Assembly: GCA_017404795.1 (NCBI GenBank)
Contig: JAFRBR010000024.1
Coordinates: 1 to 64,000, forward strand
Length of the DNA: 64,000 nucleotides
Origin: Candidatus Saccharimonadota bacterium
GTDB taxonomy: Bacteria; Patescibacteriota; Saccharimonadia; Saccharimonadales; Saccharimonadaceae
Reading direction: 5' to 3'
Below the pieces are notes generated by a model. The model was given only the letters and a program-made list of their open reading frames with translations, ran no database searches and had not been told where the DNA came from. Position numbers and translations under genes: made by a program. Below are positions 1 through 64,000 of this stretch, in pieces (position 1 is the stretch's first letter; each line of letters begins with the position of its first letter).

Positions 1-264
1 AGCGGAAACTACGAGTGAAGTAATATATTCAATGCGCCCGTACCCGTACGGATGTTTCTTGTCTGGTGCTTTGCCAGCAAGTTTCGTGCCAATGATTGTG
101 ATAATGCTCGATAGTGCATCGCTAAGGTTATTAACGGCATCTGTAATAATTGCGATAGAGTTTGATAATAGACCTACTGTCGCTTTAAATCCTACTAGCA
201 TCAAATTTGCGCAGATGCTTATAATACTAGTTTTAACTATTATTTTTTCGCGATTGTTTTTCAT
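1..264 (-). CDS. Cation diffusion facilitator (CDF) transporter, N-terminal part, cut by window edge
   Basis: This is the first 88 codons of a cation diffusion facilitator, an inner-membrane divalent metal/proton antiporter; the rest lies outside the window. Translating the minus strand from the ATG at 264 gives a short basic N-terminus, a first hydrophobic helix, then NSIAIITDAVNNLSD, the classic second transmembrane helix with its metal-binding aspartate, and HPYGYGRIEY, the family's cytosolic loop signature, before the third helix is cut. A TATAAT box lies on the minus strand about 20 nt upstream. The sequence matches the family very well; the metal cannot be told from this part. Confidence is limited only by truncation. 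Confidence 0.88.
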   Translation of the reverse strand, partial: MKNNREKIIVKTSIISICANLMLVGFKATVGLLSNSIAIITDAVNNLSDALSSIITIIGTKLAGKAPDKKHPYGYGRIEYITSLVVSA

Positions 265-303
265 ATGTGAGCATTTTCTATTATACCATAAAGACAATCC
301 CAT

Positions 304-625
304 CATTGACATTGTAATTCTTTTATTTTCTCCATTGTCATTGTTTTAGGTCTCTACGGTTCCAGTTAAGTCATATATTCTTAAAAGTTCGAACGGAGCG
401 AAGCGACATCCCCATGGAGTGTGAAGCACGACATCCCAATGGAGCGAAGCGACATCCTTATCTCTTTGTCTGCAAAAGTATACCTCAGAGCTCGCAGAGC
501 ATCAGCACCGGATAGTCCTTTTTAGGTATAACCTTGATCTTAGCCGTGTATTCGGGGTGGTCAATACACCAGTCCACGACCATGCAAAGCCGAGCAACAA
601 CGTCTGGTCGCTCCTCACTTTTATA
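304..625. repeat. Direct repeat copy A flanking the RelA/SpoT-membrane protein module
   Basis: About 250-300 bp here reappear in the same orientation at 2590-2842. The match starts at CATTGACATTG, runs through TCTACGGTTCCAG-like and AAAAGTTCGAA blocks, and is nearly exact from GCAAAAGTATACCTCAG to the end. Copy A carries an extra short tandem array (395-459) that copy B lacks. On the minus strand both copies stand just upstream of a gene with a GGTATAAT promoter, so the duplicated block looks like a gene tail plus intergenic region. Between the copies lie a membrane protein and a RelA/SpoT-domain gene. Confidence 0.8.
395..459. repeat. Three degenerate tandem units inside repeat copy A
   Basis: Three units of about 20-25 bp in a row, each starting GGAG and containing CGACATCC: GGAGCGAAGCGACATCC, a variant with GTGTGAAGCA, then GGAGCGAAGCGACATCC again. 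The array is absent from the homologous position near 2675 in copy B, so it was gained in copy A or lost in copy B. There are no spacers, so this is not a CRISPR. No function can be assigned. Confidence 0.6.
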
Positions 626-655
626 GGAATTTGTTACTCAAAATACTAATCTTTA
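485..655 (-). pseudogene. C-terminal gene relic, copy A
   Basis: On the minus strand a frame ends here with RPDVVARLCMVVDWC, HPEYTAKIKVIP and KKDYPVLMLCEL, then TGA. The same tail is present at 2704-2877, where it ends ILMPCEF. Most differences are synonymous or conservative, so the segment was once (or still is) selected as protein. No start codon or promoter fits: an in-frame stop lies a few codons upstream of the homologous part. It is therefore called a fragment of an unrecognised gene. An independent 31-codon peptide from an internal ATG is possible but less likely. Confidence 0.5.
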
Positions 656-718
656 TTTGAAGTTGTGTCATAGGGGCGGTATAATATTATACATAATACA
701 AGAAAGGTTATATCAATA

Positions 719-1414
719 ATGCCAGAGGATTGTAATTGTGGAATATTCCAAACAGCCTTTTATGATATCGTTATAGCTTTAATATCGGGCGTTGCAGCCA
801 GTCTGTTGACGACAGTATTATTGAGGTACTTCGAAAAGCAAAAAGCAAAAAGGATTCTTCTAGACAACTTTCGATTCATGGAAAGCATTAACGAGTCACA
901 TATGTTCGCTCGCTATTTTCTTATGAGCGCAAAACCAATTCTATGCTATTATGGTGGCGTAGAATGGTTCCATTTTCCTGGCAAAGTTGAATCTAAGCGA
1001 AAAGAGAATTTCTGGGAAGACGAAAAATGCAAAAAAGATATTTCAGGATTTCTTGAGCAAAATAAGCGTGACGTAGAGACGATTATTGGCGTTATTACGT
1101 CCGATAAAAATGACGTACTTTATGAAACTATAAACAAAAGTCTAGGGATCTCCTTTGATAAAAGTTTATGTAATATATCTGATAATCTAAAAAATCGCTC
1201 TCATAATTTCATTGATGACGATTTGAAATTAGATATCGACAAATTACTGGAAGATAAAAATCTATCGTTGATTTATTATAGGTTATTTGACATTTTTGCA
1301 TATATTAGCTATTTATTTGATTTATACGCATTCTTAGGAGTTGAAAGTAAACTAAACCATGACTTTGATGCTAATCTAGAGTTTGTAAAGAAAAAATATC
1401 CAAAACGAAAATAG
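719..1414 (+). CDS. Unknown membrane-anchored protein in the repeat-bracketed module
   Basis: 231 residues, family not recognised. Residues about 15-36 form one clear membrane helix (IVIALISGVAASLLTTVLL) followed by a basic stretch (RYFEKQKAKRILL), so the remaining soluble part is expected on the cytoplasmic face. The rest is polar, helix-rich and lysine/aspartate-rich with no enzyme motif. AAGAAAGG lies about 10 nt before the start, and TATAAT-like sequence further up. It is AT-rich like its neighbour 1550-2551, which runs towards it, and both sit between the two direct repeats. This fits an acquired cassette. A role as partner or sensor for the alarmone-type enzyme is possible, but nothing in the sequence proves it. 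Confidence 0.6.
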   Translation: MPEDCNCGIFQTAFYDIVIALISGVAASLLTTVLLRYFEKQKAKRILLDNFRFMESINESHMFARYFLMSAKPILCYYGGVEWFHFPGKVESKRKENFWEDEKCKKDISGFLEQNKRDVETIIGVITSDKNDVLYETINKSLGISFDKSLCNISDNLKNRSHNFIDDDLKLDIDKLLEDKNLSLIYYRLFDIFAYISYLFDLYAFLGVESKLNHDFDANLEFVKKKYPKRK

Positions 1415-1449
1415 TCTATCTATTCACTAAGAAATGAAAAAGAGAGAAG

Positions 1450-1539
1450 CTAGCGATTAGCCACTTGTGTATCCACTTTAGCTTTTTCTTCGCGCTCAAA
1501 AGCCTCAGTGATGAGTTGTTGCAATCTCTTGATATTCAT
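1450..1539 (-). CDS. Possible 29-residue peptide downstream of the RelA/SpoT gene
   Basis: An ATG 10 nt after the stop of the RelA/SpoT-domain gene opens a 29-codon frame reading MNIKRLQQLITEAFERE and ending VANR. It is helical and charged. It has no good ribosome binding site of its own and could be translated by coupling. Short partners beside RelA/SpoT toxins are known as antitoxins, but those are usually longer, and there is no direct support for that role. It may also be chance. Confidence 0.25.
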   Translation of the reverse strand: MNIKRLQQLITEAFEREEKAKVDTQVANR

Positions 1540-1549
1540 TATCTATATT

Positions 1550-2551
1550 TTACTCTTTTTTCTTATTTTTGGCAAGTATGAAATCGATTATGCCTAAAAA
1601 GTTGCTGAGATTCATAAAGTAATTTGGATAAGCCTCACGTATTTTATTAATTTGGTTAAGTGCGATTAATACGGTTTGCTCTGTTCGCGGATTATTCTGT
1701 TCTCTTGTTTTATACTCTTTAAATGCCAAGTGATATTCGGACTCTTTGAAGCTAATGACATCTGCTTTCTTTTCTTTAAAATTTAACGTAACAACTATAT
1801 AGTATGCTTTTTTAACTTTCTCGTTATTAACGATTGGATCTGTCAATGCGTAGCTTACTATCTTTTTATTGATTTGATGTGCGCCCATATTTTCTTGAAG
1901 CAGACTGCATAACTCGGCAATCCCAAATTTGCTATAAACCGAAATAACCGGAGTACCTTCGGCAATCGCAAAAATAGATGAAACTTGGCAGAAGAAATCA
2001 TGCCAATATGAGTTGTCATCCTTTTCTTTTAATGATGTTCCTCTAAAAATATCTATCGTCTCAACAGACGCCGCCCATATATGTTGGAACTGTGTTCTGA
2101 GTTGTATCTCAACGAACATTCCGTTCTTCTCGAATATAAAATGTTTGCCACGATACCCGCTATCTTTCGGGTTGTTTATGTAGTCCCTTACTCTTTTTAG
2201 ATGTTTCCACTTTACTATTCTTTTTTCTATAGCAGATAGCTGCTTCATGTCGCTGGCTATGATTCTGACTCCTGCGATATCTTGCATACTGGAAAGTCTC
2301 ATATCCTCGAAGCGATTTAACTTGCCAATTATCGTCGGAAGCCGTTTAAGCCTTTGAGCTACAATAATATTATTTTTGTCTATCCTTTTAGCTAGTTTGA
2401 CGCATTTGTCGTAGTAACTATCCAGTATTGCACCGTGAGCCTCACGCCAATTGTTTAATGTTTCAACGGCATTTTTATAATCTGAGTCATGCTTTTGAGC
2501 ACGGATAACATCTCCTATCTTATTTAAGGCCGTATTTGACATTTTCTCCAT
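1550..2551 (-). CDS. RelA/SpoT-domain (alarmone synthetase-like) protein
   Basis: 333 residues with a RelA/SpoT nucleotidyltransferase domain at about 60-180. Recognisable parts are RLKRLPTIIGKLNRF, the substrate-loop region MQDIAGVRIIA, DSGYRGKHFIFE and the acidic strand VEIQLRTQFQHIWA. No HD hydrolase, TGS or ACT domain is present, so it belongs with small alarmone synthetases or the toxic/phage-defence versions (toxSAS, CapRel type) and not with long housekeeping Rel. The roughly 150-residue C-terminal part is not recognised. The minus-strand TATAAT ends 6 nt before the ATG, predicting a leaderless mRNA. AT-rich, and bracketed by direct repeats with a membrane protein. The domain is sure; synthetase versus toxin is inference. 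Confidence 0.82.
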   Translation of the reverse strand: MEKMSNTALNKIGDVIRAQKHDSDYKNAVETLNNWREAHGAILDSYYDKCVKLAKRIDKNNIIVAQRLKRLPTIIGKLNRFEDMRLSSMQDIAGVRIIASDMKQLSAIEKRIVKWKHLKRVRDYINNPKDSGYRGKHFIFEKNGMFVEIQLRTQFQHIWAASVETIDIFRGTSLKEKDDNSYWHDFFCQVSSIFAIAEGTPVISVYSKFGIAELCSLLQENMGAHQINKKIVSYALTDPIVNNEKVKKAYYIVVTLNFKEKKADVISFKESEYHLAFKEYKTREQNNPRTEQTVLIALNQINKIREAYPNYFMNLSNFLGIIDFILAKNKKKE

Positions 2552-2589
2552 GACACTATTATACCATCAGATGAAGTATTTGTTGGGTG

Positions 2590-2842
2590 CATTGACATTG
2601 TTATTCTTTTATTTTCTTCATTGCCATTGTTTTTAGCCCCTACGGCTCCAGTAGGGCTATGAATCCCTAAAAGTTCGAATCTCTTTGCCTGCAAAAGTAT
2701 ACCTCAGAACTCGCAGGGCATCAGAATAGGGTAATCCTTTTTAGGTATAACCTTGATCTTAGCCGTGTATTCGGGGTGGTCAATACACCAGTCCACAACC
2801 ATGCAAAGTCGAGCAACAACGTCTGGTCGCCCCTCACCAAAT
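2590..2842. repeat. Direct repeat copy B flanking the RelA/SpoT-membrane protein module
   Basis: Second copy of the block at 304-625, same orientation, without the tandem array. It begins CATTGACATTG and is closest to copy A over GCAAAAGTATACCTCAG through CAACAACGTCTGGTCGC. It separates the YjbR-like gene from the RelA/SpoT gene, as copy A separates the module from the CDF transporter. This is consistent with insertion or recombination at a duplicated gene tail. Confidence 0.8.
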
Positions 2843-2877
2843 GCAGAATTTCTTGAACCTGTTGTAGGACGGTGTTT
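2704..2877 (-). pseudogene. C-terminal gene relic, copy B
   Basis: A minus-strand open frame immediately after the stop of the YjbR-like gene reads HRPTTGSRNSAFGEG, RPDVVARLCMVVDWC and KKDYPILMPCEF, then TGA. It is out of frame with the gene before it and has no start of its own. Its homology to 485-655 shows it is a duplicated gene end. A shorter trace (NGEERPDAV on the minus strand near 7395-7425) resembles its first residues, so the tail may belong to a family once present several times here. The original function is not recognised. Confidence 0.45.
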
Positions 2878-3270
2878 TTATTTCTTATCGTTGACTAGTA
2901 AATAGCTTTTTTCGATTAATTCGAATATAGTGTTGTTGCTTAATTTTCCGTCTAGTAATATCGAATACCAGTTATTCTTGTTCATGTGATAAGCGGGGAA
3001 GAAGTTTTCGTGAGTAGAAGTAAAATCTAATGCTTCATGACGATCGAAGCGTAGATTTAATACTTCGACATCGCCACCAATGTTTAAACCAAACTGCTTT
3101 GCAGTTATTTGTGTAATTAACGCAAACCATTTTTTATTGCGGTCGTTCCTGAATATACATAATCTCGGGTATTTTTTCCATAGAAACTCCGGCTTAGCAT
3201 TATATGCGTCTATAATATGAGTGATAATGTCTTGTGTTTGTTTTTGCTTGTAGATATCTATACTATTCAT
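2878..3270 (-). CDS. YjbR/MmcQ family protein
   Basis: 130 residues of the MmcQ/YjbR (CyaY-like fold) family. Seen are the charged N-terminal helix, CIFRNDRNKKWFALI in the central sheet, NLRFDRHEALDF, and the family hallmark PAYHMNKNNWYSILLDG followed by a helix ending SYLLV. Family members are small double-wing proteins, sometimes annotated as DNA-binding; no reaction is established. A minus-strand GGTATAAT lies about 10 nt before the start. The unrelated gene tail of repeat copy B begins straight after its stop codon. Confidence 0.8.
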   Translation of the reverse strand: MNSIDIYKQKQTQDIITHIIDAYNAKPEFLWKKYPRLCIFRNDRNKKWFALITQITAKQFGLNIGGDVEVLNLRFDRHEALDFTSTHENFFPAYHMNKNNWYSILLDGKLSNNTIFELIEKSYLLVNDKK

Positions 3271-3401
3271 GTTCGCTACAATTATACCACTGATGTCGTA
3301 TTTTTCTTCCCCACATTAATAAAAGTCAAACTTTGCGTTAAAAATCAAGGTTTATGACGATTTTAAACGTAAAATTTAGGTTGTTGTCGTTAGAATTGCT
3401 T

Positions 3402-3923
3402 TTAATTTAATATTGCAATGCCGCAGTTGAGGTAGGTGGCGAAAGTACACCATATTATATATGGTAAAAGCATCCAGAAAGCAGGGCGGGAGATTTTGTA
3501 GGCTTTGGCCATGAGAACGATAATCAGTACCCACATAACTAAGAGCCAGACGAAGGCGGGCCAATGCCAGCCGAGACTAAAGAAGAGTGGCGTCCAGATA
3601 AAGTTGAAAACTAGTTGAACGGCGTAGATAATCAGAGCGGTTTTGCTGGCGGATTTGTCGGCGGCTTTTCTGGAATCATGACCTTTTTTCCAAATGAAGT
3701 AGCTAGCAAGCCCCATTAGAATATAAAGAATCGTCCAAGCAACAGGGAAGAGCCATGCGGGTGGAGCGAGTGGCGGTTGGTTGAAGCTACCGAATTTGGC
3801 CATGGCGTCACGCGTGAAAAGCGAGATGATAAATCCGCCGCAAAGAGGCACGGCGATAGCGAGAGTGATGCGCCAGATTTTGCCCCAGGTTGATAATTTT
3901 TGATTTTTCTTTTTGTTTGGCAT
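3402..3923 (-). CDS. tspO: TspO/MBR family membrane protein
   Basis: 173 residues with five hydrophobic helices in the TspO/peripheral benzodiazepine receptor pattern. Diagnostic stretches are QPPLAPPAWLFPVAWTILY (first loop and helix 2), YAVQLVFNFIWTPLFF (helix 3), and LLPYIIWCTFATYLN (helix 5 with the tryptophan that helps form the tetrapyrrole pocket). TspO binds porphyrins and other hydrophobic ligands in the cytoplasmic membrane; its reaction is debated. It is a single gene with a weak AGGAA ribosome site. A TACAAT box lies about 30 nt upstream on the minus strand. Confidence 0.9.
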   Translation of the reverse strand: MPNKKKNQKLSTWGKIWRITLAIAVPLCGGFIISLFTRDAMAKFGSFNQPPLAPPAWLFPVAWTILYILMGLASYFIWKKGHDSRKAADKSASKTALIIYAVQLVFNFIWTPLFFSLGWHWPAFVWLLVMWVLIIVLMAKAYKISRPAFWMLLPYIIWCTFATYLNCGIAILN

Positions 3924-4027
3924 TTTGATGTTCCTGTTTAGTTGATTTTATTGTACCACATAATTGATGTATGGTAAAATCGCTCACGCGCTTGTATTTA
4001 TTTCTAAACTATGCAATAATAAAACTA

Positions 4028-4161
4028 GCTAAACTAACAATCTATTTTTTACCAATCTTGAACGAGAGGAGCATGCGGCTATTTACGCAGTTTACTCGTT
4101 TGAGTGGATTGTTAGTTTAGCGACTAAGTAAATAGTCGCATTTTTCTTAGGAGCCCTCTCG
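4028..4161 (+). promoter_or_regulatory. Large pseudoknot-capable leader upstream of the 396-residue gene
   Basis: Three pairs of inverted repeats interleave. A: 4028-4042 with 4107-4121, 15 bp perfect (GCTAAACTAACAATC and its complement). C: 4073-4086 with 4128-4141, 14 bp with one G-U. B: 4063-4069 with 4155-4161, 7 bp. B and C nest in each other but both cross A, which makes an H-type pseudoknot or two rival folds. ACTC-GTTT-GAGT adds a hairpin in the loop. Helix C is followed by TTTTTCTT, as in an intrinsic terminator, which suggests attenuation or switching ahead of the gene at 4189. The pairing is seen directly; regulation is inference. Confidence 0.6.
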
Positions 4162-4188
4162 GATAGAAGATGCGCGGAAAGGAATTAA

Positions 4189-5379
4189 ATGAATAAAGAA
4201 ACTCTCTCAGCAACACCAGAGAACGAACCAACCAGCAACCAATGGGAAGACCCCGAAATCCCCAAAAATATGGAAGATATGCCTCTTCGCGTAGACCTAA
4301 ACAGCGAGGCCTTTCAATCCAAATTTGCCGATGCCGAAATCATGGCCAAGCGCGGCACCGTTACAGCTGAGCAAATTACTGCAGAAGGCCTTGAAAACGG
4401 TGCTTACAACGATGTTTATTTTGACGATGCAGATGGAAAATATAAGATGAATACTTATGTGATGGAAGGTGAAGGCGATCAGCGTCAACGCCGATTAGAG
4501 AATACTCATGATGTTGAACCTGGCATGTGGATTACTACCAATCCTAAACAACAGGAAAGTGATTATCCTAATAGCTATCCGATTGAAGATAAGAAATTTC
4601 ATAAGCTTTATGAAACCTCCGATGAGGAAGGAGTCTACAAGGCCAAAGGTTTAGCTAAGCTTATTCCTAATGAAACTGGTCGCGAAGTTGAGATTGAACT
4701 CCCTGAATCCTGGGGCGGTGGCTTCATGAGTGGTGCCAAAGATTGTTTCTTCCGCCAACCTTGCGACATTGACGGTAACCCCACCGGTCGCCCTAGCATC
4801 ATCGCCGCTGATGCTGTTAAAACTACCTATGGTTCTCTCGCTGAAATTCGCCCCGATCTAATTTTACACGCCCAAGAAAAAAAAGAAACACCGCAACAAG
4901 AAAAAATGGAGGCTAGACGAATTGAGAAAGCTAAAGAAAAATCCACCCGTGAAGCCGAACGTCAATATGTCATTGAGCACAAAGATGAGCTGTTAAAACG
5001 TGGTGAAGATATAGTCAGTCCAGACAAGCAACAAGAATGGCGGCAATATCTTGAATACGTTATTAATGGAGATGAATCAAACGTAGATGTGGAAAAAATA
5101 TTAGATGTAGTCCAGAAATTAAATAGCGGAGAGCCACTATCTGATGTTAAAGATTATCTCCAAAAGCAAAAATTTGCGTCTTTCAATGACGAGGGTAGTT
5201 TATGGGATTTTCGGGGCGATAAGCTACCAGATGGTCGTACTACTATGGCATACAATGCCGTCAGAAATAGAGTAGCAAGATTAGCTGATCGTGGTCAAGA
5301 GTTTTGGGACTATTCTGCTATTGGTAGAATCCCAACCGATGAAGAAATTCGTGCCGAATTCCCCTGGAAAGAAATGTAG
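4189..5379 (+). CDS. Unknown 396-residue soluble protein
   Basis: Not recognised with certainty. There is no signal peptide or membrane helix. Residues about 108-140 contain VEPGMWITTNP, YPIEDKKFHKLYE and GVY, which resemble a small domain (PGDW...TNP...F...YE) seen in assorted phage and bacterial proteins. Residues about 228-265 are a charged K/E/R coiled-coil-like segment, and the C-terminal third is helical. A ribosome site GGAAAGGA stands 6 nt before the ATG. Its DNA is less G-rich than the core genes further right, pointing to separate origin. It follows the pseudoknot leader, which may control it. Function is unknown. Confidence 0.7.
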   Translation: MNKETLSATPENEPTSNQWEDPEIPKNMEDMPLRVDLNSEAFQSKFADAEIMAKRGTVTAEQITAEGLENGAYNDVYFDDADGKYKMNTYVMEGEGDQRQRRLENTHDVEPGMWITTNPKQQESDYPNSYPIEDKKFHKLYETSDEEGVYKAKGLAKLIPNETGREVEIELPESWGGGFMSGAKDCFFRQPCDIDGNPTGRPSIIAADAVKTTYGSLAEIRPDLILHAQEKKETPQQEKMEARRIEKAKEKSTREAERQYVIEHKDELLKRGEDIVSPDKQQEWRQYLEYVINGDESNVDVEKILDVVQKLNSGEPLSDVKDYLQKQKFASFNDEGSLWDFRGDKLPDGRTTMAYNAVRNRVARLADRGQEFWDYSAIGRIPTDEEIRAEFPWKEM

Positions 5380-5570
5380 ACTAACCAAATTTGTCTAACC
5401 CTTATTCCAATAGTTTTGCTATGATTAGACTATTAGGTATGGGTCACATAGAGTTTGGGATATTTTACTTGTTTAAGTTTAAGTTGGGTCGTTGTGCTAT
5501 ATTCTACCTTTGATTTGTGGTGTTTTGTTGGTGGGTGTCATAAAATTGTAGTATAATAGAAAGGATATAT

Positions 5571-5800
5571 TATGAATTTTGAGAAAATTGGTAAATTTAT
5601 CGCCAAAAAGCGACAAAAAAAGGGCTTTACGTAATATGACTTGTCCGAAGTGTCACAGAAATGTACCACATCAAGATAAGGAAATGTTTATTATTCCAGA
5701 AGCTGGGCATTTCGACCTTTATGATCTGGCGCCATTTGCGACTAAGGCCGGAAATAAAGTAATTGAGTTTTTTGATCAAAAAATAGTTAAAGGAGAGTAA
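5571..5800 (+). pseudogene. Composite relic: XRE-type HTH start plus alpha/beta hydrolase end
   Basis: From the ATG at 5571, behind TATAAT and AAAGGA, the frame reads MNFEKIGKFIAKKRQ then KKGFT and a TAA stop. This is the usual opening of an XRE-family helix-turn-helix protein, broken where a glutamine would be expected. Another frame then carries CPKCHRNV and, from about 5690, IPEAGHFDLYDLAPFA and VIEFFDQKIV, which look like the C-terminus of a serine hydrolase (catalytic-histidine strand AGHFD). The matching N-terminus of such a hydrolase is at 7169. The 73-codon frame starting at 5579 may be translated but is not an intact gene. It ends 1 nt before the flavodoxin. Confidence 0.55.
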
Positions 5801-5801
5801 A

Positions 5802-6311
5802 ATGAGAGACGAAAGAAATTTAGTAGTGTATTTTTCCCAAATGGGAAATACGAAAAAATTTGCGGAATTAATTCACGAGCAAGTCGGCGGAGATATTAAG
5901 CAGATTGAAACAGTAAGAAATTATCCAGAAATTTATGATGATTTAGCTAATGCCGCTAAAGCCGAGAAAGACAACAACGAACGCCCAGAATATAAAGATC
6001 TAAATCTTAATCTTGACGATTACGACAATATCTTTATAGGCTATCCGATGTGGTGGTATACACTGCCGATGGTAATGTATAAGTTTTTTGAGGATTATGA
6101 TTTTTCTGGCAAAACTATTATTCCATTTAACACCCACGAGGGCTCTTATGACGGCGGTACTTGGGATACGATTAAATCTTGGGAGAGGGATGCGAATGTT
6201 CTAGACGGCCTTGCGATTCGCGGTGGAGACATTGGCGTAGATCCTGATGGCGGTACGCCATCCGACCAAACTGAAACTGTCAAAAGCTGGTTAAATGAAA
6301 TTGGATTTTAA
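5802..6311 (+). CDS. Flavodoxin-like protein
   Basis: 169 residues of the flavodoxin family, an FMN-binding single-domain electron carrier or quinone-reductase-like protein. YFSQMGNTKKFAELI is the phosphate-binding loop after strand 1. DDYDNIFIGYPMWWYTLP gives strand 3 and the aromatic FMN-stacking loop, and TIIPFNTHEGSYDGGTW is the next loop. AAAGGAGAG precedes the start. The aldo-keto reductase follows after 12 nt, so the two are probably co-transcribed and may share a carbonyl/quinone detoxification role. Remnants of a hydrolase stand on both sides. Confidence 0.88.
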   Translation: MRDERNLVVYFSQMGNTKKFAELIHEQVGGDIKQIETVRNYPEIYDDLANAAKAEKDNNERPEYKDLNLNLDDYDNIFIGYPMWWYTLPMVMYKFFEDYDFSGKTIIPFNTHEGSYDGGTWDTIKSWERDANVLDGLAIRGGDIGVDPDGGTPSDQTETVKSWLNEIGF

Positions 6312-6323
6312 GAAAGGAAAAAT

Positions 6324-7166
6324 ATGGAATATACAGAATTAAATAACGGAATTAAAATGCCAACCGTCGGCATCGGTGTTTTTACTTTTACGCCGGAAGA
6401 AGCGGAAAAATCCGTAGAAGCGGCTCTTAAATCTGGCTATCATCTCGTCGATACGGCAAATGCCTATGTCAATGAACGCGGCACTGGACGCGGTATCAAG
6501 AATTCAGGAGTCAAACGCGAAGATGTCTTTGTCTCCACTAAACTTTGGCCAACCGAATATGAAAACGAAAACGCGATAAACGAAACTTTGGAACGACTAG
6601 GATTAGATTATATTGATTTATTGTTCTTACACCAGCCAGCTGGTAATTGGCGCGCCGGATATAGACAACTCGAAAAAGCCTATAAAGACGGCAAGATTAA
6701 AGCTATCGGCATTTCTAACTTTGAAGGAAAATATTTAGATGAGCTTCTTGCTGAGTGCGAGATAACACCACAAGTAATGCAAGTCGAATGCCACCCATAT
6801 TTCACCCAGGTAGAAACCCGTAAAATCACCGAGCCAAAAGGCATCAAAATTATGGCATGGTATCCGCTGGGGCACGGCGACAAATCTTTAGTTCAGGAAC
6901 CAATCTTCGCCAAGCTAGCCGAAAAATACGGCAAGACGCCGGCGCAAATTATTCTGAAATGGCATAACCAAATGGGATTTATTGTAATCCCAGGCTCACG
7001 AAATCCAGAGCATATTAAAGAAAATGCCGACATCTTCGATTTTGAGCTAACTGACGAAGAAATGGCGGAAATCGCCAAGCTCGATAAAGGCGTCCGTTAC
7101 TATAACGGCACCGATGAACAGTTAGCCAGTTATGCCACCTGGCAACCAGATTACGAAAAGGAGTAA
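6324..7166 (+). CDS. Aldo/keto reductase
   Basis: 280 residues, full-length for the AKR superfamily (NADPH-dependent TIM-barrel carbonyl reductases). The catalytic tetrad is present: Asp in DTANAYVNE with its Tyr, Lys in VSTKLWP, and His in LFLHQPAGNW. The signature GISNFEGKYL and the cofactor-binding VIPGSRNPEHIKEN near the C-terminus are intact. AAGAAAGG ribosome site. It follows the flavodoxin by 12 nt and precedes a hydrolase fragment by 2 nt. This is a Lactobacillales/Bacteroidales-like arrangement and suggests a transferred mini-operon. The substrate is not predictable. Confidence 0.92.
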   Translation: MEYTELNNGIKMPTVGIGVFTFTPEEAEKSVEAALKSGYHLVDTANAYVNERGTGRGIKNSGVKREDVFVSTKLWPTEYENENAINETLERLGLDYIDLLFLHQPAGNWRAGYRQLEKAYKDGKIKAIGISNFEGKYLDELLAECEITPQVMQVECHPYFTQVETRKITEPKGIKIMAWYPLGHGDKSLVQEPIFAKLAEKYGKTPAQIILKWHNQMGFIVIPGSRNPEHIKENADIFDFELTDEEMAEIAKLDKGVRYYNGTDEQLASYATWQPDYEKE

Positions 7167-7168
7167 AA

Positions 7169-7375
7169 GTGACATTAAAATTAACTGAAGAATGGGATAA
7201 AATTTTCCCTAAAAGTGAAAAAGTTGATCACAAAAAACCGAAAAACGCCAGGAAAAACGCGTTGCCGTTAATAAGCAACGTAACGCCGCGCGGTTATCAT
7301 AAACGCAGCCTTAATTCCAATGACGGCTGGGCGCAGCTTCATCAAGTTTTTAACCATGACATCGTAAGCTCTTAA
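7169..7375 (+). pseudogene. N-terminal fragment of an alpha/beta hydrolase
   Basis: A GTG start 2 nt after the aldo-keto reductase opens 68 codons. The first 23 or so residues (LTEEWDKIFPKSEKVDHKK) match the start of alpha/beta hydrolases that commonly travel with aldo-keto reductases and flavodoxins. After that the frame loses resemblance, and the catalytic core (GxSxG, Asp) is missing. Neighbouring frames carry short protein-like pieces, as expected from a large deletion. The missing C-terminal end of such an enzyme lies upstream at about 5690-5800, on the other side of the operon. Confidence 0.55.
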
Positions 7376-7495
7376 GCAGAGCTTTTGCATTGACTGCGTC
7401 AGGTCGCTCCTCGCCATTTTTTATGCTTTTTGAGTTAGGTTTCAGGAAAAAAGGGTATAATTATAAATATAAACATTTAATTTTGGAGGAAAGAT

Positions 7496-7843
7496 ATGGA
7501 AAACGAAACTATTAAAAACGGAATTAAAAATGACAAAAAAGATGAGGTGAAGGGAAAAATAATTCTTTTTGTGATTGGTGTGTTGGTGGGGGCGGTGATT
7601 TCGACTGCGGCGTTCTTTGTTTACACACAGACGCTAGACACAAGCTCTGGTTCTAACGGAAATTCAATGCAGATGCCGAGTGGGACACCACCAGAAATGC
7701 CAAGTGGGGACAACTCTGATAGCAGCCAAAGCGGTGGGACACCACCAGAAATGCCAAGTGGAAACAGCTCTGACAGTAGCCAGAGCAACACTCCACCGGA
7801 AAAGCCAAGCAACAACAGTAGTTCACAAGATAGCGATAGCTAA
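7496..7843 (+). CDS. Anchored protein with Pro/Ser-rich repeats
   Basis: 115 residues: a lysine-rich cytoplasmic start, one membrane helix at about 22-47 (IILFVIGVLVGAVISTAAFFV), then an exposed low-complexity tail built from a TPPEMPSG unit present three times with Ser/Asp/Gln linkers and one TPPEKPS variant. This is a wall-spanning spacer type of protein with no enzymatic part. GGAGGAAAG lies just before the start and a TATAAT about 35 nt upstream. It is 20 nt before the beta-helix protein at 7864 and probably in one operon with it; similar pairs occur in Gram-positive surface loci. Family not named. Confidence 0.65.
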   Translation: MENETIKNGIKNDKKDEVKGKIILFVIGVLVGAVISTAAFFVYTQTLDTSSGSNGNSMQMPSGTPPEMPSGDNSDSSQSGGTPPEMPSGNSSDSSQSNTPPEKPSNNSSSQDSDS

Positions 7844-7863
7844 AAGCTAAGAAAGAGGCGATA

Positions 7864-9198
7864 ATGAGAGATAAGAAATATTTATCTTATGCAGTGATAA
7901 TTGTAGTCCTGGTGGCGGTGCTTGGGGTGTTGTGGTGTCTAATGATTAACACGCTAAATAATAGATTTGCAGGGAGTGGTGAGACGCCGGCGATGAATAA
8001 TAGTTTGTCGGTCTCTTACTCCGCTGTGAAAGAGATTACGACTGACGAGAATATTGATGGTGGAGAATTTGCGTCGACAAATGCCGACGAAAATGCGATT
8101 TTGGCGTCTGGCAATATTACCACGACACTAGCCAATATTCAAGTGACGAAAACCGGAGATAGCGACGGTGGCGATAACACGAGTTTTTACGGGACGAACT
8201 CCGCGATTATTGCTAAAGATGGCGCAAATTTAACCATTAAAAACGCAACGATTACGACTGATGCGACTGGCGCAAATGGGGTGTTTTCTTATGGTGGGTC
8301 GGCGACGACTGATAATTCATCTTCGGATGGTACTACGGTAAATATTGCGGATTCGACCATTACTACGAGTAAGAATAATTCGGGTGGGATTATGACGACT
8401 GGTGGTGGCGTGATGAATGCGGAAAATTTGACGATCACCACGGCGGATACTTCTAGCGCGGCGATTCGTTCGGATCGAGGTGGTGGAACGGTGGTAGTAG
8501 ATAAGGGTACTTATAAAACTATTGGTAAAGGTTCCCCAGCGATTTATTCGACAGCTGATATCACTGTAAAAAACGCTACGCTAGTGGCGACGGCTTCTGA
8601 AGGTGCTATCATTGAGGGCAATAATAGTATCATGCTGGAAAATGTTGAGCTGACTGACACTAACAGCGCGTTGAATGGGCAATCGACAACTTATAAAAAT
8701 ATCTTCTTGTATCAATCGATGTCTGGTGATGCAGCTTCGGGTGAGGCGGTGTTTACAGCTAAAGATTCCACCATTACTACTAATAAGGGTGATAGTTTTT
8801 ACGTGACTAATATTACGGCTACGATTAATCTTGAGAATAACGAAATCGTGAATAATGATGCTACGGGCAATTTCTTGAGGATTCAGGCGGATTCTTGGGG
8901 GAATTCGGGTAGTAATGGTGGCGCGGTGACGTTGAACTTAACTAATCAATCTGCCGCTGGGAACATTGTCGTAGATGCTATTTCTACTTTGACGATGAAT
9001 TTGAAGGGTGGCTCTTTGTTTGAGGGGACGATTAATAGCGAAAACGCTGGCGAAGTGGCGCTGGTTTTAGATAAAACAAGTACCCTGACTTTGACTGGTG
9101 ATACTTATGTGAAATCACTGATTAATACTGATACGACAAATAGCAATATTAACTTGAATGGTTATAAATTATACGTTAATGGGGTAGAGTTAGAATAA
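7864..9198 (+). CDS. Membrane-anchored parallel beta-helix surface protein
   Basis: 444 residues. One N-terminal membrane helix (about 7-29) is followed by an exterior domain of short repeating strands rich in Thr, Asn, Ser, Gly and Ile. Repeated patterns such as LTIKNATITTD, VNIADSTITT, AENLTITTAD and FTAKDSTITTN are turns of a right-handed parallel beta-helix, as in adhesins and pectate-lyase-like folds. No catalytic residues are evident, so adhesion or wall decoration is the likely role. It is preceded by AAGAAAGAGG and co-oriented with 7496-7843. Its 3' end overlaps the convergent histidine kinase gene by 23 bp. Confidence 0.72.
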   Translation: MRDKKYLSYAVIIVVLVAVLGVLWCLMINTLNNRFAGSGETPAMNNSLSVSYSAVKEITTDENIDGGEFASTNADENAILASGNITTTLANIQVTKTGDSDGGDNTSFYGTNSAIIAKDGANLTIKNATITTDATGANGVFSYGGSATTDNSSSDGTTVNIADSTITTSKNNSGGIMTTGGGVMNAENLTITTADTSSAAIRSDRGGGTVVVDKGTYKTIGKGSPAIYSTADITVKNATLVATASEGAIIEGNNSIMLENVELTDTNSALNGQSTTYKNIFLYQSMSGDAASGEAVFTAKDSTITTNKGDSFYVTNITATINLENNEIVNNDATGNFLRIQADSWGNSGSNGGAVTLNLTNQSAAGNIVVDAISTLTMNLKGGSLFEGTINSENAGEVALVLDKTSTLTLTGDTYVKSLINTDTTNSNINLNGYKLYVNGVELE

Positions 9199-10123
9199 AT
9201 TTGGTGGTTTTGCTGCCACTTTCGCAACGGATTTGCCAATGGTTTTGGTCGCAGATGGCCTTGGCGATGGCGAGGCCGAGTCCGGACCCGGACTTGGTCT
9301 TGTCGGTTTGGTAGAAGCGGTCGAAGATTTTAGCGAGATCTTCTTTCCTAATAGTGGCGCCGTCGTTTATGATGGTGAGATCATTTTGGCTAAGAGTGAT
9401 AGAGATTTGCTTTTGGCCGTATTTGGTGGCGTTGTCAAGTAAAATATCTAATACTTGTAAAATGTCTTGTCGAGGGAGGAGATACTCTGGGTTTTTGGTT
9501 TGGCTTTTGAAGGTGAACTTGCCGGAGAATTTGGGTTTAAAAATATCGATGTGCTCTTTGATGATGGTGGCTAGGTTGATTTTCTCAGGAGGGTTTTTAG
9601 TGATACTGCCGGCATCCATTTTGGCGAGTTGTAATAAATCTAGGACTAGTTTGTTGGCGTGGATGATTTCGGTTTCGATGTTGTTTTTCCATTTTTCGCT
9701 GTCTTTAGTTACTTCTAGAGCCTCGATATTGGCTTCGATGACTGCAAGAGGGGTTTTGAGCTCGTGAGAAGCGTTGGCGATGAAGATTTTTTGTTTGTCG
9801 TAGGCGTCTTTAACGGGGGCGACGATTTTTTCGGATAAATAATAAGAGATGATAAAAACGATGATTTCGATACTGATGCCGACACTAAGCAGGGTGATTA
9901 GCAAACGAGAATTGCCTTCGCTGCGGTCGGTTTTGATGAAATCTTGGAGTTCTTGGTTGGTGTATTCGGAGGAGATGTTGAGGATAGTAGAATCGGGAGA
10001 TGGTTTTGGCTCTGGGCGGATAGTGGAGGAGAAAAACATGATACTACTGCCGGCGATAATGAGAACGGCAGTAGTGATGACCATAGTGATAATGATGATT
10101 TTGTCGCGAAGTTTGTTAAACAT
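9176..10123 (-). CDS. Sensor histidine kinase
   Basis: 315 residues. Two membrane helices (about 9-31 and 73-95) enclose a roughly 40-residue outside loop. The HisKA dimerisation domain contains the phospho-acceptor His in IANASHELKTPLAVIE (about 118). The HATPase domain has ILLDNATKYG (N box), a G1-like region and GSGLGLAIAKAI (G2 box). There is no obvious HAMP domain, so it is a compact EnvZ/PhoR-like kinase. Its ATG lies inside the end of the response-regulator gene (8 nt overlap), so the pair is translationally coupled. The stimulus is unknown; the small external loop suggests sensing in or near the membrane. Confidence 0.93.
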   Translation of the reverse strand: MFNKLRDKIIIITMVITTAVLIIAGSSIMFFSSTIRPEPKPSPDSTILNISSEYTNQELQDFIKTDRSEGNSRLLITLLSVGISIEIIVFIISYYLSEKIVAPVKDAYDKQKIFIANASHELKTPLAVIEANIEALEVTKDSEKWKNNIETEIIHANKLVLDLLQLAKMDAGSITKNPPEKINLATIIKEHIDIFKPKFSGKFTFKSQTKNPEYLLPRQDILQVLDILLDNATKYGQKQISITLSQNDLTIINDGATIRKEDLAKIFDRFYQTDKTKSGSGLGLAIAKAICDQNHWQIRCESGSKTTKFILTLPH

Positions 10124-10784
10124 TTGACTGATCCGATAATTTATAACCTAGACTGCGAATGGTAATAATCTTGGCGTGGCTGTGGACTTTTTTCAAGAGT
10201 TTGCGAATTCTGGAAATGTAGGTTTCGATGTAATTGTCGTCGTAGATGTTGTCGGCGCCCCAAATTTTGGCGAGTAAATGTTCTTTGCTGATGAGCTGGT
10301 CGGGGTTTTTGATGAATTCGGTGATGATGGCGGCTTCCTTGGCGGTGAGTTGCTGGTCGTTTAAGGTGGCGTTTGCTTGGTCTAAAGTGAGGTTGCTGTA
10401 GGTGAGGGTGGTAGAGTCGATAGTCTGAGGACGGCGAGTGATGGCTTTGATTCTGGCGACGAGTTCGGCGGTCTTGAAAGGCTTGGCCAAGTAATCATCG
10501 GCGCCTTTGTCGAGGTGGCCGACTTTAGTTTCAACTTCAGAAAGGGCGGAAAGCATGATGACGGGGGTTTGGATGTTTTTCTCGCGCATGCGTTTTAAGA
10601 TGTCGGTGCCGGATAGTTTGGGCAGCATGATGTCTAGAACAACGCAATCGTAAATATCCTTGAGCGCTTGATTTAGCCCCTCCTCGCCGTCGTGTGCTAG
10701 ATCTGTGGTGATACCTTGTTTTTCTAGATTGTGTTTGACGGCACCGGCGAGCAGCTCGGCATCTTCTACATATAATATTCGCAT
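10116..10784 (-). CDS. OmpR/PhoB-type response regulator
   Basis: 222 residues counting from the ATG at 10784, chosen over the upstream in-frame ATG because AGGAGA stands 6 nt before it. The receiver domain starts MRILYVEDAELL, with acidic pocket (ED), phospho-acceptor Asp in YDCVVLDIMLPKLSG, Ser in VIMLSA and Lys in DDYLAKPF. The C-terminal winged helix contains LTAKEAAIITEFIKNP, and its recognition region ends YISRIRKLLKK. It forms an operon with the kinase that overlaps its end. glmS is transcribed divergently 121 nt away, so the shared intergenic region could hold its operator. Confidence 0.94.
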   Translation of the reverse strand: MRILYVEDAELLAGAVKHNLEKQGITTDLAHDGEEGLNQALKDIYDCVVLDIMLPKLSGTDILKRMREKNIQTPVIMLSALSEVETKVGHLDKGADDYLAKPFKTAELVARIKAITRRPQTIDSTTLTYSNLTLDQANATLNDQQLTAKEAAIITEFIKNPDQLISKEHLLAKIWGADNIYDDNYIETYISRIRKLLKKVHSHAKIITIRSLGYKLSDQSNV

Positions 10785-10905
10785 ATAATCTCCTATTTTA
10801 ATTATATTATAATTATGCAAGTTGAAGTTAAAATGAATCTAAAAATAATTCGTATGTATCTCGTGTGGTATAATTAGAATATTATCAAATTAAGGAGATT
10901 TTGAT

Positions 10906-12732
10906 ATGTGTGGAATTGTGGGTTATGTGGGGGATAAAAATGCGCAGGATTTTCTAGTGTCAGGTTTGAAACGATTGGAGTATCGGGGGTATGACTCGGC
11001 GGGGGTGGCAACTTTTGACGAGAGTGGTAAAGCGACTTTGGTTAAAACTAAGGGTAAAATTGCGGATCTAGAATCTAAGTTGGCGAGAGAGCGACGAGAA
11101 GACAAAGCGGGGATTGGTCATACTAGGTGGGCAACACATGGCGAACCATCAGAGGTTAATGCTCATCCGCATCAGGTGGGCGATATTTATTTGGTGCATA
11201 ATGGGATTATCGAAAATTACAAAGAACTAAAAGACCAGTTGAAGGGGTATGAGTTTAAATCGGAGACGGATTCGGAGGTTCTGGCGGCACTAATTGATTC
11301 TTTCTATAAAAATGGTGAATATCCTTTGACGAATGCGGTAGTGCAAGCGTTGAAGCTAGTAAAGGGGACTTATGGAATTGCGGTGATGAGCGACAAGAAT
11401 CCAGATGAGATTGTGGTAGCAAGAGCTGGTTCGCCACTGGTGATTGGTGTGGGGCATGGTGAGACTTTGATTGCTTCGGATGCGTCGGCGCTTTTGGGGC
11501 ACACAAAACAAGCTATTTATTTGAATGATGGAGAGATTGCAACGGTTAGTAAGAATAGTGTGGAGATTAAGACTCTGAATGCAGAGCCGGTGTCGGCGAA
11601 GGTGGAAGAGATTGAAACTAACCTCGCGGCGATTCAGAAGGATGGTTATGAGCATTTCTTGCTAAAGGAAATTATGGAGCAGCCGGAATCTTTGAAGGAG
11701 ACCTTGAGAGGACGGGTAAATACTAGAGATTGGATGGTACATCTGGGGGGACCAGGTTTGACGGAGGGGGAGTTGCGCAAAGTTAAGCATTTGGTGATTG
11801 TGGGGTGCGGGACGGCTTATCATGCGGGGCTGCTTGCGGCATATTATATTGAGCAGTTTACACCGGAGATTACGGTGGAAGTAGTGATTGCGAGTGAATA
11901 TCGGTATCGGCAAGCGTATATTCCGCGGGATTCGGTGGCGCTGATTGTGTCACAATCGGGCGAAACGGCGGATACGCTGGCGTGTCTACGTGAAATTAAG
12001 AAGCAGGGAGTGCCGACAATCGGAATCGTGAATGCGATTGGTTCGACGATTGCAAGGGAAGTGGATGGGGGAACATACGTCCATGTGGGGCCAGAGATTT
12101 CGGTGGCTTCGACCAAGGCGTTTACTTCGCAGGCGGTGGCGATGGTGATGTTTGGACTAACGATTGCGCAGGCTAAGGGGGTAAGAAGTGGGATTTTGAG
12201 GCCGTATATTAGCGAAATTGCTAAACTGCCAGAAGAAATCAAGAGAGTGCTAGATGAATTTAATGAGCCAATGCAAGAAATGGCGCAAAAATACAAAGAT
12301 TATGACCATGCGATTTATCTGGGGCGGGATACGGCTTACCCGACGGCGATGGAGGGAGCCTTGAAACTGAAGGAAATTTCGTATATCGATGCTAATGCGT
12401 ATGCATTTGGTGAATTAAAACATGGGCCGCTGGCACTGGTGGATGACAGATTCTTCGAATTTGCGCTGCTACCTGAGGGGGAATTGTATGACAAGGCAGT
12501 GTCAAACGTGCAAGAAGTACTGGCTAGAGGTGGGCATGTGATTGCGGTGACGAACAAAAAGGAATTTGATTTGCCGGTAGAAGATGTTGTAAAAATTACA
12601 ACATCTATAGAGCTTATGGCGCCGATTTTGATGAATTTGATTGCGCAATTATTTGCTTATTATATAGCGGTAGGTAAGGGGTACGATGTGGACCAGCCGC
12701 GGAATTTGGCTAAATCTGTAACAGTTGAATAG
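10906..12732 (+). CDS. glmS: Glutamine-fructose-6-phosphate aminotransferase (isomerizing)
   Basis: 608 residues, full length. GlmS makes glucosamine-6-phosphate from fructose-6-phosphate and glutamine, the entry to UDP-GlcNAc and peptidoglycan. Cys2 of MCGIVGYVG is the N-terminal nucleophile; GHTRWATHG and DSEVLAALI are glutaminase-domain motifs. Two SIS domains follow, with VSQSGETADTLACLREIK and VASTKAFTSQ as sugar-phosphate loops, and the C-terminus DQPRNLAKSVTVE is the conserved tail. AAGGAG lies before the ATG and TATAAT about 35 nt upstream. No glmS ribozyme is visible in the short leader. A GlmM-like mutase lies at 17300-18616, so the pathway is partly local. Confidence 0.98.
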   Translation: MCGIVGYVGDKNAQDFLVSGLKRLEYRGYDSAGVATFDESGKATLVKTKGKIADLESKLARERREDKAGIGHTRWATHGEPSEVNAHPHQVGDIYLVHNGIIENYKELKDQLKGYEFKSETDSEVLAALIDSFYKNGEYPLTNAVVQALKLVKGTYGIAVMSDKNPDEIVVARAGSPLVIGVGHGETLIASDASALLGHTKQAIYLNDGEIATVSKNSVEIKTLNAEPVSAKVEEIETNLAAIQKDGYEHFLLKEIMEQPESLKETLRGRVNTRDWMVHLGGPGLTEGELRKVKHLVIVGCGTAYHAGLLAAYYIEQFTPEITVEVVIASEYRYRQAYIPRDSVALIVSQSGETADTLACLREIKKQGVPTIGIVNAIGSTIAREVDGGTYVHVGPEISVASTKAFTSQAVAMVMFGLTIAQAKGVRSGILRPYISEIAKLPEEIKRVLDEFNEPMQEMAQKYKDYDHAIYLGRDTAYPTAMEGALKLKEISYIDANAYAFGELKHGPLALVDDRFFEFALLPEGELYDKAVSNVQEVLARGGHVIAVTNKKEFDLPVEDVVKITTSIELMAPILMNLIAQLFAYYIAVGKGYDVDQPRNLAKSVTVE

Positions 12733-12749
12733 TATGATATAATTATGAT

Positions 12750-14174
12750 ATGCGGAAGAAGTCCGACTTTATTTTACGATTGTTATTGATTATTGGGGAT
12801 GCGCTGGCGCTGATATTGTCGTTTGCTTTTGCCTATTTTATTCGGGTGAAGGTGGACCCGAGGCCTTGGACGTTTGAATTTCAGTTTTTTGAGTTTGTGC
12901 AGACGATAGTATGGTTGGTGCCGGTGATGCTGGTGATATTGGCGACGCTGGGGTTATATCGGAAGGATATTTTCTTGGGGCGGACGCGAATGCCAGAGCG
13001 GGGGAGGTTGGTGCTGGCGGCAATATTGTCGGTGGCGGCGCTAATTGTGTACGATTTCTTTAAGGGAGAGAATCTGTTTCCGGTGCGGGTGATGGCACTA
13101 ACTTCGGTGCTACTATCGTTTGTGTTTTTGTTGATAGAGCGGATGATCGTGAGATTTGTGGTGCGACAGATTTTTAAGAGTGATTATGGGGCTAGGCGAG
13201 CAATCATTGTGGGGAATTCTAAAAATACGGAATATTTGGCGGATTATATTAGTTCGGTGCCGGAATCGGGATATCGTCTGGTTGGGGTGGTGGCAAGCAA
13301 GAAATATATCCCGAAAGATTTAAAAGTACATCAATATTCGTCTCTAAAGGATGCGTTAAAAAAGGCGAAAGCGGATGTGATTTTTCAGACGGATGAGAAG
13401 TCGACAGAATATGTATACAAACAGGCGGTAGAGAGGCATATATTATATTATTTTGTGCCGAGCGAGACGGCGCTTTCTTCGCATTTTGGCGAGATGGAAC
13501 TGGTGGGGACGACGCCAGCGGTGTTGGTGTTGACGACGCCGCTGACTGGTGGATATGTGGTGATAAAGCGACTATTTGATATAGTGTTTTCTTTGTTGGC
13601 ATTAGTGTTGGCGGCGATTCCGATGCTAATTACCTGGTTGATTTTGAAATTGTCGGATTTGAAGGCGCCGGCGATTTATGCTGATGAGAGATTAACACAG
13701 TATAATCGAAAGTTTAAATGTTATAAGTTTCGATCGATGAAGCCGGAATATTCGGGGATGACGGCAGAGGAGGCGTTTACAAAAATGGGGAAGTCGGATT
13801 TGATTGAAAAATATCGTAAAGATGGGGATTATCTCAAAAATGATCCGCGGATTACTAAATTTGGGCATTTTATCCGGAAAATGTCCTTGGATGAGTTGCC
13901 GCAATTAATCAATATTTTGAAGGGAGATATTTCGCTGATTGGGCCGCGGGCGTTATTGCCGGGGGAACTGCGTGATTATGGGGACAGGTCATTGATACTC
14001 ACGGTAAAGTCGGGGTTGACGGGATTTGCGCAAGTGTCAGGAAGGCGGGATATTCCGTTTGAAGAGCGGCGAGCGCTAGATATTTATTATGTGAGAAATT
14101 GGTCTTTGTCTCTAGACGCGTCGATATTTTTGAAGACGATTGCGGCGGTATTAAAACGAGACGGAGCAAAATAA
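12750..14174 (+). CDS. Polyprenyl-phosphate sugar phosphotransferase (WcaJ/WbaP type)
   Basis: 474 residues. Four or five N-terminal membrane helices come first, then a nucleotide-binding-like domain (ARRAIIVGNSKNTEYL), another helix, and the bacterial sugar transferase catalytic domain. Key parts are KRLFDIVFSLLAL, FKCYKFRSMK, LDELPQLINILKGDISLIGPR and GLTGFAQVSGR. It moves a sugar-1-phosphate from a UDP-sugar to undecaprenyl phosphate to start an exopolysaccharide or cell-wall glycan. TATAAT ends 6 nt before the ATG (leaderless), 17 nt after glmS stops. First of three genes, with the glycosyltransferase starting right at its stop. Confidence 0.93.
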   Translation: MRKKSDFILRLLLIIGDALALILSFAFAYFIRVKVDPRPWTFEFQFFEFVQTIVWLVPVMLVILATLGLYRKDIFLGRTRMPERGRLVLAAILSVAALIVYDFFKGENLFPVRVMALTSVLLSFVFLLIERMIVRFVVRQIFKSDYGARRAIIVGNSKNTEYLADYISSVPESGYRLVGVVASKKYIPKDLKVHQYSSLKDALKKAKADVIFQTDEKSTEYVYKQAVERHILYYFVPSETALSSHFGEMELVGTTPAVLVLTTPLTGGYVVIKRLFDIVFSLLALVLAAIPMLITWLILKLSDLKAPAIYADERLTQYNRKFKCYKFRSMKPEYSGMTAEEAFTKMGKSDLIEKYRKDGDYLKNDPRITKFGHFIRKMSLDELPQLINILKGDISLIGPRALLPGELRDYGDRSLILTVKSGLTGFAQVSGRRDIPFEERRALDIYYVRNWSLSLDASIFLKTIAAVLKRDGAK

Positions 14175-15395
14175 ATGGTGGAAAGAGCGGCGCAGCAAAA
14201 AGTTGAGAAGAAGCAAAAATCTGGTAAAGATTTTGCCGATGGCTGGAAGGTGGCGATTGTTTGCGATTGGTTGAATAATGTGGGAGGGGCGGAAAAGGTG
14301 CTGCTTAGGGTACATCAATTATTTCCGGAGGCGCCGATTTATACTTCTAAATATGACGAGCGGGATATTGACTGGTTTCGTGGGGCGGACATTAGAACGG
14401 GGTGGATGCAAAAATTTCCGTTGTGGATGCGGAGATTCTTGGGGCCACTGAGGCAAAGGTATTTTTCGCATTTGGATTTGTCGGAGTATGATTTGATTAT
14501 TTCGGTGACGGGGGCAGAAGCCAAGGCGGTGAAATCGGGATCTAAATTGGCGGCGGAAGGGAAAAAGTCTGCGAATCCTAGGGGTATTCATGTTTCGTAT
14601 TGTCATGTGCCGACGCAGTATTATTGGCAGATGTACGATGAGTATATTCGCAACCCGGGGTTTGGAGTGTTGAATCCATTGGTGAGGTTGGTGTTTCGGC
14701 TAGTAGTGGGGCCGCTAAGGCGAGCGGATTTGAAGGCGGCGCAGATACCGGATTATTATATAACGATTAGTGAATACGCGAAGGAGCAGATACATAAATA
14801 TTATGGGCGAGAGGCAGTGGTGATTAATCCGCCGGTGGAGATTGAGGATTTTCGGAAGCAAACGATTAGTGATGTTAGGGATTATTATATTACCACTTCG
14901 CGGCAAGTGAATTGGAAGCGGATTGATTTGGCAATTAAAGCCTGTATGATGACGCAGAGAAAGTTGGTGGTGATTGGTGATGGGTCGGAGCACAAGAAGT
15001 TAGTGAAGCTGGCTAAGGGGTCGGGGTTGGTGGAGTTTTTGCCGGTGATGGGGAAGAATGAACTGGCTAAGTATCTGGCGAGGGCGAAGGGATATTTGTT
15101 CCCGAGTTTGGAGCCATTTGGGATTGCACCGGTAGAAGCGCTTGCGGCAGGGTGCCCGGTGATTGCCTATGGCGTAGGTGGAGCCCAAGATTATATAGTG
15201 GATGGGAAGAATGGGATTTTGTTTGGTGAGCAGACGGCGAAAAGTTTGGCGGAGGCGATTTTGAAGTTTGAAAAATGCAAGTTTAATCGGGAGCGGGTGG
15301 CGAAATCGGCGCTTAAGTTTGATGAAAAACGGTTTGACAAGGAAATGAAAGAGTTTATTAGGAAATGTAAAAATAAAAATGAAAAGGGTTTATAG
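14175..15395 (+). CDS. Family 4-type glycosyltransferase
   Basis: 406 residues, GT-B fold. The N-terminal half begins WKVAIVCDWLNNVGGAEK, the glycine-rich acceptor loop. The C-terminal half carries ISEYAKEQIHKYYG, ITTSRQVNWKRIDLAI, and the donor-binding SLEPFGIAPVEALAAGCPV with the two glutamates of the EX7E motif. It is expected to add a sugar from an NDP-sugar to a lipid-linked glycan at the cytoplasmic face. The ATG follows the previous stop directly, and the next gene starts 17 nt before this one ends, so the three form one tight operon. Confidence 0.92.
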   Translation: MVERAAQQKVEKKQKSGKDFADGWKVAIVCDWLNNVGGAEKVLLRVHQLFPEAPIYTSKYDERDIDWFRGADIRTGWMQKFPLWMRRFLGPLRQRYFSHLDLSEYDLIISVTGAEAKAVKSGSKLAAEGKKSANPRGIHVSYCHVPTQYYWQMYDEYIRNPGFGVLNPLVRLVFRLVVGPLRRADLKAAQIPDYYITISEYAKEQIHKYYGREAVVINPPVEIEDFRKQTISDVRDYYITTSRQVNWKRIDLAIKACMMTQRKLVVIGDGSEHKKLVKLAKGSGLVEFLPVMGKNELAKYLARAKGYLFPSLEPFGIAPVEALAAGCPVIAYGVGGAQDYIVDGKNGILFGEQTAKSLAEAILKFEKCKFNRERVAKSALKFDEKRFDKEMKEFIRKCKNKNEKGL

Positions 15396-16899
15396 ATTTT
15401 TAATTTATATTTTGCCGGTAGTGTTGTTCTTTTCGTACCAGCCGCTCGTGCATTTTGCAGCAAACGAGTCGATGAATTTTGAGATTTCGTTGCCGTTGAT
15501 ATGGTTGGTGCTGTTTGATGTGTTGGTGGTGGTGATGGGGTGGCGGAAAAGGGGGCTCTGGCGGGGAATTTTGAAGCGGTGGGTGTGGCTGTTGCTCCCG
15601 ATATGGCTGAGCCTGTCGGTGTTGTGGTCGCTTAATTCCCTGCGGGGGCTACTGACTGTGGGGATAGTGTGGCTGGTATATTTAGCGGTGTATGGGTTTT
15701 TCGAATTTCGGGAGTTGTTTCGTGAGGTGGGGTTTAAAGAAAAATTCTGGAAGGTGTTTTTTGGATCTACATTGGTGATATGCTTGTGGTGCTGGCTCCA
15801 GTGTGTGCTGGATCTGATGGGGGTGGGGCAAGAGTATACGTTAATGTGTGATGGGTGTACGTATCAGATGTTTGGGTTTCCGCATCCGAATGGGTTTGCG
15901 ATAGAGCCACAGTTTATGGGGAATTTGCTTCTCGCGCCGGCGATAGTAATAGCGTGGACTATACTGAAGGATGACCACAATAGTATTTTTCGGGGACGGG
16001 GTTCCTCGCGCCCGTCGTTACGGGGCTCGGACCCCTCATTCCTCGGTCGTAACCTCCGGAAGCCCCTCAAAATACTATTGCTGGTCATCCTTGTATCCAC
16101 ACTTTTCTTAACATTTTCGCGAGGAGCAATTTATGCGTTTATTGTTGCAATGATAGTGATGACAGTGTGGTGGGTGGTTCAGGGTAGGAAGTGGAAAGTA
16201 TTATCTGTCTGGTTGGCGATTATATTGTCGTTTGTGTTTACGCTGAATATACAAGGATTGATGGCGGAAGTGAGTCCGACTCGAGATACTTATGCTACTG
16301 GGGTGGCGAAGGTGTTAAATCATTTGTCGTTAGGGGTAATTGATGTAAGAGAGCCAGGAAATAACGAATTAACAGAGGTAGAGGTTGTGGAAAACCCTGT
16401 GGAAAACTTTGTTGGTGGTAATCAGTCTGGGATTGATGTGGAGAGTCAATCAAATGAGGTGAATGATGCTATAGAGCAAGAGGCGGCATTTGATGGATAT
16501 GTGGCAGAATCTACGGATACGAGACTAAGGTTGTCCTCGGCGGCTTTTGAGATATGGCGCCAGGATTTTGGCACGGCGATGTTTGGCGTGGGACTAGGTG
16601 GAGCAGGGCAGGCGCTATATGTGAATGGATTGTCGCCAGCACCAAAGGAAATTGTGCAAAATCAATATGTTTCACTGCTACTAGAAACTGGTATTGTGGG
16701 GGTGGGCCTCACGATATTTAGCTTGGTGTTGGTGGTAAGGGCGATATGGAGGAGCCCTTGGCGGGTGATGCTACTGAGTTTGTTGGTGGCATATGGAATT
16801 ACGCTATTATTCTTCTCGGGACTGCCAAATGCGCTACATATTTATCTGTTGCCAGCGGTGATTTATTCGATTTCTTTGCGGAAGAAGTTGGTGTCGTAG
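15379..16899 (+). CDS. O-antigen ligase/polymerase-like membrane protein with an in-frame hairpin insertion
   Basis: 506 residues with about ten hydrophobic helices and a long polar external loop (about 300-380), the pattern of Wzy/WaaL-type polymerases and ligases. FGFPHPNGFAIEPQFMGNLL and FLTFSRGAIYAFIV resemble the conserved helices around the active loop. It probably polymerises or ligates the lipid-linked glycan made by the two preceding genes. Residues about 197-238 are encoded by a 126 bp nested-hairpin element (15967-16092, 42 codons, no stop) and are Arg/Ser-rich between two helices. The 3' end overlaps the convergent acetyltransferase by 37 bp. Confidence 0.8.
   Translation: MKRVYRFLIYILPVVLFFSYQPLVHFAANESMNFEISLPLIWLVLFDVLVVVMGWRKRGLWRGILKRWVWLLLPIWLSLSVLWSLNSLRGLLTVGIVWLVYLAVYGFFEFRELFREVGFKEKFWKVFFGSTLVICLWCWLQCVLDLMGVGQEYTLMCDGCTYQMFGFPHPNGFAIEPQFMGNLLLAPAIVIAWTILKDDHNSIFRGRGSSRPSLRGSDPSFLGRNLRKPLKILLLVILVSTLFLTFSRGAIYAFIVAMIVMTVWWVVQGRKWKVLSVWLAIILSFVFTLNIQGLMAEVSPTRDTYATGVAKVLNHLSLGVIDVREPGNNELTEVEVVENPVENFVGGNQSGIDVESQSNEVNDAIEQEAAFDGYVAESTDTRLRLSSAAFEIWRQDFGTAMFGVGLGGAGQALYVNGLSPAPKEIVQNQYVSLLLETGIVGVGLTIFSLVLVVRAIWRSPWRVMLLSLLVAYGITLLFFSGLPNALHIYLLPAVIYSISLRKKLVS
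15967..16092. repeat. Nested-hairpin element E1, inside a coding region
   Basis: Outer arms 15967-15989 and 16069-16092 are complementary over about 23 bp with a single extra C on the right. The inside begins TCGGGGAC and ends GCCCCTC at the arms, and contains a weaker inner stem. Its length of 126 bp keeps the host frame open, as Rickettsia palindromic elements do. The same junction motifs occur in the other elements of this window. Confidence 0.7.
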
Positions 16900-17303
16900 A
16901 CGGAGGCGCCTTTTTTCTTGTAGAATTCTTGAGCGGCTTCGCGGCCGTTGCCACAGGTGAATTCGAGACATTTGCAACCTTTTTCTTTGGACCAGTCGAG
17001 CATGGCGTCCCAAAGAGCGGAGCCGATGCCTTTGCCACGAATGCTGGAGTCGGTGACAAAATCTTCGAGATAAGAATTTTTGCGGGTGATGGGGCCCATT
17101 TTGACGGAAAGAGTGGCGATGCCAAGAATTTGGCCGTCTTCTTCGGCGATGAGCATGTCGTGGTAGGGAGAAGCGATAAGCTCCTTGAACCATTCTTCAG
17201 GGATTTCGCCGCGGTCTTTGCCGCTTCTGGACAACTGAATCAGTAATTCTCTGATGCGGTTGGCGGTTTCTGGCGTGTATTCTTTTAATGTAGTGACTTT
17301 CAT
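16863..17303 (-). CDS. GNAT family N-acetyltransferase
   Basis: 146 residues. The acetyl-CoA binding motif A reads SYLEDFVTDSSIRGKGIGSALWDAML, with the R/Q-x-x-G-x-G/A-type loop RGKGIGS. The following strand-helix is KCLEFTCGNGREAAQEFYKKKG and the aromatic tail is fairly typical. The acceptor is not predictable; amino groups of small molecules or protein N-termini are usual. It overlaps the end of the mutase gene upstream by 4 nt (start ATG near TCAT), so it is in an operon with 17300-18616 and 18609-19370. It converges with the polymerase gene. Confidence 0.9.
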   Translation of the reverse strand: MKVTTLKEYTPETANRIRELLIQLSRSGKDRGEIPEEWFKELIASPYHDMLIAEEDGQILGIATLSVKMGPITRKNSYLEDFVTDSSIRGKGIGSALWDAMLDWSKEKGCKCLEFTCGNGREAAQEFYKKKGASVYDTNFFRKEIE

Positions 17304-18616
17304 AAAATTTCTCCTAACTTTTCTTTTAGTTCATCAGCTAGCTTAGTGATGACAGATTCATCATCTCCCCACATGGTGATGCGGATGAGGTTTTCGGTGC
17401 CGGAGGGGCGGACGAGGAGGCGACCGGAGACGGATTTAAGTTTATCATCGTAGTCTGAAAGAAGTTGACTTGCGGTTTTGGACTCCTTGAGAGCTTGCTT
17501 TTGTTCGGGAGTGGCGGTCATATTGACGATAACTTGGGGGAATTTGGTGATGATGGAAGCGAGGTCGGCTAGAGATTTGCCGGAATCGGCGACGGCTTTG
17601 GTAGTGAGAAGGGCGGTAAGCATACCATCACCGGAGGTAAGGCCAGGGAGAATGACATGGCCGTTTTGCTCGGAACCGATCTTGATGTCGTGCTCGAGCA
17701 TGGCGGCGACGACGTTGGGGTCGCCAACAGCGGTGATTTCGGTGTGGATATTGGCATCTTTGGCCCAGTTGAGTAAACCCTGATTGGCCATGACAGTAGT
17801 GACGATAGCGTCGAGTTCTAAGTATTGGGAAAGGAAGGCGAGCATTTGGTCGCCGTCGACTTCGTGGCCTTCGTGATCTATGGCGAGACAGCGGTCACCA
17901 TCGCCGTCAAAAGCGACGCCGAAGTCGAGGTGATTTTCTGTGACGAGTTTCATGAGTGACTCGAGATGGGTGGAACCACAGTCTTTATTGATATCAGTGT
18001 TGTATTTTTGCGAGCAATTGATGAGTTCGACTTTGGCGCCGAGTTTTTCAAAAATCTGGGAACCTACGACACTGGTGGCGCCATTGGCGCAGTCCATACC
18101 GATATGAAGACCGTTAAAATTGGCTGGGGCAGCGTAGTTTTCTAAATGGGAGATGTAGAGTTCGAGCGCCTCGGCGTGGAGGTCTGCGCGGTCGGAGACG
18201 GACACTGGGTCGTATGAAAGGTCGGTGGTGAGGGAAGCTTCGATTGTAGAACGGCCTTGTTCGCAGAGTTTGGCGCCTTGGTCGGTCCCACGTTCAAAAA
18301 TCTTGATGCCGTTGTCGGTGTAGGGATTGTGAGAAGCGGTGACATCGATGGCAAAATCAAAGCCCATTTCGTAAAAACAGTAGTTAATGCCAGGGGTGGG
18401 GAGGATGCCGGCGCGGGCGTATTCGACACCAAAAGTTTCGCAGGCGGTGGCGAGATCTTGGAGAATCCATTCGGTGGATTCGCGAGTGTCGCCGGCGAGG
18501 AAAACTCTGATATTATCCCCAGAGTAGTTGATGAGACCGCGGATGATTTTGGCTAAGAATTCTGGGGTAAAGTCGGTGGCTTTGCTACGGATGCCATCGG
18601 TACCAAATTTATGCAT
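17300..18616 (-). CDS. glmM: Phosphohexomutase, GlmM-like
   Basis: 438 residues from the ATG at 18616, chosen because AAAGGAG precedes it and homology starts at HKFGTDGIRSKATDF. Alpha-D-phosphohexomutase family: catalytic phosphoserine in DVTASHNPYTDNGIKIF, metal loop FDGDGDRC, sugar-binding EQNGH and phosphate-binding RPSGTENLIRI. The GTDGIR start and overall size favour phosphoglucosamine mutase (GlcN-6-P to GlcN-1-P), which would link to GlmS at 10906. A phosphomannomutase role cannot be excluded. It overlaps the upstream acyltransferase gene by 8 nt and the acetyltransferase downstream by 4 nt. Confidence 0.85.
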   Translation of the reverse strand: MHKFGTDGIRSKATDFTPEFLAKIIRGLINYSGDNIRVFLAGDTRESTEWILQDLATACETFGVEYARAGILPTPGINYCFYEMGFDFAIDVTASHNPYTDNGIKIFERGTDQGAKLCEQGRSTIEASLTTDLSYDPVSVSDRADLHAEALELYISHLENYAAPANFNGLHIGMDCANGATSVVGSQIFEKLGAKVELINCSQKYNTDINKDCGSTHLESLMKLVTENHLDFGVAFDGDGDRCLAIDHEGHEVDGDQMLAFLSQYLELDAIVTTVMANQGLLNWAKDANIHTEITAVGDPNVVAAMLEHDIKIGSEQNGHVILPGLTSGDGMLTALLTTKAVADSGKSLADLASIITKFPQVIVNMTATPEQKQALKESKTASQLLSDYDDKLKSVSGRLLVRPSGTENLIRITMWGDDESVITKLADELKEKLGEIL

Positions 18617-19370
18617 GGTTGCTCCTTTCGAGTTGTTTAATGAGTACATCTAGAGTAAGAATGACGTCTTTGGTGGTGCTGCCGCGGGAGAGGTCGGCGA
18701 GAGGACAAGCGAAGCCCTGGATGATGGGACCGGCAATGGTGAAACCGCCGAAACGCTCCATGGCTTTGTAGAGGAGATTGCCGGAGTTAAGGTCGGGGGT
18801 GATGAGGATGTTGGCAGTGCCTTTAATTTGCGAGGTGGGGAATTTTTTGGTGGAGATTTCGGGGATGATGGCGGCGTCGAGCTGCATTTCGCCATCGATG
18901 AGATAGTCGGGGTGGTTTTGTCTGATTTGATCGATAACGAAATGAATTTTTTCTAGGTCGGGATTTTTGCCACCGGAGCCGTTGGTGGAGTAGGAGAGCA
19001 TGGCGATTTTGGGTTGGTCGCCAGTGAAGTTGGTGAAAGTTTCGGCGGTGTCGGCGACGATGGTGTAGAGCTGGTCTTTAGTTGGCAGCTTGTTAACGCC
19101 GCCGTCGGCGAGAGCGTAAAGCTGGCTGTCTTTCTGGCAAATGAAGGAGCTGGAGAAATAGTCGGATTTTAAGGGGATGCCGGCTTTGTAAGCCAAAAGG
19201 ACATCACGCGAGGAGTAGTCGAGGCCGGAGAGGATGGAGTCGGCTTGGTGGTGGTTTAACATCTCGGTGGCTTGTTCTAGGCTATCGGCTGGTAAAAATT
19301 CGACCTCTGGGAAGCTCTGGATAGCTTCCTTAATAATAGGGTTGCTTAATTCGGGGATAATAATTTTCAT
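18609..19370 (-). CDS. Phosphate acetyl/butyryltransferase-like protein
   Basis: 253 residues resembling the C-terminal domain of Pta (phosphate acyltransferase, acetyl-CoA plus phosphate to acetyl-phosphate). Recognisable are DSILSGLDYSSRDVL, IAMLSYSTNGSGG (Pta usually AMLSFSTKGS), DGEMQLDAAIIPEI, ANILITPDLNSGNLLYK and GPIIQGFACPLADLSRG. It is shorter than the usual 320-330 residues, the N-terminal subdomain being trimmed, so activity is not certain. First gene of a minus-strand operon with the mutase and acetyltransferase. No acetate kinase is seen nearby. Confidence 0.82.
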   Translation of the reverse strand: MKIIIPELSNPIIKEAIQSFPEVEFLPADSLEQATEMLNHHQADSILSGLDYSSRDVLLAYKAGIPLKSDYFSSSFICQKDSQLYALADGGVNKLPTKDQLYTIVADTAETFTNFTGDQPKIAMLSYSTNGSGGKNPDLEKIHFVIDQIRQNHPDYLIDGEMQLDAAIIPEISTKKFPTSQIKGTANILITPDLNSGNLLYKAMERFGGFTIAGPIIQGFACPLADLSRGSTTKDVILTLDVLIKQLERSNHA

Positions 19371-19478
19371 AGGTAAATTATAGCACAGTTGGGGATATTT
19401 TGCTGGTTAGTTATGCTGAGAGGATTTGGTGGGTTGATTTTGTGAAATGTGATTTGCTGTTAATAGGATTATGGTACT

Positions 19479-21359
19479 TTACTTATCGACTACTTCTCCT
19501 TCAACCGCATCGTCGTCTGATTTTTTGTCTTCAGATTTTGAGTCGTCTTTTGAGATCTCTTGGTAGAGCTTGGCGCCGATCGGCATGATGCGGTCGTTTA
19601 AATCTTTCATGGCGGATTCGTAGGTATCTTTGTCCGACTTGTCGTCGTTTAAGACCTTTTTAGCTTCTTCGACGGCCTTCTTGATGGTGTCCTTGTCGTT
19701 ATCGCTGATTTTGTCCTTATACTCAGTGGGCATTTTTTCGGCTTGGTAGATGGAGTTTTCGAGCATGTTCTTGGCGTCGACAGAATCACGCTTCTTCTTA
19801 TCTTCGTCGGCGTGAGCTTCGGCTTCTTGGCGGGCCTTTTCGATATCATCCTTACTCATATTGCCGGAGTTTTGGATGGTGATGGACTGCTCTTTGCCGG
19901 TGCCCTTATCCTTGGCGGTGACGTTCAAGATGCCGTTGGCGTCGAGGTTGAAGGTGACTTCGATTTGAGGAACGCCGCGAGGAGCAGGGGCGATACCATC
20001 GAGAATGAAACGGCCGAGAGATTTGTTGTCGGCGGCAAATTCGCGCTCGCCTTGAAGGACGTGGATTTCGACCTGGGGTTGATTGTCGGAAGCGGTAGAG
20101 AAGACCTCGGATTTACTGGTCGGGATGGTGGTGTTGCGGTCGATCAACGGAGTACGGACACCGCCCATAGTCTCGATACCGAGAGTAAGAGGCGTAACGT
20201 CGAGCAAGAGAATATCCTTGACGTCGCCTTGGAGGACGCCACCCTGGATAGCGGCACCGACAGCGACAACTTCGTCTGGATTGACGCCTTGCATGGGGTC
20301 TTTGCCGAAGATGGATTTGACCTTTTCGACGACGGCGGGCATACGAGTCATACCACCGACCATGACGATTTCGTCGATGTCCTTGGTAGTGAGTTTGGCA
20401 TCCTTGAGAGCCTTCTTAACAGGCTCTTCGAGGCGGTCTAGGAGGTCGCTAACTAGCTCTTCGAGCTTGGCGCGAGTCAAGGTATATTCAAAGTGCTTGG
20501 GGCCATCAGCATCGGCGGAAAGGAAGGGAAGGTTGATGTCGGTAGATGTGCTACTGGACAACTCTTTCTTGGCTTTTTCGGCTTCGTCCTTGACGCGCTG
20601 CATGGCGGCGGCGTCGCCTTTGATGTCAATGCCGGACTCTTTCTTGAATTCGTCGACGAGGAAATTAACGATTGTATTATCAAAATCTTCACCACCGAGG
20701 TGAGTGTCGCCGTTGGTGGACATCACTTCAAAAACGCCGTCACCGAGCTCCAAGATGGAGACATCGAAAGTACCACCACCGAGGTCGAAGACGACGATTT
20801 TTTCGTCTTTTTTGGATTCGAGGCCGTAGGCCAAAGCTGCGGCGGTAGGCTCGTTGATGATACGCTTGACCTCGAGACCGGCGATTTTGCCGGCGTCTTT
20901 AGTGGCTTGGCGCTGAGAATCGTCAAAATAGGCTGGGACAGTGATAATAGCTTCGGTGACTGGTTCGCCGAGGAAGGCTTCGGCGTCGGCCTTGATCTTG
21001 GAGAGGACCATAGCGCTGATTTCCTCTGGAGTGTATTCTTTGTCGTCCATTTTGACAGCTACGCCGCTGCCCTTCTTGACAATCTTATAAGGGCTGATTT
21101 CGGTGTCGCGCTGGACTTCTTTGTCGGTAAATTTGCGGCCGATGAGGCGCTTGATGCCGTAGATAGTGTTCTTGGGGTTGGTGACCCGTTGGCGCTGGGC
21201 GACTTTGCCGACTAGGCGTTCGCCCTTCTTGGTGACGGCGACTACGCTAGGTGTAGTGCGGTCGCCTTCGGCGTTAGTAATTACCTCTGGTTTGCCGGCT
21301 ACCATGTAAGCGAATGCGCTGTTTGTGGTGCCTAAATCGATTCCGATAATTTTGCTCAT
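19479..21359 (-). CDS. dnaK: Chaperone protein DnaK (Hsp70)
   Basis: 626 residues starting [16 protein letters not shown] at 21359, where AGGAGGAAAAAT gives a strong ribosome site; a longer upstream frame runs through the structured leader and is rejected. ATPase domain: phosphate-1 loop [10 protein letters not shown], phosphate-2 loop [15 protein letters not shown], adenosine motif [14 protein letters not shown]. The linker/substrate domain has [14 protein letters not shown], and the acidic C-terminus ends VEGEVVDK. It is an ATP-dependent folding chaperone working with GrpE (60691) and a DnaJ not in this window. Transcription is under two CIRCE operators with a hairpin element in the leader. 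Alone, not next to grpE. Confidence 0.98.
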
Positions 21360-21375
21360 AATATTTTTCCTCCTC

Positions 21376-21494
21376 GAAACATCTATTAGTATCTCTCGGA
21401 CACGCGTCGATTTCCCCTGTCGCCACAGGGGAAATCGCGCTAATTCTCGCCTTGCCAGGCTCCGAAATGTCCTCAAGACACTAATAGATGTTTC
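21376..21494. repeat. Nested-hairpin element E2, in the dnaK leader
   Basis: Perfect 15 bp arms GAAACATCTATTAGT (21376-21390) and its complement (21480-21494) enclose a 12 bp perfect inner stem GATTTCCCCTGT-CGCC-ACAGGGGAAATC. Junctions read CTCTCGGAC on the left and GTCCTC on the right. It is transcribed between the dnaK promoter and its ribosome site, which begins about 7 nt after the arm. It may therefore act on dnaK translation (for example as a thermosensor), or simply be a tolerated insertion. Confidence 0.75.
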
Positions 21495-21509
21495 CGATTA
21501 ATTAATTTT

Positions 21510-21536
21510 CTGGCACTCTATATAGGTGAGTGCTAA
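21510..21536 (-). promoter_or_regulatory. CIRCE operator, downstream copy, dnaK
   Basis: CTGGCACTC-N9-GAGTGCTAA matches the CIRCE consensus TTAGCACTC-N9-GAGTGCTAA in 16 of 18 positions. It is the HrcA repressor site, placed just after the expected transcription start of dnaK. HrcA itself is encoded at 59925. Confidence 0.9.
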
Positions 21537-21545
21537 TCTACCTCT

Positions 21546-21574
21546 ATTGTAGCACATTGGCAGTCATAGTGCAA
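21546..21574 (-). promoter_or_regulatory. dnaK promoter between two CIRCE sites
   Basis: On the minus strand TTGCAC (21574-21569) and TACAAT (21551-21546) are 17 bp apart, a sigma-70 type promoter. The -35 box lies inside the upstream CIRCE and the start point falls next to the downstream CIRCE, so HrcA bound at either site should block polymerase. Confidence 0.75.
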
Positions 21575-21583
21575 GAGTGCTAA
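21557..21583 (-). promoter_or_regulatory. CIRCE operator, upstream copy, dnaK
   Basis: TTGGCAGTC-N9-GAGTGCTAA, a CIRCE with one perfect half and a left half with two mismatches to consensus. It covers the -35 box of the dnaK promoter. Doubling of CIRCE is common at tightly controlled chaperone genes in Gram-positive lineages. Confidence 0.8.
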
Positions 21584-21696
21584 TACAGGGGTGGAGTGAA
21601 AAAAGTGGGATAAAAAGACGATTTGGAGCGAAATTTGGTAGAAATTTGGTAGAAATTGCTTGCTAAAGTTGAAAGAATAGGGTATACTTAGGGATA

Positions 21697-22668
21697 ATGA
21701 GCGGTAAAAAAGACGATATTTTGAGTGCAAAAGGATTAGAGAATATTGCCGAGCCGGAGACGAGAGATTTAGAGAGCGAAGAGGAATTATCTGATGAAGA
21801 ACTAGCGATTACGGCAGAAAACGTAGATGCTTTTGCGGATGATTCGGTGAGACTATATTTAAGAGAAATTGGTAAGATTCCTCTGCTGACTCCAGAGGAA
21901 GAGGCGGATTTGGCCCAGAGGATTGTGAAGGGGGACAAGAAGGCCAAGGACAAGATGGTGGAGTCTAATATGCGGCTGGTGGTGTCGATTGCTAAGCAAT
22001 ATGGGGGGCGGGGGTTGGACTTTCTTGATTTGATTCAGGAGGGGAATACGGGGTTACTACGCGCGGTGGAGAAGTTTGACCCGGATAAAGGGTTTAAGTT
22101 TTCGACCTATGCGACTTGGTGGGTGAGGCAGGCGATTACAAGGGCGATTGCGGATCAGGCACGGACGATTCGGATACCGGTACATATGGTGGAGACGATC
22201 AATAAGGTTTTACGCACGACCCGGAAGTTGACCTCGGAGCTAAATCGGGAGCCGACCAATGAGGAAATTGCTAAGGCGTTAGATATGGAGCCAGAAAAAG
22301 TAGACTATGTGATGCGGATTAAGCAAGATATTGCGTCGCTGGATGCGTCGGTGGGGCGAGAGGGGGATGATGAGGACAGTGTGCTGGGTGATTTTGTAGA
22401 GGATGAAGAGCGGGACTCGCCAGAGGAATCGGCGGCGAATCAGATTTTGAAAGAGCAGTTGTCGGAGATTATTGCGACTTTGACAGATCGGGAGCAGAAG
22501 ATAATTCGACTGCGATTCGGAATTGGTGGTGGACGGCCACATACTTTGGAAGAGGTGGGGAATGAATTTGATGTAACGCGGGAGCGGATTCGCCAGATTG
22601 AGGCGAAGGCGCTATCAAAACTACGCAAAAACAAAGAAACGAGAAAATTACACGAATATTTAAAATAG
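21697..22668 (+). CDS. sigA: Primary sigma factor (RpoD/SigA family)
   Basis: 323 residues, shorter than SigA of Bacillus (about 370) because region 1.1 is nearly absent. Region 1.2 starts [16 protein letters not shown]; regions 2.1-2.4 contain [29 protein letters not shown] and [13 protein letters not shown]. Regions 3 and 4.2 end with [23 protein letters not shown]. It directs RNA polymerase to TTGACA/TATAAT promoters, which fits those seen here. TTGCTA-17-TATACT stands upstream with 8 nt between the -10 box and the ATG, so its own mRNA is almost leaderless. The CIRCE-bearing dnaK promoter fires away from it. Confidence 0.96.
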
Positions 22669-22676
22669 GAGGTAAA

Positions 22677-23084
22677 ATGAAGAAATTATTATGTGGACTG
22701 ATGGCGGTATTGATGGGGGGGATGTTGATGACACCAATGATGATGGAGCCGGTATATGCAGAATGTCCAGATGGCTGTGTCCCTACTTCGATATTAGGGA
22801 ACGCTACCGGTAGTGACGGGGAAAAATGTAGTTGCGATGATGGTAGTGGTTCGGAAATAATGCGGATTTTGAATTTGATAGTGAGTATCATGACGATTGG
22901 GGTGGGGATATTGGGGGTGGTAGGTATTACGATAGTGGGGATTCAGTACCTGACAGCGGGTGGTAGCGAAGAGAAGACGCGCAAAGCTAAGCAGAGGTTG
23001 TTTGAGATTGTGATTGGGTTGGTGGTGTATGTGTTGATTTATGCGCTACTGAGCTGGTTGGTGCCGGATTTTCATCCGTTTTAG
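22677..23084 (+). CDS. Small TrbC/VirB2-like (T4SS pilin-like) membrane protein
   Basis: 135 residues: a signal peptide (about 1-27, ending VYAEC), a short Cys-containing loop (CPDGC, CSC), then two membrane helices (about 62-85 and 108-130) separated by YLTAGGSEEKTRKAKQR. This layout and the glycine-to-lysine loop match the T4SS-pilin-like proteins common in CPR genomes (TrbC/VirB2 family). AGGAGG precedes the ATG, and it lies 8 nt after sigA, so it may be read from the sigA promoter. There are no other T4SS genes in the window. Whether it forms a pilus or a membrane pore is unknown. Confidence 0.65.
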   Translation: MKKLLCGLMAVLMGGMLMTPMMMEPVYAECPDGCVPTSILGNATGSDGEKCSCDDGSGSEIMRILNLIVSIMTIGVGILGVVGITIVGIQYLTAGGSEEKTRKAKQRLFEIVIGLVVYVLIYALLSWLVPDFHPF

Positions 23085-23094
23085 GAGTTGATAA

Positions 23095-24006
23095 GTGAAG
23101 AGGTTGTTGATTGTATATAATCCACGGTCATCTAGAGCTGAGGATGTGAGGGCGGAAGTGCTAGACAAGGCAAAGAATTTGCCAGGGATGATGGTAGGCA
23201 AATACGAGATTGAAAAAACAGATGTAGACCAGAACGCGAAGAAATTTGCGAAGATACTGAAAGATGGTGACATGGTGCTCTCGGCGGGGGGTGATGCGAC
23301 GGGAGTGATTGCGATAAATGGAATAATAGAGTCGGGGAAAGATGCGACGCTGGCGGTGCTACCGTATGGGAATTTTAATGATCTCGCGAGAACACTAGGG
23401 ACGGAGAAATTTGAAGAGGTGTTTGATGAAGGCCGAAAGATAAAAAAACTGTATCCGTTGGAGATTATTGCGGAGGGGAAGCACGTGCGATACGCGACAT
23501 GTTATGTGACGATGGGAATGACGGCGGAGGCGGTGAAATTATACGATACGCCAAAAGTAAGGAAAAAATTAAAGACACGGATAGGGCGGGCGATTGGTTC
23601 GTATACGGAGCTAGCGGGGTGGTATTTTAAGAATCGGCGGGGGAGGGTGTTTATACCGGAATTTAAGTTGAATGGAGTATTACAGGATAAGAGAACTTCG
23701 GATTATGCGGCGGTGAACGGTAAGAGTATGGCGCGAGTGATGAAAGGGGGTGATGACTGGATGGATTCTAAGCGATTTCGGAGTGAGACGGATAGGCTGG
23801 CGAATTTCTGGCGACTATTTAAGCTGATGAGTAAGAGTATCTTGGCGCGAGTGCCGGGGAGTGAGACGACTGGAGACGTGCTAGAGTTTGTGGAGCCGAG
23901 CCGAGTGGAGGTGCAGGCGGAGGGGGAATCGCTGGTGTTTGACAAAGTGCAAAAAATTGAAATTAGAAAGGGAGCAAAATGTCTGAAAGTAATAACGAAG
24001 AACTAA
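23095..24006 (+). CDS. Diacylglycerol/lipid kinase-like protein
   Basis: 303 residues with a GTG start behind AGGAG. DAGK catalytic domain: LLIVYNPRSSRA at the N-terminus, the nucleotide loop LSAGGDATGVIAINGI (family GGDGT) and VLPYGNFNDLARTLG (family PLGTGNDFARTL). The C-terminal beta-sandwich domain ends VEVQAEGESLVFDKVQ, as in YegS/BmrU. It likely phosphorylates a lipid or prenol, feeding phospholipid or carrier-lipid recycling. The changed loop (GGDAT for GGDGT) deserves care. The next gene starts 28 nt inside it. Confidence 0.85.
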   Translation: MKRLLIVYNPRSSRAEDVRAEVLDKAKNLPGMMVGKYEIEKTDVDQNAKKFAKILKDGDMVLSAGGDATGVIAINGIIESGKDATLAVLPYGNFNDLARTLGTEKFEEVFDEGRKIKKLYPLEIIAEGKHVRYATCYVTMGMTAEAVKLYDTPKVRKKLKTRIGRAIGSYTELAGWYFKNRRGRVFIPEFKLNGVLQDKRTSDYAAVNGKSMARVMKGGDDWMDSKRFRSETDRLANFWRLFKLMSKSILARVPGSETTGDVLEFVEPSRVEVQAEGESLVFDKVQKIEIRKGAKCLKVITKN

Positions 24007-24785
24007 TAAAAATCATGAAATACATGCGGGCGCATTGGCCTTCGCCAGTGAAAGAGGAGTGGCAGGTAGGACTAGCTGAATATCCTAAAATATTGGCGCA
24101 AGTAGTGGAAGATTTAACTTTGGCGGCGACGCAGAATCGGAGGTTGATTAGACTGGCGGGAATATCGGGTTCGGGAAAAACGACGCAAATATTGCCGGCG
24201 GTAGAGGAATACTGTGAGAAAAATGGGTTTGAGCCGATTTTGATGGCGGCGCGGAGATTTGTGGAATATCATCCACATTATGAGGAAATTAAGGAATTCT
24301 ATGGTGAAGAGAATTTGCGAAAAATGACAGATGAATTTGCGACGATTATGTTGTTTTTGACTTTGGTTGAGTTGATGAAAGGCGGGTATGATATCGTGCT
24401 GGATGTGACATTGCTAGACCCCGAGATGGAAGGGGTATTGCTGAAAATGCTGGAGGCTAATAAATACGAGGCGTGGATATTGATGATTGCGGTAAGTCCG
24501 ACGGTGACGGAAAAATACTTGGAGGGGCGAGCTTGGCGGCACGACAAGGAGACGGAGCTAGAGTTTATTCGGGCGACTGGGGAGGCGTTGGAGTTTTATG
24601 CTGAGAAAGCGCCAGAAATGCGGATTGTGCTTTGGAGTGTATATGATAAGGAGCCGGTGTATGATGGGCCGGTAAAAAATTGTTTGGAGGTTTTTGAAAA
24701 ATATTCGACAAAAGAAGAATTGCCGGCACATGATGACGACCTTCGGCGAGAAGCAAAAATAAAATACTTACTAGAAACAACTTAA
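23979..24785 (+). CDS. Zeta-toxin-like P-loop kinase
   Basis: 268 residues. Walker A LAGISGSGKTTQ at about 59-70; a substrate-loop region AARRFVEYHPHYEEIKEFYGEE with the R-x-x-x-x-x-P-x-Y/H-x-x pattern of zeta toxin/UDP-GlcNAc kinases; a Walker B-like DIVLDVTLLDPE; and a lid-like EGRAWRHDKETE with arginines. Zeta family enzymes phosphorylate UDP-GlcNAc and block wall synthesis, though chromosomal relatives can be housekeeping. No epsilon antitoxin is seen. The start has AAAGGGAG and lies 28 nt inside the lipid-kinase gene, so the two are coupled. Substrate not proven. Confidence 0.6.
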   Translation: MSESNNEELIKIMKYMRAHWPSPVKEEWQVGLAEYPKILAQVVEDLTLAATQNRRLIRLAGISGSGKTTQILPAVEEYCEKNGFEPILMAARRFVEYHPHYEEIKEFYGEENLRKMTDEFATIMLFLTLVELMKGGYDIVLDVTLLDPEMEGVLLKMLEANKYEAWILMIAVSPTVTEKYLEGRAWRHDKETELEFIRATGEALEFYAEKAPEMRIVLWSVYDKEPVYDGPVKNCLEVFEKYSTKEELPAHDDDLRREAKIKYLLETT

Positions 24786-24794
24786 ATATTATTA

Positions 24795-24923
24795 TTTCAT
24801 AAATCTCACATTTCGGGAGCTTCGCAATGTGATAAATCGGAGATTTTATCACATTGCTTCGCCCTTTCGGCGACAAAATCAGAGATTTTGTCTTTACATC
24901 CCTCAATTGTGAGATTTATGAAA
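24795..24923. repeat. Nested-hairpin element E3, between convergent genes
   Basis: Perfect 16 bp arms TTTCATAAATCTCACA (24795-24810) and complement (24908-24923). Inside are two further stems: GCAATGTGATAAA with its complement, and GACAAAATC-AGA-GATTTTGTC. Junctions are TTTCGGGAGC and CATCCCTC. It fills the gap between two convergent genes and could double as a bidirectional terminator. Confidence 0.75.
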
Positions 24924-24928
24924 TTTAG

Positions 24929-25741
24929 TTATAGTTGGTTGAGGTTGATTTCGGGGAAGTGGGTGCGGATGTGCTCTGCGTAGCCGTTGTCGATATGTTG
25001 CCAGGCTTGGCGCATACGGGTGATTTCGGTGGGGTTGTCAAAATAGCTGAGGAAGGCCTGTTCAAATTCTTTAGGGGCTGGTCTGGATACCATGCGGGCG
25101 ACGTCCATATTGGGATTGCCGGTGCCAGCGAAACAGAAATCGATGACGCCGATAACTTTGTCGTTTTGGTCTAGCAGGATGTTGCCGAGGTTGAGATCGC
25201 CGTGAACGAGGCTTTGTTTTTCGGTTTGTTTGATATATTGATGGTCGGCGTCAATATGTTGGTCGTAATGCTCGTAATCTAGCTCGTGGAGAAAATCACT
25301 GAGGGGATACTGGACTGAATCGGGAGCGTCCTTGAGATCTATATGGGAAAGTTCTTTGATAAATTTGGCGACATCGTAAGCGACGCCAGTAAGAGCAGTA
25401 TGAGACAAGTGGTAGATGCGGTCACCTAGGGTGTAGCCCTCGATTTTCTGGTGAACGGAAAAAGGACGACCGTGAGAGTCGTAGTGTAATTGCATTTGGG
25501 GGGTGTAAAAACTGGTCTTGCCGTCGATAAAATTACAAACCGAGGCGTCTTTAACGATCATTTTGGACCAGAAAGGGTTGCGGGGGAAGCGGAAAAAGAA
25601 AGAACCTTGGTCGGTGGTGACTTCAATAACGATATTAGTCCAGCCGGTGAGGATGTGGTCAGTTTGGAGAATTTGATGCTCGGGTAATGTATCGGTGATG
25701 ATTTGATCTAATGGATCCTTAGTGGTAAAAAATTTGGTCAT
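24929..25741 (-). CDS. Aminoglycoside/choline phosphotransferase-like kinase
   Basis: 270 residues of the APH fold. The N-lobe has VIEVTTDQGSFFFRFPR, with the nucleotide-lysine strand replaced by arginine. The catalytic loop is LVHGDLNLGNILLD (Brenner motif HGDxxxxN) and the metal motif is VIGVIDFCFAGTGNP (IDFxxAxxGxP). Chromosomal members phosphorylate small alcohols or sugars; antibiotic resistance cannot be assumed. On the minus strand TATAAT ends 5 nt before the ATG, a leaderless arrangement, back-to-back with the promoter of 25771. Confidence 0.85.
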   Translation of the reverse strand: MTKFFTTKDPLDQIITDTLPEHQILQTDHILTGWTNIVIEVTTDQGSFFFRFPRNPFWSKMIVKDASVCNFIDGKTSFYTPQMQLHYDSHGRPFSVHQKIEGYTLGDRIYHLSHTALTGVAYDVAKFIKELSHIDLKDAPDSVQYPLSDFLHELDYEHYDQHIDADHQYIKQTEKQSLVHGDLNLGNILLDQNDKVIGVIDFCFAGTGNPNMDVARMVSRPAPKEFEQAFLSYFDNPTEITRMRQAWQHIDNGYAEHIRTHFPEINLNQL

Positions 25742-25746
25742 ACCCT

Positions 25747-25764
25747 ATTATAACATGGTATACT
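25747..25764. promoter_or_regulatory. Overlapping divergent leaderless promoters
   Basis: TATAAT on the minus strand (25752-25747) serves the kinase at 25741, and TATACT on the plus strand (25759-25764) serves the gene at 25771. Gaps to the start codons are 5 and 6 nt. The two -10 boxes are only 6 bp apart, so the promoters must compete. Confidence 0.6.
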
Positions 25765-25770
25765 GGTAAT

Positions 25771-26331
25771 ATGGATAATGTGAAAATTCTAGCAATTGTG
25801 GGGATGAGTGGGAGTGGTAAGTCGGTAATAGTGGATTATTTGACGGAAAAGGGGTATCCGAAGGTGTATTTGGGGGGAATGATACTGGGTGAGATGGAGC
25901 GCAGAGGAATTGAAATTACGGAAGAAAACGAAAAAAAATTTCGTGAAATGATTCGAGAAACAGAGGGAGATAACTGGGTGGTAGAACAGGCCATCAAGGA
26001 AACTAATGATTTAATTAAGGCTGGTCAGAAACGAATTGTGTTAGACGGAGTATATTCCTGGACGGAATATAGAACAATAAAGCATGAATTTCCGGGATGT
26101 GTGACTTTTTTGGCAGTTGTGGTTAATAAGAAACTAAGATATAAGAGAGTGGGGGGACGGCAAGTTCGACCATTAAACGCTGAAGAAATAAGAAGTCGAG
26201 ACGTTGCAGAAATTGAGAATCTGGAGAAGGGTGGGCCGATTGTGGCGGCGGATTATTATGTACTAAATAATGGGACAAAGGAAGAGTTGTTGACTGGGGT
26301 GGATAGAGTGTTGAAGGAGATACAGTTTTGA
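25771..26331 (+). CDS. Dephospho-CoA kinase/NMP kinase-like protein
   Basis: 186 residues. The P-loop ILAIVGMSGSGKSVIV is at the very start, followed by a helix and YPKVYLGGMILGEMERRG, as in the archaeal UPF0200/dephospho-CoA-kinase-like group. RIVLDGVYSWTEYRTIK is the Walker B region and VGGRQVRPLNAEEIRSRD the lid. It probably phosphorylates a nucleoside- or CoA-related substrate. TATACT with a 6 nt gap to the ATG predicts leaderless transcription. It overlaps polA by 4 nt, so the two form an operon. Confidence 0.75.
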   Translation: MDNVKILAIVGMSGSGKSVIVDYLTEKGYPKVYLGGMILGEMERRGIEITEENEKKFREMIRETEGDNWVVEQAIKETNDLIKAGQKRIVLDGVYSWTEYRTIKHEFPGCVTFLAVVVNKKLRYKRVGGRQVRPLNAEEIRSRDVAEIENLEKGGPIVAADYYVLNNGTKEELLTGVDRVLKEIQF

Positions 26332-28448
26332 AACGATTAGTATTGATCGATGGAAAATCGGTGTTTTATCGGGGGTATTATGCGATGGGGGCGCTTTCTC
26401 TGTCGGATGGGACGCCGACGGGAGGTGTGTATGGATTTGCGGCGATTGCGATGGAGATTGTAGAGCGATTGAAGCCTAGTAAGGTGGTAGTGGCGTGGGA
26501 CTCGCGGGATTCGACAGCGCAGAGGCGAAAGATTTTTGCTGAGTATAAGGCGGGGCGAGTGAAGCCAGGGGAGGATTTTTATGCGCAGATACCTTTGCTG
26601 ATTGAGTTGGTGGGGGATTTGGGGTGGACATTTGTAGAGGTGCCGGAATATGAAGCAGATGATATAATTGGGACGCTGAGCCGGCAGGCAGATGAGGTGG
26701 TGGATAGTAATGGTAAGTGCGAATGGGAGACTTATATTATTTCGTCAGACCTTGATATGCTACAAATTGTGGATGAAAATACCCATATGTGGCGGATACT
26801 GAAAGGATTTTCGAAGATTGAACAAATTGATGTAGCAGAGGTGGAGGCGAAATACGGGATTTTTAAGGCGCAGTTTTTGGATTTTAAGGCTTTGAAGGGA
26901 GACGCGTCGGATAATATCCCGGGGGTGGCTGGGATTGGCGAAAAGACAGCGGCGGGACTTTTATCTGAATATGGGTCGCTGGATGGAATTTATGAGCATA
27001 TTGAGGAAATAAAAGGTTCGGTGAAGGGGAAATTAGAAGCGGGGCGGGAGTCGGCGTATATGTCGCGGGAACTGGCGCAGATTATGTTTGATGCGCCGGT
27101 GTCGCTGGCTGAGATTCCGGATTTTGTATTTGACCGTGAAAAAATGATTGAGGGCTTAAAAAAATTGGAGTTTAGGTCGCTAATTCGCAAATATGCCGGA
27201 GAAGAGAATATTGCGATGGATGATAAAAAAGAAGTGAAAACTGAGGCAGAGAGGTTGGACCGAGAGTTGGTGCCGGTGCTACATAAGATGGAAAAGCGAG
27301 GGATGTTGATAGACAGGAAGTATTTTGCAAAGCTAAAACAGGAATATATGGAGAAAGTAGAGCGGTTGAAGAAAGATATTTGGGATTTGACGGGCAAAGA
27401 GTTTAATGTGAATTCGCCGGTACAGTTGTCGGAAGTGCTGTTTGGTGATTTAGGGCTGCCGGTGAAGGGAATAAAAAAGACCACTAGGGGGTATTCGACA
27501 GGAGCAAAGGAGTTGGAGAAATTAAAGGGGCAGCACCCGGTGATTGAAAAAATTATGGAATATAGAGAGGCTTCGAAGCTGCTGTCCACCTATATTGTGC
27601 CGATGCCGGAGTTGGCAGACTCGGAAGGGCGAGTCCATACGACCTTTACGCAAGATGTGACGGCGACGGGGAGATTGTCGTCTAAGGATCCAAATTTGCA
27701 AAATATTCCGGTGCGGACAGAGGAAGGTCGGCGAATTCGGACGGGGTTTGTGGCGGGTCCTGGCAAGGTGCTGGTGAACGCAGATTATTCGCAGTTTGAA
27801 CTGAGGTTGGCAGCGGTGTTGGCTGGAGATACTGCACTGATTGATGATTTTAATAAAGGAGTGGATATTCATACCAAAACGGCGGCGGAGGCGTTTAAGA
27901 TGCCTCTAGATAAGGTGACGAAGGAGCAGAGGCGAGCGGCGAAAGTGATTAATTTTGGGGTTTTGTATGGAATGAGCGTGAAGGGGCTAGCAGAGGCGAC
28001 GGGAATGTCTATGACGGAGGCAAAAGAATTTATTGATAATTATTTTAGATTAAGAGCGCCGGTTAAAAAGTATTTGGATGGGGTGTTGAAACAGGCGCGA
28101 GAACAGGGGTATGTGGAGACTTACTACGGGCGGAGGCGGGCGACACCGGATGTGAAGTCGGCTAACTTTGCGATTCGGCAGGCGGCGGAGCGAGCAGCTC
28201 AAAATATGCCGATTCAGGGGACAGAGGCGGATTTGATGAAACGGGCGATGATTGCTGTAGATTCTAGCTTGCCAGAAGGGGCAGAGTTGGTGATGCAGGT
28301 GCATGATTCGCTGATTGTGGAATGCGATAAGGAGCTGGCGGGTGAAGTGGCAAAAATATTGAAGCGAGAAATGGAATCTGTGGCGCCAGAGCTCAAGGTG
28401 AAACTGGTTGTGGAGGTGACTAGTGGCTCGAACTGGGGTGAACTATAA
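26328..28448 (+). CDS. polA: DNA polymerase I without proofreading domain
   Basis: 706 residues with a TTG start overlapping the previous stop (TTGA), preceded by GAAGGAGA. N-terminal 5'-3' exonuclease (about 1-290: YEADDIIGTLSRQ, ISSDLDMLQIV, GDASDNIPGVAGIGEKTA). The 3'-5' exonuclease domain of E. coli PolA is missing, which explains the length (928 in E. coli). Polymerase domain from about 300: DYSQFELRLAAVLAGD (motif A), RRAAKVINFGVLYGMS (O-helix, motif B) and QVHDSLIVEC (motif C). It removes RNA primers and fills gaps. Ends in hairpin element E4. Confidence 0.97.
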   Translation: MKRLVLIDGKSVFYRGYYAMGALSLSDGTPTGGVYGFAAIAMEIVERLKPSKVVVAWDSRDSTAQRRKIFAEYKAGRVKPGEDFYAQIPLLIELVGDLGWTFVEVPEYEADDIIGTLSRQADEVVDSNGKCEWETYIISSDLDMLQIVDENTHMWRILKGFSKIEQIDVAEVEAKYGIFKAQFLDFKALKGDASDNIPGVAGIGEKTAAGLLSEYGSLDGIYEHIEEIKGSVKGKLEAGRESAYMSRELAQIMFDAPVSLAEIPDFVFDREKMIEGLKKLEFRSLIRKYAGEENIAMDDKKEVKTEAERLDRELVPVLHKMEKRGMLIDRKYFAKLKQEYMEKVERLKKDIWDLTGKEFNVNSPVQLSEVLFGDLGLPVKGIKKTTRGYSTGAKELEKLKGQHPVIEKIMEYREASKLLSTYIVPMPELADSEGRVHTTFTQDVTATGRLSSKDPNLQNIPVRTEEGRRIRTGFVAGPGKVLVNADYSQFELRLAAVLAGDTALIDDFNKGVDIHTKTAAEAFKMPLDKVTKEQRRAAKVINFGVLYGMSVKGLAEATGMSMTEAKEFIDNYFRLRAPVKKYLDGVLKQAREQGYVETYYGRRRATPDVKSANFAIRQAAERAAQNMPIQGTEADLMKRAMIAVDSSLPEGAELVMQVHDSLIVECDKELAGEVAKILKREMESVAPELKVKLVVEVTSGSNWGEL

Positions 28449-28526
28449 AAATCAAAAGTGCTCTCTCGGGAGCGCTCCGGGCCGCTAGGCCAAGTCTTAC
28501 TCCCTCGAGAGCATCTTTTGATTTTT
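28447..28526. repeat. Nested-hairpin element E4, between convergent genes
   Basis: Arms of about 18 bp: AAAAATCAAAAG-T-GCTCTC (28447-28465) and GAGAGC-AT-CTTTTGATTTTT (28507-28526). The inside starts TCGGGAGC and ends TACTCCCTC. The shortest clear member of the family (80 bp). It touches the stop of polA and may work as a terminator for both converging genes. Confidence 0.7.
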
Positions 28527-28531
28527 ATCAG

Positions 28532-28969
28532 TTACCTAGTGTAGGCCAAGTTGTGCTCCATGGCTTGGGTTTCGAGCATGACGAGGCGGGTGGCGTCGTC
28601 GACGGAGGAGTTGACGGAGTGCTTGACGCGGGCAGATTCTTCGGCTTTTTTGGCGTCGTTCCAGCGGTCCAATGTGCCGACGAGGTAGCCGGTGATGCGG
28701 CGGAGGCGTTCGAATTTGCCTTCGTCGAAATATTCGGCGTATTGATCGAAGTATTCTTTGGCGACCTTGTCGCCGGCTTTGTCGGCGATGAGCTTGGTGC
28801 CGGCTTCGACGAGGCAGGAAACATGGAGAGTATCGTAGTGGTTGAAGTCAGCGAGGGCCTTTTTTACTTCTTGTTCGGAGACTTTGGTGTACCTTTCGAG
28901 CGATCTCATGAACCTTTTGATGTCAAAATTTTGAGCGTCTGAAGGATTCTTGTAAATGATATTTTTCAT
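28532..28969 (-). CDS. Small protein resembling the anaerobic ribonucleotide reductase tail
   Basis: 145 residues. Residues about 95-120 (RRITGYLVGTLDRWNDAKKAEE) resemble the C-terminal stretch of NrdD-type anaerobic ribonucleoside-triphosphate reductases (R-V-x-G-Y-x-x-x-x-x-x-W-N-x-x-K). The start, YKNPSDAQNFDIKRFMRSLE, has the look of an ATP-cone or adaptor helix region. Too short to be an enzyme: no catalytic cysteines, no radical glycine domain. Its promoter carries two sites like NrdR boxes, which supports a link to nucleotide reduction. The similarity is from memory and moderate. Confidence 0.5.
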   Translation of the reverse strand: MKNIIYKNPSDAQNFDIKRFMRSLERYTKVSEQEVKKALADFNHYDTLHVSCLVEAGTKLIADKAGDKVAKEYFDQYAEYFDEGKFERLRRITGYLVGTLDRWNDAKKAEESARVKHSVNSSVDDATRLVMLETQAMEHNLAYTR

Positions 28970-29024
28970 GGTTTATTGACCTTTCTGTTTAGGATTATTG
29001 GTTTATAAGTATTACCTGAAATCT

Positions 29025-29077
29025 ATTATAGACGCTATATGTGGGGGTGTCAATAACTTTTTGGACGCTAGATATGG
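29025..29077 (-). promoter_or_regulatory. Promoter with two NrdR-box-like sites
   Basis: On the minus strand TTGACA (29053-29048) and TATAAT (29030-29025) are 17 bp apart. CATATCTAGCGTC (within 29064-29077) and CATATAGCGTC (within 29031-29044) form a direct repeat 33 bp apart. The distal copy fits the NrdR-box core CwATATcTwGtgt well and the proximal one, within the spacer, less well. Paired boxes about 31-32 bp apart are usual for NrdR. Confidence 0.45.
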
Positions 29078-29119
29078 AATAGTTGTGGAAAAGTCGTGAG
29101 CTTATGATAGAATAGAGAT

Positions 29120-30019
29120 ATGCCAGAATTACCAGAAGTTGAGACGGTACGGAGGGGGCTTAAGGGGTTTATTTTGGGGGCAAAATTAAAACGAGTGGAA
29201 GTGTTGTGTGAAAAATCGTTTATTGGTGAGCCGGTATGTGGACGGGTGGTGGATATTCGGCGGTTTGGGAAGGCGTTGGTGATTGATTTAGAAAATGGTT
29301 TTTCTTTAATGGTGCACCTAAGAATGACTGGGCAGTTGATCTATGATGGCGCGGAACGGTATGCGGCGGGGCATCCGAGTGAGAATTTTGTGAGTGAATT
29401 GCCGAATGGGCAGACGCGGGTGATTTTGAAGTTTGATAAGGGAGAACTGTTTTTTAATGATCAGAGGAAATTTGGGTTTATTAAGGTGTTAAAGACGGCG
29501 GAAGTGAGGAAGGAGGCGTTTATTCGGAAATTAGCCAAAGAGCCGTGGGAGATGAAGGCAGAGGAGCTCTACGATAAGCTGCAGAGGCGGGGACGGTCGG
29601 CGGCGAAGGTGGTGATTTTGGACCAGACGGTAATATCAGGGCTGGGGAATATTTATGCGGATGAAGCGCTATATTTGGCGGGGGTACATCCGGCGCGGAA
29701 GGCGGGGAGTTTGAGTTTGGAGGAGGCATCGGATTTGCTGGCGGCGGCTTGCAGAGTGATGGAAAAGTCGATTGAGGCGGGGGGCTCGACAATGCGTAAT
29801 TATGTGCAGGCGGATGGGTCGAGGGGAAACTATCTGGATTTGTTTGTGAAGGTGTACCACAGGGAGGGGCAGTTGTGCGAAAAGTGTGGGACAGAGATAG
29901 AAAAGATCAGAGTAGGGGGGAGAGGCACGCATTTTTGTCCAAAGTGCCAAAAATTGATTTCTACCCCTGTTAAGCCTGTGGAAAACCCTGTGGAAAACTT
30001 TGAGAGGAAAAAGTCATGA
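29120..30019 (+). CDS. mutM: Formamidopyrimidine-DNA glycosylase
   Basis: 299 residues. The N-terminal proline nucleophile and helix are MPELPEVETVRRGL; the conserved lysine-containing GKALVIDLENG and the minor-groove loop MRMTGQL-like HLRMTGQLI are present. The helix-two-turn-helix is followed by a zinc finger of four cysteines (CEKCG and HFCPKCQ). It excises 8-oxoguanine and cleaves the abasic strand. TAGAAT with a 6 nt gap precedes the ATG. A short extension of about 20 residues follows the finger. It overlaps holA by 4 nt. Confidence 0.97.
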   Translation: MPELPEVETVRRGLKGFILGAKLKRVEVLCEKSFIGEPVCGRVVDIRRFGKALVIDLENGFSLMVHLRMTGQLIYDGAERYAAGHPSENFVSELPNGQTRVILKFDKGELFFNDQRKFGFIKVLKTAEVRKEAFIRKLAKEPWEMKAEELYDKLQRRGRSAAKVVILDQTVISGLGNIYADEALYLAGVHPARKAGSLSLEEASDLLAAACRVMEKSIEAGGSTMRNYVQADGSRGNYLDLFVKVYHREGQLCEKCGTEIEKIRVGGRGTHFCPKCQKLISTPVKPVENPVENFERKKS

Positions 30020-30621
30020 TTAAGGTGTTTTATGGGGAAAATCGGGTGAAAGCGAGAGAGGAAATTCAGAAGTTTCTAGGAGAGAATTATGAGGTGGTAG
30101 AAGGGGCGGATTTAGGGGTGAAAGATTTGCCGAATATTTTTTGGGGGACTTCGCTGTTTAGTGAAGAGCGGGCGGTGCTGGTGAGGGATATTTTGGCAAA
30201 TAAAGAGGTGGCGGGGGAGATCAAGAAGTATTTGGATTCGCCGCACAAGGTAGCGATATTAGAGATGAAAGTGGATAAAAGAAGCAATGCATATAAGGAT
30301 TTACAGGGGCAGGTGGAGTTTTTGGAATTTGTGTTGCCGCAAAAGAAAAATGCGGGGCTGGTGTTTGAGATTTATCGGGTGGCGAAAAAGGATGGGGTAA
30401 AGGCGGTTAAAATGCTGGATGAGATTAAGGAGGAGCAGGAGCCGCTGATGTTTTTAGGGTTGATGGTGAGTCAGGCGGTGAGAGATTATGCGGCGCGACC
30501 GAGGGCCAAAGAAAAGAGAGCTCTTCTTGAGCTCTCTAAACTAGATATGCAACTAAAGCGAGAATCTACTTTGCAGCCTTGGGTGCTGATTTCTTCGTTC
30601 CTTTTGCGACTAGGAGCGTAA
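30016..30621 (+). CDS. holA: DNA polymerase III delta subunit-like protein (short)
   Basis: 201 residues resembling the N-terminal two domains of HolA, the clamp-loader subunit that opens the sliding clamp. KVFYGENRVKAREEIQKFL and LPNIFWGTSLFSEERAVLVRD, then KKAVKMLDEIKEEQEPLMFLG, follow the family. The usual length is about 330, so the collar domain is reduced. The adjacency to rpsT supports the call, being a widespread arrangement. Its last codons lie in the left arm of hairpin element E8. Confidence 0.75.
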   Translation: MIKVFYGENRVKAREEIQKFLGENYEVVEGADLGVKDLPNIFWGTSLFSEERAVLVRDILANKEVAGEIKKYLDSPHKVAILEMKVDKRSNAYKDLQGQVEFLEFVLPQKKNAGLVFEIYRVAKKDGVKAVKMLDEIKEEQEPLMFLGLMVSQAVRDYAARPRAKEKRALLELSKLDMQLKRESTLQPWVLISSFLLRLGA

Positions 30622-30732
30622 TTAAGGCGCTCCACTTCGTCACTTCGTCCGCTGCTCACTCTCCGTACGCTTAGTACGGTTCGTTTCGCTGCTCCTTGTT
30701 CCTCGTGGAGCGCTCTTACTTACGCCCCTAGT
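30609..30732. repeat. Nested-hairpin element E8, across the ends of holA and rpsT
   Basis: Arms of about 27 bp with few mismatches (30609-30635 and 30705-30732), including perfect GCGCTCCAC with its complement. Inner stem CCGTAC-GCTTA-GTACGG. The right junction is TTCCTC. The element covers the last codons of holA and supplies the C-terminal 30 or so codons of rpsT, so it was inserted into coding DNA at both ends. Confidence 0.7.
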
Positions 30733-30999
30733 AGACTTTTTAGTGGTTTTCAGCTTGACGCCGGCGTCTTTAGCGATAGCGTAGAGCTTGGCCTTGCGAC
30801 GAGCGGCGGTGTTTTTCTTGAGTAGATCCTTCTTGGCGGCCTTGTCGTATTCGGACTGGGCCTTTTTCAGAGTTTCGACAGAAGGGTTGGTCTTGAAAGC
30901 CTTCAAAGCGGCTTTGATATCTTTCTTGATACCTTGGTTGTGCTCGGTGCGCTTAACAGCTTGACGAGCGGCCTTTTTGGCAGATTTGATAATCGGCAT
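30640..30999 (-). CDS. rpsT: Small ribosomal subunit protein bS20 with an element-encoded tail
   Basis: 119 residues. The first 88 or so (MPIIKSAKKAARQAVKRTEHN through AKDAGVKLKTTKK) are a normal S20, a helical protein binding 16S rRNA. The extra tail (STRGVSKSAPRG and on) is Arg/Ser/Thr-rich and is translated from hairpin element E8, whose insertion evidently removed the native stop. S20 elsewhere is about 85-90 residues. Basic tails are tolerated on ribosomal proteins, so the gene may still work. Confidence 0.93.
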   Translation of the reverse strand: MPIIKSAKKAARQAVKRTEHNQGIKKDIKAALKAFKTNPSVETLKKAQSEYDKAAKKDLLKKNTAARRKAKLYAIAKDAGVKLKTTKKSTRGVSKSAPRGTRSSETNRTKRTESEQRTK

Positions 31000-31131
31000 T
31001 TTCTTCCTATTTGAATTAAAAATTAATAACTTCCCTTAATTATAACTCTTTTCTCCAAAAAAGTAAAGAGGTGTAATTTTACTTGTTTTTTTGAAAGGCT
31101 TATGGTAAGATTTTAGTAGAAAGGAATATGA

Positions 31132-33120
31132 ATGCCTGACGATAACAGTTCAGCACCTGCTCCAGTGAGCGTGCCGACACCGACTTTACCGACGGTGGCG
31201 GATGATGGTGCTGCGCCAACGACAGATACCCCGACGGTAAGTGCACCGACAGATGCGCCGGCACCAAGTGTGCCAGAAGCGCCGGTTCCGGATACGGTGG
31301 TGACACCAGAAGTGCCGGCAAATCCGGCAACGACTGCAACGCCAGCGGTAGATGCTTCGGCTGAGGCTAGTGATACAGATACTCCGGCGGAAGTGGCGCG
31401 AAAAATTGGTGAAGCACATAATGTACTAGTGGCTTTATCTGGCGATCCGTCGGTAGATGAACTAGCGGCGGCGATTGGTTTGTCGTTGTATTTAGACAGG
31501 TTGGGTAAGCGGGCGACGGCGATTTATTCTGGGCAGACGCCAAATGCATTGGAATTTTTGAAGCCAGAAGAGACTTTTGAAGATTCAGTAGATAGTTTAC
31601 AAGATTTTGTGATTGCACTGAACAAGGAAAAAGCGGACCATTTGCGATACAAGTTGGATGGTGATTATGTAAAGATATACATCACGCCGTATAAGTCAAA
31701 AATTTCAGAGGAAGATTTGGAGTTTTCGTATGGGGATTATAATGTGGATTTGGTGTTGGCGTTAGATGTGGCGAATGGGGTGGATTTGGATGCGGCTCTT
31801 AGAGAACACGGGCGGATTATGCATGATGCGGTGATTGTGAATATCACGACTGGGAATCCGGGCAAGCTGGGCGAGATTGAATGGAACGACAAGAAGGCCA
31901 GTTCGGTGTCGGAGATGATTGCTAAATTATTATACGGTGTGAACAGCAAGATAAAGATTGAAAAAGAAGAAGCGACGGCGTTTTTGACGGGGATTGTGGC
32001 GGCGACGAATAGGTTTTCGAATGCAGGGACGACGCCAGAGACGATGCGGCTGGCATCTAAGTTGATGGAGTCGGGGGCCAATCAGCAGTTAGTGTCTAAG
32101 AATATTACCCCAGATATTGAAAATGAATTATTTGGAATGCCGGGGATGGAAATGGGCACCGACGGTGAAAAAGCAGATGCAGACCCGACAAGATTAGAGA
32201 TTCAACATGGTGATGTTGAGGATGCAGGTGGAGATGAAGCCAAGGTGGTAGACGGGACGGTGACCGAGAAAGAATCCACTTTACTGGATGATTTGAAGGC
32301 GGCGGAAGCGAGTCTGGCGGCAGCAGGGACAGAAGCTACGCCGGAAGCAAAAAACAAGCCGTTAGAAATTGATAGTACCAAAGAAGAGAATTTGCCAGAG
32401 TTAGCCGATGAAGTAAAAGCAGAGGCTGACCACGATGCAGATGTACTAAGCGCAGGGATAGTAAGTAATGAGCCTGCTGCGGAGGTTAAAGCGACTGAAG
32501 GGGTTGGTGGTGAGAGTGGGGTTGGGGCTGCCGATGTTTCTACTGGAGGAGCGGGTGCTGAGGGGGCGGGTGCTGAGAGTACAGGAGTTGAGGGGGGCAT
32601 GAATGGGGCAGGTGCTGAGGGGGCGAGTGCTGAGACCCCAGGTGAAGGTTTTATTAGCGACAAGCCAGAAAAAGTAATCCAGCCATCGGCGGAAATGAGT
32701 AATGCAGGTTTGGCAGGTGGGGATGAAACCGAAAAATACGGACAGATGTTAGAGGACGCGTTAGTGGGGGTAGATGGGGGAATGACGACACCGGCAGCAG
32801 GGCCTGTTTTTAGTAGTCCGGCAGAAGGAGCACCGACGGGAAATCCAGCGATGATGGGGGCGCCAGCAGTGGCGACCAACCCGGAAATTAACGGAGTGCC
32901 AGAGATTAATTATATGCCAATGCCAGGTGAAGAAGTCTTGCCGCCACCACCAGCGCCACCAATTGATATGGGTGGACCAGCGGTAATTGGTGCGGCGCCA
33001 GTGCAGGAGCCAGTAGCAGGAGATGTGACGGCGCCACTAGGTGCGCAGCCGGCAATGCAAGATCAGGTTTATACGCCACAAGCGGTGGATCCGGGAGCAT
33101 TTAAAATTCCAGGGACATAA
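31132..33120 (+). CDS. Degenerate DHH-type protein with disordered flanks
   Basis: 662 residues in three parts. 1-83: Pro/Ala/Thr/Val-rich disorder. About 84-330: a DHH/DHHA1 fold like NrnA (VLVALSGDPSVDELAAAIGL, VDLVLALDVANG, AVIVNITTGNPG, EEATAFLTGIVAATNRFSN). 340-662: acidic then Gly/Ala/Pro-rich disorder. In active enzymes the first motif is DxDxxGS and the third carries DHH. Here they read GDPSVDE and NITTG, so most metal ligands are gone. It may be a binding protein and not a phosphodiesterase. There is no signal peptide, so it is cytoplasmic. AAAGGAATATG precedes the start. Confidence 0.65.
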   Translation: MPDDNSSAPAPVSVPTPTLPTVADDGAAPTTDTPTVSAPTDAPAPSVPEAPVPDTVVTPEVPANPATTATPAVDASAEASDTDTPAEVARKIGEAHNVLVALSGDPSVDELAAAIGLSLYLDRLGKRATAIYSGQTPNALEFLKPEETFEDSVDSLQDFVIALNKEKADHLRYKLDGDYVKIYITPYKSKISEEDLEFSYGDYNVDLVLALDVANGVDLDAALREHGRIMHDAVIVNITTGNPGKLGEIEWNDKKASSVSEMIAKLLYGVNSKIKIEKEEATAFLTGIVAATNRFSNAGTTPETMRLASKLMESGANQQLVSKNITPDIENELFGMPGMEMGTDGEKADADPTRLEIQHGDVEDAGGDEAKVVDGTVTEKESTLLDDLKAAEASLAAAGTEATPEAKNKPLEIDSTKEENLPELADEVKAEADHDADVLSAGIVSNEPAAEVKATEGVGGESGVGAADVSTGGAGAEGAGAESTGVEGGMNGAGAEGASAETPGEGFISDKPEKVIQPSAEMSNAGLAGGDETEKYGQMLEDALVGVDGGMTTPAAGPVFSSPAEGAPTGNPAMMGAPAVATNPEINGVPEINYMPMPGEEVLPPPPAPPIDMGGPAVIGAAPVQEPVAGDVTAPLGAQPAMQDQVYTPQAVDPGAFKIPGT

Positions 33121-33124
33121 AAAA

Positions 33125-33201
33125 TGGCGGAACCGACGAGACTCGAACTCGCGACCTCTGCCGTGACAGGGCAGCGCTCTAACCAACTGAGCTACGATTC
33201 C
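33125..33201 (-). tRNA. tRNA-Asp(GTC)
   Basis: 77 nt. On the minus strand the acceptor GGAATCG pairs with CGGTTCC and encoded GCCA follows. Anticodon stem CTGCC/GGCAG with loop CTGTCAC gives GTC. The T arm is GCGAG-TTCGAGT-CTCGT. TATTATATG lies immediately upstream, so the promoter is close. Confidence 0.95.
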
Positions 33202-33261
33202 ATATAATATATATTATATTGTATTGCGGAAAATGTCAAGGTGTGATATAATTTAGGGGAT

Positions 33262-33480
33262 ATGGCTATAAAAGTTACAAGAAAAGACCAGAGTGAGGCG
33301 AACGAAAATATCATTCGGCGCTTTAATCGGAAAGTCCTACAGAGTGGAATTTTGCCACTAAAGAAGTCGCAAATGCGGTTTTCTAAACCAATTTCCAAGC
33401 GCGAGCGCAGGCTCCGAGCAATTGTCCGAGAGCAACGCAAAGCTGAAAAAGCGGAACGGATTAAACTAGGACTAAAGTAA
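33262..33480 (+). CDS. rpsU: Small ribosomal subunit protein bS21
   Basis: 72 residues, basic and helical: VTRKDQSEANENIIRRFNRK followed by SQMRFSKPISKRERR, as in S21 of Patescibacteria and Firmicutes. S21 helps start translation near the anti-Shine-Dalgarno end of 16S rRNA. TATAAT lies 9 nt before the ATG, leaving a leader of only two or three bases. An intrinsic terminator follows within a few bases. Confidence 0.93.
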   Translation: MAIKVTRKDQSEANENIIRRFNRKVLQSGILPLKKSQMRFSKPISKRERRLRAIVREQRKAEKAERIKLGLK

Positions 33481-33481
33481 A

Positions 33482-33507
33482 ACTCTCCCCACCAAGGGGG
33501 AGTTTTT
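33482..33507 (+). terminator. Intrinsic terminator of rpsU
   Basis: ACTCTCCCC-ACCAAG-GGGGAGT followed by TTTTTGTT; GC-rich stem and U-tract directly after the S21 stop codon. Confidence 0.85.
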
Positions 33508-33535
33508 GTTGTATAATAGAAAAAAGGAGAAAAAA

Positions 33536-34129
33536 ATGATTATATTATTTGGTTTAGCAGGTTCGGGTAAGGGGACGCAAGGAAAGGCGTTGTCGGAGAT
33601 TTTTGGTTGGCGATGGGTGTCAGTGGGGGATGTGATTAGGGCGACAGGGGAATATCAGAATTTGACTAATAGCGGAAAATTGATACCGGATGCAGATGTG
33701 ATTCGTTTGATGGACAAGGAAATTAAGAAGAATGAAGAAGAAGGGTTTGAGATGATTTTGGATGGGTATCCAAGAAGTGTGGAGCAGGCGAGATACATTG
33801 CGGATAATATGGTGGACAAAATTGACGGAGCGATAATTTTGGAAGTGCCGAAGGAAGAGTTAATCGAGCGATTGACTTTGCGGGGGCGTGATGATGACAA
33901 AGAACGAGGGGCGATAGAGCAGAGATTTGAAATTTTTGAGCAAAATATTAATGAGATTTTGCCGCTGTTTGAAGCGAAGGGAATTAAGATTGTGCGAGTA
34001 GATGGTGTGGGGAAGATTGAGGAAGTGACAGATAGATTGGTGACGGCAGTGGAGCAACTGGATCCGGAGGCTACCGAGCAGAAAGAAGATGTCAACGGTG
34101 GAGAAATTGAGCGAAGCTATGGTGAATAA
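33536..34129 (+). CDS. adk: Adenylate kinase
   Basis: 197 residues from the ATG at 33536, picked because AAAGGAG precedes it and homology begins MIILFGLAGSGKGTQG (P-loop). GYPRSVEQARYI carries the substrate arginine, and LTLRGRDDDKERGAIEQRF is a short-lid version without zinc cysteines. It balances AMP, ADP and ATP. Divergent acidic C-terminus. The next gene, methionine aminopeptidase, starts 41 nt inside it, a common adk-map pairing. Confidence 0.93.
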   Translation: MIILFGLAGSGKGTQGKALSEIFGWRWVSVGDVIRATGEYQNLTNSGKLIPDADVIRLMDKEIKKNEEEGFEMILDGYPRSVEQARYIADNMVDKIDGAIILEVPKEELIERLTLRGRDDDKERGAIEQRFEIFEQNINEILPLFEAKGIKIVRVDGVGKIEEVTDRLVTAVEQLDPEATEQKEDVNGGEIERSYGE

Positions 34130-34895
34130 AGAAAACAGCAGTGCAGTAGAATTAGCCGAGAAAATTACTGCAATGCGGGAAGGGGGGAAGATTTTGGGGA
34201 ATTTGCTGAGAGATTTGAGGGAATATGTAGAGCCGGGGATGACAGGGCGCGAGATTGATGCGTGGGTGAGAAAGGAAATTGTGAAGCGAGGAGCGGGGGT
34301 GGCGTATGATGAGCTAGAGGAAAAATTCCCAGGGGCGATTTGTATATCGGTGAACGATGAGTTGGTGCACGGAGCGCCAAAGGATGAAGCGTTGGCATTA
34401 GGAGATAAGGTCTCGTTTGATGAGGTGATCAAATACAAGGGTTATTATGTAGATGCGGCGTTTACGATGTTGGTGGGGAATGAGGGTTCGCCGGCAGTGA
34501 AGAAGATGATTAGTGTGACGGAGTCAGCGCTAATGGAGGGGATAGAACAAGTGCGACCAGGAGCGCATATTGGTGACATTGGTCACGCGGTAGAAAAAGT
34601 TTTGAAAAAAGGACATTTGGGGGTGATCGAGAATTACATTGGTCACGGGATTGATAAAAAAATGCACCAAGCGCCGGAAGTGCCAAATTATGGGCGCAAA
34701 GGTACGGGGTATAAATTAGTGGAGGGGGACACGATTTGTATCGAGCCGATGTCGTGTCTCGGTAAGCCAGCGAATTATGTGGACGAGAACGATGGTTGGA
34801 GCGTGAAAATGAAAGATGGATCGATCGGGTGTCATGTGGAGCACACGATTTTGGTGACGGCGGAAGGGTATGAGATTCTTACTTTGCCGGATTAG
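34089..34895 (+). CDS. map: Methionine aminopeptidase, type I
   Basis: 268 residues. Metal ligands are visible: Asp in KVSFDEVIKYKGYYVDAAF (two), His in GHGIDKKMHQAP, Glu in TICIEPM, Glu in CHVEHTILV. It removes the initiator methionine from new proteins. The N-terminus up to about residue 25 is extra if ATG 34089 is used; ATG 34119 (MVNKENS) is a possible start that reduces the overlap with adk. Follows the adk-map order of ribosomal clusters. Confidence 0.95.
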   Translation: MSTVEKLSEAMVNKENSSAVELAEKITAMREGGKILGNLLRDLREYVEPGMTGREIDAWVRKEIVKRGAGVAYDELEEKFPGAICISVNDELVHGAPKDEALALGDKVSFDEVIKYKGYYVDAAFTMLVGNEGSPAVKKMISVTESALMEGIEQVRPGAHIGDIGHAVEKVLKKGHLGVIENYIGHGIDKKMHQAPEVPNYGRKGTGYKLVEGDTICIEPMSCLGKPANYVDENDGWSVKMKDGSIGCHVEHTILVTAEGYEILTLPD

Positions 34896-34986
34896 TTTTT
34901 AAGGGTTTACAGAGGTAAACTTGTGGAAAACTTGTGGAAAACTTTGTAAATTTGGTAAAGAGGTAAAAAGGTGATATAATAAGCTT

Positions 34987-36225
34987 ATGGATGAAAATAA
35001 GCATTTTGTAACAGGACTGGATGTAGGCACGGAAAATGTGCGTGCGGTGATTGCGACGGTAAATAAGGAAGGCGAGATAGCGATTGTAGGGTATAACGAA
35101 GGCAAATCTGGAGGGATGCGCAAAGGGATTCCGGCGAATTTGGCGGGTCCGGCAGAGGCGATTGATAAAATGCTGGGGGACGCGGAGCGAATGGGGGGGT
35201 ATGACGTACGGAATGCTTATGTATCAATAAACGGCTCGACAGTGATGTCTACGCACACCCAAGGGATGATTGCGGTAGGGGCGGCAGAACACGAGATTAC
35301 TGATGAGGATATTATGCGGGTGGAGGACGTAGCAGTGTCGGGAAGTATTTCGGCGAATCGGGAAGTGCTAGATGTGGTGCCGTTAGAATACGCTCTGGAT
35401 GGTCAGGGAGGGATAAAGGACCCCTTAGGTATGGCAGGTGCGCGGCTAGAGATGCGGGCTTGCGTGGTATCGGCCCTAGCGCCAAATTGTGAAAATTTGA
35501 AGCGGGCGACGATGACGGCAGACGTAAAAGCAGAGCGGTTGGTGCCATCAGTAGTGGCGGCGGCAAAGGCAGTGCTAACTGATCGGCAGCGTGAAAACGG
35601 GGTGGCAATAATAAATATCGGAGCGGCGACGACTTCGGTGGCGGTGTATGAAGAAGGCGATTTACAATATGTAGGGGTAGTGCCAGCAGGGTCAAATAAT
35701 ATTACAAATGACCTGGCAATAGTGCTGGCGATTGACCCAGATCTCGCGGAAGAGATAAAGACTCGGTTTGTAACGGGAGATTTTGAAAGCGAAAAAAGTT
35801 TGGTAATTAAAGTAGGAAGCAAAAACAACGAGCGGACATTTGAGCGGAAGGAAGTTGAAGAGGTGGTCAAAGCGCGGCTCACGGAAATCTTTGAAGAAGT
35901 GCGAAAGAAGTTGAAACTGGCAAAGTATGATCAGAGATTACCAGAAGGGATTGTGTTAGTAGGTGGCGGCGCGAAGATGCGAGATATTGAATTATTTGCG
36001 AAAAAGGTCTTGGAAGCGGCGGTGAAGGTTGGAGCGCCGATGGGGTTAAACGGAGTAGCAGAGGCTGTGCAGAAACCGGAGTTTGCGACGGCGGTGGGGC
36101 TGGCGATGATGGCGGCTGAGGATAGTAAATATACTGAGCCAAACATGAAGAAGAAAAACTTCAAAATGAAACCTAAGGGTGATAAAGGCCCCGGGTTGAT
36201 TAGAAGATTGTTTTCTAAGTTTTAG
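34987..36225 (+). CDS. ftsA: Cell division protein FtsA
   Basis: 412 residues of the actin-like FtsA family. Phosphate-1 VTGLDVGTENVRAVI, 1C domain with GMRKGIPANLAGPAEAI, phosphate-2 VAIINIGAATTSVAVYEEGDL, adenosine motif GIVLVGGGAKMRDIE. The C-terminal tail ends with basic/hydrophobic GPGLIRRLFSKF, the membrane-targeting amphipathic helix. It tethers FtsZ to the membrane. TATAAT with exactly 6 nt to ATG gives a leaderless mRNA. FtsZ is not adjacent in the window. Its stop overlaps a small convergent gene. Confidence 0.96.
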   Translation: MDENKHFVTGLDVGTENVRAVIATVNKEGEIAIVGYNEGKSGGMRKGIPANLAGPAEAIDKMLGDAERMGGYDVRNAYVSINGSTVMSTHTQGMIAVGAAEHEITDEDIMRVEDVAVSGSISANREVLDVVPLEYALDGQGGIKDPLGMAGARLEMRACVVSALAPNCENLKRATMTADVKAERLVPSVVAAAKAVLTDRQRENGVAIINIGAATTSVAVYEEGDLQYVGVVPAGSNNITNDLAIVLAIDPDLAEEIKTRFVTGDFESEKSLVIKVGSKNNERTFERKEVEEVVKARLTEIFEEVRKKLKLAKYDQRLPEGIVLVGGGAKMRDIELFAKKVLEAAVKVGAPMGLNGVAEAVQKPEFATAVGLAMMAAEDSKYTEPNMKKKNFKMKPKGDKGPGLIRRLFSKF

Positions 36226-36326
36226 CGACCGTTTTTGAGGCGCGGGTGTTGGCGCTTGTCGCTATGTTTGTGATTATTATTGCGGTTTTGCTTGCTAACC
36301 GGTTTCATCTTGACTTTTCTTGCCAT
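36222..36326 (-). CDS. Small basic 34-residue protein
   Basis: Reads MARKVKMKPVSKQNRNN on the minus strand and ends RQHPRLKNGR; Lys/Arg/Asn/His-rich with no hydrophobic part. GTTATAATATATAACATG gives a -10 box with 8 nt to the ATG, the same near-leaderless layout as other genes here, which supports it being real. The charge suggests RNA or ribosome binding. Not recognised. Confidence 0.5.
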   Translation of the reverse strand: MARKVKMKPVSKQNRNNNHKHSDKRQHPRLKNGR

Positions 36327-36373
36327 GTTATATATTATAACACATTTTAAGGAATTATGATATAATAGAAGAT

Positions 36374-36459
36374 GGAAAGGTGGCCGAGTGGTTGAAGGCA
36401 CTGGTCTTGAAAACCAGAGACGGAAACGTCCGCAGGTTCGAATCCTGTCCTTTCCGCCA
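36374..36459 (+). tRNA. tRNA-Ser(TGA)
   Basis: 86 nt with a long variable arm. Acceptor GGAAAGG/CCTTTCC, encoded GCCA, anticodon stem CTGGT/ACCAG with loop CTTGAAA (TGA), variable arm GACGGAAACGTC, T arm CAGG-TTCGAAT-CCTG. TATAAT (36361-36366) is 7 nt upstream. Confidence 0.96.
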
Positions 36460-36498
36460 AAATAGTAAAAACAGAGCTTGCTCTGTTTTTAGTATTTT
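36458..36498 (+). terminator. Hairpin terminator after tRNA-Ser
   Basis: Stem TAAAAACAGAGC-TT-GCTCTGTTTTTA extended by AATA/TATT, with U-rich right arm. It begins at the tRNA 3' end. Confidence 0.75.
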
Positions 36499-36521
36499 GA
36501 AGGAATGGAGCTAGGATGAAT

Positions 36522-36539
36522 ATCCTGTCCTTTCCGCCA
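36522..36539 (+). repeat. Duplicate of the tRNA-Ser 3' end
   Basis: ATCCTGTCCTTTCCGCCA, 18 bp identical to 36442-36459, the T-arm/acceptor/CCA end of tRNA-Ser, in the same orientation 80 bp downstream. It resembles an att-type duplication left by an integrase, but only the terminator hairpin lies between the copies. It is followed by a T-run. Confidence 0.65.
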
Positions 36540-36628
36540 TTTTTTGTGTAAATGTTTATTTTTGTGGTAGAATGGTAGTAGATTAGGTCATAAACAATAA
36601 TTGGTGGGCGGAGGAGGTGCCCGAAAAA

Positions 36629-38245
36629 ATGAAAAATAAAAAATGTAAATATATTTTTGTGACAGGGGGAGTGCTTTCGGGCGTGGGCAAAGGGATTACG
36701 GCGGCAAGTATGGGGTCGATTTTGAAGGCAAAGGGTTTTAAGGTGACGATGCAAAAATGTGATCCGTATCTCAATGTGGATGCGGGACTTTTGAACCCAG
36801 TAGAACATGGCGAATGTTTTGTGACACATGATGGAGTGGAAACGGATTTGGATCTGGGGCATTATGAAAGATTTTTAGATTTTGAGACGAATAAATATTC
36901 AATTACTTTGTCCGGCTCGATTTATAAAGAGTTGATTGAGAGGGAGCGGTCCGGTGGGTTTCATGGTAAGACAGTGCAGCTGGTGCCGCATTTTACGAAT
37001 CTGGTATGTGAGAAAATTGAAAAAGCCTCGGAAGGGAGTGATGTGCATTTTGTGGAAATTGGCGGAACGGTGGGGGACTATGAGGGCCTGCCGTTTATTG
37101 AAGCGATACGATTATTTGCAAATAAAGTTGGACGGCAGAATTGTATGTATGTGAGCGTAGTGTATGTGCCGTTTATTCACACTTCCAACGAGCTTAAGAC
37201 CAAGCCGGCGCAGAATGCTTTGAAGGATCTCAGAGGATTTGGGATTATTCCGGATGTGGTGTGTGTGCGGACGGAGGAGCCGTGCCCAAGGGCGATTTGT
37301 GAGAAAATTGCGGCGTTTTCAGGGATTGCTCCAGAAGCGGTGTTGAATTTGCCGGATATTAAGAGTGTTTATGATGTACCATTTAATGTGCTAAAATCTG
37401 GAGTGCTGCCGATTTTGAATGATTTTGTGGGGAATAAGAAGAAGCCGGACATGTCGTTGTGGGAAGAGTTTTCTAAGCGGCGAAATAAACAGTATAACAA
37501 GACGGTCAAAGTGGGACTAGTGGCGAAGTATGTGGGTAATGACGATACTTATATGTGCGTGACGGAGGCGCTTAAGGCAGCGGCGGCATGGAATAATGTG
37601 AATTTGGACTTGAAGTGGCTGAATGCGGAGAAAATTTCTAAGAAAGATTTGGATGGAGTGGATGGGATCGTGGTGCCGGGTGGATTTGGTAATCGGGGGA
37701 TTGAGGGCAAAATCAAGGCGGCGACTTATGCACTAGAGAATAATAAGCCGTATCTAGGATTATGCCTAGGTTTGCAGGTGGCTTGTGCGGCGGCGGCGCG
37801 AATTGGTGGCGTGAAAAAAGCGACTTCGGAGGAATTTGGGGCGAGTGAAAAAGACGGCAATAACGTGATTTACATTATGGAAGGGCAGAAGGGGAAGGAG
37901 TCTACTGGTGGGACAATGCGGCTAGGTGACTACCCGGCGATTTTGAAGCCAAGGTCAAAGACGGAAAAAGTCTACAAAAAGTTTTTGTATGGCAAAGAGA
38001 AAAAGGGCGGTTATGAGGTGATAGAAAGGCATCGGCATCGCTACGAAGTAAACCAGAAGTTTCTGCCGGAAATGGAGAAAGGCGGAATAAAAGTGGCTGG
38101 CTTATCGCCAGACGGGAAATTGGTGGAATTTATTGAGGCGCCAAAGTGCAAATTCTTTATGGCGACACAAGCACACCCAGAGTTTAAATCACGGCCGTTA
38201 GACGTACACCCGCTGTTTATGGAATTTATCCGTAGTTTGAAATAG
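36629..38245 (+). CDS. pyrG: CTP synthase
   Basis: 538 residues from ATG 36629, with GGAGGAGG about 10 nt upstream (an earlier GTG is rejected). Synthetase domain: YIFVTGGVLSGVGKGITAAS, KCDPYLNVDAGLLNP, HGECFVTHDGVETDLDLG. Glutaminase domain: GIVVPGGFGNRGIEGK, nucleophile Cys in PYLGLCLGLQVA, and the His-Glu pair in AHPEFKSRP. It makes CTP from UTP, ATP and glutamine. Full-length and ordinary. Confidence 0.98.
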   Translation: MKNKKCKYIFVTGGVLSGVGKGITAASMGSILKAKGFKVTMQKCDPYLNVDAGLLNPVEHGECFVTHDGVETDLDLGHYERFLDFETNKYSITLSGSIYKELIERERSGGFHGKTVQLVPHFTNLVCEKIEKASEGSDVHFVEIGGTVGDYEGLPFIEAIRLFANKVGRQNCMYVSVVYVPFIHTSNELKTKPAQNALKDLRGFGIIPDVVCVRTEEPCPRAICEKIAAFSGIAPEAVLNLPDIKSVYDVPFNVLKSGVLPILNDFVGNKKKPDMSLWEEFSKRRNKQYNKTVKVGLVAKYVGNDDTYMCVTEALKAAAAWNNVNLDLKWLNAEKISKKDLDGVDGIVVPGGFGNRGIEGKIKAATYALENNKPYLGLCLGLQVACAAAARIGGVKKATSEEFGASEKDGNNVIYIMEGQKGKESTGGTMRLGDYPAILKPRSKTEKVYKKFLYGKEKKGGYEVIERHRHRYEVNQKFLPEMEKGGIKVAGLSPDGKLVEFIEAPKCKFFMATQAHPEFKSRPLDVHPLFMEFIRSLK

Positions 38246-38265
38246 CTTGTGGTATAATTTTAAGT

Positions 38266-39888
38266 ATGGATGAAAAAGAAATTCAGCTGAAGAGGCGGAA
38301 TAACGAAGAGCAGGCGACGGCGGAGCGAGCGCGGATTTTGGGGTTGCCGTATTTAGATACGCGGAGTTTTGAAAATGAGATTGCTTTGGTACCGGATTTG
38401 CTGGAGGTGGGGCAGATGCACAAGGACTTTATCATTCCGTTGCAGAGGGGTGGAGGTGAAGAGCATTATCAGTTTATGGTGACGAGTCAAACGCCAAAGT
38501 CGGTGATTGAGAGAATGCGGCAGGAATATACAGATGAGGGTGAAAAGGCGGACTTTTTCTTGATTTCGGGGTCGGCGTATAAAGTATTTATGCTCCGATA
38601 TGACCCGCCGAAACAGATTCATTATGATGATATCAAGATTGCGGGAGAAGGGGATTCGGAGACGATTGCGAGCGTGTCGCAGACGCTGAATATGGTGTCG
38701 ACAGAAAAAGTGTTTGATTTTTTGATTGATCAGGCGGATAAACTGGGGGCGAGCGATATTCATATTGAAAATATGCGAGGGGGGATTCGGATTCGGATGC
38801 GAGTGGATGGGATTTTGCATCCGGTAGCAAATATTGACAAGGACCGATACCGGATTTTTATGGGAGAGTTAAGCTCACGGGCGAATGTATCGACGGCGTC
38901 AAATAAGCCACAATCGGGGCACATGCAAAAGGAAATTCACCGAGACGGGGCATCGCACCTATTAAACATTAGGGTGGAAACGATTCCGACGATGTATGGG
39001 CAAGATGCGGTGCTTAGGCTGTTTAATTTTGACGAGTCGTTACTTAATTTGGATCTCTTAGGGTTAAGTAAGGAAGAACTAGCGGAGATTAACGAAGTGA
39101 TTTCGCATCCGAGAGGGTTGGTACTAATGGTGGGGCCGACGGGGTCGGGTAAATCGACGACTTTGTATTCGATGTTAAATGCTTTGAATACGCCAGATAG
39201 GAAAATTATTACTCTAGAAGACCCGATAGAGTATGGGATTACGGGGATTTCGCAGATTCCGATTCATACGAATGACGGAGGGTCGTTTGCGGAAGGGCTT
39301 CGTTCAGTTTTGCGGCTGGACCCAGATGTAGTAATGGTGGGGGAGATTCGCGATGCGGATACGGCCAAGACGGCGATTCAGGCGTCGATTACGGGGCATT
39401 TGGTGCTATCGAGCTTTCATGCGAATTCGACTAGTGCGGCGTTTTCGAGGATGATTGACCTAATTGGAGTGAACCCGATATTTTCGAGTTCGATTCGGCT
39501 AGTGGTGGCGCAGAGATTGGTGCGAAAATTGTCAGATTCTAAGCGAGAACGGCCGGCAACGGAGGCGGAGACGAAATACATTCGAGAAGTATTGATGGGG
39601 GTAGAGCCAGAGAGGTTGGCGGGGGTGAATTTGACCGAGATAAAGTTATACGACCCGGTGACTAGCGAGGAAGACCCGTTTGGATATAGTGGACGAACGG
39701 TGATTATGGAGCAGTTGGTGGTGGGCGAGGACATCCAGGCGTTTATTCGTGGTGATGTGGCAGATGCGGATGCGTCGGAGATTGAAAAAGTGGCCCGAAG
39801 TAATGGGATGATGACTTTGGAGCAAAAAGGGGTACTGGCAGCACTTAGGGGCGAGACGACTTTGGAAGAAGTGTCGCGTGTGATATAA
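38266..39888 (+). CDS. Type IV pilus/type II secretion assembly ATPase (PilB/GspE family)
   Basis: 540 residues. Walker A LMVGPTGSGKSTTLYSML, Asp box EDPIEYGITGISQ, Walker B LRLDPDVVMVGEIRD and His box TGHLVLSSFHANST follow the GspE order. The N-terminal GspE-N domain (about 1-140) is recognisable, and GASDIHIENMRGGIRIRMRVDG is the N2 domain. The tetracysteine zinc motif is absent. It powers pilus extension at the membrane and fits the pseudopilins at 52-55 kb. TATAAT is 7 nt before ATG (leaderless). Confidence 0.93.
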   Translation: MDEKEIQLKRRNNEEQATAERARILGLPYLDTRSFENEIALVPDLLEVGQMHKDFIIPLQRGGGEEHYQFMVTSQTPKSVIERMRQEYTDEGEKADFFLISGSAYKVFMLRYDPPKQIHYDDIKIAGEGDSETIASVSQTLNMVSTEKVFDFLIDQADKLGASDIHIENMRGGIRIRMRVDGILHPVANIDKDRYRIFMGELSSRANVSTASNKPQSGHMQKEIHRDGASHLLNIRVETIPTMYGQDAVLRLFNFDESLLNLDLLGLSKEELAEINEVISHPRGLVLMVGPTGSGKSTTLYSMLNALNTPDRKIITLEDPIEYGITGISQIPIHTNDGGSFAEGLRSVLRLDPDVVMVGEIRDADTAKTAIQASITGHLVLSSFHANSTSAAFSRMIDLIGVNPIFSSSIRLVVAQRLVRKLSDSKRERPATEAETKYIREVLMGVEPERLAGVNLTEIKLYDPVTSEEDPFGYSGRTVIMEQLVVGEDIQAFIRGDVADADASEIEKVARSNGMMTLEQKGVLAALRGETTLEEVSRVI

Positions 39889-39896
39889 TGGGCAGT

Positions 39897-40646
39897 ATGA
39901 GTGAAAAAGTAGTATCAGATTATAACGGGTATGATTATAAGGCTGAGTTTTGGGAAAAGGCGGATCGGGAGTATGAGGATCAGGCGGATAGAATGGCAAT
40001 CCGGAAGTTGCTACCTAAAAGGATGGAAAAATTTGCGGATATTGGCGGGGGGTATGGGCGACTGGCGAATGAATATTTGAAGCGGGCGAGAAAAGTATAT
40101 ATTTTTGACTATTCGAAGTCGGAATTGAAGCAGGCGAAGGAGATATATGGGGATAAGATTGAGACCAAGGCGGGGGATATTTATAAATTGCCATTTCGTG
40201 ATGATGAGCTGGATGGGCTGATGATGGTGCGGGTGACGCATCATTTGAAACATCTAGATAGGGCGATGGCCGAGCTATACCGAGTGTTGAAGCCAGGTGG
40301 GGTGGCGGTAGTAGAAGTGGCGAATAAACGGACTTTGCCCAAGATGGCGCGGTTTGTGACGGGGCGGAGCAAGGTGAATCCGTTTGATAAAAAAGTGGCA
40401 AATTATAAAGAGATCTCGGCAGATGGGTTTTATAATTATCATCCAAAATATGTGGAAGAGATTTTTGAGAAAGTTGGGTTTGAACAGGAGAAGGTGCTGT
40501 CGGTGTCGAACTTTCGGAGTCGGGGACTGAAAAAGGTGTTTGGGACGGAGCGGTTGGTAAAGATGGAAGATAAGGCGCAGAAAGCCTTGGCGGGGATACG
40601 ATTTGCGCCGTCGATTTATTATAAGTTGCGAAAACCAGAAGAATAG
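39897..40646 (+). CDS. SAM-dependent class I methyltransferase
   Basis: 249 residues from ATG 39897; the ATG at 39888 lies inside the -10 box and is rejected. Motif I KFADIGGGYGRLANEYL, motif II VYIFDYSKSELKQAKE, post-I GDIYKLPFRDDELDGLMMVRVTHHL as in UbiE/Methyltransf_11 enzymes, then LYRVLKPGGVAVVEV. TATAAT with 7 nt to ATG. The substrate is unknown. Follows the pilus ATPase. Confidence 0.88.
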   Translation: MSEKVVSDYNGYDYKAEFWEKADREYEDQADRMAIRKLLPKRMEKFADIGGGYGRLANEYLKRARKVYIFDYSKSELKQAKEIYGDKIETKAGDIYKLPFRDDELDGLMMVRVTHHLKHLDRAMAELYRVLKPGGVAVVEVANKRTLPKMARFVTGRSKVNPFDKKVANYKEISADGFYNYHPKYVEEIFEKVGFEQEKVLSVSNFRSRGLKKVFGTERLVKMEDKAQKALAGIRFAPSIYYKLRKPEE

Positions 40647-40695
40647 GGTATAATTTAAGTGCTTTAGTGTTAGGGCCCGTCGACTGGAAGTCGTC

Positions 40696-40758
40696 GGACC
40701 CGTCGCTCGTTAAAAAATCTGAAACTGACGTTTCATATTTTTTCCCTCGCTTGGGTCC
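40696..40758. repeat. Nested hairpin E7 in the tRNA-Arg leader (tentative family member)
   Basis: GGACCC (40696-40701) pairs with GGGTCC (40753-40758), the tRNA's own acceptor strand, and inside it AAAAAAT-CT-GAAAC-TGAC-GTTTC-ATATTTTTT forms a long stem. The right side reads CCCTCGC before the arm. It separates the tRNA from a TATAAT at about 40649; elsewhere in the window this box is 7 nt from the tRNA. The conserved junction motifs are weaker than in the others. Confidence 0.45.
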
Positions 40759-40827
40759 GTCGTTCAACGGATAGGACATATCCCCTCTAAGGATACAATG
40801 CTGGTTCGATTCCAGCCGGGCCTACCA
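40753..40827 (+). tRNA. tRNA-Arg(TCT), with an unusual anticodon loop
   Basis: 75 nt. Acceptor GGGTCCG/CGGGCCT with G1-U72 and one internal G-U, then A73 and encoded CCA. D stem GTTC/GGAC, anticodon stem TATCC/GGATA, loop CCTCTAA so that position 33 is C where U is nearly universal, T arm GCTGG-TTCGATT-CCAGC. The anticodon TCT reads AGA/AGG. A hairpin element sits in its leader. Confidence 0.85.
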
Positions 40828-40833
40828 AATTGA

Positions 40834-40871
40834 AAACCGAAATCCTGCGCTTGGCGCGGGATTTTTGGTTT
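40834..40871 (+). terminator. Terminator after tRNA-Arg
   Basis: Stem AAACCGAAATCCTGCGC-TTG-GCGCGGGATTTTTGGTTT; about 16 pairs, followed by ATTTT. Confidence 0.75.
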
Positions 40872-40960
40872 ATTTTGACTAAATGGGGGTTGCGGAAATT
40901 AGCATGAGTGGTATAATGGGAGCATAGTAAGGTCGTTCATAACTTGTGCAAAGGAAAAAT

Positions 40961-43882
40961 ATGCCCCTAATAGATAAAAAGACAATCAAACTCAATAATA
41001 AAATAATTGCCGTGATGGCGATGGCGCTACTAGGCTTAAGTTTTATTGCCAGCTACCAAGACACTTACGCCACCGAAGCTATGACCCTCTCTATTTCTGG
41101 TGATACTCTAGCTCTTAATCTAGCACCTAATGACAGTGCTGGGACCTTTGGTAAGAGTGATTTAAACATCAGTGTAGCTATGGCAGTGACGGGTGGTTAT
41201 AACCTTACGATCACTGGTAATAATAGCACTGGTAATTTAACTGGTGCTGATGATAGCTCTCATATCATCTCTTCTATTTCTGGTACAGTATCTGAATCAG
41301 ACTTCTCTAACTCTGCTAATACTAGCTATAATAACAAATGGGGCTACAAGATAGCTAAAAACTCTGCTACTAATAATAACTATGTCGCAGCCCCCACTAC
41401 TGCTACTACGACCCTAGATACAGTCTCTAGCTTTAGTGGTACTAATAACTATACCCTCACCCTAGGTGCCAGAGCTAATATCAGTACTCCTATAGATAGC
41501 TATCAGGCTACCTTTGTTATAGCTGCAGTCTCTACCATTACCTGTAATAGCTCTGCTACTACCATTAGTACAGCTATTTGTATGCAAGACATCAATGACA
41601 GTGTAATTAACTCCATGACCACAGGCACCCAATACCAACTAATGGATAATCGTGATAACAAACTCTACTATATCGCCAAAATGCAAGATGGTAGAGTCTG
41701 GATGACTCAGAACTTAGACTTAGACCTAGAGACCACGCCAAACAAAGTAGCTGCTCTTACCCATGCTAATACTGACCTAGGTTGGACTACTAATGATACT
41801 AGTGCTACTTGGACACCAAGTGCTGCTACAGTTACCACCGTAGCTGATTGGGGCACTAATACCAATACTACTCCAGTCTCCTATAATCCAGGAGATATTT
41901 ATTACTATTACGATAAAACTAGCGGTACTAGTGGCACTACTACGACTTATAGTGGAAACACTGCTTCTGCAGATTGTAATGCCGCCCACACAGACGGTAC
42001 TTGTGATCATTATCATGTAGGTAACTATTACAACTGGTCTGCAGCTGTGGCCTCAAATGATACCAGCTCCATTACCACTCAATATGCTACTGCGAATGAT
42101 TCCATCTGCCCGGCAGGTTGGAGACTCCCTACAGGTAGAACCAGCACTACCAGCACTAATCCTGGCTATTACAGCGAAATTAACTATACTTGGGTAGCCG
42201 AGGGTCTAGGCAGGGATTATGTCACTGGCACTAGCTCCGCCGTCTATCTTCCAGACAGCGCCAATGGCTGGAAGAACATCAGAAGTAGTAATATGTACAT
42301 GGTAGCAGCTGGTTACAAAAATGGTACTAATGCTCCTGCTAGCACCACTACTTATGGTTATTTCTGGACCAATACCAACTATTCCTCTACCAGCTATGCC
42401 TATGCACCTTACTTCTATAGTTCTGGTCTTTATCCTGCATACTATAACAGTACTAGTACATCTAGAGGCCGAGGCATGTCTGTCCGCTGTGTTGCTAGAC
42501 AGTCTAACACCGGCTCTACAGTCGTGACCTTTGACAAGAACGCTAGTGATGCTACTGGCACTACGGGTACCAATAACACTCAGACCATCTCTGCTAATAC
42601 TTGGGCAGCTCTAACTACTAACGGCTTTACCCGCTCTGGCTATGCCTTTAACAGCTGGAATACTGAGCCAGATGGTAGCGGCACAACTTATGCTAATACT
42701 GCTCAGTACTACGCTAAAGTTGGCACAGAAACTAACAATGTTACCCTCTACGCCATTTGGGATAAGATATACACCGTCACCTTTGCCATAGGTAATGGTG
42801 CTACTAGTATCGCCTTTGGTAATACTACTGATGGTATGCAAACCTATACCAACGGCCAAACCGCCCAGGCTATAGAAGGAAAAGCCTACACTATCGGTGG
42901 CAACTTCCCAATCAAATACGGCTTTAATACTTGGACTACTACGGCTAATGGTACTTTGGGGGACAGCACCGCCGCCTCCACCACCTACACCGTGACAGGA
43001 GACACCACTCTCACCCTTACTGGTCAGGAAGCGACTACTAGTATTACTAGTATCTCAGCTTCCGGTACCACACCAGACAGTACTTGTAAGAACACTACCC
43101 CAGTTAGAAACGTGCAACTAGTTTATGATCCAAGAGACAATGAAGCCTACTGGGTAGGAGAGCTCTGTGATGGCAAGGTCTGGATGCTAGACAACCTCAG
43201 ACTAGACCTCTCTAACTCCACCACGCTTAGCGGACTTAGCAGTTCTAATACTAACGCTACAGATACGCAATTAAATTACTTAAGAAATGGTGGTGGTACC
43301 ACTACTGACCAATACCCTACGGCTGGACTAGTGAGCTCTTCTTGGAGCAACTATTATAGCGTCCCATATGTAAAGACCACTTATAAAGATAATATCGCTC
43401 CCGTCACTTACGGTGTAGGCTCTGGTAAAGTAGGCGTCTATTATAACTATTGCGCCGCTAGTGCTGGTACCTACTGCTGGGGTAATAATGGCAGCTCTAC
43501 TGGCAGCCCAACAACTGACCCTAACACCAGCTCCTACCGTGATATAGATGACGATATCTGCCCAGCTGGCTGGCACCTACCTTCTGGCAATACTAATAGT
43601 GGCACTACTAGAATTACCGATTATGGTACTCTTTATACTGCTTATAGTGGTGCCACTATCGGCCAAGGAGTAGCCATGCGTAACGCTCTGTCTACGCCTC
43701 TCTCTGGCTACTTTTACGGTTCGCAGTACGGTCTCGGTACGTACGGCTGGTTCTGGTCCTCTACTTGGAACAATACGTACAGTATGTACGCCCTCTACGC
43801 CTACTCTGCAGGTGCGAATCCGTATAATAACTACAATCGCTACGGCGGCTACTCTATTCGATGCGTCCTAGGGTCGTCTTAA
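40961..43882 (+). CDS. DGR target: secreted protein with two lectin-like domains, variable C-terminus
   Basis: 973 residues from ATG 40961, after AAAGGAAAAAT. Signal sequence/anchor at about 12-36, a Thr/Ser/Asn-rich adhesion-like region, then domain 1 (about 215-515: NRDNKLYYIAKMQDGRVWMTQNL, ICPAGWRLPTG, MSVRCV). Next comes an InlB/Flg_new-type repeat (about 525-600, ending VTLYAIWDK) and domain 2 (about 700-973: PRDNEAYWVGELCDGKVWML, ICPAGWHLPSG, SIRCVLGSS). The two domains resemble Fib_succ_major/FGE C-type lectin folds, the usual DGR display scaffold. Residues 909-973 are the variable repeat. TATAAT lies about 45 nt upstream. The DNA is C-rich, unlike neighbouring plus-strand genes. Expected at the cell surface, binding hosts or other ligands. 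Confidence 0.92.
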   Translation: MPLIDKKTIKLNNKIIAVMAMALLGLSFIASYQDTYATEAMTLSISGDTLALNLAPNDSAGTFGKSDLNISVAMAVTGGYNLTITGNNSTGNLTGADDSSHIISSISGTVSESDFSNSANTSYNNKWGYKIAKNSATNNNYVAAPTTATTTLDTVSSFSGTNNYTLTLGARANISTPIDSYQATFVIAAVSTITCNSSATTISTAICMQDINDSVINSMTTGTQYQLMDNRDNKLYYIAKMQDGRVWMTQNLDLDLETTPNKVAALTHANTDLGWTTNDTSATWTPSAATVTTVADWGTNTNTTPVSYNPGDIYYYYDKTSGTSGTTTTYSGNTASADCNAAHTDGTCDHYHVGNYYNWSAAVASNDTSSITTQYATANDSICPAGWRLPTGRTSTTSTNPGYYSEINYTWVAEGLGRDYVTGTSSAVYLPDSANGWKNIRSSNMYMVAAGYKNGTNAPASTTTYGYFWTNTNYSSTSYAYAPYFYSSGLYPAYYNSTSTSRGRGMSVRCVARQSNTGSTVVTFDKNASDATGTTGTNNTQTISANTWAALTTNGFTRSGYAFNSWNTEPDGSGTTYANTAQYYAKVGTETNNVTLYAIWDKIYTVTFAIGNGATSIAFGNTTDGMQTYTNGQTAQAIEGKAYTIGGNFPIKYGFNTWTTTANGTLGDSTAASTTYTVTGDTTLTLTGQEATTSITSISASGTTPDSTCKNTTPVRNVQLVYDPRDNEAYWVGELCDGKVWMLDNLRLDLSNSTTLSGLSSSNTNATDTQLNYLRNGGGTTTDQYPTAGLVSSSWSNYYSVPYVKTTYKDNIAPVTYGVGSGKVGVYYNYCAASAGTYCWGNNGSSTGSPTTDPNTSSYRDIDDDICPAGWHLPSGNTNSGTTRITDYGTLYTAYSGATIGQGVAMRNALSTPLSGYFYGSQYGLGTYGWFWSSTWNNTYSMYALYAYSAGANPYNNYNRYGGYSIRCVLGSS

Positions 43883-43921
43883 GGCGGTTAGGGTTATTCC
43901 TCTTTTCTGGGGTTCTCCCCG
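43685..43921 (+). repeat. DGR variable repeat (VR)
   Basis: 237 bp matching the reverse complement of 46181-46417 without gaps. It differs at 20 positions, and at each the template has A (mostly A to T, giving AAC to TAC). Nineteen fall in the last 65 codons of the target gene and one just after its stop. Fifteen of 21 template AAY codons are changed; eleven became Tyr, the others Gly, Ser, Ala. The invariant end TTCGATGCGTCCTAGGG across the stop is the likely homing-initiation (IMH) segment. Confidence 0.97.
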
Positions 43922-43942
43922 CTCTTTGAGAAAACAGAAAAC

Positions 43943-43972
43943 GCGCTTCCGAGCCTTAAGCGAAGGAAGCGC
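43943..43972. other. Hairpin downstream of VR
   Basis: GCGCTTCC (43943-43950) and GGAAGCGC (43965-43972) pair perfectly around a 14 nt loop, 21 bp after the VR. In the Bordetella phage DGR a GC-rich hairpin shortly after VR aids retrohoming; here the loop is longer. It may also end target transcription. A smaller GGGG-TTCT-CCCC hairpin closes the VR itself. Confidence 0.55.
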
Positions 43973-44012
43973 TGGAAGAATAAAGCCAGAATACAGAAAG
44001 ATGTAAGAAGTA

Positions 44013-44933
44013 ATGAGTAGAACTAAAAAACCTAGTAATCAAGAGCCAGCAACAGAGCTGATGAAAGCGGTGGCTACGAAGGCCGTGAATTTGAATAATC
44101 TGGAAAAAGTTTTTTCACCAAAGGATGTGGAAGAAATCTTAGCTAAACGAGAGGCGGGAGGAACGTTGGAGTCCGCGGAGCGCAAAGCGCTCCGCGAGAA
44201 ATATCGTAAAATTAAACGCCAAGTGAAAGAAATGGAGAGGGGTAATAAGGGGAAGATAATTGTAATGCCAGCAATTACCAACCCCGATTTTTATAAAGTG
44301 TTTGATTTTTCGGCGCTATATTATGTTTATAGATTAGCGAATAGGATGGGACGAAGTGCTAGACTGATGCATGATTCGGACAAGAACTCAAAAATGTTAC
44401 ATTCGGCGAGTATTGTGAAAATTGATAAGTTTTTGGAGCAAATGAAAAGATTAGAGGATTTGACTCCAGAGATGACTGAGGACGGAATATATATTTTTAC
44501 ATTGAAGAAAGAACTGACCGATGAGGAATTGGTGCAACTGAGAACAATTGAGGAAACAAGGCGGACTAGTCTACATAATATTTTGAAACCAAAAAGAATG
44601 GACCCAGCGGTATTTCAAGAAATATTGATGGTGATTCGGATGGTGGGTCCGAGGGTGAAAAAACTAGAAAGACATGAATATTATGCTATAGGTGAGGAAA
44701 TGTTAGTAAATTTGAAAAATTTACTGAGAGTGTATTATGATTATGCGGAAGGAGAATTAAATATGGCACAGGCTAAGAGCCAGATAATGAGGCTAGTTGA
44801 CGATTTATTTGCGGGTTTAACGGTATTATCAGAATTAAGAATATGGGATTTTGGAGCGGCGATAACAATTGGCGAGTCTATTAATGGGGTAAAAAAACTA
44901 ATAGAAAAAGATTTTAAAATTAGAAAGAATTAA
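44013..44933 (+). CDS. Avd-like DGR accessory protein with a long N-terminal extension
   Basis: 306 residues. About 200-302 (FQEILMVIRMVGPRVKKLER, EEMLVNLKNLLRVYYDYA, QIMRLVDDLFAGLTVLSELR, AITIGESINGVKKLI) has the four-helix pattern of Avd, the basic bundle that partners the DGR reverse transcriptase and binds template RNA. Avd is normally about 120-130 residues; the first 195 here, with a highly charged helix (about 35-80) and a middle part (SALYYVYRLANRMGR), are not recognised. It stops 1 nt before the reverse transcriptase, so the two are co-translated. The fold call is by pattern; genomic context makes it strong. Confidence 0.7.
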   Translation: MSRTKKPSNQEPATELMKAVATKAVNLNNLEKVFSPKDVEEILAKREAGGTLESAERKALREKYRKIKRQVKEMERGNKGKIIVMPAITNPDFYKVFDFSALYYVYRLANRMGRSARLMHDSDKNSKMLHSASIVKIDKFLEQMKRLEDLTPEMTEDGIYIFTLKKELTDEELVQLRTIEETRRTSLHNILKPKRMDPAVFQEILMVIRMVGPRVKKLERHEYYAIGEEMLVNLKNLLRVYYDYAEGELNMAQAKSQIMRLVDDLFAGLTVLSELRIWDFGAAITIGESINGVKKLIEKDFKIRKN

Positions 44934-44934
44934 A

Positions 44935-46098
44935 ATGCAAGATTATTTTGGGCTTTTGAAAAATAGTGATGACGAATTAACGCGAGAATGGTTGTTGAAA
45001 GACCCTAAGAATATGCTACTAGCTGAGCTTTTTATTGCGGAACAACAAGCGCGAAAGGGTGGTAAGCGCAAAACTTATGATACACATATGTTTGAAGTAA
45101 ATCTATTTGAAAATTTGATGAGAATAAGAGATGCATTGTGGAATTATGAATATACTCCGAGTAGAGGGACAGCACATATAGTGTTCCGACCGGTAAAAAG
45201 AGAAATATTTGCAGCACCGTATCCAGATAGGATAGTCCAACATTGGGTGATAAACTTGATTAATCCTTGGTGGGAGCCTCGGTTAGCTGATTCTTCGTTT
45301 AGCTGTAGGGTAGGAAGGGGAACGAGATATGGAGTTTTGCGACTGCGGCACCATATATTATCGGCCTCACGGAATATGACGAGACCAGTAGTGGTGGTGC
45401 AAATGGACATAACGGGGTATTTTATGCATATTGACCGCAAAAAGATGTATGAAAGAGTGAGATGGGGCCTGGATCGACAATTTACGGACCATAATGATAA
45501 GAGATATAAAATGTTAAGGCATGCGATACGTGAGATCATATTTGATGATCCGGTCCGAGGAGTAAAAATACAGGGATCCTTAAATGATTGGCGAGGTCTA
45601 CCAGAGGATAAAAGTTTGTTTTGCCAGAAGCCGGGGCAGGGATTAGTAATTGGTAATTTAACTTCACAGGTGTTTTCGAATATTTATTTGGATGCGCTAG
45701 ATAGATTTATCATGCTTATTTTGGGGTATAAATATTATGGGAGGTATGTGGACGATTTTTATATTGTGGTGACTTTAGACCAATTACCACAATTGAAACG
45801 AGATATTAAAGTGATTGAAGCGTTCTTGAATGGGATGGGATTGTCTCTAAATCATAAAAAAACGAGAATAACGCCGGCTCATCAAGGAGTGTCGTTTTTG
45901 GGGATGGTGGTAAAAGGGCATGCGATTTTGCCGGGGAAGCGGATTGTAAATAATTTCAGTGATGCGGCGTATAAATTGGTAGGAGGAGTCGGAGATGTGG
46001 AGTCGATCGTGTCATATTTAGGATTATTATGTCATTGTGATGGGGGCCGGGCGACAAAAAAGATTTTTGATAAAGTTGGGTGGGATTATAATTGGTAA
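44935..46098 (+). CDS. DGR reverse transcriptase
   Basis: 387 residues. Motif A VVVQMDITGYFMHID (Asp about 158), motif B PGQGLVIGNLTSQVFSNIYLD (about 233-252, with the IGxxxSQ form typical of DGR and retron-type enzymes), motif C YGRYVDDFYIVV (YVDD about 271-274), then a thumb region with LNHKKTRITPAHQGVSFLG. No maturase or endonuclease domain, so not a group II intron. It copies template RNA with errors at adenines, and the cDNA replaces VR. It begins 1 nt after the Avd-like gene. The template lies 83 nt beyond its 3' end on the other strand. Confidence 0.95.
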   Translation: MQDYFGLLKNSDDELTREWLLKDPKNMLLAELFIAEQQARKGGKRKTYDTHMFEVNLFENLMRIRDALWNYEYTPSRGTAHIVFRPVKREIFAAPYPDRIVQHWVINLINPWWEPRLADSSFSCRVGRGTRYGVLRLRHHILSASRNMTRPVVVVQMDITGYFMHIDRKKMYERVRWGLDRQFTDHNDKRYKMLRHAIREIIFDDPVRGVKIQGSLNDWRGLPEDKSLFCQKPGQGLVIGNLTSQVFSNIYLDALDRFIMLILGYKYYGRYVDDFYIVVTLDQLPQLKRDIKVIEAFLNGMGLSLNHKKTRITPAHQGVSFLGMVVKGHAILPGKRIVNNFSDAAYKLVGGVGDVESIVSYLGLLCHCDGGRATKKIFDKVGWDYNW

Positions 46099-46180
46099 GT
46101 TGATTTTATTAGTGCATTTGGTCTCGGTAGCCTCTCTGCTACTGCCGAGATTTATTAGGACTTTAACCTTTAGTGAAGAA

Positions 46181-46417
46181 CGGGGAGAACCCCAGAAAAG
46201 AGGAATAACCCTAATCGCCTTAAGACGACCCTAGGACGCATCGAATAGAGTTGCCGTTGTTGCGATTGTTGTTATTATTCGGATTCGCACCTGTAGAGTT
46301 GGCGTTGAGGTTGTACATATTGTTCGTATTGTTCCAAGTAGAGGACCAGAACCAGCCGTTCGTACCGAGATTGTTCTGCGAACCGTTAAAGTTGCCAGAG
46401 AGAGGCGTAGACAGAGC
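46181..46417 (-). ncRNA. DGR template repeat (TR), antisense to the operon
   Basis: 237 bp; its minus-strand sequence equals VR except for 20 adenines. Read in the VR frame it has 21 AAY codons in 65, the maximal-diversity bias of templates, and no stop before the shared TAA. In most described DGRs the template shares strand with the RT and lies next to avd; here it is inverted and downstream of the RT, so it needs its own promoter. GTTATAATTAA on the minus strand near 46705-46715 is a candidate, giving a roughly 290 nt leader. Confidence 0.95.
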
Positions 46418-46730
46418 TGCGCCTGAGAATAATAAGGGTTTGGGTGATTCAGTCCTTTGAAGGATGAGTGTACAACCGCGAACTTATTTTGCAAGTGAGA
46501 CTCACTAAGAAGAATGCTTATTTTTCCACTCTTGCCGTAACGAGGGCGGAAAAGCTTGGACGGACAAAATGATATTTGTGTTGATGTCCGCCTAGAGCTG
46601 AAGACTCTGCTCGTCACAAAGCGCATTCTTTGCTCTTCAGTTATAAAGGTACGGACAAAGCAATAGAGCTTGTAGCTCGTCGTTGCTAAAATCTACGCTG
46701 TCCCATAAGTTAATTATAACGGATTGAGGT
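46418..46730 (-). other. Putative 5' leader of template RNA
   Basis: About 310 bp without a credible gene; the open frames here are template shadows. Several stems are possible, for example AGAATGC with GCATTCT, CCACTC/GAGGGCGG-like pairing, GGACGGAC with GTCCGCC, and CAAAT with ATTTG inside it. A TATAAT lies at its upstream end on the minus strand. Template RNAs need flanking structure for RT/Avd binding, so this may be functional RNA. No known RNA family (6S, SRP, RNase P, tmRNA) was recognised. Confidence 0.35.
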
Positions 46731-46753
46731 TGGTTAGGGTATAATAGTCGTGA

Positions 46754-46822
46754 TTAGCTGAGCCAGTCGGCGAGGTCGAGGATGTGGATGCCTTCGTGGT
46801 CTTGTTTTTGAAACTTGGGAAA
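46754..46822 (-). pseudogene. Short C-terminal gene fragment upstream of aspS
   Basis: A minus-strand frame between two stops reads FPKFQKQDHEGIHIL and DLADWLS then TAA, which looks like a real protein end but has no start. Probably the remains of a gene lost when the retroelement segment arrived or was rearranged. Too short to name; chance cannot be ruled out. Confidence 0.3.
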
Positions 46823-46850
46823 TCAGGGAGTTTTTGGTATAATGGGGGAT

Positions 46851-48650
46851 ATGAGGTTTTTGAGTAATGAATTAGAGAAAAGGTTGGGGGAGGAAGTAAT
46901 GGTGGAAGGCTGGGTGAATTCGCGGCGCGACCACGGGGGGTTGATTTTTATTGACCTTAGAGACCATGCGGGGGTTATCCAGCTGGTGGTGACGCCAGAG
47001 ACTACGGAAGCGTTTAAGCTGGCGGAGTCGGTGAGAGATGAATATGTGCTGAGGGCTAGGGGGCGGATGCGAGAGCGGGAGCCGGAGCTTACGAACCCGA
47101 ATATTCCGACGGGACGGATTGAGCTGGTGGTGGAAGAGCTGGTGCTACTAAATAAGTCGGCTACTCCGCCGGTGAATACGCATGATGATGGGGAGAAGTC
47201 CTCGGAGGAGCTGAGGTTGAAATACCGCTATCTGGATCTGAGGCGGCCGGCGATGCAGAAGCTATTGAAGCAGCGGTCGGAATACTACCGAGTGATTCGG
47301 GAATATATGTACGAGCGAGAGTTTACGGAGATTTCGACGCCGATTTTGGCGAATTCTTCGCCGGAGGGGGCGAGGGATTTCCTAGTGCCGTCTAGGTTGC
47401 ATCCGGGGAAGTTTTATGCTTTGCCACAGGCACCACAGCAGTTCAAGCAACTATTGATGGTGGGGGGAGTGGACAAGTATTTTCAGATTGCGCCGTGCTT
47501 TAGAGATGAGGACCCGCGAGCGGATAGGCTGTATGGAGATTTTTATCAACTAGACATGGAGATGAGCTTTGTAGAGGATGGCGAGGTGGTGCGCCAAGAG
47601 ATTGAGCCGCTGTTTGTAAAGCTGGCGACGGAGTTTGGGGGGAAGAAATTGGTGCTAAACTCGGAGCCGGCGGAGGAGTATTTGGCAGAGGGGAGCCGGA
47701 TACCGAGGTTGCCTTATAAATTTGCGCTGGAGACCTATGGGACGGATAAGCCGGATTTACGCTATGCGATGGAATTGGTGGATTTGACGGAGGTGTTTAA
47801 GGAGACGGAGTTCAAGGTGTTTCAGATGCCGTGTGTGAAGGCGCTATGTGTGGAAGGGGGAGCGGCTCTGACTCGGCGGGAGATTGATGACTTTACGGAG
47901 CGAGCGCGCAGGGAAGGGGCTGGGGGGTTGGCCTATATATTATATACGGCGGAAGGGGTGAAGTCGCCGATTTTGAAGTTTATGAGTGAGGGGGAGATTA
48001 GTAGAGTGCAAGAGTTGACCGGGGCTAAAGAGGGTGACGCGGTGTTCTTTGGCGCGGATGAGCGGAGTAAGGTGAATAAGGTGCTGGGGGTGCTGAGAGA
48101 AGGCTTTGCGGAGCATTTGGGAATGAAAAATCCGGAAGAGGTCGCTTATTGCTGGGTGGTGGATTTCCCGCTGTATGAGTGGGATGAGAAGGCGCGAAAG
48201 TTGGATTTTGGGCATAATCCGTTTTCGATGCCAAAGGGCGGGCTTAAGGCTTTAGAAGAGGCCAAGATGGACGAAGATAAGCTGGCGATTATGGCGGATC
48301 AATATGATATGGTGATGAATGGATATGAAGTGTGCTCGGGAGCGGTGAGGAATTATAATCCGGAGATTATGTATAAAGTGTTTAATATACTGGGGTATAA
48401 TAACGAATATGTGGAGGCACGCTTTGGGGGGATGCTGAATGCCTTTAAGTTTGGGGCGCCGCCACATGCGGGCTGTGCGCCAGGGCTGGACCGGATTTTT
48501 ATGGTGCTGATGGGTATTGATAACATTAGAGATGTGGTGGCTTTCCCGAAGAATGGCTCGGGGGTGGACTTGATGATGAATTCGCCGTCCGAGGTAGATG
48601 CGGTGCAACTAGAAGAATCGCACCTAGCTGTGGTGGTGGATGAAGATTAG
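46851..48650 (+). CDS. aspS: Aspartate-tRNA ligase
   Basis: 599 residues from ATG 46851; upstream in-frame codons overlap the TATAAT (46838-46843), which ends 7 nt before this ATG. Anticodon-binding OB fold: VEGWVNSRRDHGGLIFIDLRD. Class II motif 1 near TEISTPILANSSPEGARDF, motif 2 CFRDEDPRADR, bacterial GAD insertion, motif 3 GLDRIFMVL. It charges tRNA-Asp, and perhaps tRNA-Asn too, if the genome relies on amidotransferase. Ordinary length. Four bases overlap the next gene on the opposite strand. Confidence 0.97.
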   Translation: MRFLSNELEKRLGEEVMVEGWVNSRRDHGGLIFIDLRDHAGVIQLVVTPETTEAFKLAESVRDEYVLRARGRMREREPELTNPNIPTGRIELVVEELVLLNKSATPPVNTHDDGEKSSEELRLKYRYLDLRRPAMQKLLKQRSEYYRVIREYMYEREFTEISTPILANSSPEGARDFLVPSRLHPGKFYALPQAPQQFKQLLMVGGVDKYFQIAPCFRDEDPRADRLYGDFYQLDMEMSFVEDGEVVRQEIEPLFVKLATEFGGKKLVLNSEPAEEYLAEGSRIPRLPYKFALETYGTDKPDLRYAMELVDLTEVFKETEFKVFQMPCVKALCVEGGAALTRREIDDFTERARREGAGGLAYILYTAEGVKSPILKFMSEGEISRVQELTGAKEGDAVFFGADERSKVNKVLGVLREGFAEHLGMKNPEEVAYCWVVDFPLYEWDEKARKLDFGHNPFSMPKGGLKALEEAKMDEDKLAIMADQYDMVMNGYEVCSGAVRNYNPEIMYKVFNILGYNNEYVEARFGGMLNAFKFGAPPHAGCAPGLDRIFMVLMGIDNIRDVVAFPKNGSGVDLMMNSPSEVDAVQLEESHLAVVVDED

Positions 48651-49246
48651 TTGGTTTGATTGGGTTGCCCGAGAAGATAGTTTAGTAAGGTCTCGACGGT
48701 AAAGAAGCCGGCGAGGGAGTCTGTGTTGTCGAGGACGAGGAAGTAGTAACTGCCGGTGCGGATGATTTCTTCTACGGCGTGGGGTAAAGAGTCGGTAGTA
48801 TGGAGGTAGTTGAAGTTCTTGTCGAGATATTTGCTGGCGCGGTCGGTTTTTTTGATTTCGAGGGTGTTTAAGGCCTCGGTGTGGATGACGCCTTTGACTT
48901 TATTCTTGGAATCGACCATGGGGAAGTGGGTGAACCCGGATTTGTAGAGCTTGTCGAGGACTAGGGGGCCAAGCATTTCGTCTTTCTGGACGAAAACCAT
49001 TTGGGACTTTGGGACCATTAGTTCGCTAACTTTGCGATCGTTAAAGCTCATGACGGCGGCGATGCGGGTGCGGTCGGTGTCGGAGAGGATGGTCCTCGGG
49101 GTACGTTTTAAGATGTCGATGAAATCAGCGAGGTCTTTAGGGGTGTATTTGGAGGGCTTGGCGGGAGTTTTAGGAGTGGGTGAACGAAATTTTTCTAACT
49201 TGGGGTCGAGCCAGCGGATGAATTTTTGCATTAAATCCTTAAACAT
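48647..49246 (-). CDS. CBS-domain-pair protein, CorC/HlyC-like
   Basis: 199 residues. RKVSELMVPKSQMVFVQ begins the first CBS domain, with FTHFPMVDSKNKVKGVIH. The second is YLHTTDSLPHAVEEIIRTG and YFLVLDNTDSLAGFFTVETL. This is the cytoplasmic CBS pair of CNNM/CorC-type proteins without the membrane DUF21 or the C-terminal CorC domain. Such modules bind ATP/AMP or Mg-ATP and regulate a partner; none is seen nearby. It could be a domain-loss product. Convergent with aspS. Confidence 0.8.
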   Translation of the reverse strand: MFKDLMQKFIRWLDPKLEKFRSPTPKTPAKPSKYTPKDLADFIDILKRTPRTILSDTDRTRIAAVMSFNDRKVSELMVPKSQMVFVQKDEMLGPLVLDKLYKSGFTHFPMVDSKNKVKGVIHTEALNTLEIKKTDRASKYLDKNFNYLHTTDSLPHAVEEIIRTGSYYFLVLDNTDSLAGFFTVETLLNYLLGQPNQTN

Positions 49247-49284
49247 GATACTATATATTATATCACTAGTAGAGGAGTTATGAA

Positions 49285-50040
49285 ATGAAAAAAATGCAAG
49301 GATTTTCGGTGGCGGGGGTGGTCATTGGGATATTGGTCGTGGCTTTATTGGGGGTAGCGACTTATGCCATTATTGATGGTAATAATAAAGCAACAGATTA
49401 TAATGATTATGATTTTTATTCGGTGATTGAGGCGAATAGTAATAATGGAAATATTGGTGACCACGTGAAGGGCGACCCGAATGCGCCGGTGTTGATTTTT
49501 GAATATGCTGATTATCAGTGTCCGGGGTGTGCGTCGATCAATCCGAGGATAAATAAAGTAGTTGAGCAACTTGATGGTAAATTGGCGGTGGTGTATCGTA
49601 ATTATTTGCTGTCTTATCATCAAAATGGAACGGCGGCGGCATCGGCGGCGGAGGCGGCTGGATTGCAGGGTTACTGGAAGGAATACGCTGATAAATTGTT
49701 TAGTGAGCAGTCTGAATGGGAATATGCTGATACTTCGGAGCGAACGGAGTTGTTTAATAAGTATTTTGAAGAGGTGACGAATGGTAGGGGTGACCTAGAG
49801 AAGTTTAACAGCGATATTGCTAGTGAAAATGTGTCAAAGAAAATTAATTTTGATATGGGAATTGGCAAGCGGATAGATGTGCAGGCGACACCGGCTTTTT
49901 ATGTAGACGGACAATGGATAAAATGGAGTGAAGCTGGAGAAGTGACTATCAACGGGCAGACGATTAGCTGGGAAGAGCCTCAATCAGGGGATGATTTTGC
50001 AAAATTATTAAAAGATATCGTAGCAGCTAAATCTCAATAA
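49285..50040 (+). CDS. DsbA-like thiol-disulfide protein, membrane anchored
   Basis: 251 residues. Helix 8-30 anchors it in the membrane. The outside domain is a thioredoxin fold with a helical insertion: HVKGDPNAPVLIFEYADYQC then the active site CPGC, and cis-proline in VQATPAFYVDG. Similar to the DsbA/BdbD group (Thioredoxin_4). It probably oxidises or isomerises disulfides in secreted proteins such as the pilins and surface proteins here. No DsbB/VKOR in the window. AGAGGAG stands 7 nt before the ATG. Confidence 0.92.
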   Translation: MKKMQGFSVAGVVIGILVVALLGVATYAIIDGNNKATDYNDYDFYSVIEANSNNGNIGDHVKGDPNAPVLIFEYADYQCPGCASINPRINKVVEQLDGKLAVVYRNYLLSYHQNGTAAASAAEAAGLQGYWKEYADKLFSEQSEWEYADTSERTELFNKYFEEVTNGRGDLEKFNSDIASENVSKKINFDMGIGKRIDVQATPAFYVDGQWIKWSEAGEVTINGQTISWEEPQSGDDFAKLLKDIVAAKSQ

Positions 50041-50170
50041 AGTTTTGCCAATCGGCTGGAGGAATTGCAGATTGTTTGTTGTTTGACCTTTTTGAACGTT
50101 TGATACGCATATGTCATGTTATTTTAGCAAATAATTTTTAATAGTCAAGCATGAGAAATAATTTTGAGAG

Positions 50171-50283
50171 ATAGTTTTGCTATTATTTCTGAGGCGCCTG
50201 CGTCCGCAAAAAGTAAAGGTCTAAAGGCCTTGACTTTTTGCTGGGACTCCGGGAAAATGCCTCAGAAATAATGGCAAAACTAT
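50171..50283. repeat. Nested-hairpin element E5
   Basis: Arms of about 25 bp: ATAGTTTTGCTATTATTTC/TGAGGC (50171-50195) and GCCTCAGAAATAAT then GGCAAAACTAT (50259-50283). Inner stem GCAAAAAGT with ACTTTTTGC around AAGGTCTAAAGGCCTT. Shares TTATTTCTGAGGC and GCCTCAGAAATAA exactly with E6 although the outer parts differ. Ends 2 bp before the -10 box of the next gene. Confidence 0.8.
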
Positions 50284-50298
50284 TGTATAATATATATT

Positions 50299-50976
50299 AT
50301 GAAAAAGCGTGGGCGCATTAAGTTCCGTAAGATTAAGACTTGGCAATTATTGGTGCTATTGGTGCCGCTATTGTTTGTGGATGCGACCTTGCTAAGAGTA
50401 GACCATATCCATATGACAGAACTTCGTGATGCGGTGCTAGAGGCAGATGCGGCGGAGGAATCAGATGAGGTGATTGTGGAGAAGTTGAATGCTTTGAGGG
50501 ATTTTACGCTTAGTAATATAGTGATAAATGTAGTGGATGACAATGGAGTGGAGCGAGTGACTTTTGGGACGGGGCCGTTTTATTTGGAGCACACGTATAT
50601 TCGGGCGGCAAATAAGGCCTTGGCAGAGGCGGAGGCGACTTTTGCGAATGACAGCAATCCTAATGGAAATGTCTATGGCATGGCGGGGGAGGTCTGCCGG
50701 GCGCAGGCGCTGGCAAATGGCTGGAGCTGGGACGATGCGAACTATATTAATTGTATGGTGGGAGAGATTCAAAAATATCCGGCGGCAGATGATATCCAGA
50801 GTAGCATTATGGCGAGTTTGCCGTCGACGGAGCTTTATCGGTGGAATTTTGCTTCGCCGGTGTGGGCGCCGACTTTGACGGGGTTTGCGATTTTGATTAC
50901 GCTGGTGATTATTGTTGTAATTTTGATTAGGGGGTTAGTATGGATTATTCTGAGGTTATCTCTGTTATTTGTGTAG
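50299..50976 (+). CDS. Unknown protein with N- and C-terminal membrane helices
   Basis: 225 residues, family not recognised. A basic start and a helix at about 15-33 (WQLLVLLVPLLFVDATLL), an external region of about 150 residues with a long acidic helix (ELRDAVLEADAAEESDEV) and a Cys pair (VCRAQALANGW and NCMVGEIQKY), then a helix at about 196-222. TATAAT ends 7 nt before the ATG (leaderless). The two cysteines may form a disulfide with help of the DsbA-like neighbour. Gap 50977-51073 holds only the next promoter. Confidence 0.65.
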   Translation: MKKRGRIKFRKIKTWQLLVLLVPLLFVDATLLRVDHIHMTELRDAVLEADAAEESDEVIVEKLNALRDFTLSNIVINVVDDNGVERVTFGTGPFYLEHTYIRAANKALAEAEATFANDSNPNGNVYGMAGEVCRAQALANGWSWDDANYINCMVGEIQKYPAADDIQSSIMASLPSTELYRWNFASPVWAPTLTGFAILITLVIIVVILIRGLVWIILRLSLLFV

Positions 50977-51013
50977 ATTTCGAAAAAATAGGGAAGAAAA
51001 TTGGAAAAACCTC

Positions 51014-51042
51014 TTGACTTTTCGGTGAGTGAGTCATAAGAT
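51014..51042 (+). promoter_or_regulatory. Promoter of the 69-residue gene
   Basis: TTGACT (51014-51019) and TAAGAT (51037-51042), 17 bp apart; one of the few strong leadered promoters in the window, with AAGGAGG before the ATG at 51074. Confidence 0.65.
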
Positions 51043-51073
51043 AGGAGTATATTAACTTAAGGAGGAAAGCTAA

Positions 51074-51283
51074 ATGGCTTACGAACATACCAACAGCAAG
51101 GGTGTGAAATACTATCTACACAAATCTGAAGTGACGCTTCGCGGTGGCAAACCTCAGACGATTTATTTCTTTACTAAGGAAGAGAATGGCGGCAAAGGTA
51201 CTCCTTGTGAATTGCCAGCTGATCGCGAAGTTTGCGAGAATCCACGGAATGGATTTCTGACCCTCAAAAAGAAGCAAAAATAA
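51074..51283 (+). CDS. Small conserved-looking protein of 69 residues
   Basis: Reads GVKYYLHKSEVTLRGGK then TIYFFTKEENGGKG and ELPADREVCENPRNGF, a compact beta-rich soluble protein with one Cys and a lysine-rich end. I believe similar short proteins are widespread in Saccharibacteria, but I cannot name a family. AAGGAGGAAAG precedes the start; a strong promoter and an intrinsic terminator bracket it, so it is a well-expressed single gene. Confidence 0.75.
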   Translation: MAYEHTNSKGVKYYLHKSEVTLRGGKPQTIYFFTKEENGGKGTPCELPADREVCENPRNGFLTLKKKQK

Positions 51284-51296
51284 AATGAAATTAATA

Positions 51297-51329
51297 AAAA
51301 AAGTGTTGTAAAAATTACAACACTTTTTT
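51297..51329 (+). terminator. Intrinsic terminator
   Basis: AAAAGTGTTGTAA-AAA-TTACAACACTTTTTT, 13 or more pairs with a U-tract, 14 nt after the stop of the 69-residue gene. Confidence 0.88.
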
Positions 51330-51334
51330 GTGGT

Positions 51335-51451
51335 TAATAACTTATTATTATTTCTGAGGCGGCCTCCAAAATGAAAAAAGTAAAGCCCTAAAGGGCATTG
51401 ACTTTTTTCATTTTTCCGGGATATTGCCTCAGAAATAACAATAAGTTATTA
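51335..51451. repeat. Nested-hairpin element E6
   Basis: Arms 51335-51360 and 51426-51451 (TAATAACTTATTATTA then TTTCTGAGGC, and the near-complement). Inner stem AAAATGAAAAAAGT with ACTTTTTTCATTTT around AAAGCCC-TAAA-GGGCATTG. Junction sequences identical to E5; inner sequence related but diverged. Lies between a terminator and tRNA-Ile. Confidence 0.8.
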
Positions 51452-51463
51452 TGCTCTAACAAA

Positions 51464-51540
51464 TGGTAGGGATGCTAGGATTTGAACCTAGGACCCTGCG
51501 TGTATAAGACGCATGCTCTAACCAGCTGAGCTACATCCCC
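51464..51540 (-). tRNA. tRNA-Ile(TAT)
   Basis: 77 nt. Acceptor GGGGATG/CATCCCT (G1-U72), A73, encoded CCA, anticodon stem TGCGT/ACGCA with loop CTTATAC giving TAT, T arm CTAGG-TTCAAAT-CCTAG. It reads AUA directly, whereas most bacteria use a lysidine-modified CAT tRNA. Confidence 0.92.
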
Positions 51541-51579
51541 ATTTTAGTATTTTATCATAAAAATGGTATAATATTAAGC

Positions 51580-52011
51580 GTGAACATAAAGAATAGCCTG
51601 AGGCGAATGAATTTTAAGGTGAAGCGGGATTTTTTGACGGTAGAAAATGTGGTATTGATACTGGCGATTGTGCTGTGTCTTACGTGGACTTATCAGACGA
51701 TCGCGGCGATGAGCCGAAACTGGGAGTTGTCGGAAAGGTTGACGGAAGAGCGTAAGAATTTGGAATTGATTAGCCTCGAGGTGGAGGCGGCGGAGCTGAC
51801 CAATGAATATTATAAGTCGAATGAATATCAAGAGTTAATGGCGCGGCGGAACTTGGATAAAAAGTTGGACGGCGAAAATATGGTGGTAATGCCAGAGAAT
51901 TCAGAGGAAGCAAAAAACAAACACCAAGAGGAATCTAAAGTAGCGGCGGATGAAGAGCCGGAATATACGAATTTTGAAAAATGGATGATGTATTTGTTTC
52001 CAAAATACTAG
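51580..52011 (+). CDS. FtsL/DivIC-like single-pass coiled-coil protein
   Basis: 143 residues with a GTG start; TATAAT ends 7 nt before it. A basic start, one helix at about 23-42 (VVLILAIVLCLTWTYQTI), a heptad coiled coil (about 45-75: ELSERLTEERKNLELISLEVEAAEL cut short here) and YQELMARRNLDKKLDGENMV, the septum-formation-initiator pattern where the coil is followed by a short folded end. An acidic tail follows. The role could be in division or in the pilus assembly genes that follow. Confidence 0.6.
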   Translation: MNIKNSLRRMNFKVKRDFLTVENVVLILAIVLCLTWTYQTIAAMSRNWELSERLTEERKNLELISLEVEAAELTNEYYKSNEYQELMARRNLDKKLDGENMVVMPENSEEAKNKHQEESKVAADEEPEYTNFEKWMMYLFPKY

Positions 52012-52046
52012 TTTAATTTTGAAAGAGCTTGTGGTATAATTTAGGT

Positions 52047-52856
52047 ATGAAAAGAGGTAAACTAGGTTTTACTCTGATTGAAGTGGCGATTTTTTTGGTA
52101 ATTACGGGAGCTTTGTTTATAAGCGTGGCGGTGGGGGTGCAGAATTCAATATATCAACAGAGGACAAATGATTCGATTCAGAATTTCATGGAGTTTTTGC
52201 GGACGGCTTATGCCGAGGTGACGGATGTGCAAAATACAGGAGGGGGGAGGTCGGAGCAAGCGATTTATGGTAAATTGATTACTTTTGGTGAATCGCGTAA
52301 TTTGGCGGGAGAAACAGTTACTGATGAAAATGAGTTTTTTGCGTACACGGTGATTGGTGATATTGGAGATTCGAATGGGCAAGGGACTTTTGAGGCCTTG
52401 AAGGTGTTAAATGCAAACGTGATTCGTGAGGTGACTAATGACGAGGGTGAGAAGTCGGTTGACTTGGTGGGGATTACGGAAAGTTATTTGCCAAAATGGG
52501 CGACCCGGATTGAGCCGGCTTGTGATGGCGACTTGGCTGGTTGTAAATTTGAGCAACTGAAAGGAATGATGCTAATTGTGCGGCATCCGAATTCGGGGAC
52601 GGTGACGACGATGTGGTCGGATGATTTGGTGGAAGTGAACAGTTTGATTGAGAGAATAAAAAAGGGAGAAAGTGTATCGGTAGATATATTTAGCAATAAT
52701 TTTGAATTGAAGCAGATCGATTTTTGCATTAATACTACTGGCGAGGAGGCCAATGTGAGGAACCGCGCAGACGTGAGGGTGATAAAGGGAGCAAGAAACG
52801 CTTCGGGAATAGAATTAGTGGCTAGTGATATGGAGGGATACAAATGCGGAGAGTAG
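52047..52856 (+). CDS. Type IV pilin-like protein (prepilin) 1
   Basis: 269 residues from ATG 52047 (TATAAT 6 nt upstream). Short leader then the prepilin-peptidase site KLGFTLIEVAIFLVITG: cleavage after Gly, methylated Phe, Glu5. The hydrophobic helix is followed by a globular domain with a Cys pair (ACDGDLAGCKFEQL) and a later pair near FCINTT and YKCGE. Large for a major pilin, so perhaps a minor or tip pilin. Overlaps the next pilin gene by 13 nt. Confidence 0.88.
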   Translation: MKRGKLGFTLIEVAIFLVITGALFISVAVGVQNSIYQQRTNDSIQNFMEFLRTAYAEVTDVQNTGGGRSEQAIYGKLITFGESRNLAGETVTDENEFFAYTVIGDIGDSNGQGTFEALKVLNANVIREVTNDEGEKSVDLVGITESYLPKWATRIEPACDGDLAGCKFEQLKGMMLIVRHPNSGTVTTMWSDDLVEVNSLIERIKKGESVSVDIFSNNFELKQIDFCINTTGEEANVRNRADVRVIKGARNASGIELVASDMEGYKCGE

Positions 52857-53773
52857 ATTTGAAGACGCGAAAAGGGTTTACGATGGTGGAGTTGTCGCTA
52901 TCGATTGCGTTTATTGCGGTGTTGTCGATTATTGTGGTGGTGGTGATTGCTAATGCGGTGTCGGCGTATCATAAGGGGTTGACTTTGAACCAATTAAACA
53001 CAGCGGGGATGGATGTAGTGGAAGAGATGCGAACTACGGTGCAGAGTTCGCCGGCTCGTTCTGCGGCACGGGAGTGCGCAGGGGTGTATTCCGATTCGGT
53101 GACTGCGAAGCAGAATTGTGAAAAAGATAGCGGATTAAGTTTTATCTACCGAGAACGTTACGCCAAGGTGCAGGTAGGTAATAGCTCGCCAAATGTGCCG
53201 GTGTTTGGGGTGTTCTGTACGGGGGCGTATTCTTATCTTTGGAATGCGGGGTATTATTTTAGCGATGATTACAAGATGGATGAGAATGTAAGTGGCGGTA
53301 TTAAATTAAAGTTTTTGAAAGCGGGAGAGGATAGTGTAGTGACTTATGAGAATTTTAAATTATTAAAAGTGCAGGATGAAAACAGGTTGGCTTGTAGAAT
53401 AGCAGCAGGGGTGAATTTGAGTAGTTTGAGTGGAGGATCTTACTGGTATAATAGTAATCACTCGAGTATGCCTAGTGGCAATATGATTGATTTATCTTCG
53501 CAACCGGCTGATGAAGAGCCGATGGATTTGTTGGAAGGTGATAATAATTTGGCGATTTATCATCTGTCTACGGCGTTGCCGGCGGAAGGAGAAGCGGGGA
53601 ACATGCTGTATGCGGCTTCATTTGTATTGGGGACGGTGCAAGGAGGCGTTAATGTCAGCGGAGGAGGAAACTATTGCGCTACTCCGGAGGATTATGCTAA
53701 TGCCAGTATAGAGAATTTTGATTATTGTGCAATTAATAAATTTAATTTTGCCGCTCAGGCGACCGGAGGATAG
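52844..53773 (+). CDS. Type IV pilin-like protein (prepilin) 2
   Basis: 309 residues. Leader, then RKGFTMVELSLSIAFIAV, the class III signal with Glu5, and a long hydrophobic helix. The globular part has scattered Cys residues (SAARECAG, KQNCEKD, FCTGAY, NRLACRIA, NYCAT, DYCAIN), likely disulfides. It starts inside the preceding pilin gene and ends 3 nt before the PilX-like gene, so the set is an operon. Candidate minor pilin. Confidence 0.86.
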   Translation: MRRVDLKTRKGFTMVELSLSIAFIAVLSIIVVVVIANAVSAYHKGLTLNQLNTAGMDVVEEMRTTVQSSPARSAARECAGVYSDSVTAKQNCEKDSGLSFIYRERYAKVQVGNSSPNVPVFGVFCTGAYSYLWNAGYYFSDDYKMDENVSGGIKLKFLKAGEDSVVTYENFKLLKVQDENRLACRIAAGVNLSSLSGGSYWYNSNHSSMPSGNMIDLSSQPADEEPMDLLEGDNNLAIYHLSTALPAEGEAGNMLYAASFVLGTVQGGVNVSGGGNYCATPEDYANASIENFDYCAINKFNFAAQATGG

Positions 53774-53776
53774 AGA

Positions 53777-55084
53777 ATGAAGAGTGATCAATCAAAATTT
53801 AAACAAGGCGCGGCTTCGTTTTATATTGTGGCGTTTTCGACTTTGATACTTTTGATTGTAGCAACGAGTTTTGCAGCAATAATTATTTCGGAGATTGCAA
53901 GGACTTCTAATGATGATTTGTCGCAATCGGCTTATGATTCGGCGCTGGCGGGGGTGGAAGACGCGAAATTGGCGTATTTTACTTATCAAAACTGTGTGGA
54001 TGAAAATGTGAATAATGGTGATTGTGGACAAATAAGGGAGTATATGGAAAGCGCCGCGGAACAACAAGATTGTGATATGGTGGCAAGAATACTTGGTAAA
54101 ATTGGCGAAGATGATGAGGGGGGAGAGGTGCTGGTGCAGGAATCTGCTGGTGTAGATAATAATATGCAACAGGCTTATACTTGTGTAAAAATGCAGACAG
54201 TGCTGAGGGATTATCGTTCTACTTTGTCTAGCTCGACACAGACTAAGGTAGTAAAAGTGAAGTTTGAAGAACCGGCGAAAGCAAGTGATATCAACCGAGT
54301 TAAGATTAGTTGGTACGAAACGGCAGAAGGAAATTATCATTATACTAATGTAAGTAGTGCGGGAAAAGTGGTATTTCCGAAGATAGGTAGTGCAGAGGCG
54401 GCTGCTCCGCCAACGATTTCGGTGGCTATGGTGCAGACGGCGGGAACCTTTAGTCTGAATGATTTTGATGTGACAATAGGAAATACGACGGACCGAGGAA
54501 TGGTATATTTGGTGCCAACTAAAAATGCCGAAACGGCAAGTAAAAGTGTAGAAAACAATTATGATGGAGTATGGGATGGGACCGAAAACAAAGTAAAAGC
54601 AAGTTCGGTGCAAAAATCTAATGATAAAAGAGCGGTGAATCTGCCACATGTGGTGTATTGTGATGAGGACTCGACAGCAGAATTTGCATGCTCGGCCATA
54701 ATTGAGCTGCCAGAGCCGGTGGGCGGAGCTAGGAACGATAATACCTTTATGTTTGTGGTGAGTTTGCCTTATGGTAAGCCGTCGACGGATTTTGCGTTGG
54801 AGTTCTTGTGTAAAGACGGGGTTACTTGTGGGAAACAAGTAGTTAATGACGAAGGGGAAACAACGATTGAAGACGCGGGGCAGGCATATCTTGATGGAGT
54901 ACAAGTGGAAGTGGACTCGACAGGGCGAGCAAATGATTTGTATCGTAGAATAAGGGTGAGATTGGAGTCAGAAGCCAACAGTTCGTATTTGTCATTGATG
55001 GGGCCGCTAGAACTTCTGGGCGACAGTAATAATTCGGAATTGCTGAAAAAAGTAGATGCAGTCACAAAGGAATGGAATTTTTAA
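53777..55084 (+). CDS. PilX-like pilus assembly protein
   Basis: 435 residues. N-terminus KQGAASFYIVAFSTLILLIVAT and then DDLSQSAYDSALAGVEDAKLAY copies the PilX/PilX_N layout: a membrane helix lacking the prepilin site, then a helix where A-x-x-A-x-A-G-x-E-x-A packs against the pilus. The large outside domain contains many Ser/Thr and two Cys groups. Together with the two prepilins it should form a minor-pilin complex driven by the PilB-type ATPase at 38266. AGAGAATG ribosome site is weak; translation is probably coupled. Confidence 0.75.
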   Translation: MKSDQSKFKQGAASFYIVAFSTLILLIVATSFAAIIISEIARTSNDDLSQSAYDSALAGVEDAKLAYFTYQNCVDENVNNGDCGQIREYMESAAEQQDCDMVARILGKIGEDDEGGEVLVQESAGVDNNMQQAYTCVKMQTVLRDYRSTLSSSTQTKVVKVKFEEPAKASDINRVKISWYETAEGNYHYTNVSSAGKVVFPKIGSAEAAAPPTISVAMVQTAGTFSLNDFDVTIGNTTDRGMVYLVPTKNAETASKSVENNYDGVWDGTENKVKASSVQKSNDKRAVNLPHVVYCDEDSTAEFACSAIIELPEPVGGARNDNTFMFVVSLPYGKPSTDFALEFLCKDGVTCGKQVVNDEGETTIEDAGQAYLDGVQVEVDSTGRANDLYRRIRVRLESEANSSYLSLMGPLELLGDSNNSELLKKVDAVTKEWNF

Positions 55085-55092
55085 AAAAAGAA

Positions 55093-55110
55093 GAGCTACC
55101 AGGCTGCTCT
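55093..55110. repeat. Duplicated 18 bp piece of tRNA-fMet
   Basis: GAGCTACCAGGCTGCTCT is identical to 55176-55193, the D-arm region of the initiator tRNA, 83 bp away in the same orientation. It lies between the PilX-like stop codon and the tRNA 3' end. It resembles the tRNA-Ser end duplicate at 36522. Confidence 0.6.
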
Positions 55111-55124
55111 CTATTCTATTTATA

Positions 55125-55201
55125 TGGTTGCGGGGGTTGGATTTGAACCAACGACCTTTTGGTTATGAGCCAAACGAGCTACCAGGCTGCTCTACCCCGC
55201 G
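55125..55201 (-). tRNA. Initiator tRNA-fMet(CAT)
   Basis: 77 nt. CGCGGGG/CCCCGCA acceptor with the mismatched C1-A72 that marks initiators, A73 and CCA; anticodon stem TTTGG-type with loop CTCATAA (CAT); T arm GTTGG-TTCAAAT-CCAAC. The three G-C pairs of the anticodon stem typical of many initiators are reduced to TTGGC/ACCAA-like pairing. Confidence 0.94.
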
Positions 55202-55224
55202 GTATGTTGCTGTATTATTATAGG

Positions 55225-56598
55225 TTATTTGGATTTTTTTGTCAAGAGGTTTTTGGCGGCAAGCTTAATGAAGTAGTTGTAGCTATTGGTAGAGTGAGGG
55301 ATACTGGCGAGTTCGATAGCGGTGAGATTGTGGCGAATGGCGACGGCTAGCTCGGCGGCGATTAATTCGGCGTGAGGAGCAACGATGGAGGCGCCGATGA
55401 TGTGACTACTACGGTCGGCGAGAAGTTTGACAAAACCATAATCAAAATTGTCAATTTTGCTGACAGGGATGTCGCTAAGTTTGACGAGGGATTGGTGATA
55501 TTTGCGATCGCGCTTTAATAAGTCGTCTTCGTTGAAACCGACGGTGGCGATTTGAGGGAAAGTGTCGACAGTACGGACGAAACCTTGATAGTTGACAGGA
55601 GTTTTGACTTTGTTGATGATGTTGTTGGTCAGAGTGGCGGCTTCGGCTTGAGCGCGGTCGGTGGAGGATTCGTTGCCGAGGCAATCGCCGATGGCGTAGA
55701 TATGCTTGGCGGAGGTTTCGAAGAAGCGGTTAACGGTAATGCCGGATTTTTGGTATTTAACTTTGGCGTTTTCGAGACCGTAGTCGAGGCTAGGTTCGCT
55801 GCCGGTGGCAAGGACGATGCAATCTACACGGACCATTTTTTCGGAGTTGTCATGACGGAAAACGACGCGCTTACTGAATTCGTCTTGCTCCAATGCGACG
55901 ACTTTGCAACTAGGTAGAACGGTGATACCAAGTTTCCTGGTGAAATATTCGGCTAGTAAATCTCCGACTTCGCGATCTTCGCGGGGGAGAAGGCGTTCGG
56001 CGGTTTCTAGAATGATGACTTTGATACCGAGTTCGGCGTAGTAGGCGGCGATTTCGACGCCGGTGCTACCACCACCAATAACGGCAACGGCTTTTGGTAG
56101 ACGAGAAATCTTGATGGCGGTTTCGGGAGTGAGATGCTTGACGGTATCGACACCTGAGATTTCGTGGACTTTGAGTCGGGAGCCAGTAGCAAGAATGAAG
56201 TGCTCGGCGGTGTAAGTCTTTTCGTTGACGGCAATAGTGTGAGGATCGATAAAATTAGCGTAGCCCTTGATGCAGGTGATGCCGGCGGATTCAAATGGTT
56301 TTTTATTGTTGCCGCCAGATTCGATGACGACTTTGAGCTCGCGGGCGGGAATAGTGGGGAGATTAAAATGGAAATCTTGAGACTTGAGTTCGGGAAAAGT
56401 CTGAATGCGGGAATAGGCGTGAGCAAACCCTAAAGCTACAGCGTAGGGGACATCGCGAGTGTTGAGATTGGCACCACCAAAGAAACGGCCTTCGACAAGG
56501 GCAACTTTTTTCTTGGCTTCAGCAAGCCTAAGGGCGGCGGTGGAACCAGCGGGGCCACTGCCAATAACTAAATATTCAAAATCATATTTTTTACTCAT
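55225..56598 (-). CDS. FAD-dependent pyridine nucleotide oxidoreductase without redox cysteines
   Basis: 457 residues. FAD site YLVIGSGPAGSTAALRLAEA, NAD(P) site AVAVIGGGSTGVEIAAYYAE, second FAD motif HIYAIGDC, and the dimerisation domain ending IPHSTNSYNYFIKLA. In dihydrolipoamide or mercuric reductases the loop after strand 2 is GGTCLNxGCxPSK. Here it reads GGANLNTRDVPYA, so both cysteines of the CxxxxC disulfide are lost, as partly in soluble transhydrogenase SthA. It may be a transhydrogenase or NADH oxidase. Followed by tRNA-fMet on the same strand. Confidence 0.85.
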   Translation of the reverse strand: MSKKYDFEYLVIGSGPAGSTAALRLAEAKKKVALVEGRFFGGANLNTRDVPYAVALGFAHAYSRIQTFPELKSQDFHFNLPTIPARELKVVIESGGNNKKPFESAGITCIKGYANFIDPHTIAVNEKTYTAEHFILATGSRLKVHEISGVDTVKHLTPETAIKISRLPKAVAVIGGGSTGVEIAAYYAELGIKVIILETAERLLPREDREVGDLLAEYFTRKLGITVLPSCKVVALEQDEFSKRVVFRHDNSEKMVRVDCIVLATGSEPSLDYGLENAKVKYQKSGITVNRFFETSAKHIYAIGDCLGNESSTDRAQAEAATLTNNIINKVKTPVNYQGFVRTVDTFPQIATVGFNEDDLLKRDRKYHQSLVKLSDIPVSKIDNFDYGFVKLLADRSSHIIGASIVAPHAELIAAELAVAIRHNLTAIELASIPHSTNSYNYFIKLAAKNLLTKKSK

Positions 56599-56600
56599 CT

Positions 56601-56846
56601 TTATATTATTTTATCACGATTTTCGTAAACATAAGCAAAATCGGCGTGATATTTTTTTAATTCTTTGACAATGGCGCGGTCTAAATCTTGGTCGGTGATG
56701 ATTTTTTTGGATTTTAAGGATTTAGTGGCGTCTTTAATAGCGCGGTCAATAAAGAGGTCGGCGGCACCAGTAGGGATGCCGAGGGCTTTGGCGTGGATTT
56801 TGAGAGTGCGTTTGATGCTGGCTTGGTTGAAGGGGGCAGAGGTCAT
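56601..56846 (-). CDS. Small helical protein, possible ATP-cone or histone-fold-like
   Basis: 81 residues from the ATG at 56846, which overlaps the previous stop as ATGA; the longer frame upstream is rejected. Helix-rich: SIKRTLKIHAKALGIPTGAAD, LFIDRAIKDATKSLKSKKI and DQDLDRAIVKELKKY then FAYVYENRDKII. The short helix-long helix-short helix layout recalls an ATP-cone or a bacterial histone fold, and neither is proven. Translationally coupled to the membrane protein before it. Confidence 0.55.
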   Translation of the reverse strand: MTSAPFNQASIKRTLKIHAKALGIPTGAADLFIDRAIKDATKSLKSKKIITDQDLDRAIVKELKKYHADFAYVYENRDKII

Positions 56847-57547
56847 AATGATACTCCTAAAACGATTAGACTTGCGATAAGAAGATAAAATAAGGTAAGG
56901 CAAAAACGGAAGAAAGGTTTGTTTTTGAAGCGGAATTTGAGATAATCGGCGAGATTGTGGCCGGTGGAGTTGAGAATTCGAATGATGATGAGAGGGGAGA
57001 TGACGATAAGAGCAAAAAGCATAATGAGGCCGGCGCGAGCGGGGCCAATGAGATTGAATTTCATGATGGTGATAATAATGAGGAAGTAGACTGGGAGAGT
57101 GAAAATGAGTTCTGGGACGATGGAAATGAGACCAAGGACAAAAGCGTCAGAACGAGATTTGACCTGAGTTAAACGAGCGCGAAAACTTGTGGCGAGGCGA
57201 CGAGAGATAAATAACTCGGTGCCGGAGCTTTTGCGAAAATATAGACCTAAAATGATAAAAGCGAGAGCTAGAAAGATGCCAGACATAAGCCAGGCAAAAA
57301 TATCACTGTCAATGATGAAGGTAGTGGTTGGTGAGCAACATAAGATGATATTAAGGCAAAGAAAAACTAAGACGACGGCGGTTTCGACGCCGATGATAAA
57401 AAATGTAGCTAGGTCGGAGGCTTTTTTGTAGGAAAATTTGCCATGCATATAATGGTTAAAAAGTGCAAAAATGCCAGGAACTAGTTGCAGAAAAACCAAA
57501 ATTAAGGCAGATAAAACTAGAATTCCCAAAGAGGTTAAAACGCTCAT
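56843..57547 (-). CDS. Unknown polytopic membrane protein
   Basis: 234 residues from the ATG at 57547, with TATAAT 6 nt before it on the minus strand (leaderless; the longer start lies within the promoter). About six hydrophobic helices with a Cys pair in helix 3 (LNIILCCSPTT) and a basic cytoplasmic loop (ISRRLATSFRARLTQVKSR). Not recognised as a transporter family. It is coupled to 56601-56846 by a 4 nt overlap, so the two probably work together. Confidence 0.7.
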   Translation of the reverse strand: MSVLTSLGILVLSALILVFLQLVPGIFALFNHYMHGKFSYKKASDLATFFIIGVETAVVLVFLCLNIILCCSPTTTFIIDSDIFAWLMSGIFLALAFIILGLYFRKSSGTELFISRRLATSFRARLTQVKSRSDAFVLGLISIVPELIFTLPVYFLIIITIMKFNLIGPARAGLIMLFALIVISPLIIIRILNSTGHNLADYLKFRFKNKPFFRFCLTLFYLLIASLIVLGVSL

Positions 57548-57607
57548 GCCTAAATTATAGCACAAAAGGGGTTGTATTTCTAGATGGTTTATGCTAGGGT
57601 CTAGCGC

Positions 57608-59164
57608 ATGAAGAAAAAAATAATATTATTTATCATTTGTGGGGGACTGGTGATGAGTGTGGTTTTGCCAGTAGCGGGAGGGTTGATGGGGGTATTAAGG
57701 GTGACAAATACTTATGCCGAAATGGGGGATGAGGAAGAGGGAGGGGCGGGAGATGAAGACGGGATGGAAGTGTTGGGTGGTGAGAGTGGGGATGACGACA
57801 ACGAAGATGGAATGAGCGTGGATGAGGACGATGAAGTGCCGAGTCCGGATGAAACAAGCGAAACAAATGAAGAGGTATTGCCACAATTATATATTAGGGC
57901 TGTGAACCCGGGGTATAAAATTGATGGCGTGAATAATGTCGGGGAGATGATAGAAATTGCCCGAGTGGGAGACCTCGATACACCAGTTTTGCTCGCTGGG
58001 ACAACTGTCAGTTATACTAATTCAAGCGGGAATACAGCTACGCTGGTTGAATTTCCCGAGCACAGTTGGATGGACGGCGAGAGCATCATCCTAAGATTGG
58101 CTAGTTCGCCAGGTGTTGAATTAGCCAATCTTTCCTACAGTAAGACTTTGGCTATGAATGCGGGACTAAGTTTGCTGGTGAATGGTGAAGTGGTGGACGA
58201 AGTGTGTTGGACGGGGAAGGAAGGGTGCTATAAAGCGTTTTCCTCGTCAAAGCCAACTACGCTAGTACGTAATTTGGAGACGGGAGAATTTGAACATCAG
58301 TTTGTCTATGAGCCAGAATATCGAGCGGAGAATTATCGAGTGGAGGAGGTAACACCGGCGGAAGAAGGAGATAATACGGTGGTAAGTCCGCGGTGTCGGA
58401 GTTTGCAATTTTCGGAGATTTTGAGTTATTATGAAAGTGCAAAATCGGAACAATTTATTGAATTTTATAATGAGGGGGCAAGTGCGGTGAATCTTGAGGG
58501 GTGCAAGGTGAGGTATAAAAATAAAAAGTATATGCTAAGCGGGGTAATAGAGCCGGAGGGGTATTTTGCTTATTATCCGGCGGGGTTTAGTTTGACAAAA
58601 AATCCGGTGAATGTGAATAAATTGGAGCTGGTGGATGCGGATGAAGCGGTGGTAGATACGATGGAGTACCCTAATGGACAGCGTAAAAGTACTGCCTATG
58701 CTCTGCTAGGAATAGATGAAGCGGGTGGGGAAATCTGGAAGGTGACTTATGCACCGACGCCGGGCGCGCCGAATAATTATCAAGAGTTTAAGACTTGCGA
58801 GGCGGGGAAAGTTATTAATCAGGCGACAGGTAATTGTGTAAAAGTAGCCAGTGTGAGCGAAAAAATTTGTCAGGAAGGGTACTATTTGAATATTTTGACG
58901 GGGAGATGTAAGAAAAAGACAGTGGCGGAGGCTAAAACTTGTAAAGAGGGCTACTATTTGAACCCAGAAACGAATCGGTGTCGAAAAATAAAGGAAAATA
59001 CTGGAGCTGATTATAGTGTAGAGCCAGAAAATTATGAGGAGAACTCGTCGTTTATTGCTTTATATGCGGTGCTAGGTGTGGCTGGCGTGGGGTTGATCTA
59101 TTTGGGGTGGGAATTTAGAAAGGAAATAGCGAAGATTTGGCGAAAAATTCTGAGGAAAGAGTAG
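57608..59164 (+). CDS. Surface protein with two lamin-tail domains and Cys repeats
   Basis: 518 residues. Signal peptide about 1-37, an acidic Asp/Glu/Gly linker (40-85), lamin-tail-like beta domain 1 (about 90-215: QLYIRAVNPGYKID, NVGEMIEIARVG) and domain 2 (about 265-395: LQFSEILSYYESAKSEQFIEFYNEG, WKVTYAPTPGAPNNYQEF). Then two copies of a C-x-x-GYYLN-x-x-T-x-RC-K repeat and a C-terminal helix (about 480-500) with basic end. Lamin-tail domains of exported proteins are thought to bind nucleic acids or glycans. Probably held at the membrane facing outward; DNA uptake or attachment is a guess. Confidence 0.75.
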   Translation: MKKKIILFIICGGLVMSVVLPVAGGLMGVLRVTNTYAEMGDEEEGGAGDEDGMEVLGGESGDDDNEDGMSVDEDDEVPSPDETSETNEEVLPQLYIRAVNPGYKIDGVNNVGEMIEIARVGDLDTPVLLAGTTVSYTNSSGNTATLVEFPEHSWMDGESIILRLASSPGVELANLSYSKTLAMNAGLSLLVNGEVVDEVCWTGKEGCYKAFSSSKPTTLVRNLETGEFEHQFVYEPEYRAENYRVEEVTPAEEGDNTVVSPRCRSLQFSEILSYYESAKSEQFIEFYNEGASAVNLEGCKVRYKNKKYMLSGVIEPEGYFAYYPAGFSLTKNPVNVNKLELVDADEAVVDTMEYPNGQRKSTAYALLGIDEAGGEIWKVTYAPTPGAPNNYQEFKTCEAGKVINQATGNCVKVASVSEKICQEGYYLNILTGRCKKKTVAEAKTCKEGYYLNPETNRCRKIKENTGADYSVEPENYEENSSFIALYAVLGVAGVGLIYLGWEFRKEIAKIWRKILRKE

Positions 59165-59196
59165 GGAGTGGAGGTTGGGTGGAGGCTTGTTGAAAT

Positions 59197-59814
59197 TTAG
59201 TGGGATTTGGCGTATTGGTGGAGTTTGGTGATGAGTTCGTCAAAGACTTGCTCGCGGGTCTGGTCGCCGTTGATTTCGACGAGGAGACCTTTGGACTTGT
59301 AATAATGAAGAACGGGAGCGGTCTTGGTGCGGAATTCTTGGAGGCGGGTGGTAAAAATCTGGGTGTCTTGATCGTCGGCGCGATCGCCACGATCGCCTAA
59401 AATTTTGGCGGCCTCGAAACGCTTGGTGACGTCGGCTTCGGAAATATTAAGAAGAATAACGGCTTTGATAGGGTGGTCGGCACTTGCGGCGGCAGACATG
59501 ACTTCGTCTTCTTCGCCGTGCCAACGGCCGATGGAGGAGAGGACTAGGGGATAATTTTGTAAATCTGGGCGAGCAAAATAGGGCAAAACCCATTTGTAGA
59601 AAATATTAGCAGGAGTAAGAACGCCTTGATCGGAGTAGTGTTGCTTGGTTTGTTGCTCCATGGAGCGGATAATCATGCCGGAGGAAAGAAATTTGCCATT
59701 GAGTGCTTCAGCTAATTTGATACCTTGAGTATCTTTGCCAGACATGGGGAGGCCAAAAATATTGATACTACCGGTGCCGAGCCAAGATTTAATGGTGGCG
59801 ATTTGGTTGTCCAT
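59197..59814 (-). CDS. Adenylate kinase-like nucleotide kinase (second paralogue)
   Basis: 205 residues. P-loop INIFGLPMSGKDTQGIKLAE, then FLSSGMIIRSM for the AMP side, a substrate region with LVLSSIGRWHGEEDEV in place of the usual GFPRxxxQ, and a short lid KILGDRGDRADD. The intact adk is at 33536, so this divergent copy may act on another nucleotide or be regulatory. Single gene, convergent with 57608 and divergent from hrcA. Confidence 0.75.
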   Translation of the reverse strand: MDNQIATIKSWLGTGSINIFGLPMSGKDTQGIKLAEALNGKFLSSGMIIRSMEQQTKQHYSDQGVLTPANIFYKWVLPYFARPDLQNYPLVLSSIGRWHGEEDEVMSAAASADHPIKAVILLNISEADVTKRFEAAKILGDRGDRADDQDTQIFTTRLQEFRTKTAPVLHYYKSKGLLVEINGDQTREQVFDELITKLHQYAKSH

Positions 59815-59880
59815 AGTTTATATTATATCACGAGATATAAAATTCATTATATCTTGGGAGTTTTGCGTCAGGATACTATA

Positions 59881-59918
59881 TTGGCACTGTTGACACGAGA
59901 GTGCTAATTTTGTATAAT
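59881..59918 (+). promoter_or_regulatory. hrcA promoter inside a CIRCE operator
   Basis: TTGGCACTG-N9-GAGTGCTAA (59881-59907) is a CIRCE; its spacer contains the -35 box TTGACA (59890-59895), 17 bp before TATAAT (59913-59918). The ATG follows after 6 nt, so the mRNA is leaderless and CIRCE acts as a DNA operator for autoregulation by HrcA. Confidence 0.92.
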
Positions 59919-59924
59919 TAAAGT

Positions 59925-60680
59925 ATGAAATTGACTGAGCGACAAGAGGAGATTCTTTGTCAGATTATAGAGGAATATGCGGAAACGGCTTCGCCGGTGG
60001 GGAGTGTGACGATGGCGAAACTTTTTGATGTGTCGCCGGCGACGATTCGAGCAGAAATGGCACGCCTAGAGGTGATGGGGTTGATTGCGCAGCCGCATAC
60101 TTCGGCGGGGCGAGTGCCAACAGATGCGGGGTATCGGTATTACGTGAATCATTTGAATGTGGTGGGAGACGACTGGGAAGCGGATTATGCAGAGCAAACG
60201 CCGGAAGTTAGAGTGATTGGAGAGGGGCAATACGGCCGAGCGGTGCACGTGATTGAGCGGCGGATTAATTCGCAGTCCCAAGCGGATACCGCGATTAGAG
60301 GAGCAGTGGATGCTTTGGTGGAGTTGACGGGTAATTTGGGTCTCGCAACGATTGGTGGACAATTGTATCTGGCGGGAATTGCGAAGTTGTTTACGCAGCC
60401 GGAATTTGGAGACACGAGGCGAGTGCAAGCGGTAGCCAAATTATTAGATAATTTGGAGCCGTGGCTAAGAGAGGCGGCGCCAGGTGAGGCTCTGAATATT
60501 TTTATTGGTCACGAGAATCCGATTGGTAAAAATTCGGAGGTGTCGTTGATTATTTCAAGGTTTAAATCGCCGTTTTCGGACCGGAGTTATATTGGTGTAC
60601 TTGGACCGACGCGGCAAAATTATGCGCGGGTGATGGCTTTGGTGCGTCACGCGGGGCAAATGTTAGAAGAAATTTTGTAA
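59925..60680 (+). CDS. hrcA: Heat-inducible transcription repressor HrcA (short form)
   Basis: 251 residues against about 340 in Bacillus. The N-terminal winged helix is complete: LTERQEEILCQIIEEYAETASPVGS, FDVSPATIRAEMARLEVMGL and QPHTSAGRVPTDAGYRYYV. The GAF-like middle is shortened, while the dimerisation end SDRSYIGVLGPTRQNYARVM is kept. It binds CIRCE upstream of itself and of dnaK and releases under heat or unfolded-protein stress, usually with GroEL help. Forms an operon with grpE 10 nt on. Confidence 0.95.
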   Translation: MKLTERQEEILCQIIEEYAETASPVGSVTMAKLFDVSPATIRAEMARLEVMGLIAQPHTSAGRVPTDAGYRYYVNHLNVVGDDWEADYAEQTPEVRVIGEGQYGRAVHVIERRINSQSQADTAIRGAVDALVELTGNLGLATIGGQLYLAGIAKLFTQPEFGDTRRVQAVAKLLDNLEPWLREAAPGEALNIFIGHENPIGKNSEVSLIISRFKSPFSDRSYIGVLGPTRQNYARVMALVRHAGQMLEEIL

Positions 60681-60690
60681 AAGGAGGAAA

Positions 60691-61137
60691 ATGAAGAAAA
60701 AAGCAACAAAAAATACAGAGATGGAGCAGTCGGAAGCTCTGACGCAAGTGGCGGAATTGACGGCGGATTTGCAGCGGACGCGAGCGGATTTTGAGAATTT
60801 TCGTAAACAAGTGGAGTTGCAGAAGGCTCAGGAGAAAAAGGTAGTGAAATTTGCAACGGTGGAGAAGGTTTTGCCGCTGCTGGATGATTTGGACCGAGCG
60901 ATTGCGAGCTATGAGGAGCTAGCGCCGTTAGAGAAATCCTTGGCGAAAACTTTGGCGGATTTGAATTTGGCAAAAGTAGAATCGGCAGAAGGGGTGGAGT
61001 TTGACCCGGATGTGCATGATGCGGTGATGGTAGAGGGTGAGGGAGAAAAAGAGGTGGTTCAAGAGACTTTGAGACCGGGATATTTTTATGAGGGGGAGAT
61101 TTTGCGGCCAGCAATGGTCAAAGTGAAAAAAATGTGA
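60691..61137 (+). CDS. grpE: Nucleotide exchange factor GrpE
   Basis: 148 residues. Long N-terminal coiled coil (VAELTADLQRTRADFENFRK), KVLPLLDDLDRAIASYEE, and the C-terminal beta domain with GVEFDPDVHDAVMV, VVQETLRPGYFYEGEILRPAMVKV. It releases ADP from DnaK. AGGAGG lies before the ATG. Part of the hrcA operon, hence under CIRCE; dnaK is 39 kb away but shares the operator. Confidence 0.96.
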   Translation: MKKKATKNTEMEQSEALTQVAELTADLQRTRADFENFRKQVELQKAQEKKVVKFATVEKVLPLLDDLDRAIASYEELAPLEKSLAKTLADLNLAKVESAEGVEFDPDVHDAVMVEGEGEKEVVQETLRPGYFYEGEILRPAMVKVKKM

Positions 61138-61163
61138 TATAATAATAGAAAGGAGTTATTTTT

Positions 61164-61850
61164 ATGGCTGAATATAAACTGAAATTAGAAAAAAGAGAAT
61201 TAACTGGTAAAAAATTAAAAGATTTGCGCGCGAAGGGGTTAATTCCCTCGGTGATTTACGGTGGGAAGGAGCCGATTTTGGCGGCCAGTGAATATGTAGT
61301 AACAGAGAAGGTATTAGAGAAGGCTGGTTATCACTCGCCGATTGATCTAGAGATTGATGGCAAAAAACGGTTGGTAATCGTAAAAGATGTACAAATTGAT
61401 CCGGTATCGCGGAAGATTTTGAATGTGGAATTCCAGGCGATTTCGGCAAAAGAAGCAGTGACGGCTGTGACGCCTGTAGTGATTGTGAATTATGAAGAGT
61501 CGGAAGCGTCAAAGACTTATCATTTTGCTTTGACTCAGAACTTGGAAGAGATTGAGGTCAAAGCCAAACCGGCAGATTTGCCGAAGGAGCTTCCGATTGA
61601 TGCGTCGGGGATGGAAACAGTGGAAGATAAGTTGACGCTGGCGGAGATTAAGCTACCAGAAGGGGTGGAGTATGCGGATAAGGAGTTGGATTTGGAGCAA
61701 GTGGTGGCATCGCTCTATGACCCGGCGGCAGAGGCTGAGAAGCGGGCAGCGGAAGAGGCAGCAGCAGAAGCTGAAACAGAGGCCACTGAAGAGGGAGAAA
61801 CTGAAGCTGAAGAAGCAGCTGAGGAAAAAGCTGAAGCGGAAGCAGAATAA
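61164..61850 (+). CDS. rplY: Large ribosomal subunit protein bL25 (CTC form)
   Basis: 228 residues. The 5S-rRNA-binding domain LEKRELTGKKLKDLRAKGLIPSVIYGG and VQIDPVSRKILNVEF, then the TL5/CTC beta domain (about 95-185: LEEIEVKAKPADLPKELPID, ELDLEQVVASLYDP), then an Ala/Glu-rich tail of about 40 residues. The long form is general-stress-linked in Bacillus. TATAAT and AAAGGAG precede it. Tail-to-tail with the aldolase fusion gene, which ends at the next base. Confidence 0.95.
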   Translation: MAEYKLKLEKRELTGKKLKDLRAKGLIPSVIYGGKEPILAASEYVVTEKVLEKAGYHSPIDLEIDGKKRLVIVKDVQIDPVSRKILNVEFQAISAKEAVTAVTPVVIVNYEESEASKTYHFALTQNLEEIEVKAKPADLPKELPIDASGMETVEDKLTLAEIKLPEGVEYADKELDLEQVVASLYDPAAEAEKRAAEEAAAEAETEATEEGETEAEEAAEEKAEAEAE

Positions 61851-63671
61851 TTATAATATTTTAGTATTAGCGATAAGTCTGTCAGCGAAAGCTTGACGGG
61901 CTTTTTCGGCGTTGGCGTTGTCGCCAGCCCAGGCGAAGAGGGCGGGATCTTGGAGGGCGCGGGCAAAAGAGAAAGTGACGGGCCAGGGGTAAGGGCCGTG
62001 CTTGATGATGGCGGCGAGGTTATCGGTGGCTTGCTCGGGGGTCTGGCCACCAGAGAGAAAGACTACGCCGGCGAGTTCGGTTGGGACGTGACCTTTAAGA
62101 ACTTCAGAGGTTTTGGCGCCGATTTCATCTGGGGTGGATTGATGGTCTTGCTGTTTGCCGGCGAGGACCATGTTGACTTTTAAGATACAAGCTCGTAGAT
62201 TGACTTTTTGAGATTCTAGAGCGGTAAAGAGAGTATCGAGTATTTGAGCGGTGACAGAGGCGGATTGGTCGATATTGTAGTTGCCGTCGTAGACGAGTTC
62301 GGGCTCGACGATGGGGACTAAGCCGGCTTTTTGACAATTTTTGGCGTACTCGGCAAGGATACGGCAGTTTTCGGAGATGGCGTGGTCTGTAGGGGTGAGC
62401 AAGTTGCCGTTTTTGTCTAGGCGGATTTCAAAAGCGGCGCGCCATTTAGCAAAACGAAGGCCCATCTGGTAGTATTCCTTGAGACGTTGCTCTAAGTCGT
62501 CAAGACCTTTGGTGTAGGTTTCTTCGGAGTTGGCGAATTTTTCGAGGCCTTGATCGACTTTGATGCCAGGGATAATGCGCCTAGCAGTGAGAAAATCGAC
62601 AAAATTTTGGCCGTTATCGGCTAATTGACGGGCGGTTTCGTCAAAGAGAATGACTCCGTTGACGTATTTGGCTAAATCTGGGGTGGTGAAAAAGAGGTTG
62701 CGGTAGTCGCGGCGATTGTCATAGGTGTCCTCGATGTTTAGTTGGTCGAATTTTTTGTGGATGCTGCCGCCAGATTCGTCGGCGGCGAGGATACCTTTAG
62801 GGCTAAGAACGAGGTTTTTAGCGATGAGCTCGATGTCGTCTTGGTGAGTGGTAACAGAGGCGAGCTCTTGGAGGGTAGAGAGAGTGAGAACAGAGTTTAG
62901 TTTGGAATTTTCTAGATTGAGGCGGGCGAGTTTGAGGCTATCTTCGACGGAATAGCCGAGAATAAAGCTACCGAGAATGGTGGCTGCAGCAATAGAATAG
63001 AGGGAGAGATGAGTAAACATGTCGATACGGTGAATAGAGATGGGTTCGGTGATATTGGCGTACTCGAGCTGATTTTCAGAGAGGTGGATAATCTTAGCGG
63101 GGTCGAGATGTTGTAATTCGGGCGCGTCGTTAGTTTCCGCAAAAATTAATTCCGACTGGGGTAAAAGTTGATTTAAATGATGATTATTAAAATTGCGGAC
63201 ATAAGTGATAAGTTTGGCATCAGGGGAGTTATTGAGGTAGGAGGTGATTTGCTTAGCGGTCGAAGCGGTGAGCTCGGCGGAGCGGTCTAAATAGAGGTAG
63301 TCGACAGGGGTAGAGGGGGGTGTAAAAGTGGTGTGAGTGAATTTGCTGGGGGCGAGATAGGTGACGTCATCGTCGGCGATTAGGATGTAGCGGTAGGTGT
63401 CAGAAGGCTGAGCCGTATCGGAATCTGTTGTAGAGTTGAAGTTGAGCGCAGAATCTGAAACTGAGGCGTTAAGACCGAGTTTTTGAAGAGTTTCTAGAGT
63501 GACAGCGGCGCCGCCGAGGCTAGAATTGCGATTAAAAAATCGATGTTCTGAGGCGTTGAAAGCCAAATCTAGCCATTTGGTGCCGTGTTTATCGGTTTCA
63601 AAATGCTCGGTACGGGAGTCTAAATTGAGATAAACATCCTTGGTAATATTGCCCACCACTAAAATATTCAT
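61851..63671 (-). CDS. Fusion: PfkB-like domain plus class I fructose-bisphosphate aldolase
   Basis: 606 residues. 1-260: ribokinase/PfkB-like (MNILVVGNITKDVYLNL, SSLGGAAVTLETLQKLGL). The expected DTxGAGD motif is absent, replaced by LYSIAAATILGSFILGYSVED, so the phosphoryl-transfer Asp is missing. 265-606: full class I aldolase (KGILAADESGGSIHKKF, FAKWRAAFEIRL, VEPELVYDG, Schiff-base Lys about 498 in ACILKVNMVLAG, and GGQTPEQATDNL). The aldolase should split fructose-1,6-bisphosphate. The N-terminal part may bind sugar phosphate as a regulator. One continuous frame with no internal stop. Confidence 0.85.
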   Translation of the reverse strand: MNILVVGNITKDVYLNLDSRTEHFETDKHGTKWLDLAFNASEHRFFNRNSSLGGAAVTLETLQKLGLNASVSDSALNFNSTTDSDTAQPSDTYRYILIADDDVTYLAPSKFTHTTFTPPSTPVDYLYLDRSAELTASTAKQITSYLNNSPDAKLITYVRNFNNHHLNQLLPQSELIFAETNDAPELQHLDPAKIIHLSENQLEYANITEPISIHRIDMFTHLSLYSIAAATILGSFILGYSVEDSLKLARLNLENSKLNSVLTLSTLQELASVTTHQDDIELIAKNLVLSPKGILAADESGGSIHKKFDQLNIEDTYDNRRDYRNLFFTTPDLAKYVNGVILFDETARQLADNGQNFVDFLTARRIIPGIKVDQGLEKFANSEETYTKGLDDLEQRLKEYYQMGLRFAKWRAAFEIRLDKNGNLLTPTDHAISENCRILAEYAKNCQKAGLVPIVEPELVYDGNYNIDQSASVTAQILDTLFTALESQKVNLRACILKVNMVLAGKQQDHQSTPDEIGAKTSEVLKGHVPTELAGVVFLSGGQTPEQATDNLAAIIKHGPYPWPVTFSFARALQDPALFAWAGDNANAEKARQAFADRLIANTKIL

Positions 63672-63706
63672 AAGCTTATTATAGCATATTTGTGAGAATT
63701 GGGTGA

Positions 63707-64000
63707 TTAAATGACACCGAGGATGCCGCGGAGGGCAAAGGCGGTGTCTTCGTGGCTTCTAACGGTGATGGTGTCGATACCCATCTGGACGACTGGGTAA
63801 TCGTTGCCGCCGGGCTGAGTCATGTCGCCAAAGTAGAGAATGTCGGATTTGTCGACCTCGAGCTCTTCTAAGAGGTGAGTCATGCCGAATTCTTTGTTCA
63901 TGCCAGGGGTGATAGCGTTAATAGAGGTGGTGCCGCCGATTTCGTAGTCAAATTCGGGGGCGAGTTCCTTACAGCGAGCGACGATTTTTTCACGTTTTTT
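63707..64000 (-). CDS. HAD-IIB sugar phosphatase/phosphomannomutase-like, 3' part, cut by window edge
   Basis: The last 97 codons of a gene whose start lies beyond the window; the frame is open up to 64000. FDYEIGGTTSINAITPGMNK carries the cap-to-core return typical of eukaryotic-type phosphomannomutase and Cof/SPP phosphatases (xxTPGxNKG). LYFGDMTQPGGNDYPVV is HAD motif IV (GDxxxxGxNDxxM) and the end TVRSHEDTAFALRGIL is normal. An internal ATG (63901) should not be taken as the start. Likely a mannose- or glucose-phosphate enzyme. Confidence 0.85.
   Translation of the reverse strand, partial: KKREKIVARCKELAPEFDYEIGGTTSINAITPGMNKEFGMTHLLEELEVDKSDILYFGDMTQPGGNDYPVVQMGIDTITVRSHEDTAFALRGILGVI

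Follow-up and report, generated by a model that had tools for sequence, protein, structure and literature searches.

A diversity-generating retroelement of Saccharibacteria with an antisense TR and a putative structured leader RNA

In the diversity-generating retroelement (DGR) of Bordetella phage BPP-1, the TR is flanked by avd and brt, all on one strand, and the RNA of the 3' spacer recruits bRT-Avd (PMC12875486). The inverted DGRs of Shewanella, Vibrio and Photobacterium (DiGReF group 4) have their RT and TR on opposite strands (PMC3521204), an arrangement that gives template RNA and RT separate transcripts. DGR clade 2 of the CPR was described by Roux et al. 2021 (PMC8144416), and Nanoarchaeota with four DGRs per genome by Paul et al. 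2015 (PMC4372165). DGRs in CPR, inverted cassettes and the occurrence of four cassettes in one tiny genome are all already known. To our knowledge, template RNA recognition and priming are known in detail for the BPP-1 DGR only; a lineage with a structured RNA on the 5' side, apparently made as a separate transcript, and with an altered Avd would represent an independent solution for comparison.

The window analysed here is a stretch of 64,000 nucleotides (assembly GCA_017404795.1, contig JAFRBR010000024.1, forward strand), to which all unlabelled coordinates refer. It belongs to a Saccharibacteria genome of 692 kb in 27 contigs, in agreement with an earlier note on this DNA, which had supposed a very small genome. 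The genome groups with gut Candidatus Saccharibacteria, many of them ruminant, its relatives including UBA2866 and Ca. Nanosyncoccus alces, and its lineage and size lead us to infer a life on other cells. Our overall reading, which we consider probable and which is built from sequence comparison and structure prediction, is that of a complete DGR of one Saccharibacteria genus and its near kin, whose template would be a free-standing, structured leader-TR RNA.

The repeat pair, the target and the cassette proteins

The locus is a DGR. The complete element proposed in the earlier note is supported by the RT, the Avd fold, a FISUMP target and an adenine-only signature between TR and VR. The VR (43685-43921, plus strand), comprising the last 65 codons of the target, its stop and the next 39 nt, aligns without a gap over 237 of 237 bases with the reverse complement of 46181-46417, the TR, which lies on the minus strand in antisense, convergent orientation relative to the RT. 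The alignment check suggested earlier thus upheld both the gap-free match and the restriction of differences to adenines: all 20 mismatches fall at adenines of the template (11 A>T, 8 A>G and 1 A>C) and none at another base, an outcome with P = 5e-14 under random placement (hypergeometric count). Nineteen of the changes are indeed in the final 65 codons, the remaining one following the stop at 43887, and 15 of the 21 AAY codons are altered, chiefly from Asn to Tyr, as had been claimed. Among 96 non-redundant relative loci, the rate of change was 0.379 per adenine versus 0.0026 per other base, a 147-fold ratio that is somewhat inflated because loci with more than four non-A changes were removed beforehand.

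The GC-rich 3' end of the VR, GGGGTTCTCCCCG (43909-43921, plus strand), is identical in the TR and marks the point where homology stops, making it a candidate IMH-like end. Directly 3' of the VR, and absent 3' of the TR, is an inverted repeat with an 8-bp stem, GCGCTTCC/GGAAGCGC (43943-43972, plus strand). Inverted repeats of at least 8 bp follow 27 of 88 VRs and 23 of 88 TRs versus 5% of random stretches, and the feature is not VR-specific across all loci.

The target (40946-43882, plus strand) is a protein of 978 aa when read from a GTG, with an ATG at 40961 as alternative start. Its N-terminus is signal-peptide-like, and FISUMP domains occur at about 41636-42496 and 43442-43867 (TIGR02145, E 5.8e-23); the VR occupies the C-terminus, inside a FISUMP domain with a putative C-type-lectin-like fold. 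In the N-terminal half, 156 bp (about 41549-41704) are 93% identical to a paralogue on contig C20 (L240, 4712-4867), the adjoining region being about 67% identical, which suggests gene conversion or domain shuffling.

Between target and RT lies a gene for an accessory protein of 306 aa (44013-44933, plus strand), previously described as Avd-like. Its AlphaFold2 model (mean pLDDT 91) bears out that description and consists of an N-terminal domain followed by a predicted five-helix fold of Avd type (residues about 194-306, nt 44592-44930). Superposed on Bordetella Avd (4dwl_D), residues 198-306 reach Z 15.4 with an rmsd of 1.7 over 106 residues; the same part matches 8ub8_D (Z 15.2) and the S23-family protein 2gsc_C (Z 16.7), with unrelated bundles reaching at most 12. 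The threshold of sequence model NF033474 was not reached (E 0.068). The N-terminal part (residues 1 to about 165, with a conserved core at about 54-165) gave no clear match in structure and profile comparisons. A MutS domain I-like fold (Z about 5.5) was considered for it and dropped, as comparison with the E. coli MutS profile was unsupportive (probability 3.6), and a GreA-like identity of the accessory protein was rejected with matches below the cut-off.

Every one of the 110 antisense-TR records that gave an Avd hit has this extra domain, although some of these records repeat the same locus; one further record has the N-terminal part only. A search across 380 genomes of the phylum found it restricted to the genus of the window, and it also scores in three family-level loci (L132, L135, L138). 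The canonical cassettes of other genera of the family (L136, L141) encode short Avds of 133-143 aa that lack it. The long Avd thus goes with the structured leader and antisense TR, and the short Avd with canonical cassettes. Some long Avds carry a helix-turn-helix domain (HTH_3) at the extreme N-terminus (L165 of Ca. Nanosyncoccus alces, 2750-3424, E 1.1e-8, and four others).

The RT (387 aa, 44935-46098, plus strand; RVT_1 E 8.9e-14) is of DGR type and contains the two motifs reported earlier, YVDD and IGxxxSQ, the latter as IGNLTSQ. As for its kinship, also put forward for checking, no solved structure matches it better than the RT of the Bordetella DGR (8ub7_A, E 1.7e-23), and group II RTs fall far behind. 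Several records labelled Bacteroidales, Prevotella or Deltaproteobacteria (L214, L220, L222, L224, L225) contain related RTs of 37-43% identity, possibly through exchange among gut bacteria or as misbinned contigs.

The leader, the tail and a putative helix around the TR

In relatives, the usual order is target-avd-RT-(antisense TR), with the antisense TR after the RT in 88 distinct RT rows; a minority of them have a VR beyond the TR as well. The order in L136 and L141 is target-avd-TR-RT. The 3' flank of the TR, up to the RT stop, measures about 60-100 nt in the close group, and in the window this interval holds a hairpin (46123-46149) that, by sequence and fold, is a candidate terminator of the RT operon. 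The hairpin also falls within the tail of the antisense RNA, and a consensus scan did not list it. Some features shared by antisense loci may come from common descent.

Upstream of the TR and on its strand is a putative structured leader (46418-46704, minus strand) with a 5' stem starting at 46704, preceded by a TATAAT box (46713-46718, minus strand) that is a candidate -10 element of a leader-TR RNA. TATAAT is found in 53 of 89 leaders on the TR strand and in 25 of 89 on the opposite strand; a promoter scan of the minus strand at the locus gave no full sigma-70 match. The whole leader-TR RNA folds with a z of -3.8 (20 shuffles). When the locus and ten relatives were searched against Rfam, only tRNAs reached the gathering score and the leader was unmatched. 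On the minus strand, the leader would contain, from its 5' side, ACCUUUA (46644-46650), the 5' strand of a helix P1 (46632-46638), P2 (46623-46630 with 46510-46517) and P3 (46604-46622). The RNA tail (46166-46181) combines the putative P1 3' strand, GUUCUUC (46175-46181), with UAAAGGU (46166-46172), both complementary to the leader.

Comparative data support these helices. In an alignment of one subclade, made of the cassette on our contig C4 and five species, a structure written from one sequence pairs 98.4% of cells, with 10 of 21 pairs altered on both sides, while slid controls pair 28-52%; RNAalifold recovered the main helices from the same alignment and added 5' helices. In the subclade of the window (group A), P2 is paired in 60 of 60 cells and P1 in 69 of 70, against shuffled maxima of 56 and 66, the registers having been selected by eye, which biases these counts towards pairing. 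An automatic fold of the group A alignment recovered P3 and missed P2 because the variable P4 region misaligns.

The proposed pairing between tail and leader was evaluated in 89 loci by scoring the best contiguous helix that the 28 nt surrounding the TR 3' end can form with as much as 350 nt of leader. Own pairs averaged 20.8 versus 17.4 for permuted pairs (z 12.8; none of 20,000 permutations as high), with the own leader read backwards scoring 18.1. Some loci are close relatives, which makes cross pairs more alike but also leaves the 89 not fully independent. This was the second statistic tried, the first, gapped duplex energies of leader against tail, being scarcely discriminating (own -32.4 versus -30.2). 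The P1 of the window itself, at 7-8 bp, is unexceptional in score (rank 39 of 89). We read these data as pointing to a long-range helix, P1, in which the tail 3' of the TR would pair back to the leader and so bracket the TR. By eye, the tails of group B (L068, L082, L091, L108, L110, L173) also include a near-complement of the first hairpin of the leader, and L068 offers an example of a second possible long-range pairing, between UAGCGAGAAUCGCU and AGCGAUUCCGCUA.

The same complementarity could be a DNA inverted repeat, such as a scar of TR inversion or a recombination or cruciform site, instead of an RNA helix. Inverted repeats can drive inversion, and the TR unit is flipped in some relatives. 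In L150, L151 and L153, leader and TR are on the RT strand with the leader still first, and their RTs are nested within the antisense clade of the RT tree; leader and TR have flipped as a block. However, the inverted copy lies inside the leader, and the flipped unit includes the 5' part of the leader and the promoter-like box. Moreover, the adjoining P2-P4 covary as RNA hairpins with G-U pairs retained, and P1 changes in sequence between species while its complementarity is maintained. We therefore regard a DNA repeat as very improbable.

The flipped loci also bear on another view, namely that the element is an ordinary DGR with an inverted TR and that the leader has no role in reverse transcription but regulates the RT operon separately, for instance as an antisense RNA or a terminator. 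Inverted cassettes have precedent (PMC3521204; PMC6642488), and the RNA overlaps the end of the RT-operon transcript, a possible site for a regulator or terminator. Against this, the leader remains 5' of the TR in L150, L151 and L153, whose unit is on the RT strand and so rules out an antisense relation to the RT; it pairs with sequence after the TR, which a separate regulator would not need; and it accompanies the enlarged Avd. This explanation is in our judgement unlikely.

We favour instead an RNA-scaffold mechanism, which we treat as a supported hypothesis. Leader and TR would have a promoter of their own, and transcription from it, running towards the RT operon, would yield a free-standing RNA roughly 550-600 nt long. 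Folding of the leader would form P2, P3 and P4, and P1 would loop out the TR and bring its 3' end (CCCCG) next to the helix. RT and long Avd would bind this leader-TR scaffold, probably via the extra N-terminal domain of Avd, and cDNA synthesis would begin near the P1 junction. Adenines would be miscopied and the cDNA would replace the VR of the local target, as well as, for two sister cassettes, VRs of target genes elsewhere. The likely gain is that a secreted adhesin can rapidly alter its binding face, in a bacterium dependent on other microbes. Whether these features amount to a distinct class of DGR RNA, in which a separate antisense gene encodes a template that has a 5' scaffold and a TR-closing helix, has co-evolved with the Avd N-domain, replaces the 3' spacer of BPP-1 and works in either orientation relative to the RT, we judge to be an even question. 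A self-contained template RNA of this kind could serve targeted mutagenesis.

A covariance model built from six leaders (R1) matched four of 99 scanned genomes of the genus, including G676, which was absent from the training set and has its leader immediately 5' of an antisense TR, beside an RT, and a VR with 28 A changes and one other. R1 did not find group A leaders, and a single model for all leaders was not reached, because the leaders diverge so fast.

Sister cassettes, genome context and signs of activity

The genome contains four RT+Avd cassettes, each with its own antisense TR and a local VR. Their repeats differ by 20, 20, 33 and 17 adenine changes, 90 of 90 differences inside the repeats being at adenines, and the few non-adenine differences are all in the final bases past the repeat. 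In the RT tree the four RTs sit in four separate, supported lineages that are common to other species, so the cassettes appear to be old paralogues that have been maintained. In trans, at contig ends, there are at least four further VRs: the TR of C23 matches VRs in C5 (18 A changes, 1 other), C9 (22 A, 6 other) and C24 (18 A, 5 other), and the TR of C4 matches one in C11 (31 A, 9 other). Local and trans copies together give at least eight secreted-type, lectin-like genes with a VR. For a host-dependent bacterium with 692 kb of DNA, four cassettes and eight or more variable genes of secreted type point to a heavy investment in altering binding.

The four C23-type VRs differ from their template at 38 of 59 adenines in at least one copy, and 13 sites have two or more different replacement bases; the C23 template has therefore been written more than once. 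This bears on the suggestion that the locus is an inactive relic, whose VR was written long ago by a system now defunct. We have one assembly, and its 20 changes could be old, but all genes are open, there is no non-adenine change in 237 bp, and one sister TR has written different VRs in the same genome. In UBA2866, the closest relative, a gap of 224 N begins inside the VR and is the sole gap in 19 kb; it may be a masked stretch. A defunct system thus seems quite improbable, and these comparisons are indirect signs that the DGR may still be active.

In 19 of 71 loci the record breaks off no more than about 250 bp upstream of the VR, a further indirect sign that paralogous targets could also produce. 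In our genome, nine contigs end inside FISUMP genes (C1, C3, C4, C5, C9, C11, C12, C23 and C24; L235-L239, L243, L067-L069). The assembly therefore breaks at DGR targets and their paralogues, and short-read assemblies probably underestimate the number of targets.

Many DGRs are phage-borne (PMC8144416), and with a tRNA gene directly upstream of the cassette (40753-40827) one may ask whether a prophage or other mobile element carries it. The neighbours, however, are by sequence of housekeeping type (FtsA-like, CTP synthase-like and aspartyl-tRNA synthetase-like), the long Avd was unmatched in 50,697 phage records, where RTs reached at most about 35% identity, and the TR/VR pattern was not found in viral contigs. 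Adjacency to a tRNA gene is not general, being seen in 4 of 71 loci with no insertion pattern. A mobile carrier is accordingly extremely improbable, and we take the cassette to be a resident bacterial system. As a separate observation, MutS domain I (PF01624) was detected in 0 of 41 genomes of the class of the window versus 11 of 14 controls, and the DGR carriers of this class seem to be without this mismatch-repair protein.

Comparison with known systems

Like the inverted DGRs of DiGReF group 4, the present locus has RT and TR on opposed strands. In that group, however, TR, VR and target share a strand, the RT alone is inverted and no leader RNA was reported, whereas here target, avd and RT share a strand and the TR alone is inverted. 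The DGRs of CPR clade 2 and Nanoarchaeota resemble ours in belonging to host-dependent lineages with small genomes, and both four cassettes and VR-only loci have precedent there (PMC8144416, PMC4372165); the texts of these two papers do not mention a structured leader or an enlarged Avd. In the literature covered, which does not extend to Paul 2017, Wu 2018 and Handa 2025, neither a structured 5' leader with a TR-bracketing helix nor an extended Avd is described. Priority for antisense TRs and RNA structure is accordingly provisional.

Retron RNAs have complementary ends. The likeness to our element is in layout only, with a structured RNA that would template cDNA and pairing across the template. 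In contrast to retrons, a VR receives the product, an Avd is present and the best solved match of the RT is a DGR RT; a retron identity was ruled out by the VR-TR match and by retron RT models scoring far under their cut-off (St85 38 versus 235 bits).

The DGR of BPP-1 (mtd-avd-TR-brt) shares with ours a related RT, the Avd fold, an adenine-specific relation of TR and VR, and a VR that ends the gene of a target of putative lectin type. A structured 3' spacer of BPP-1 type, running from TR to RT on the RT strand, is not what the locus has, though its tail may also be structured. Unlike in BPP-1, the TR of the Saccharibacteria element is antisense and follows the RT, the putative structured RNA lies 5' of the TR, the TR is enclosed by a predicted helix, and the Avd carries an additional domain at its N-terminus.
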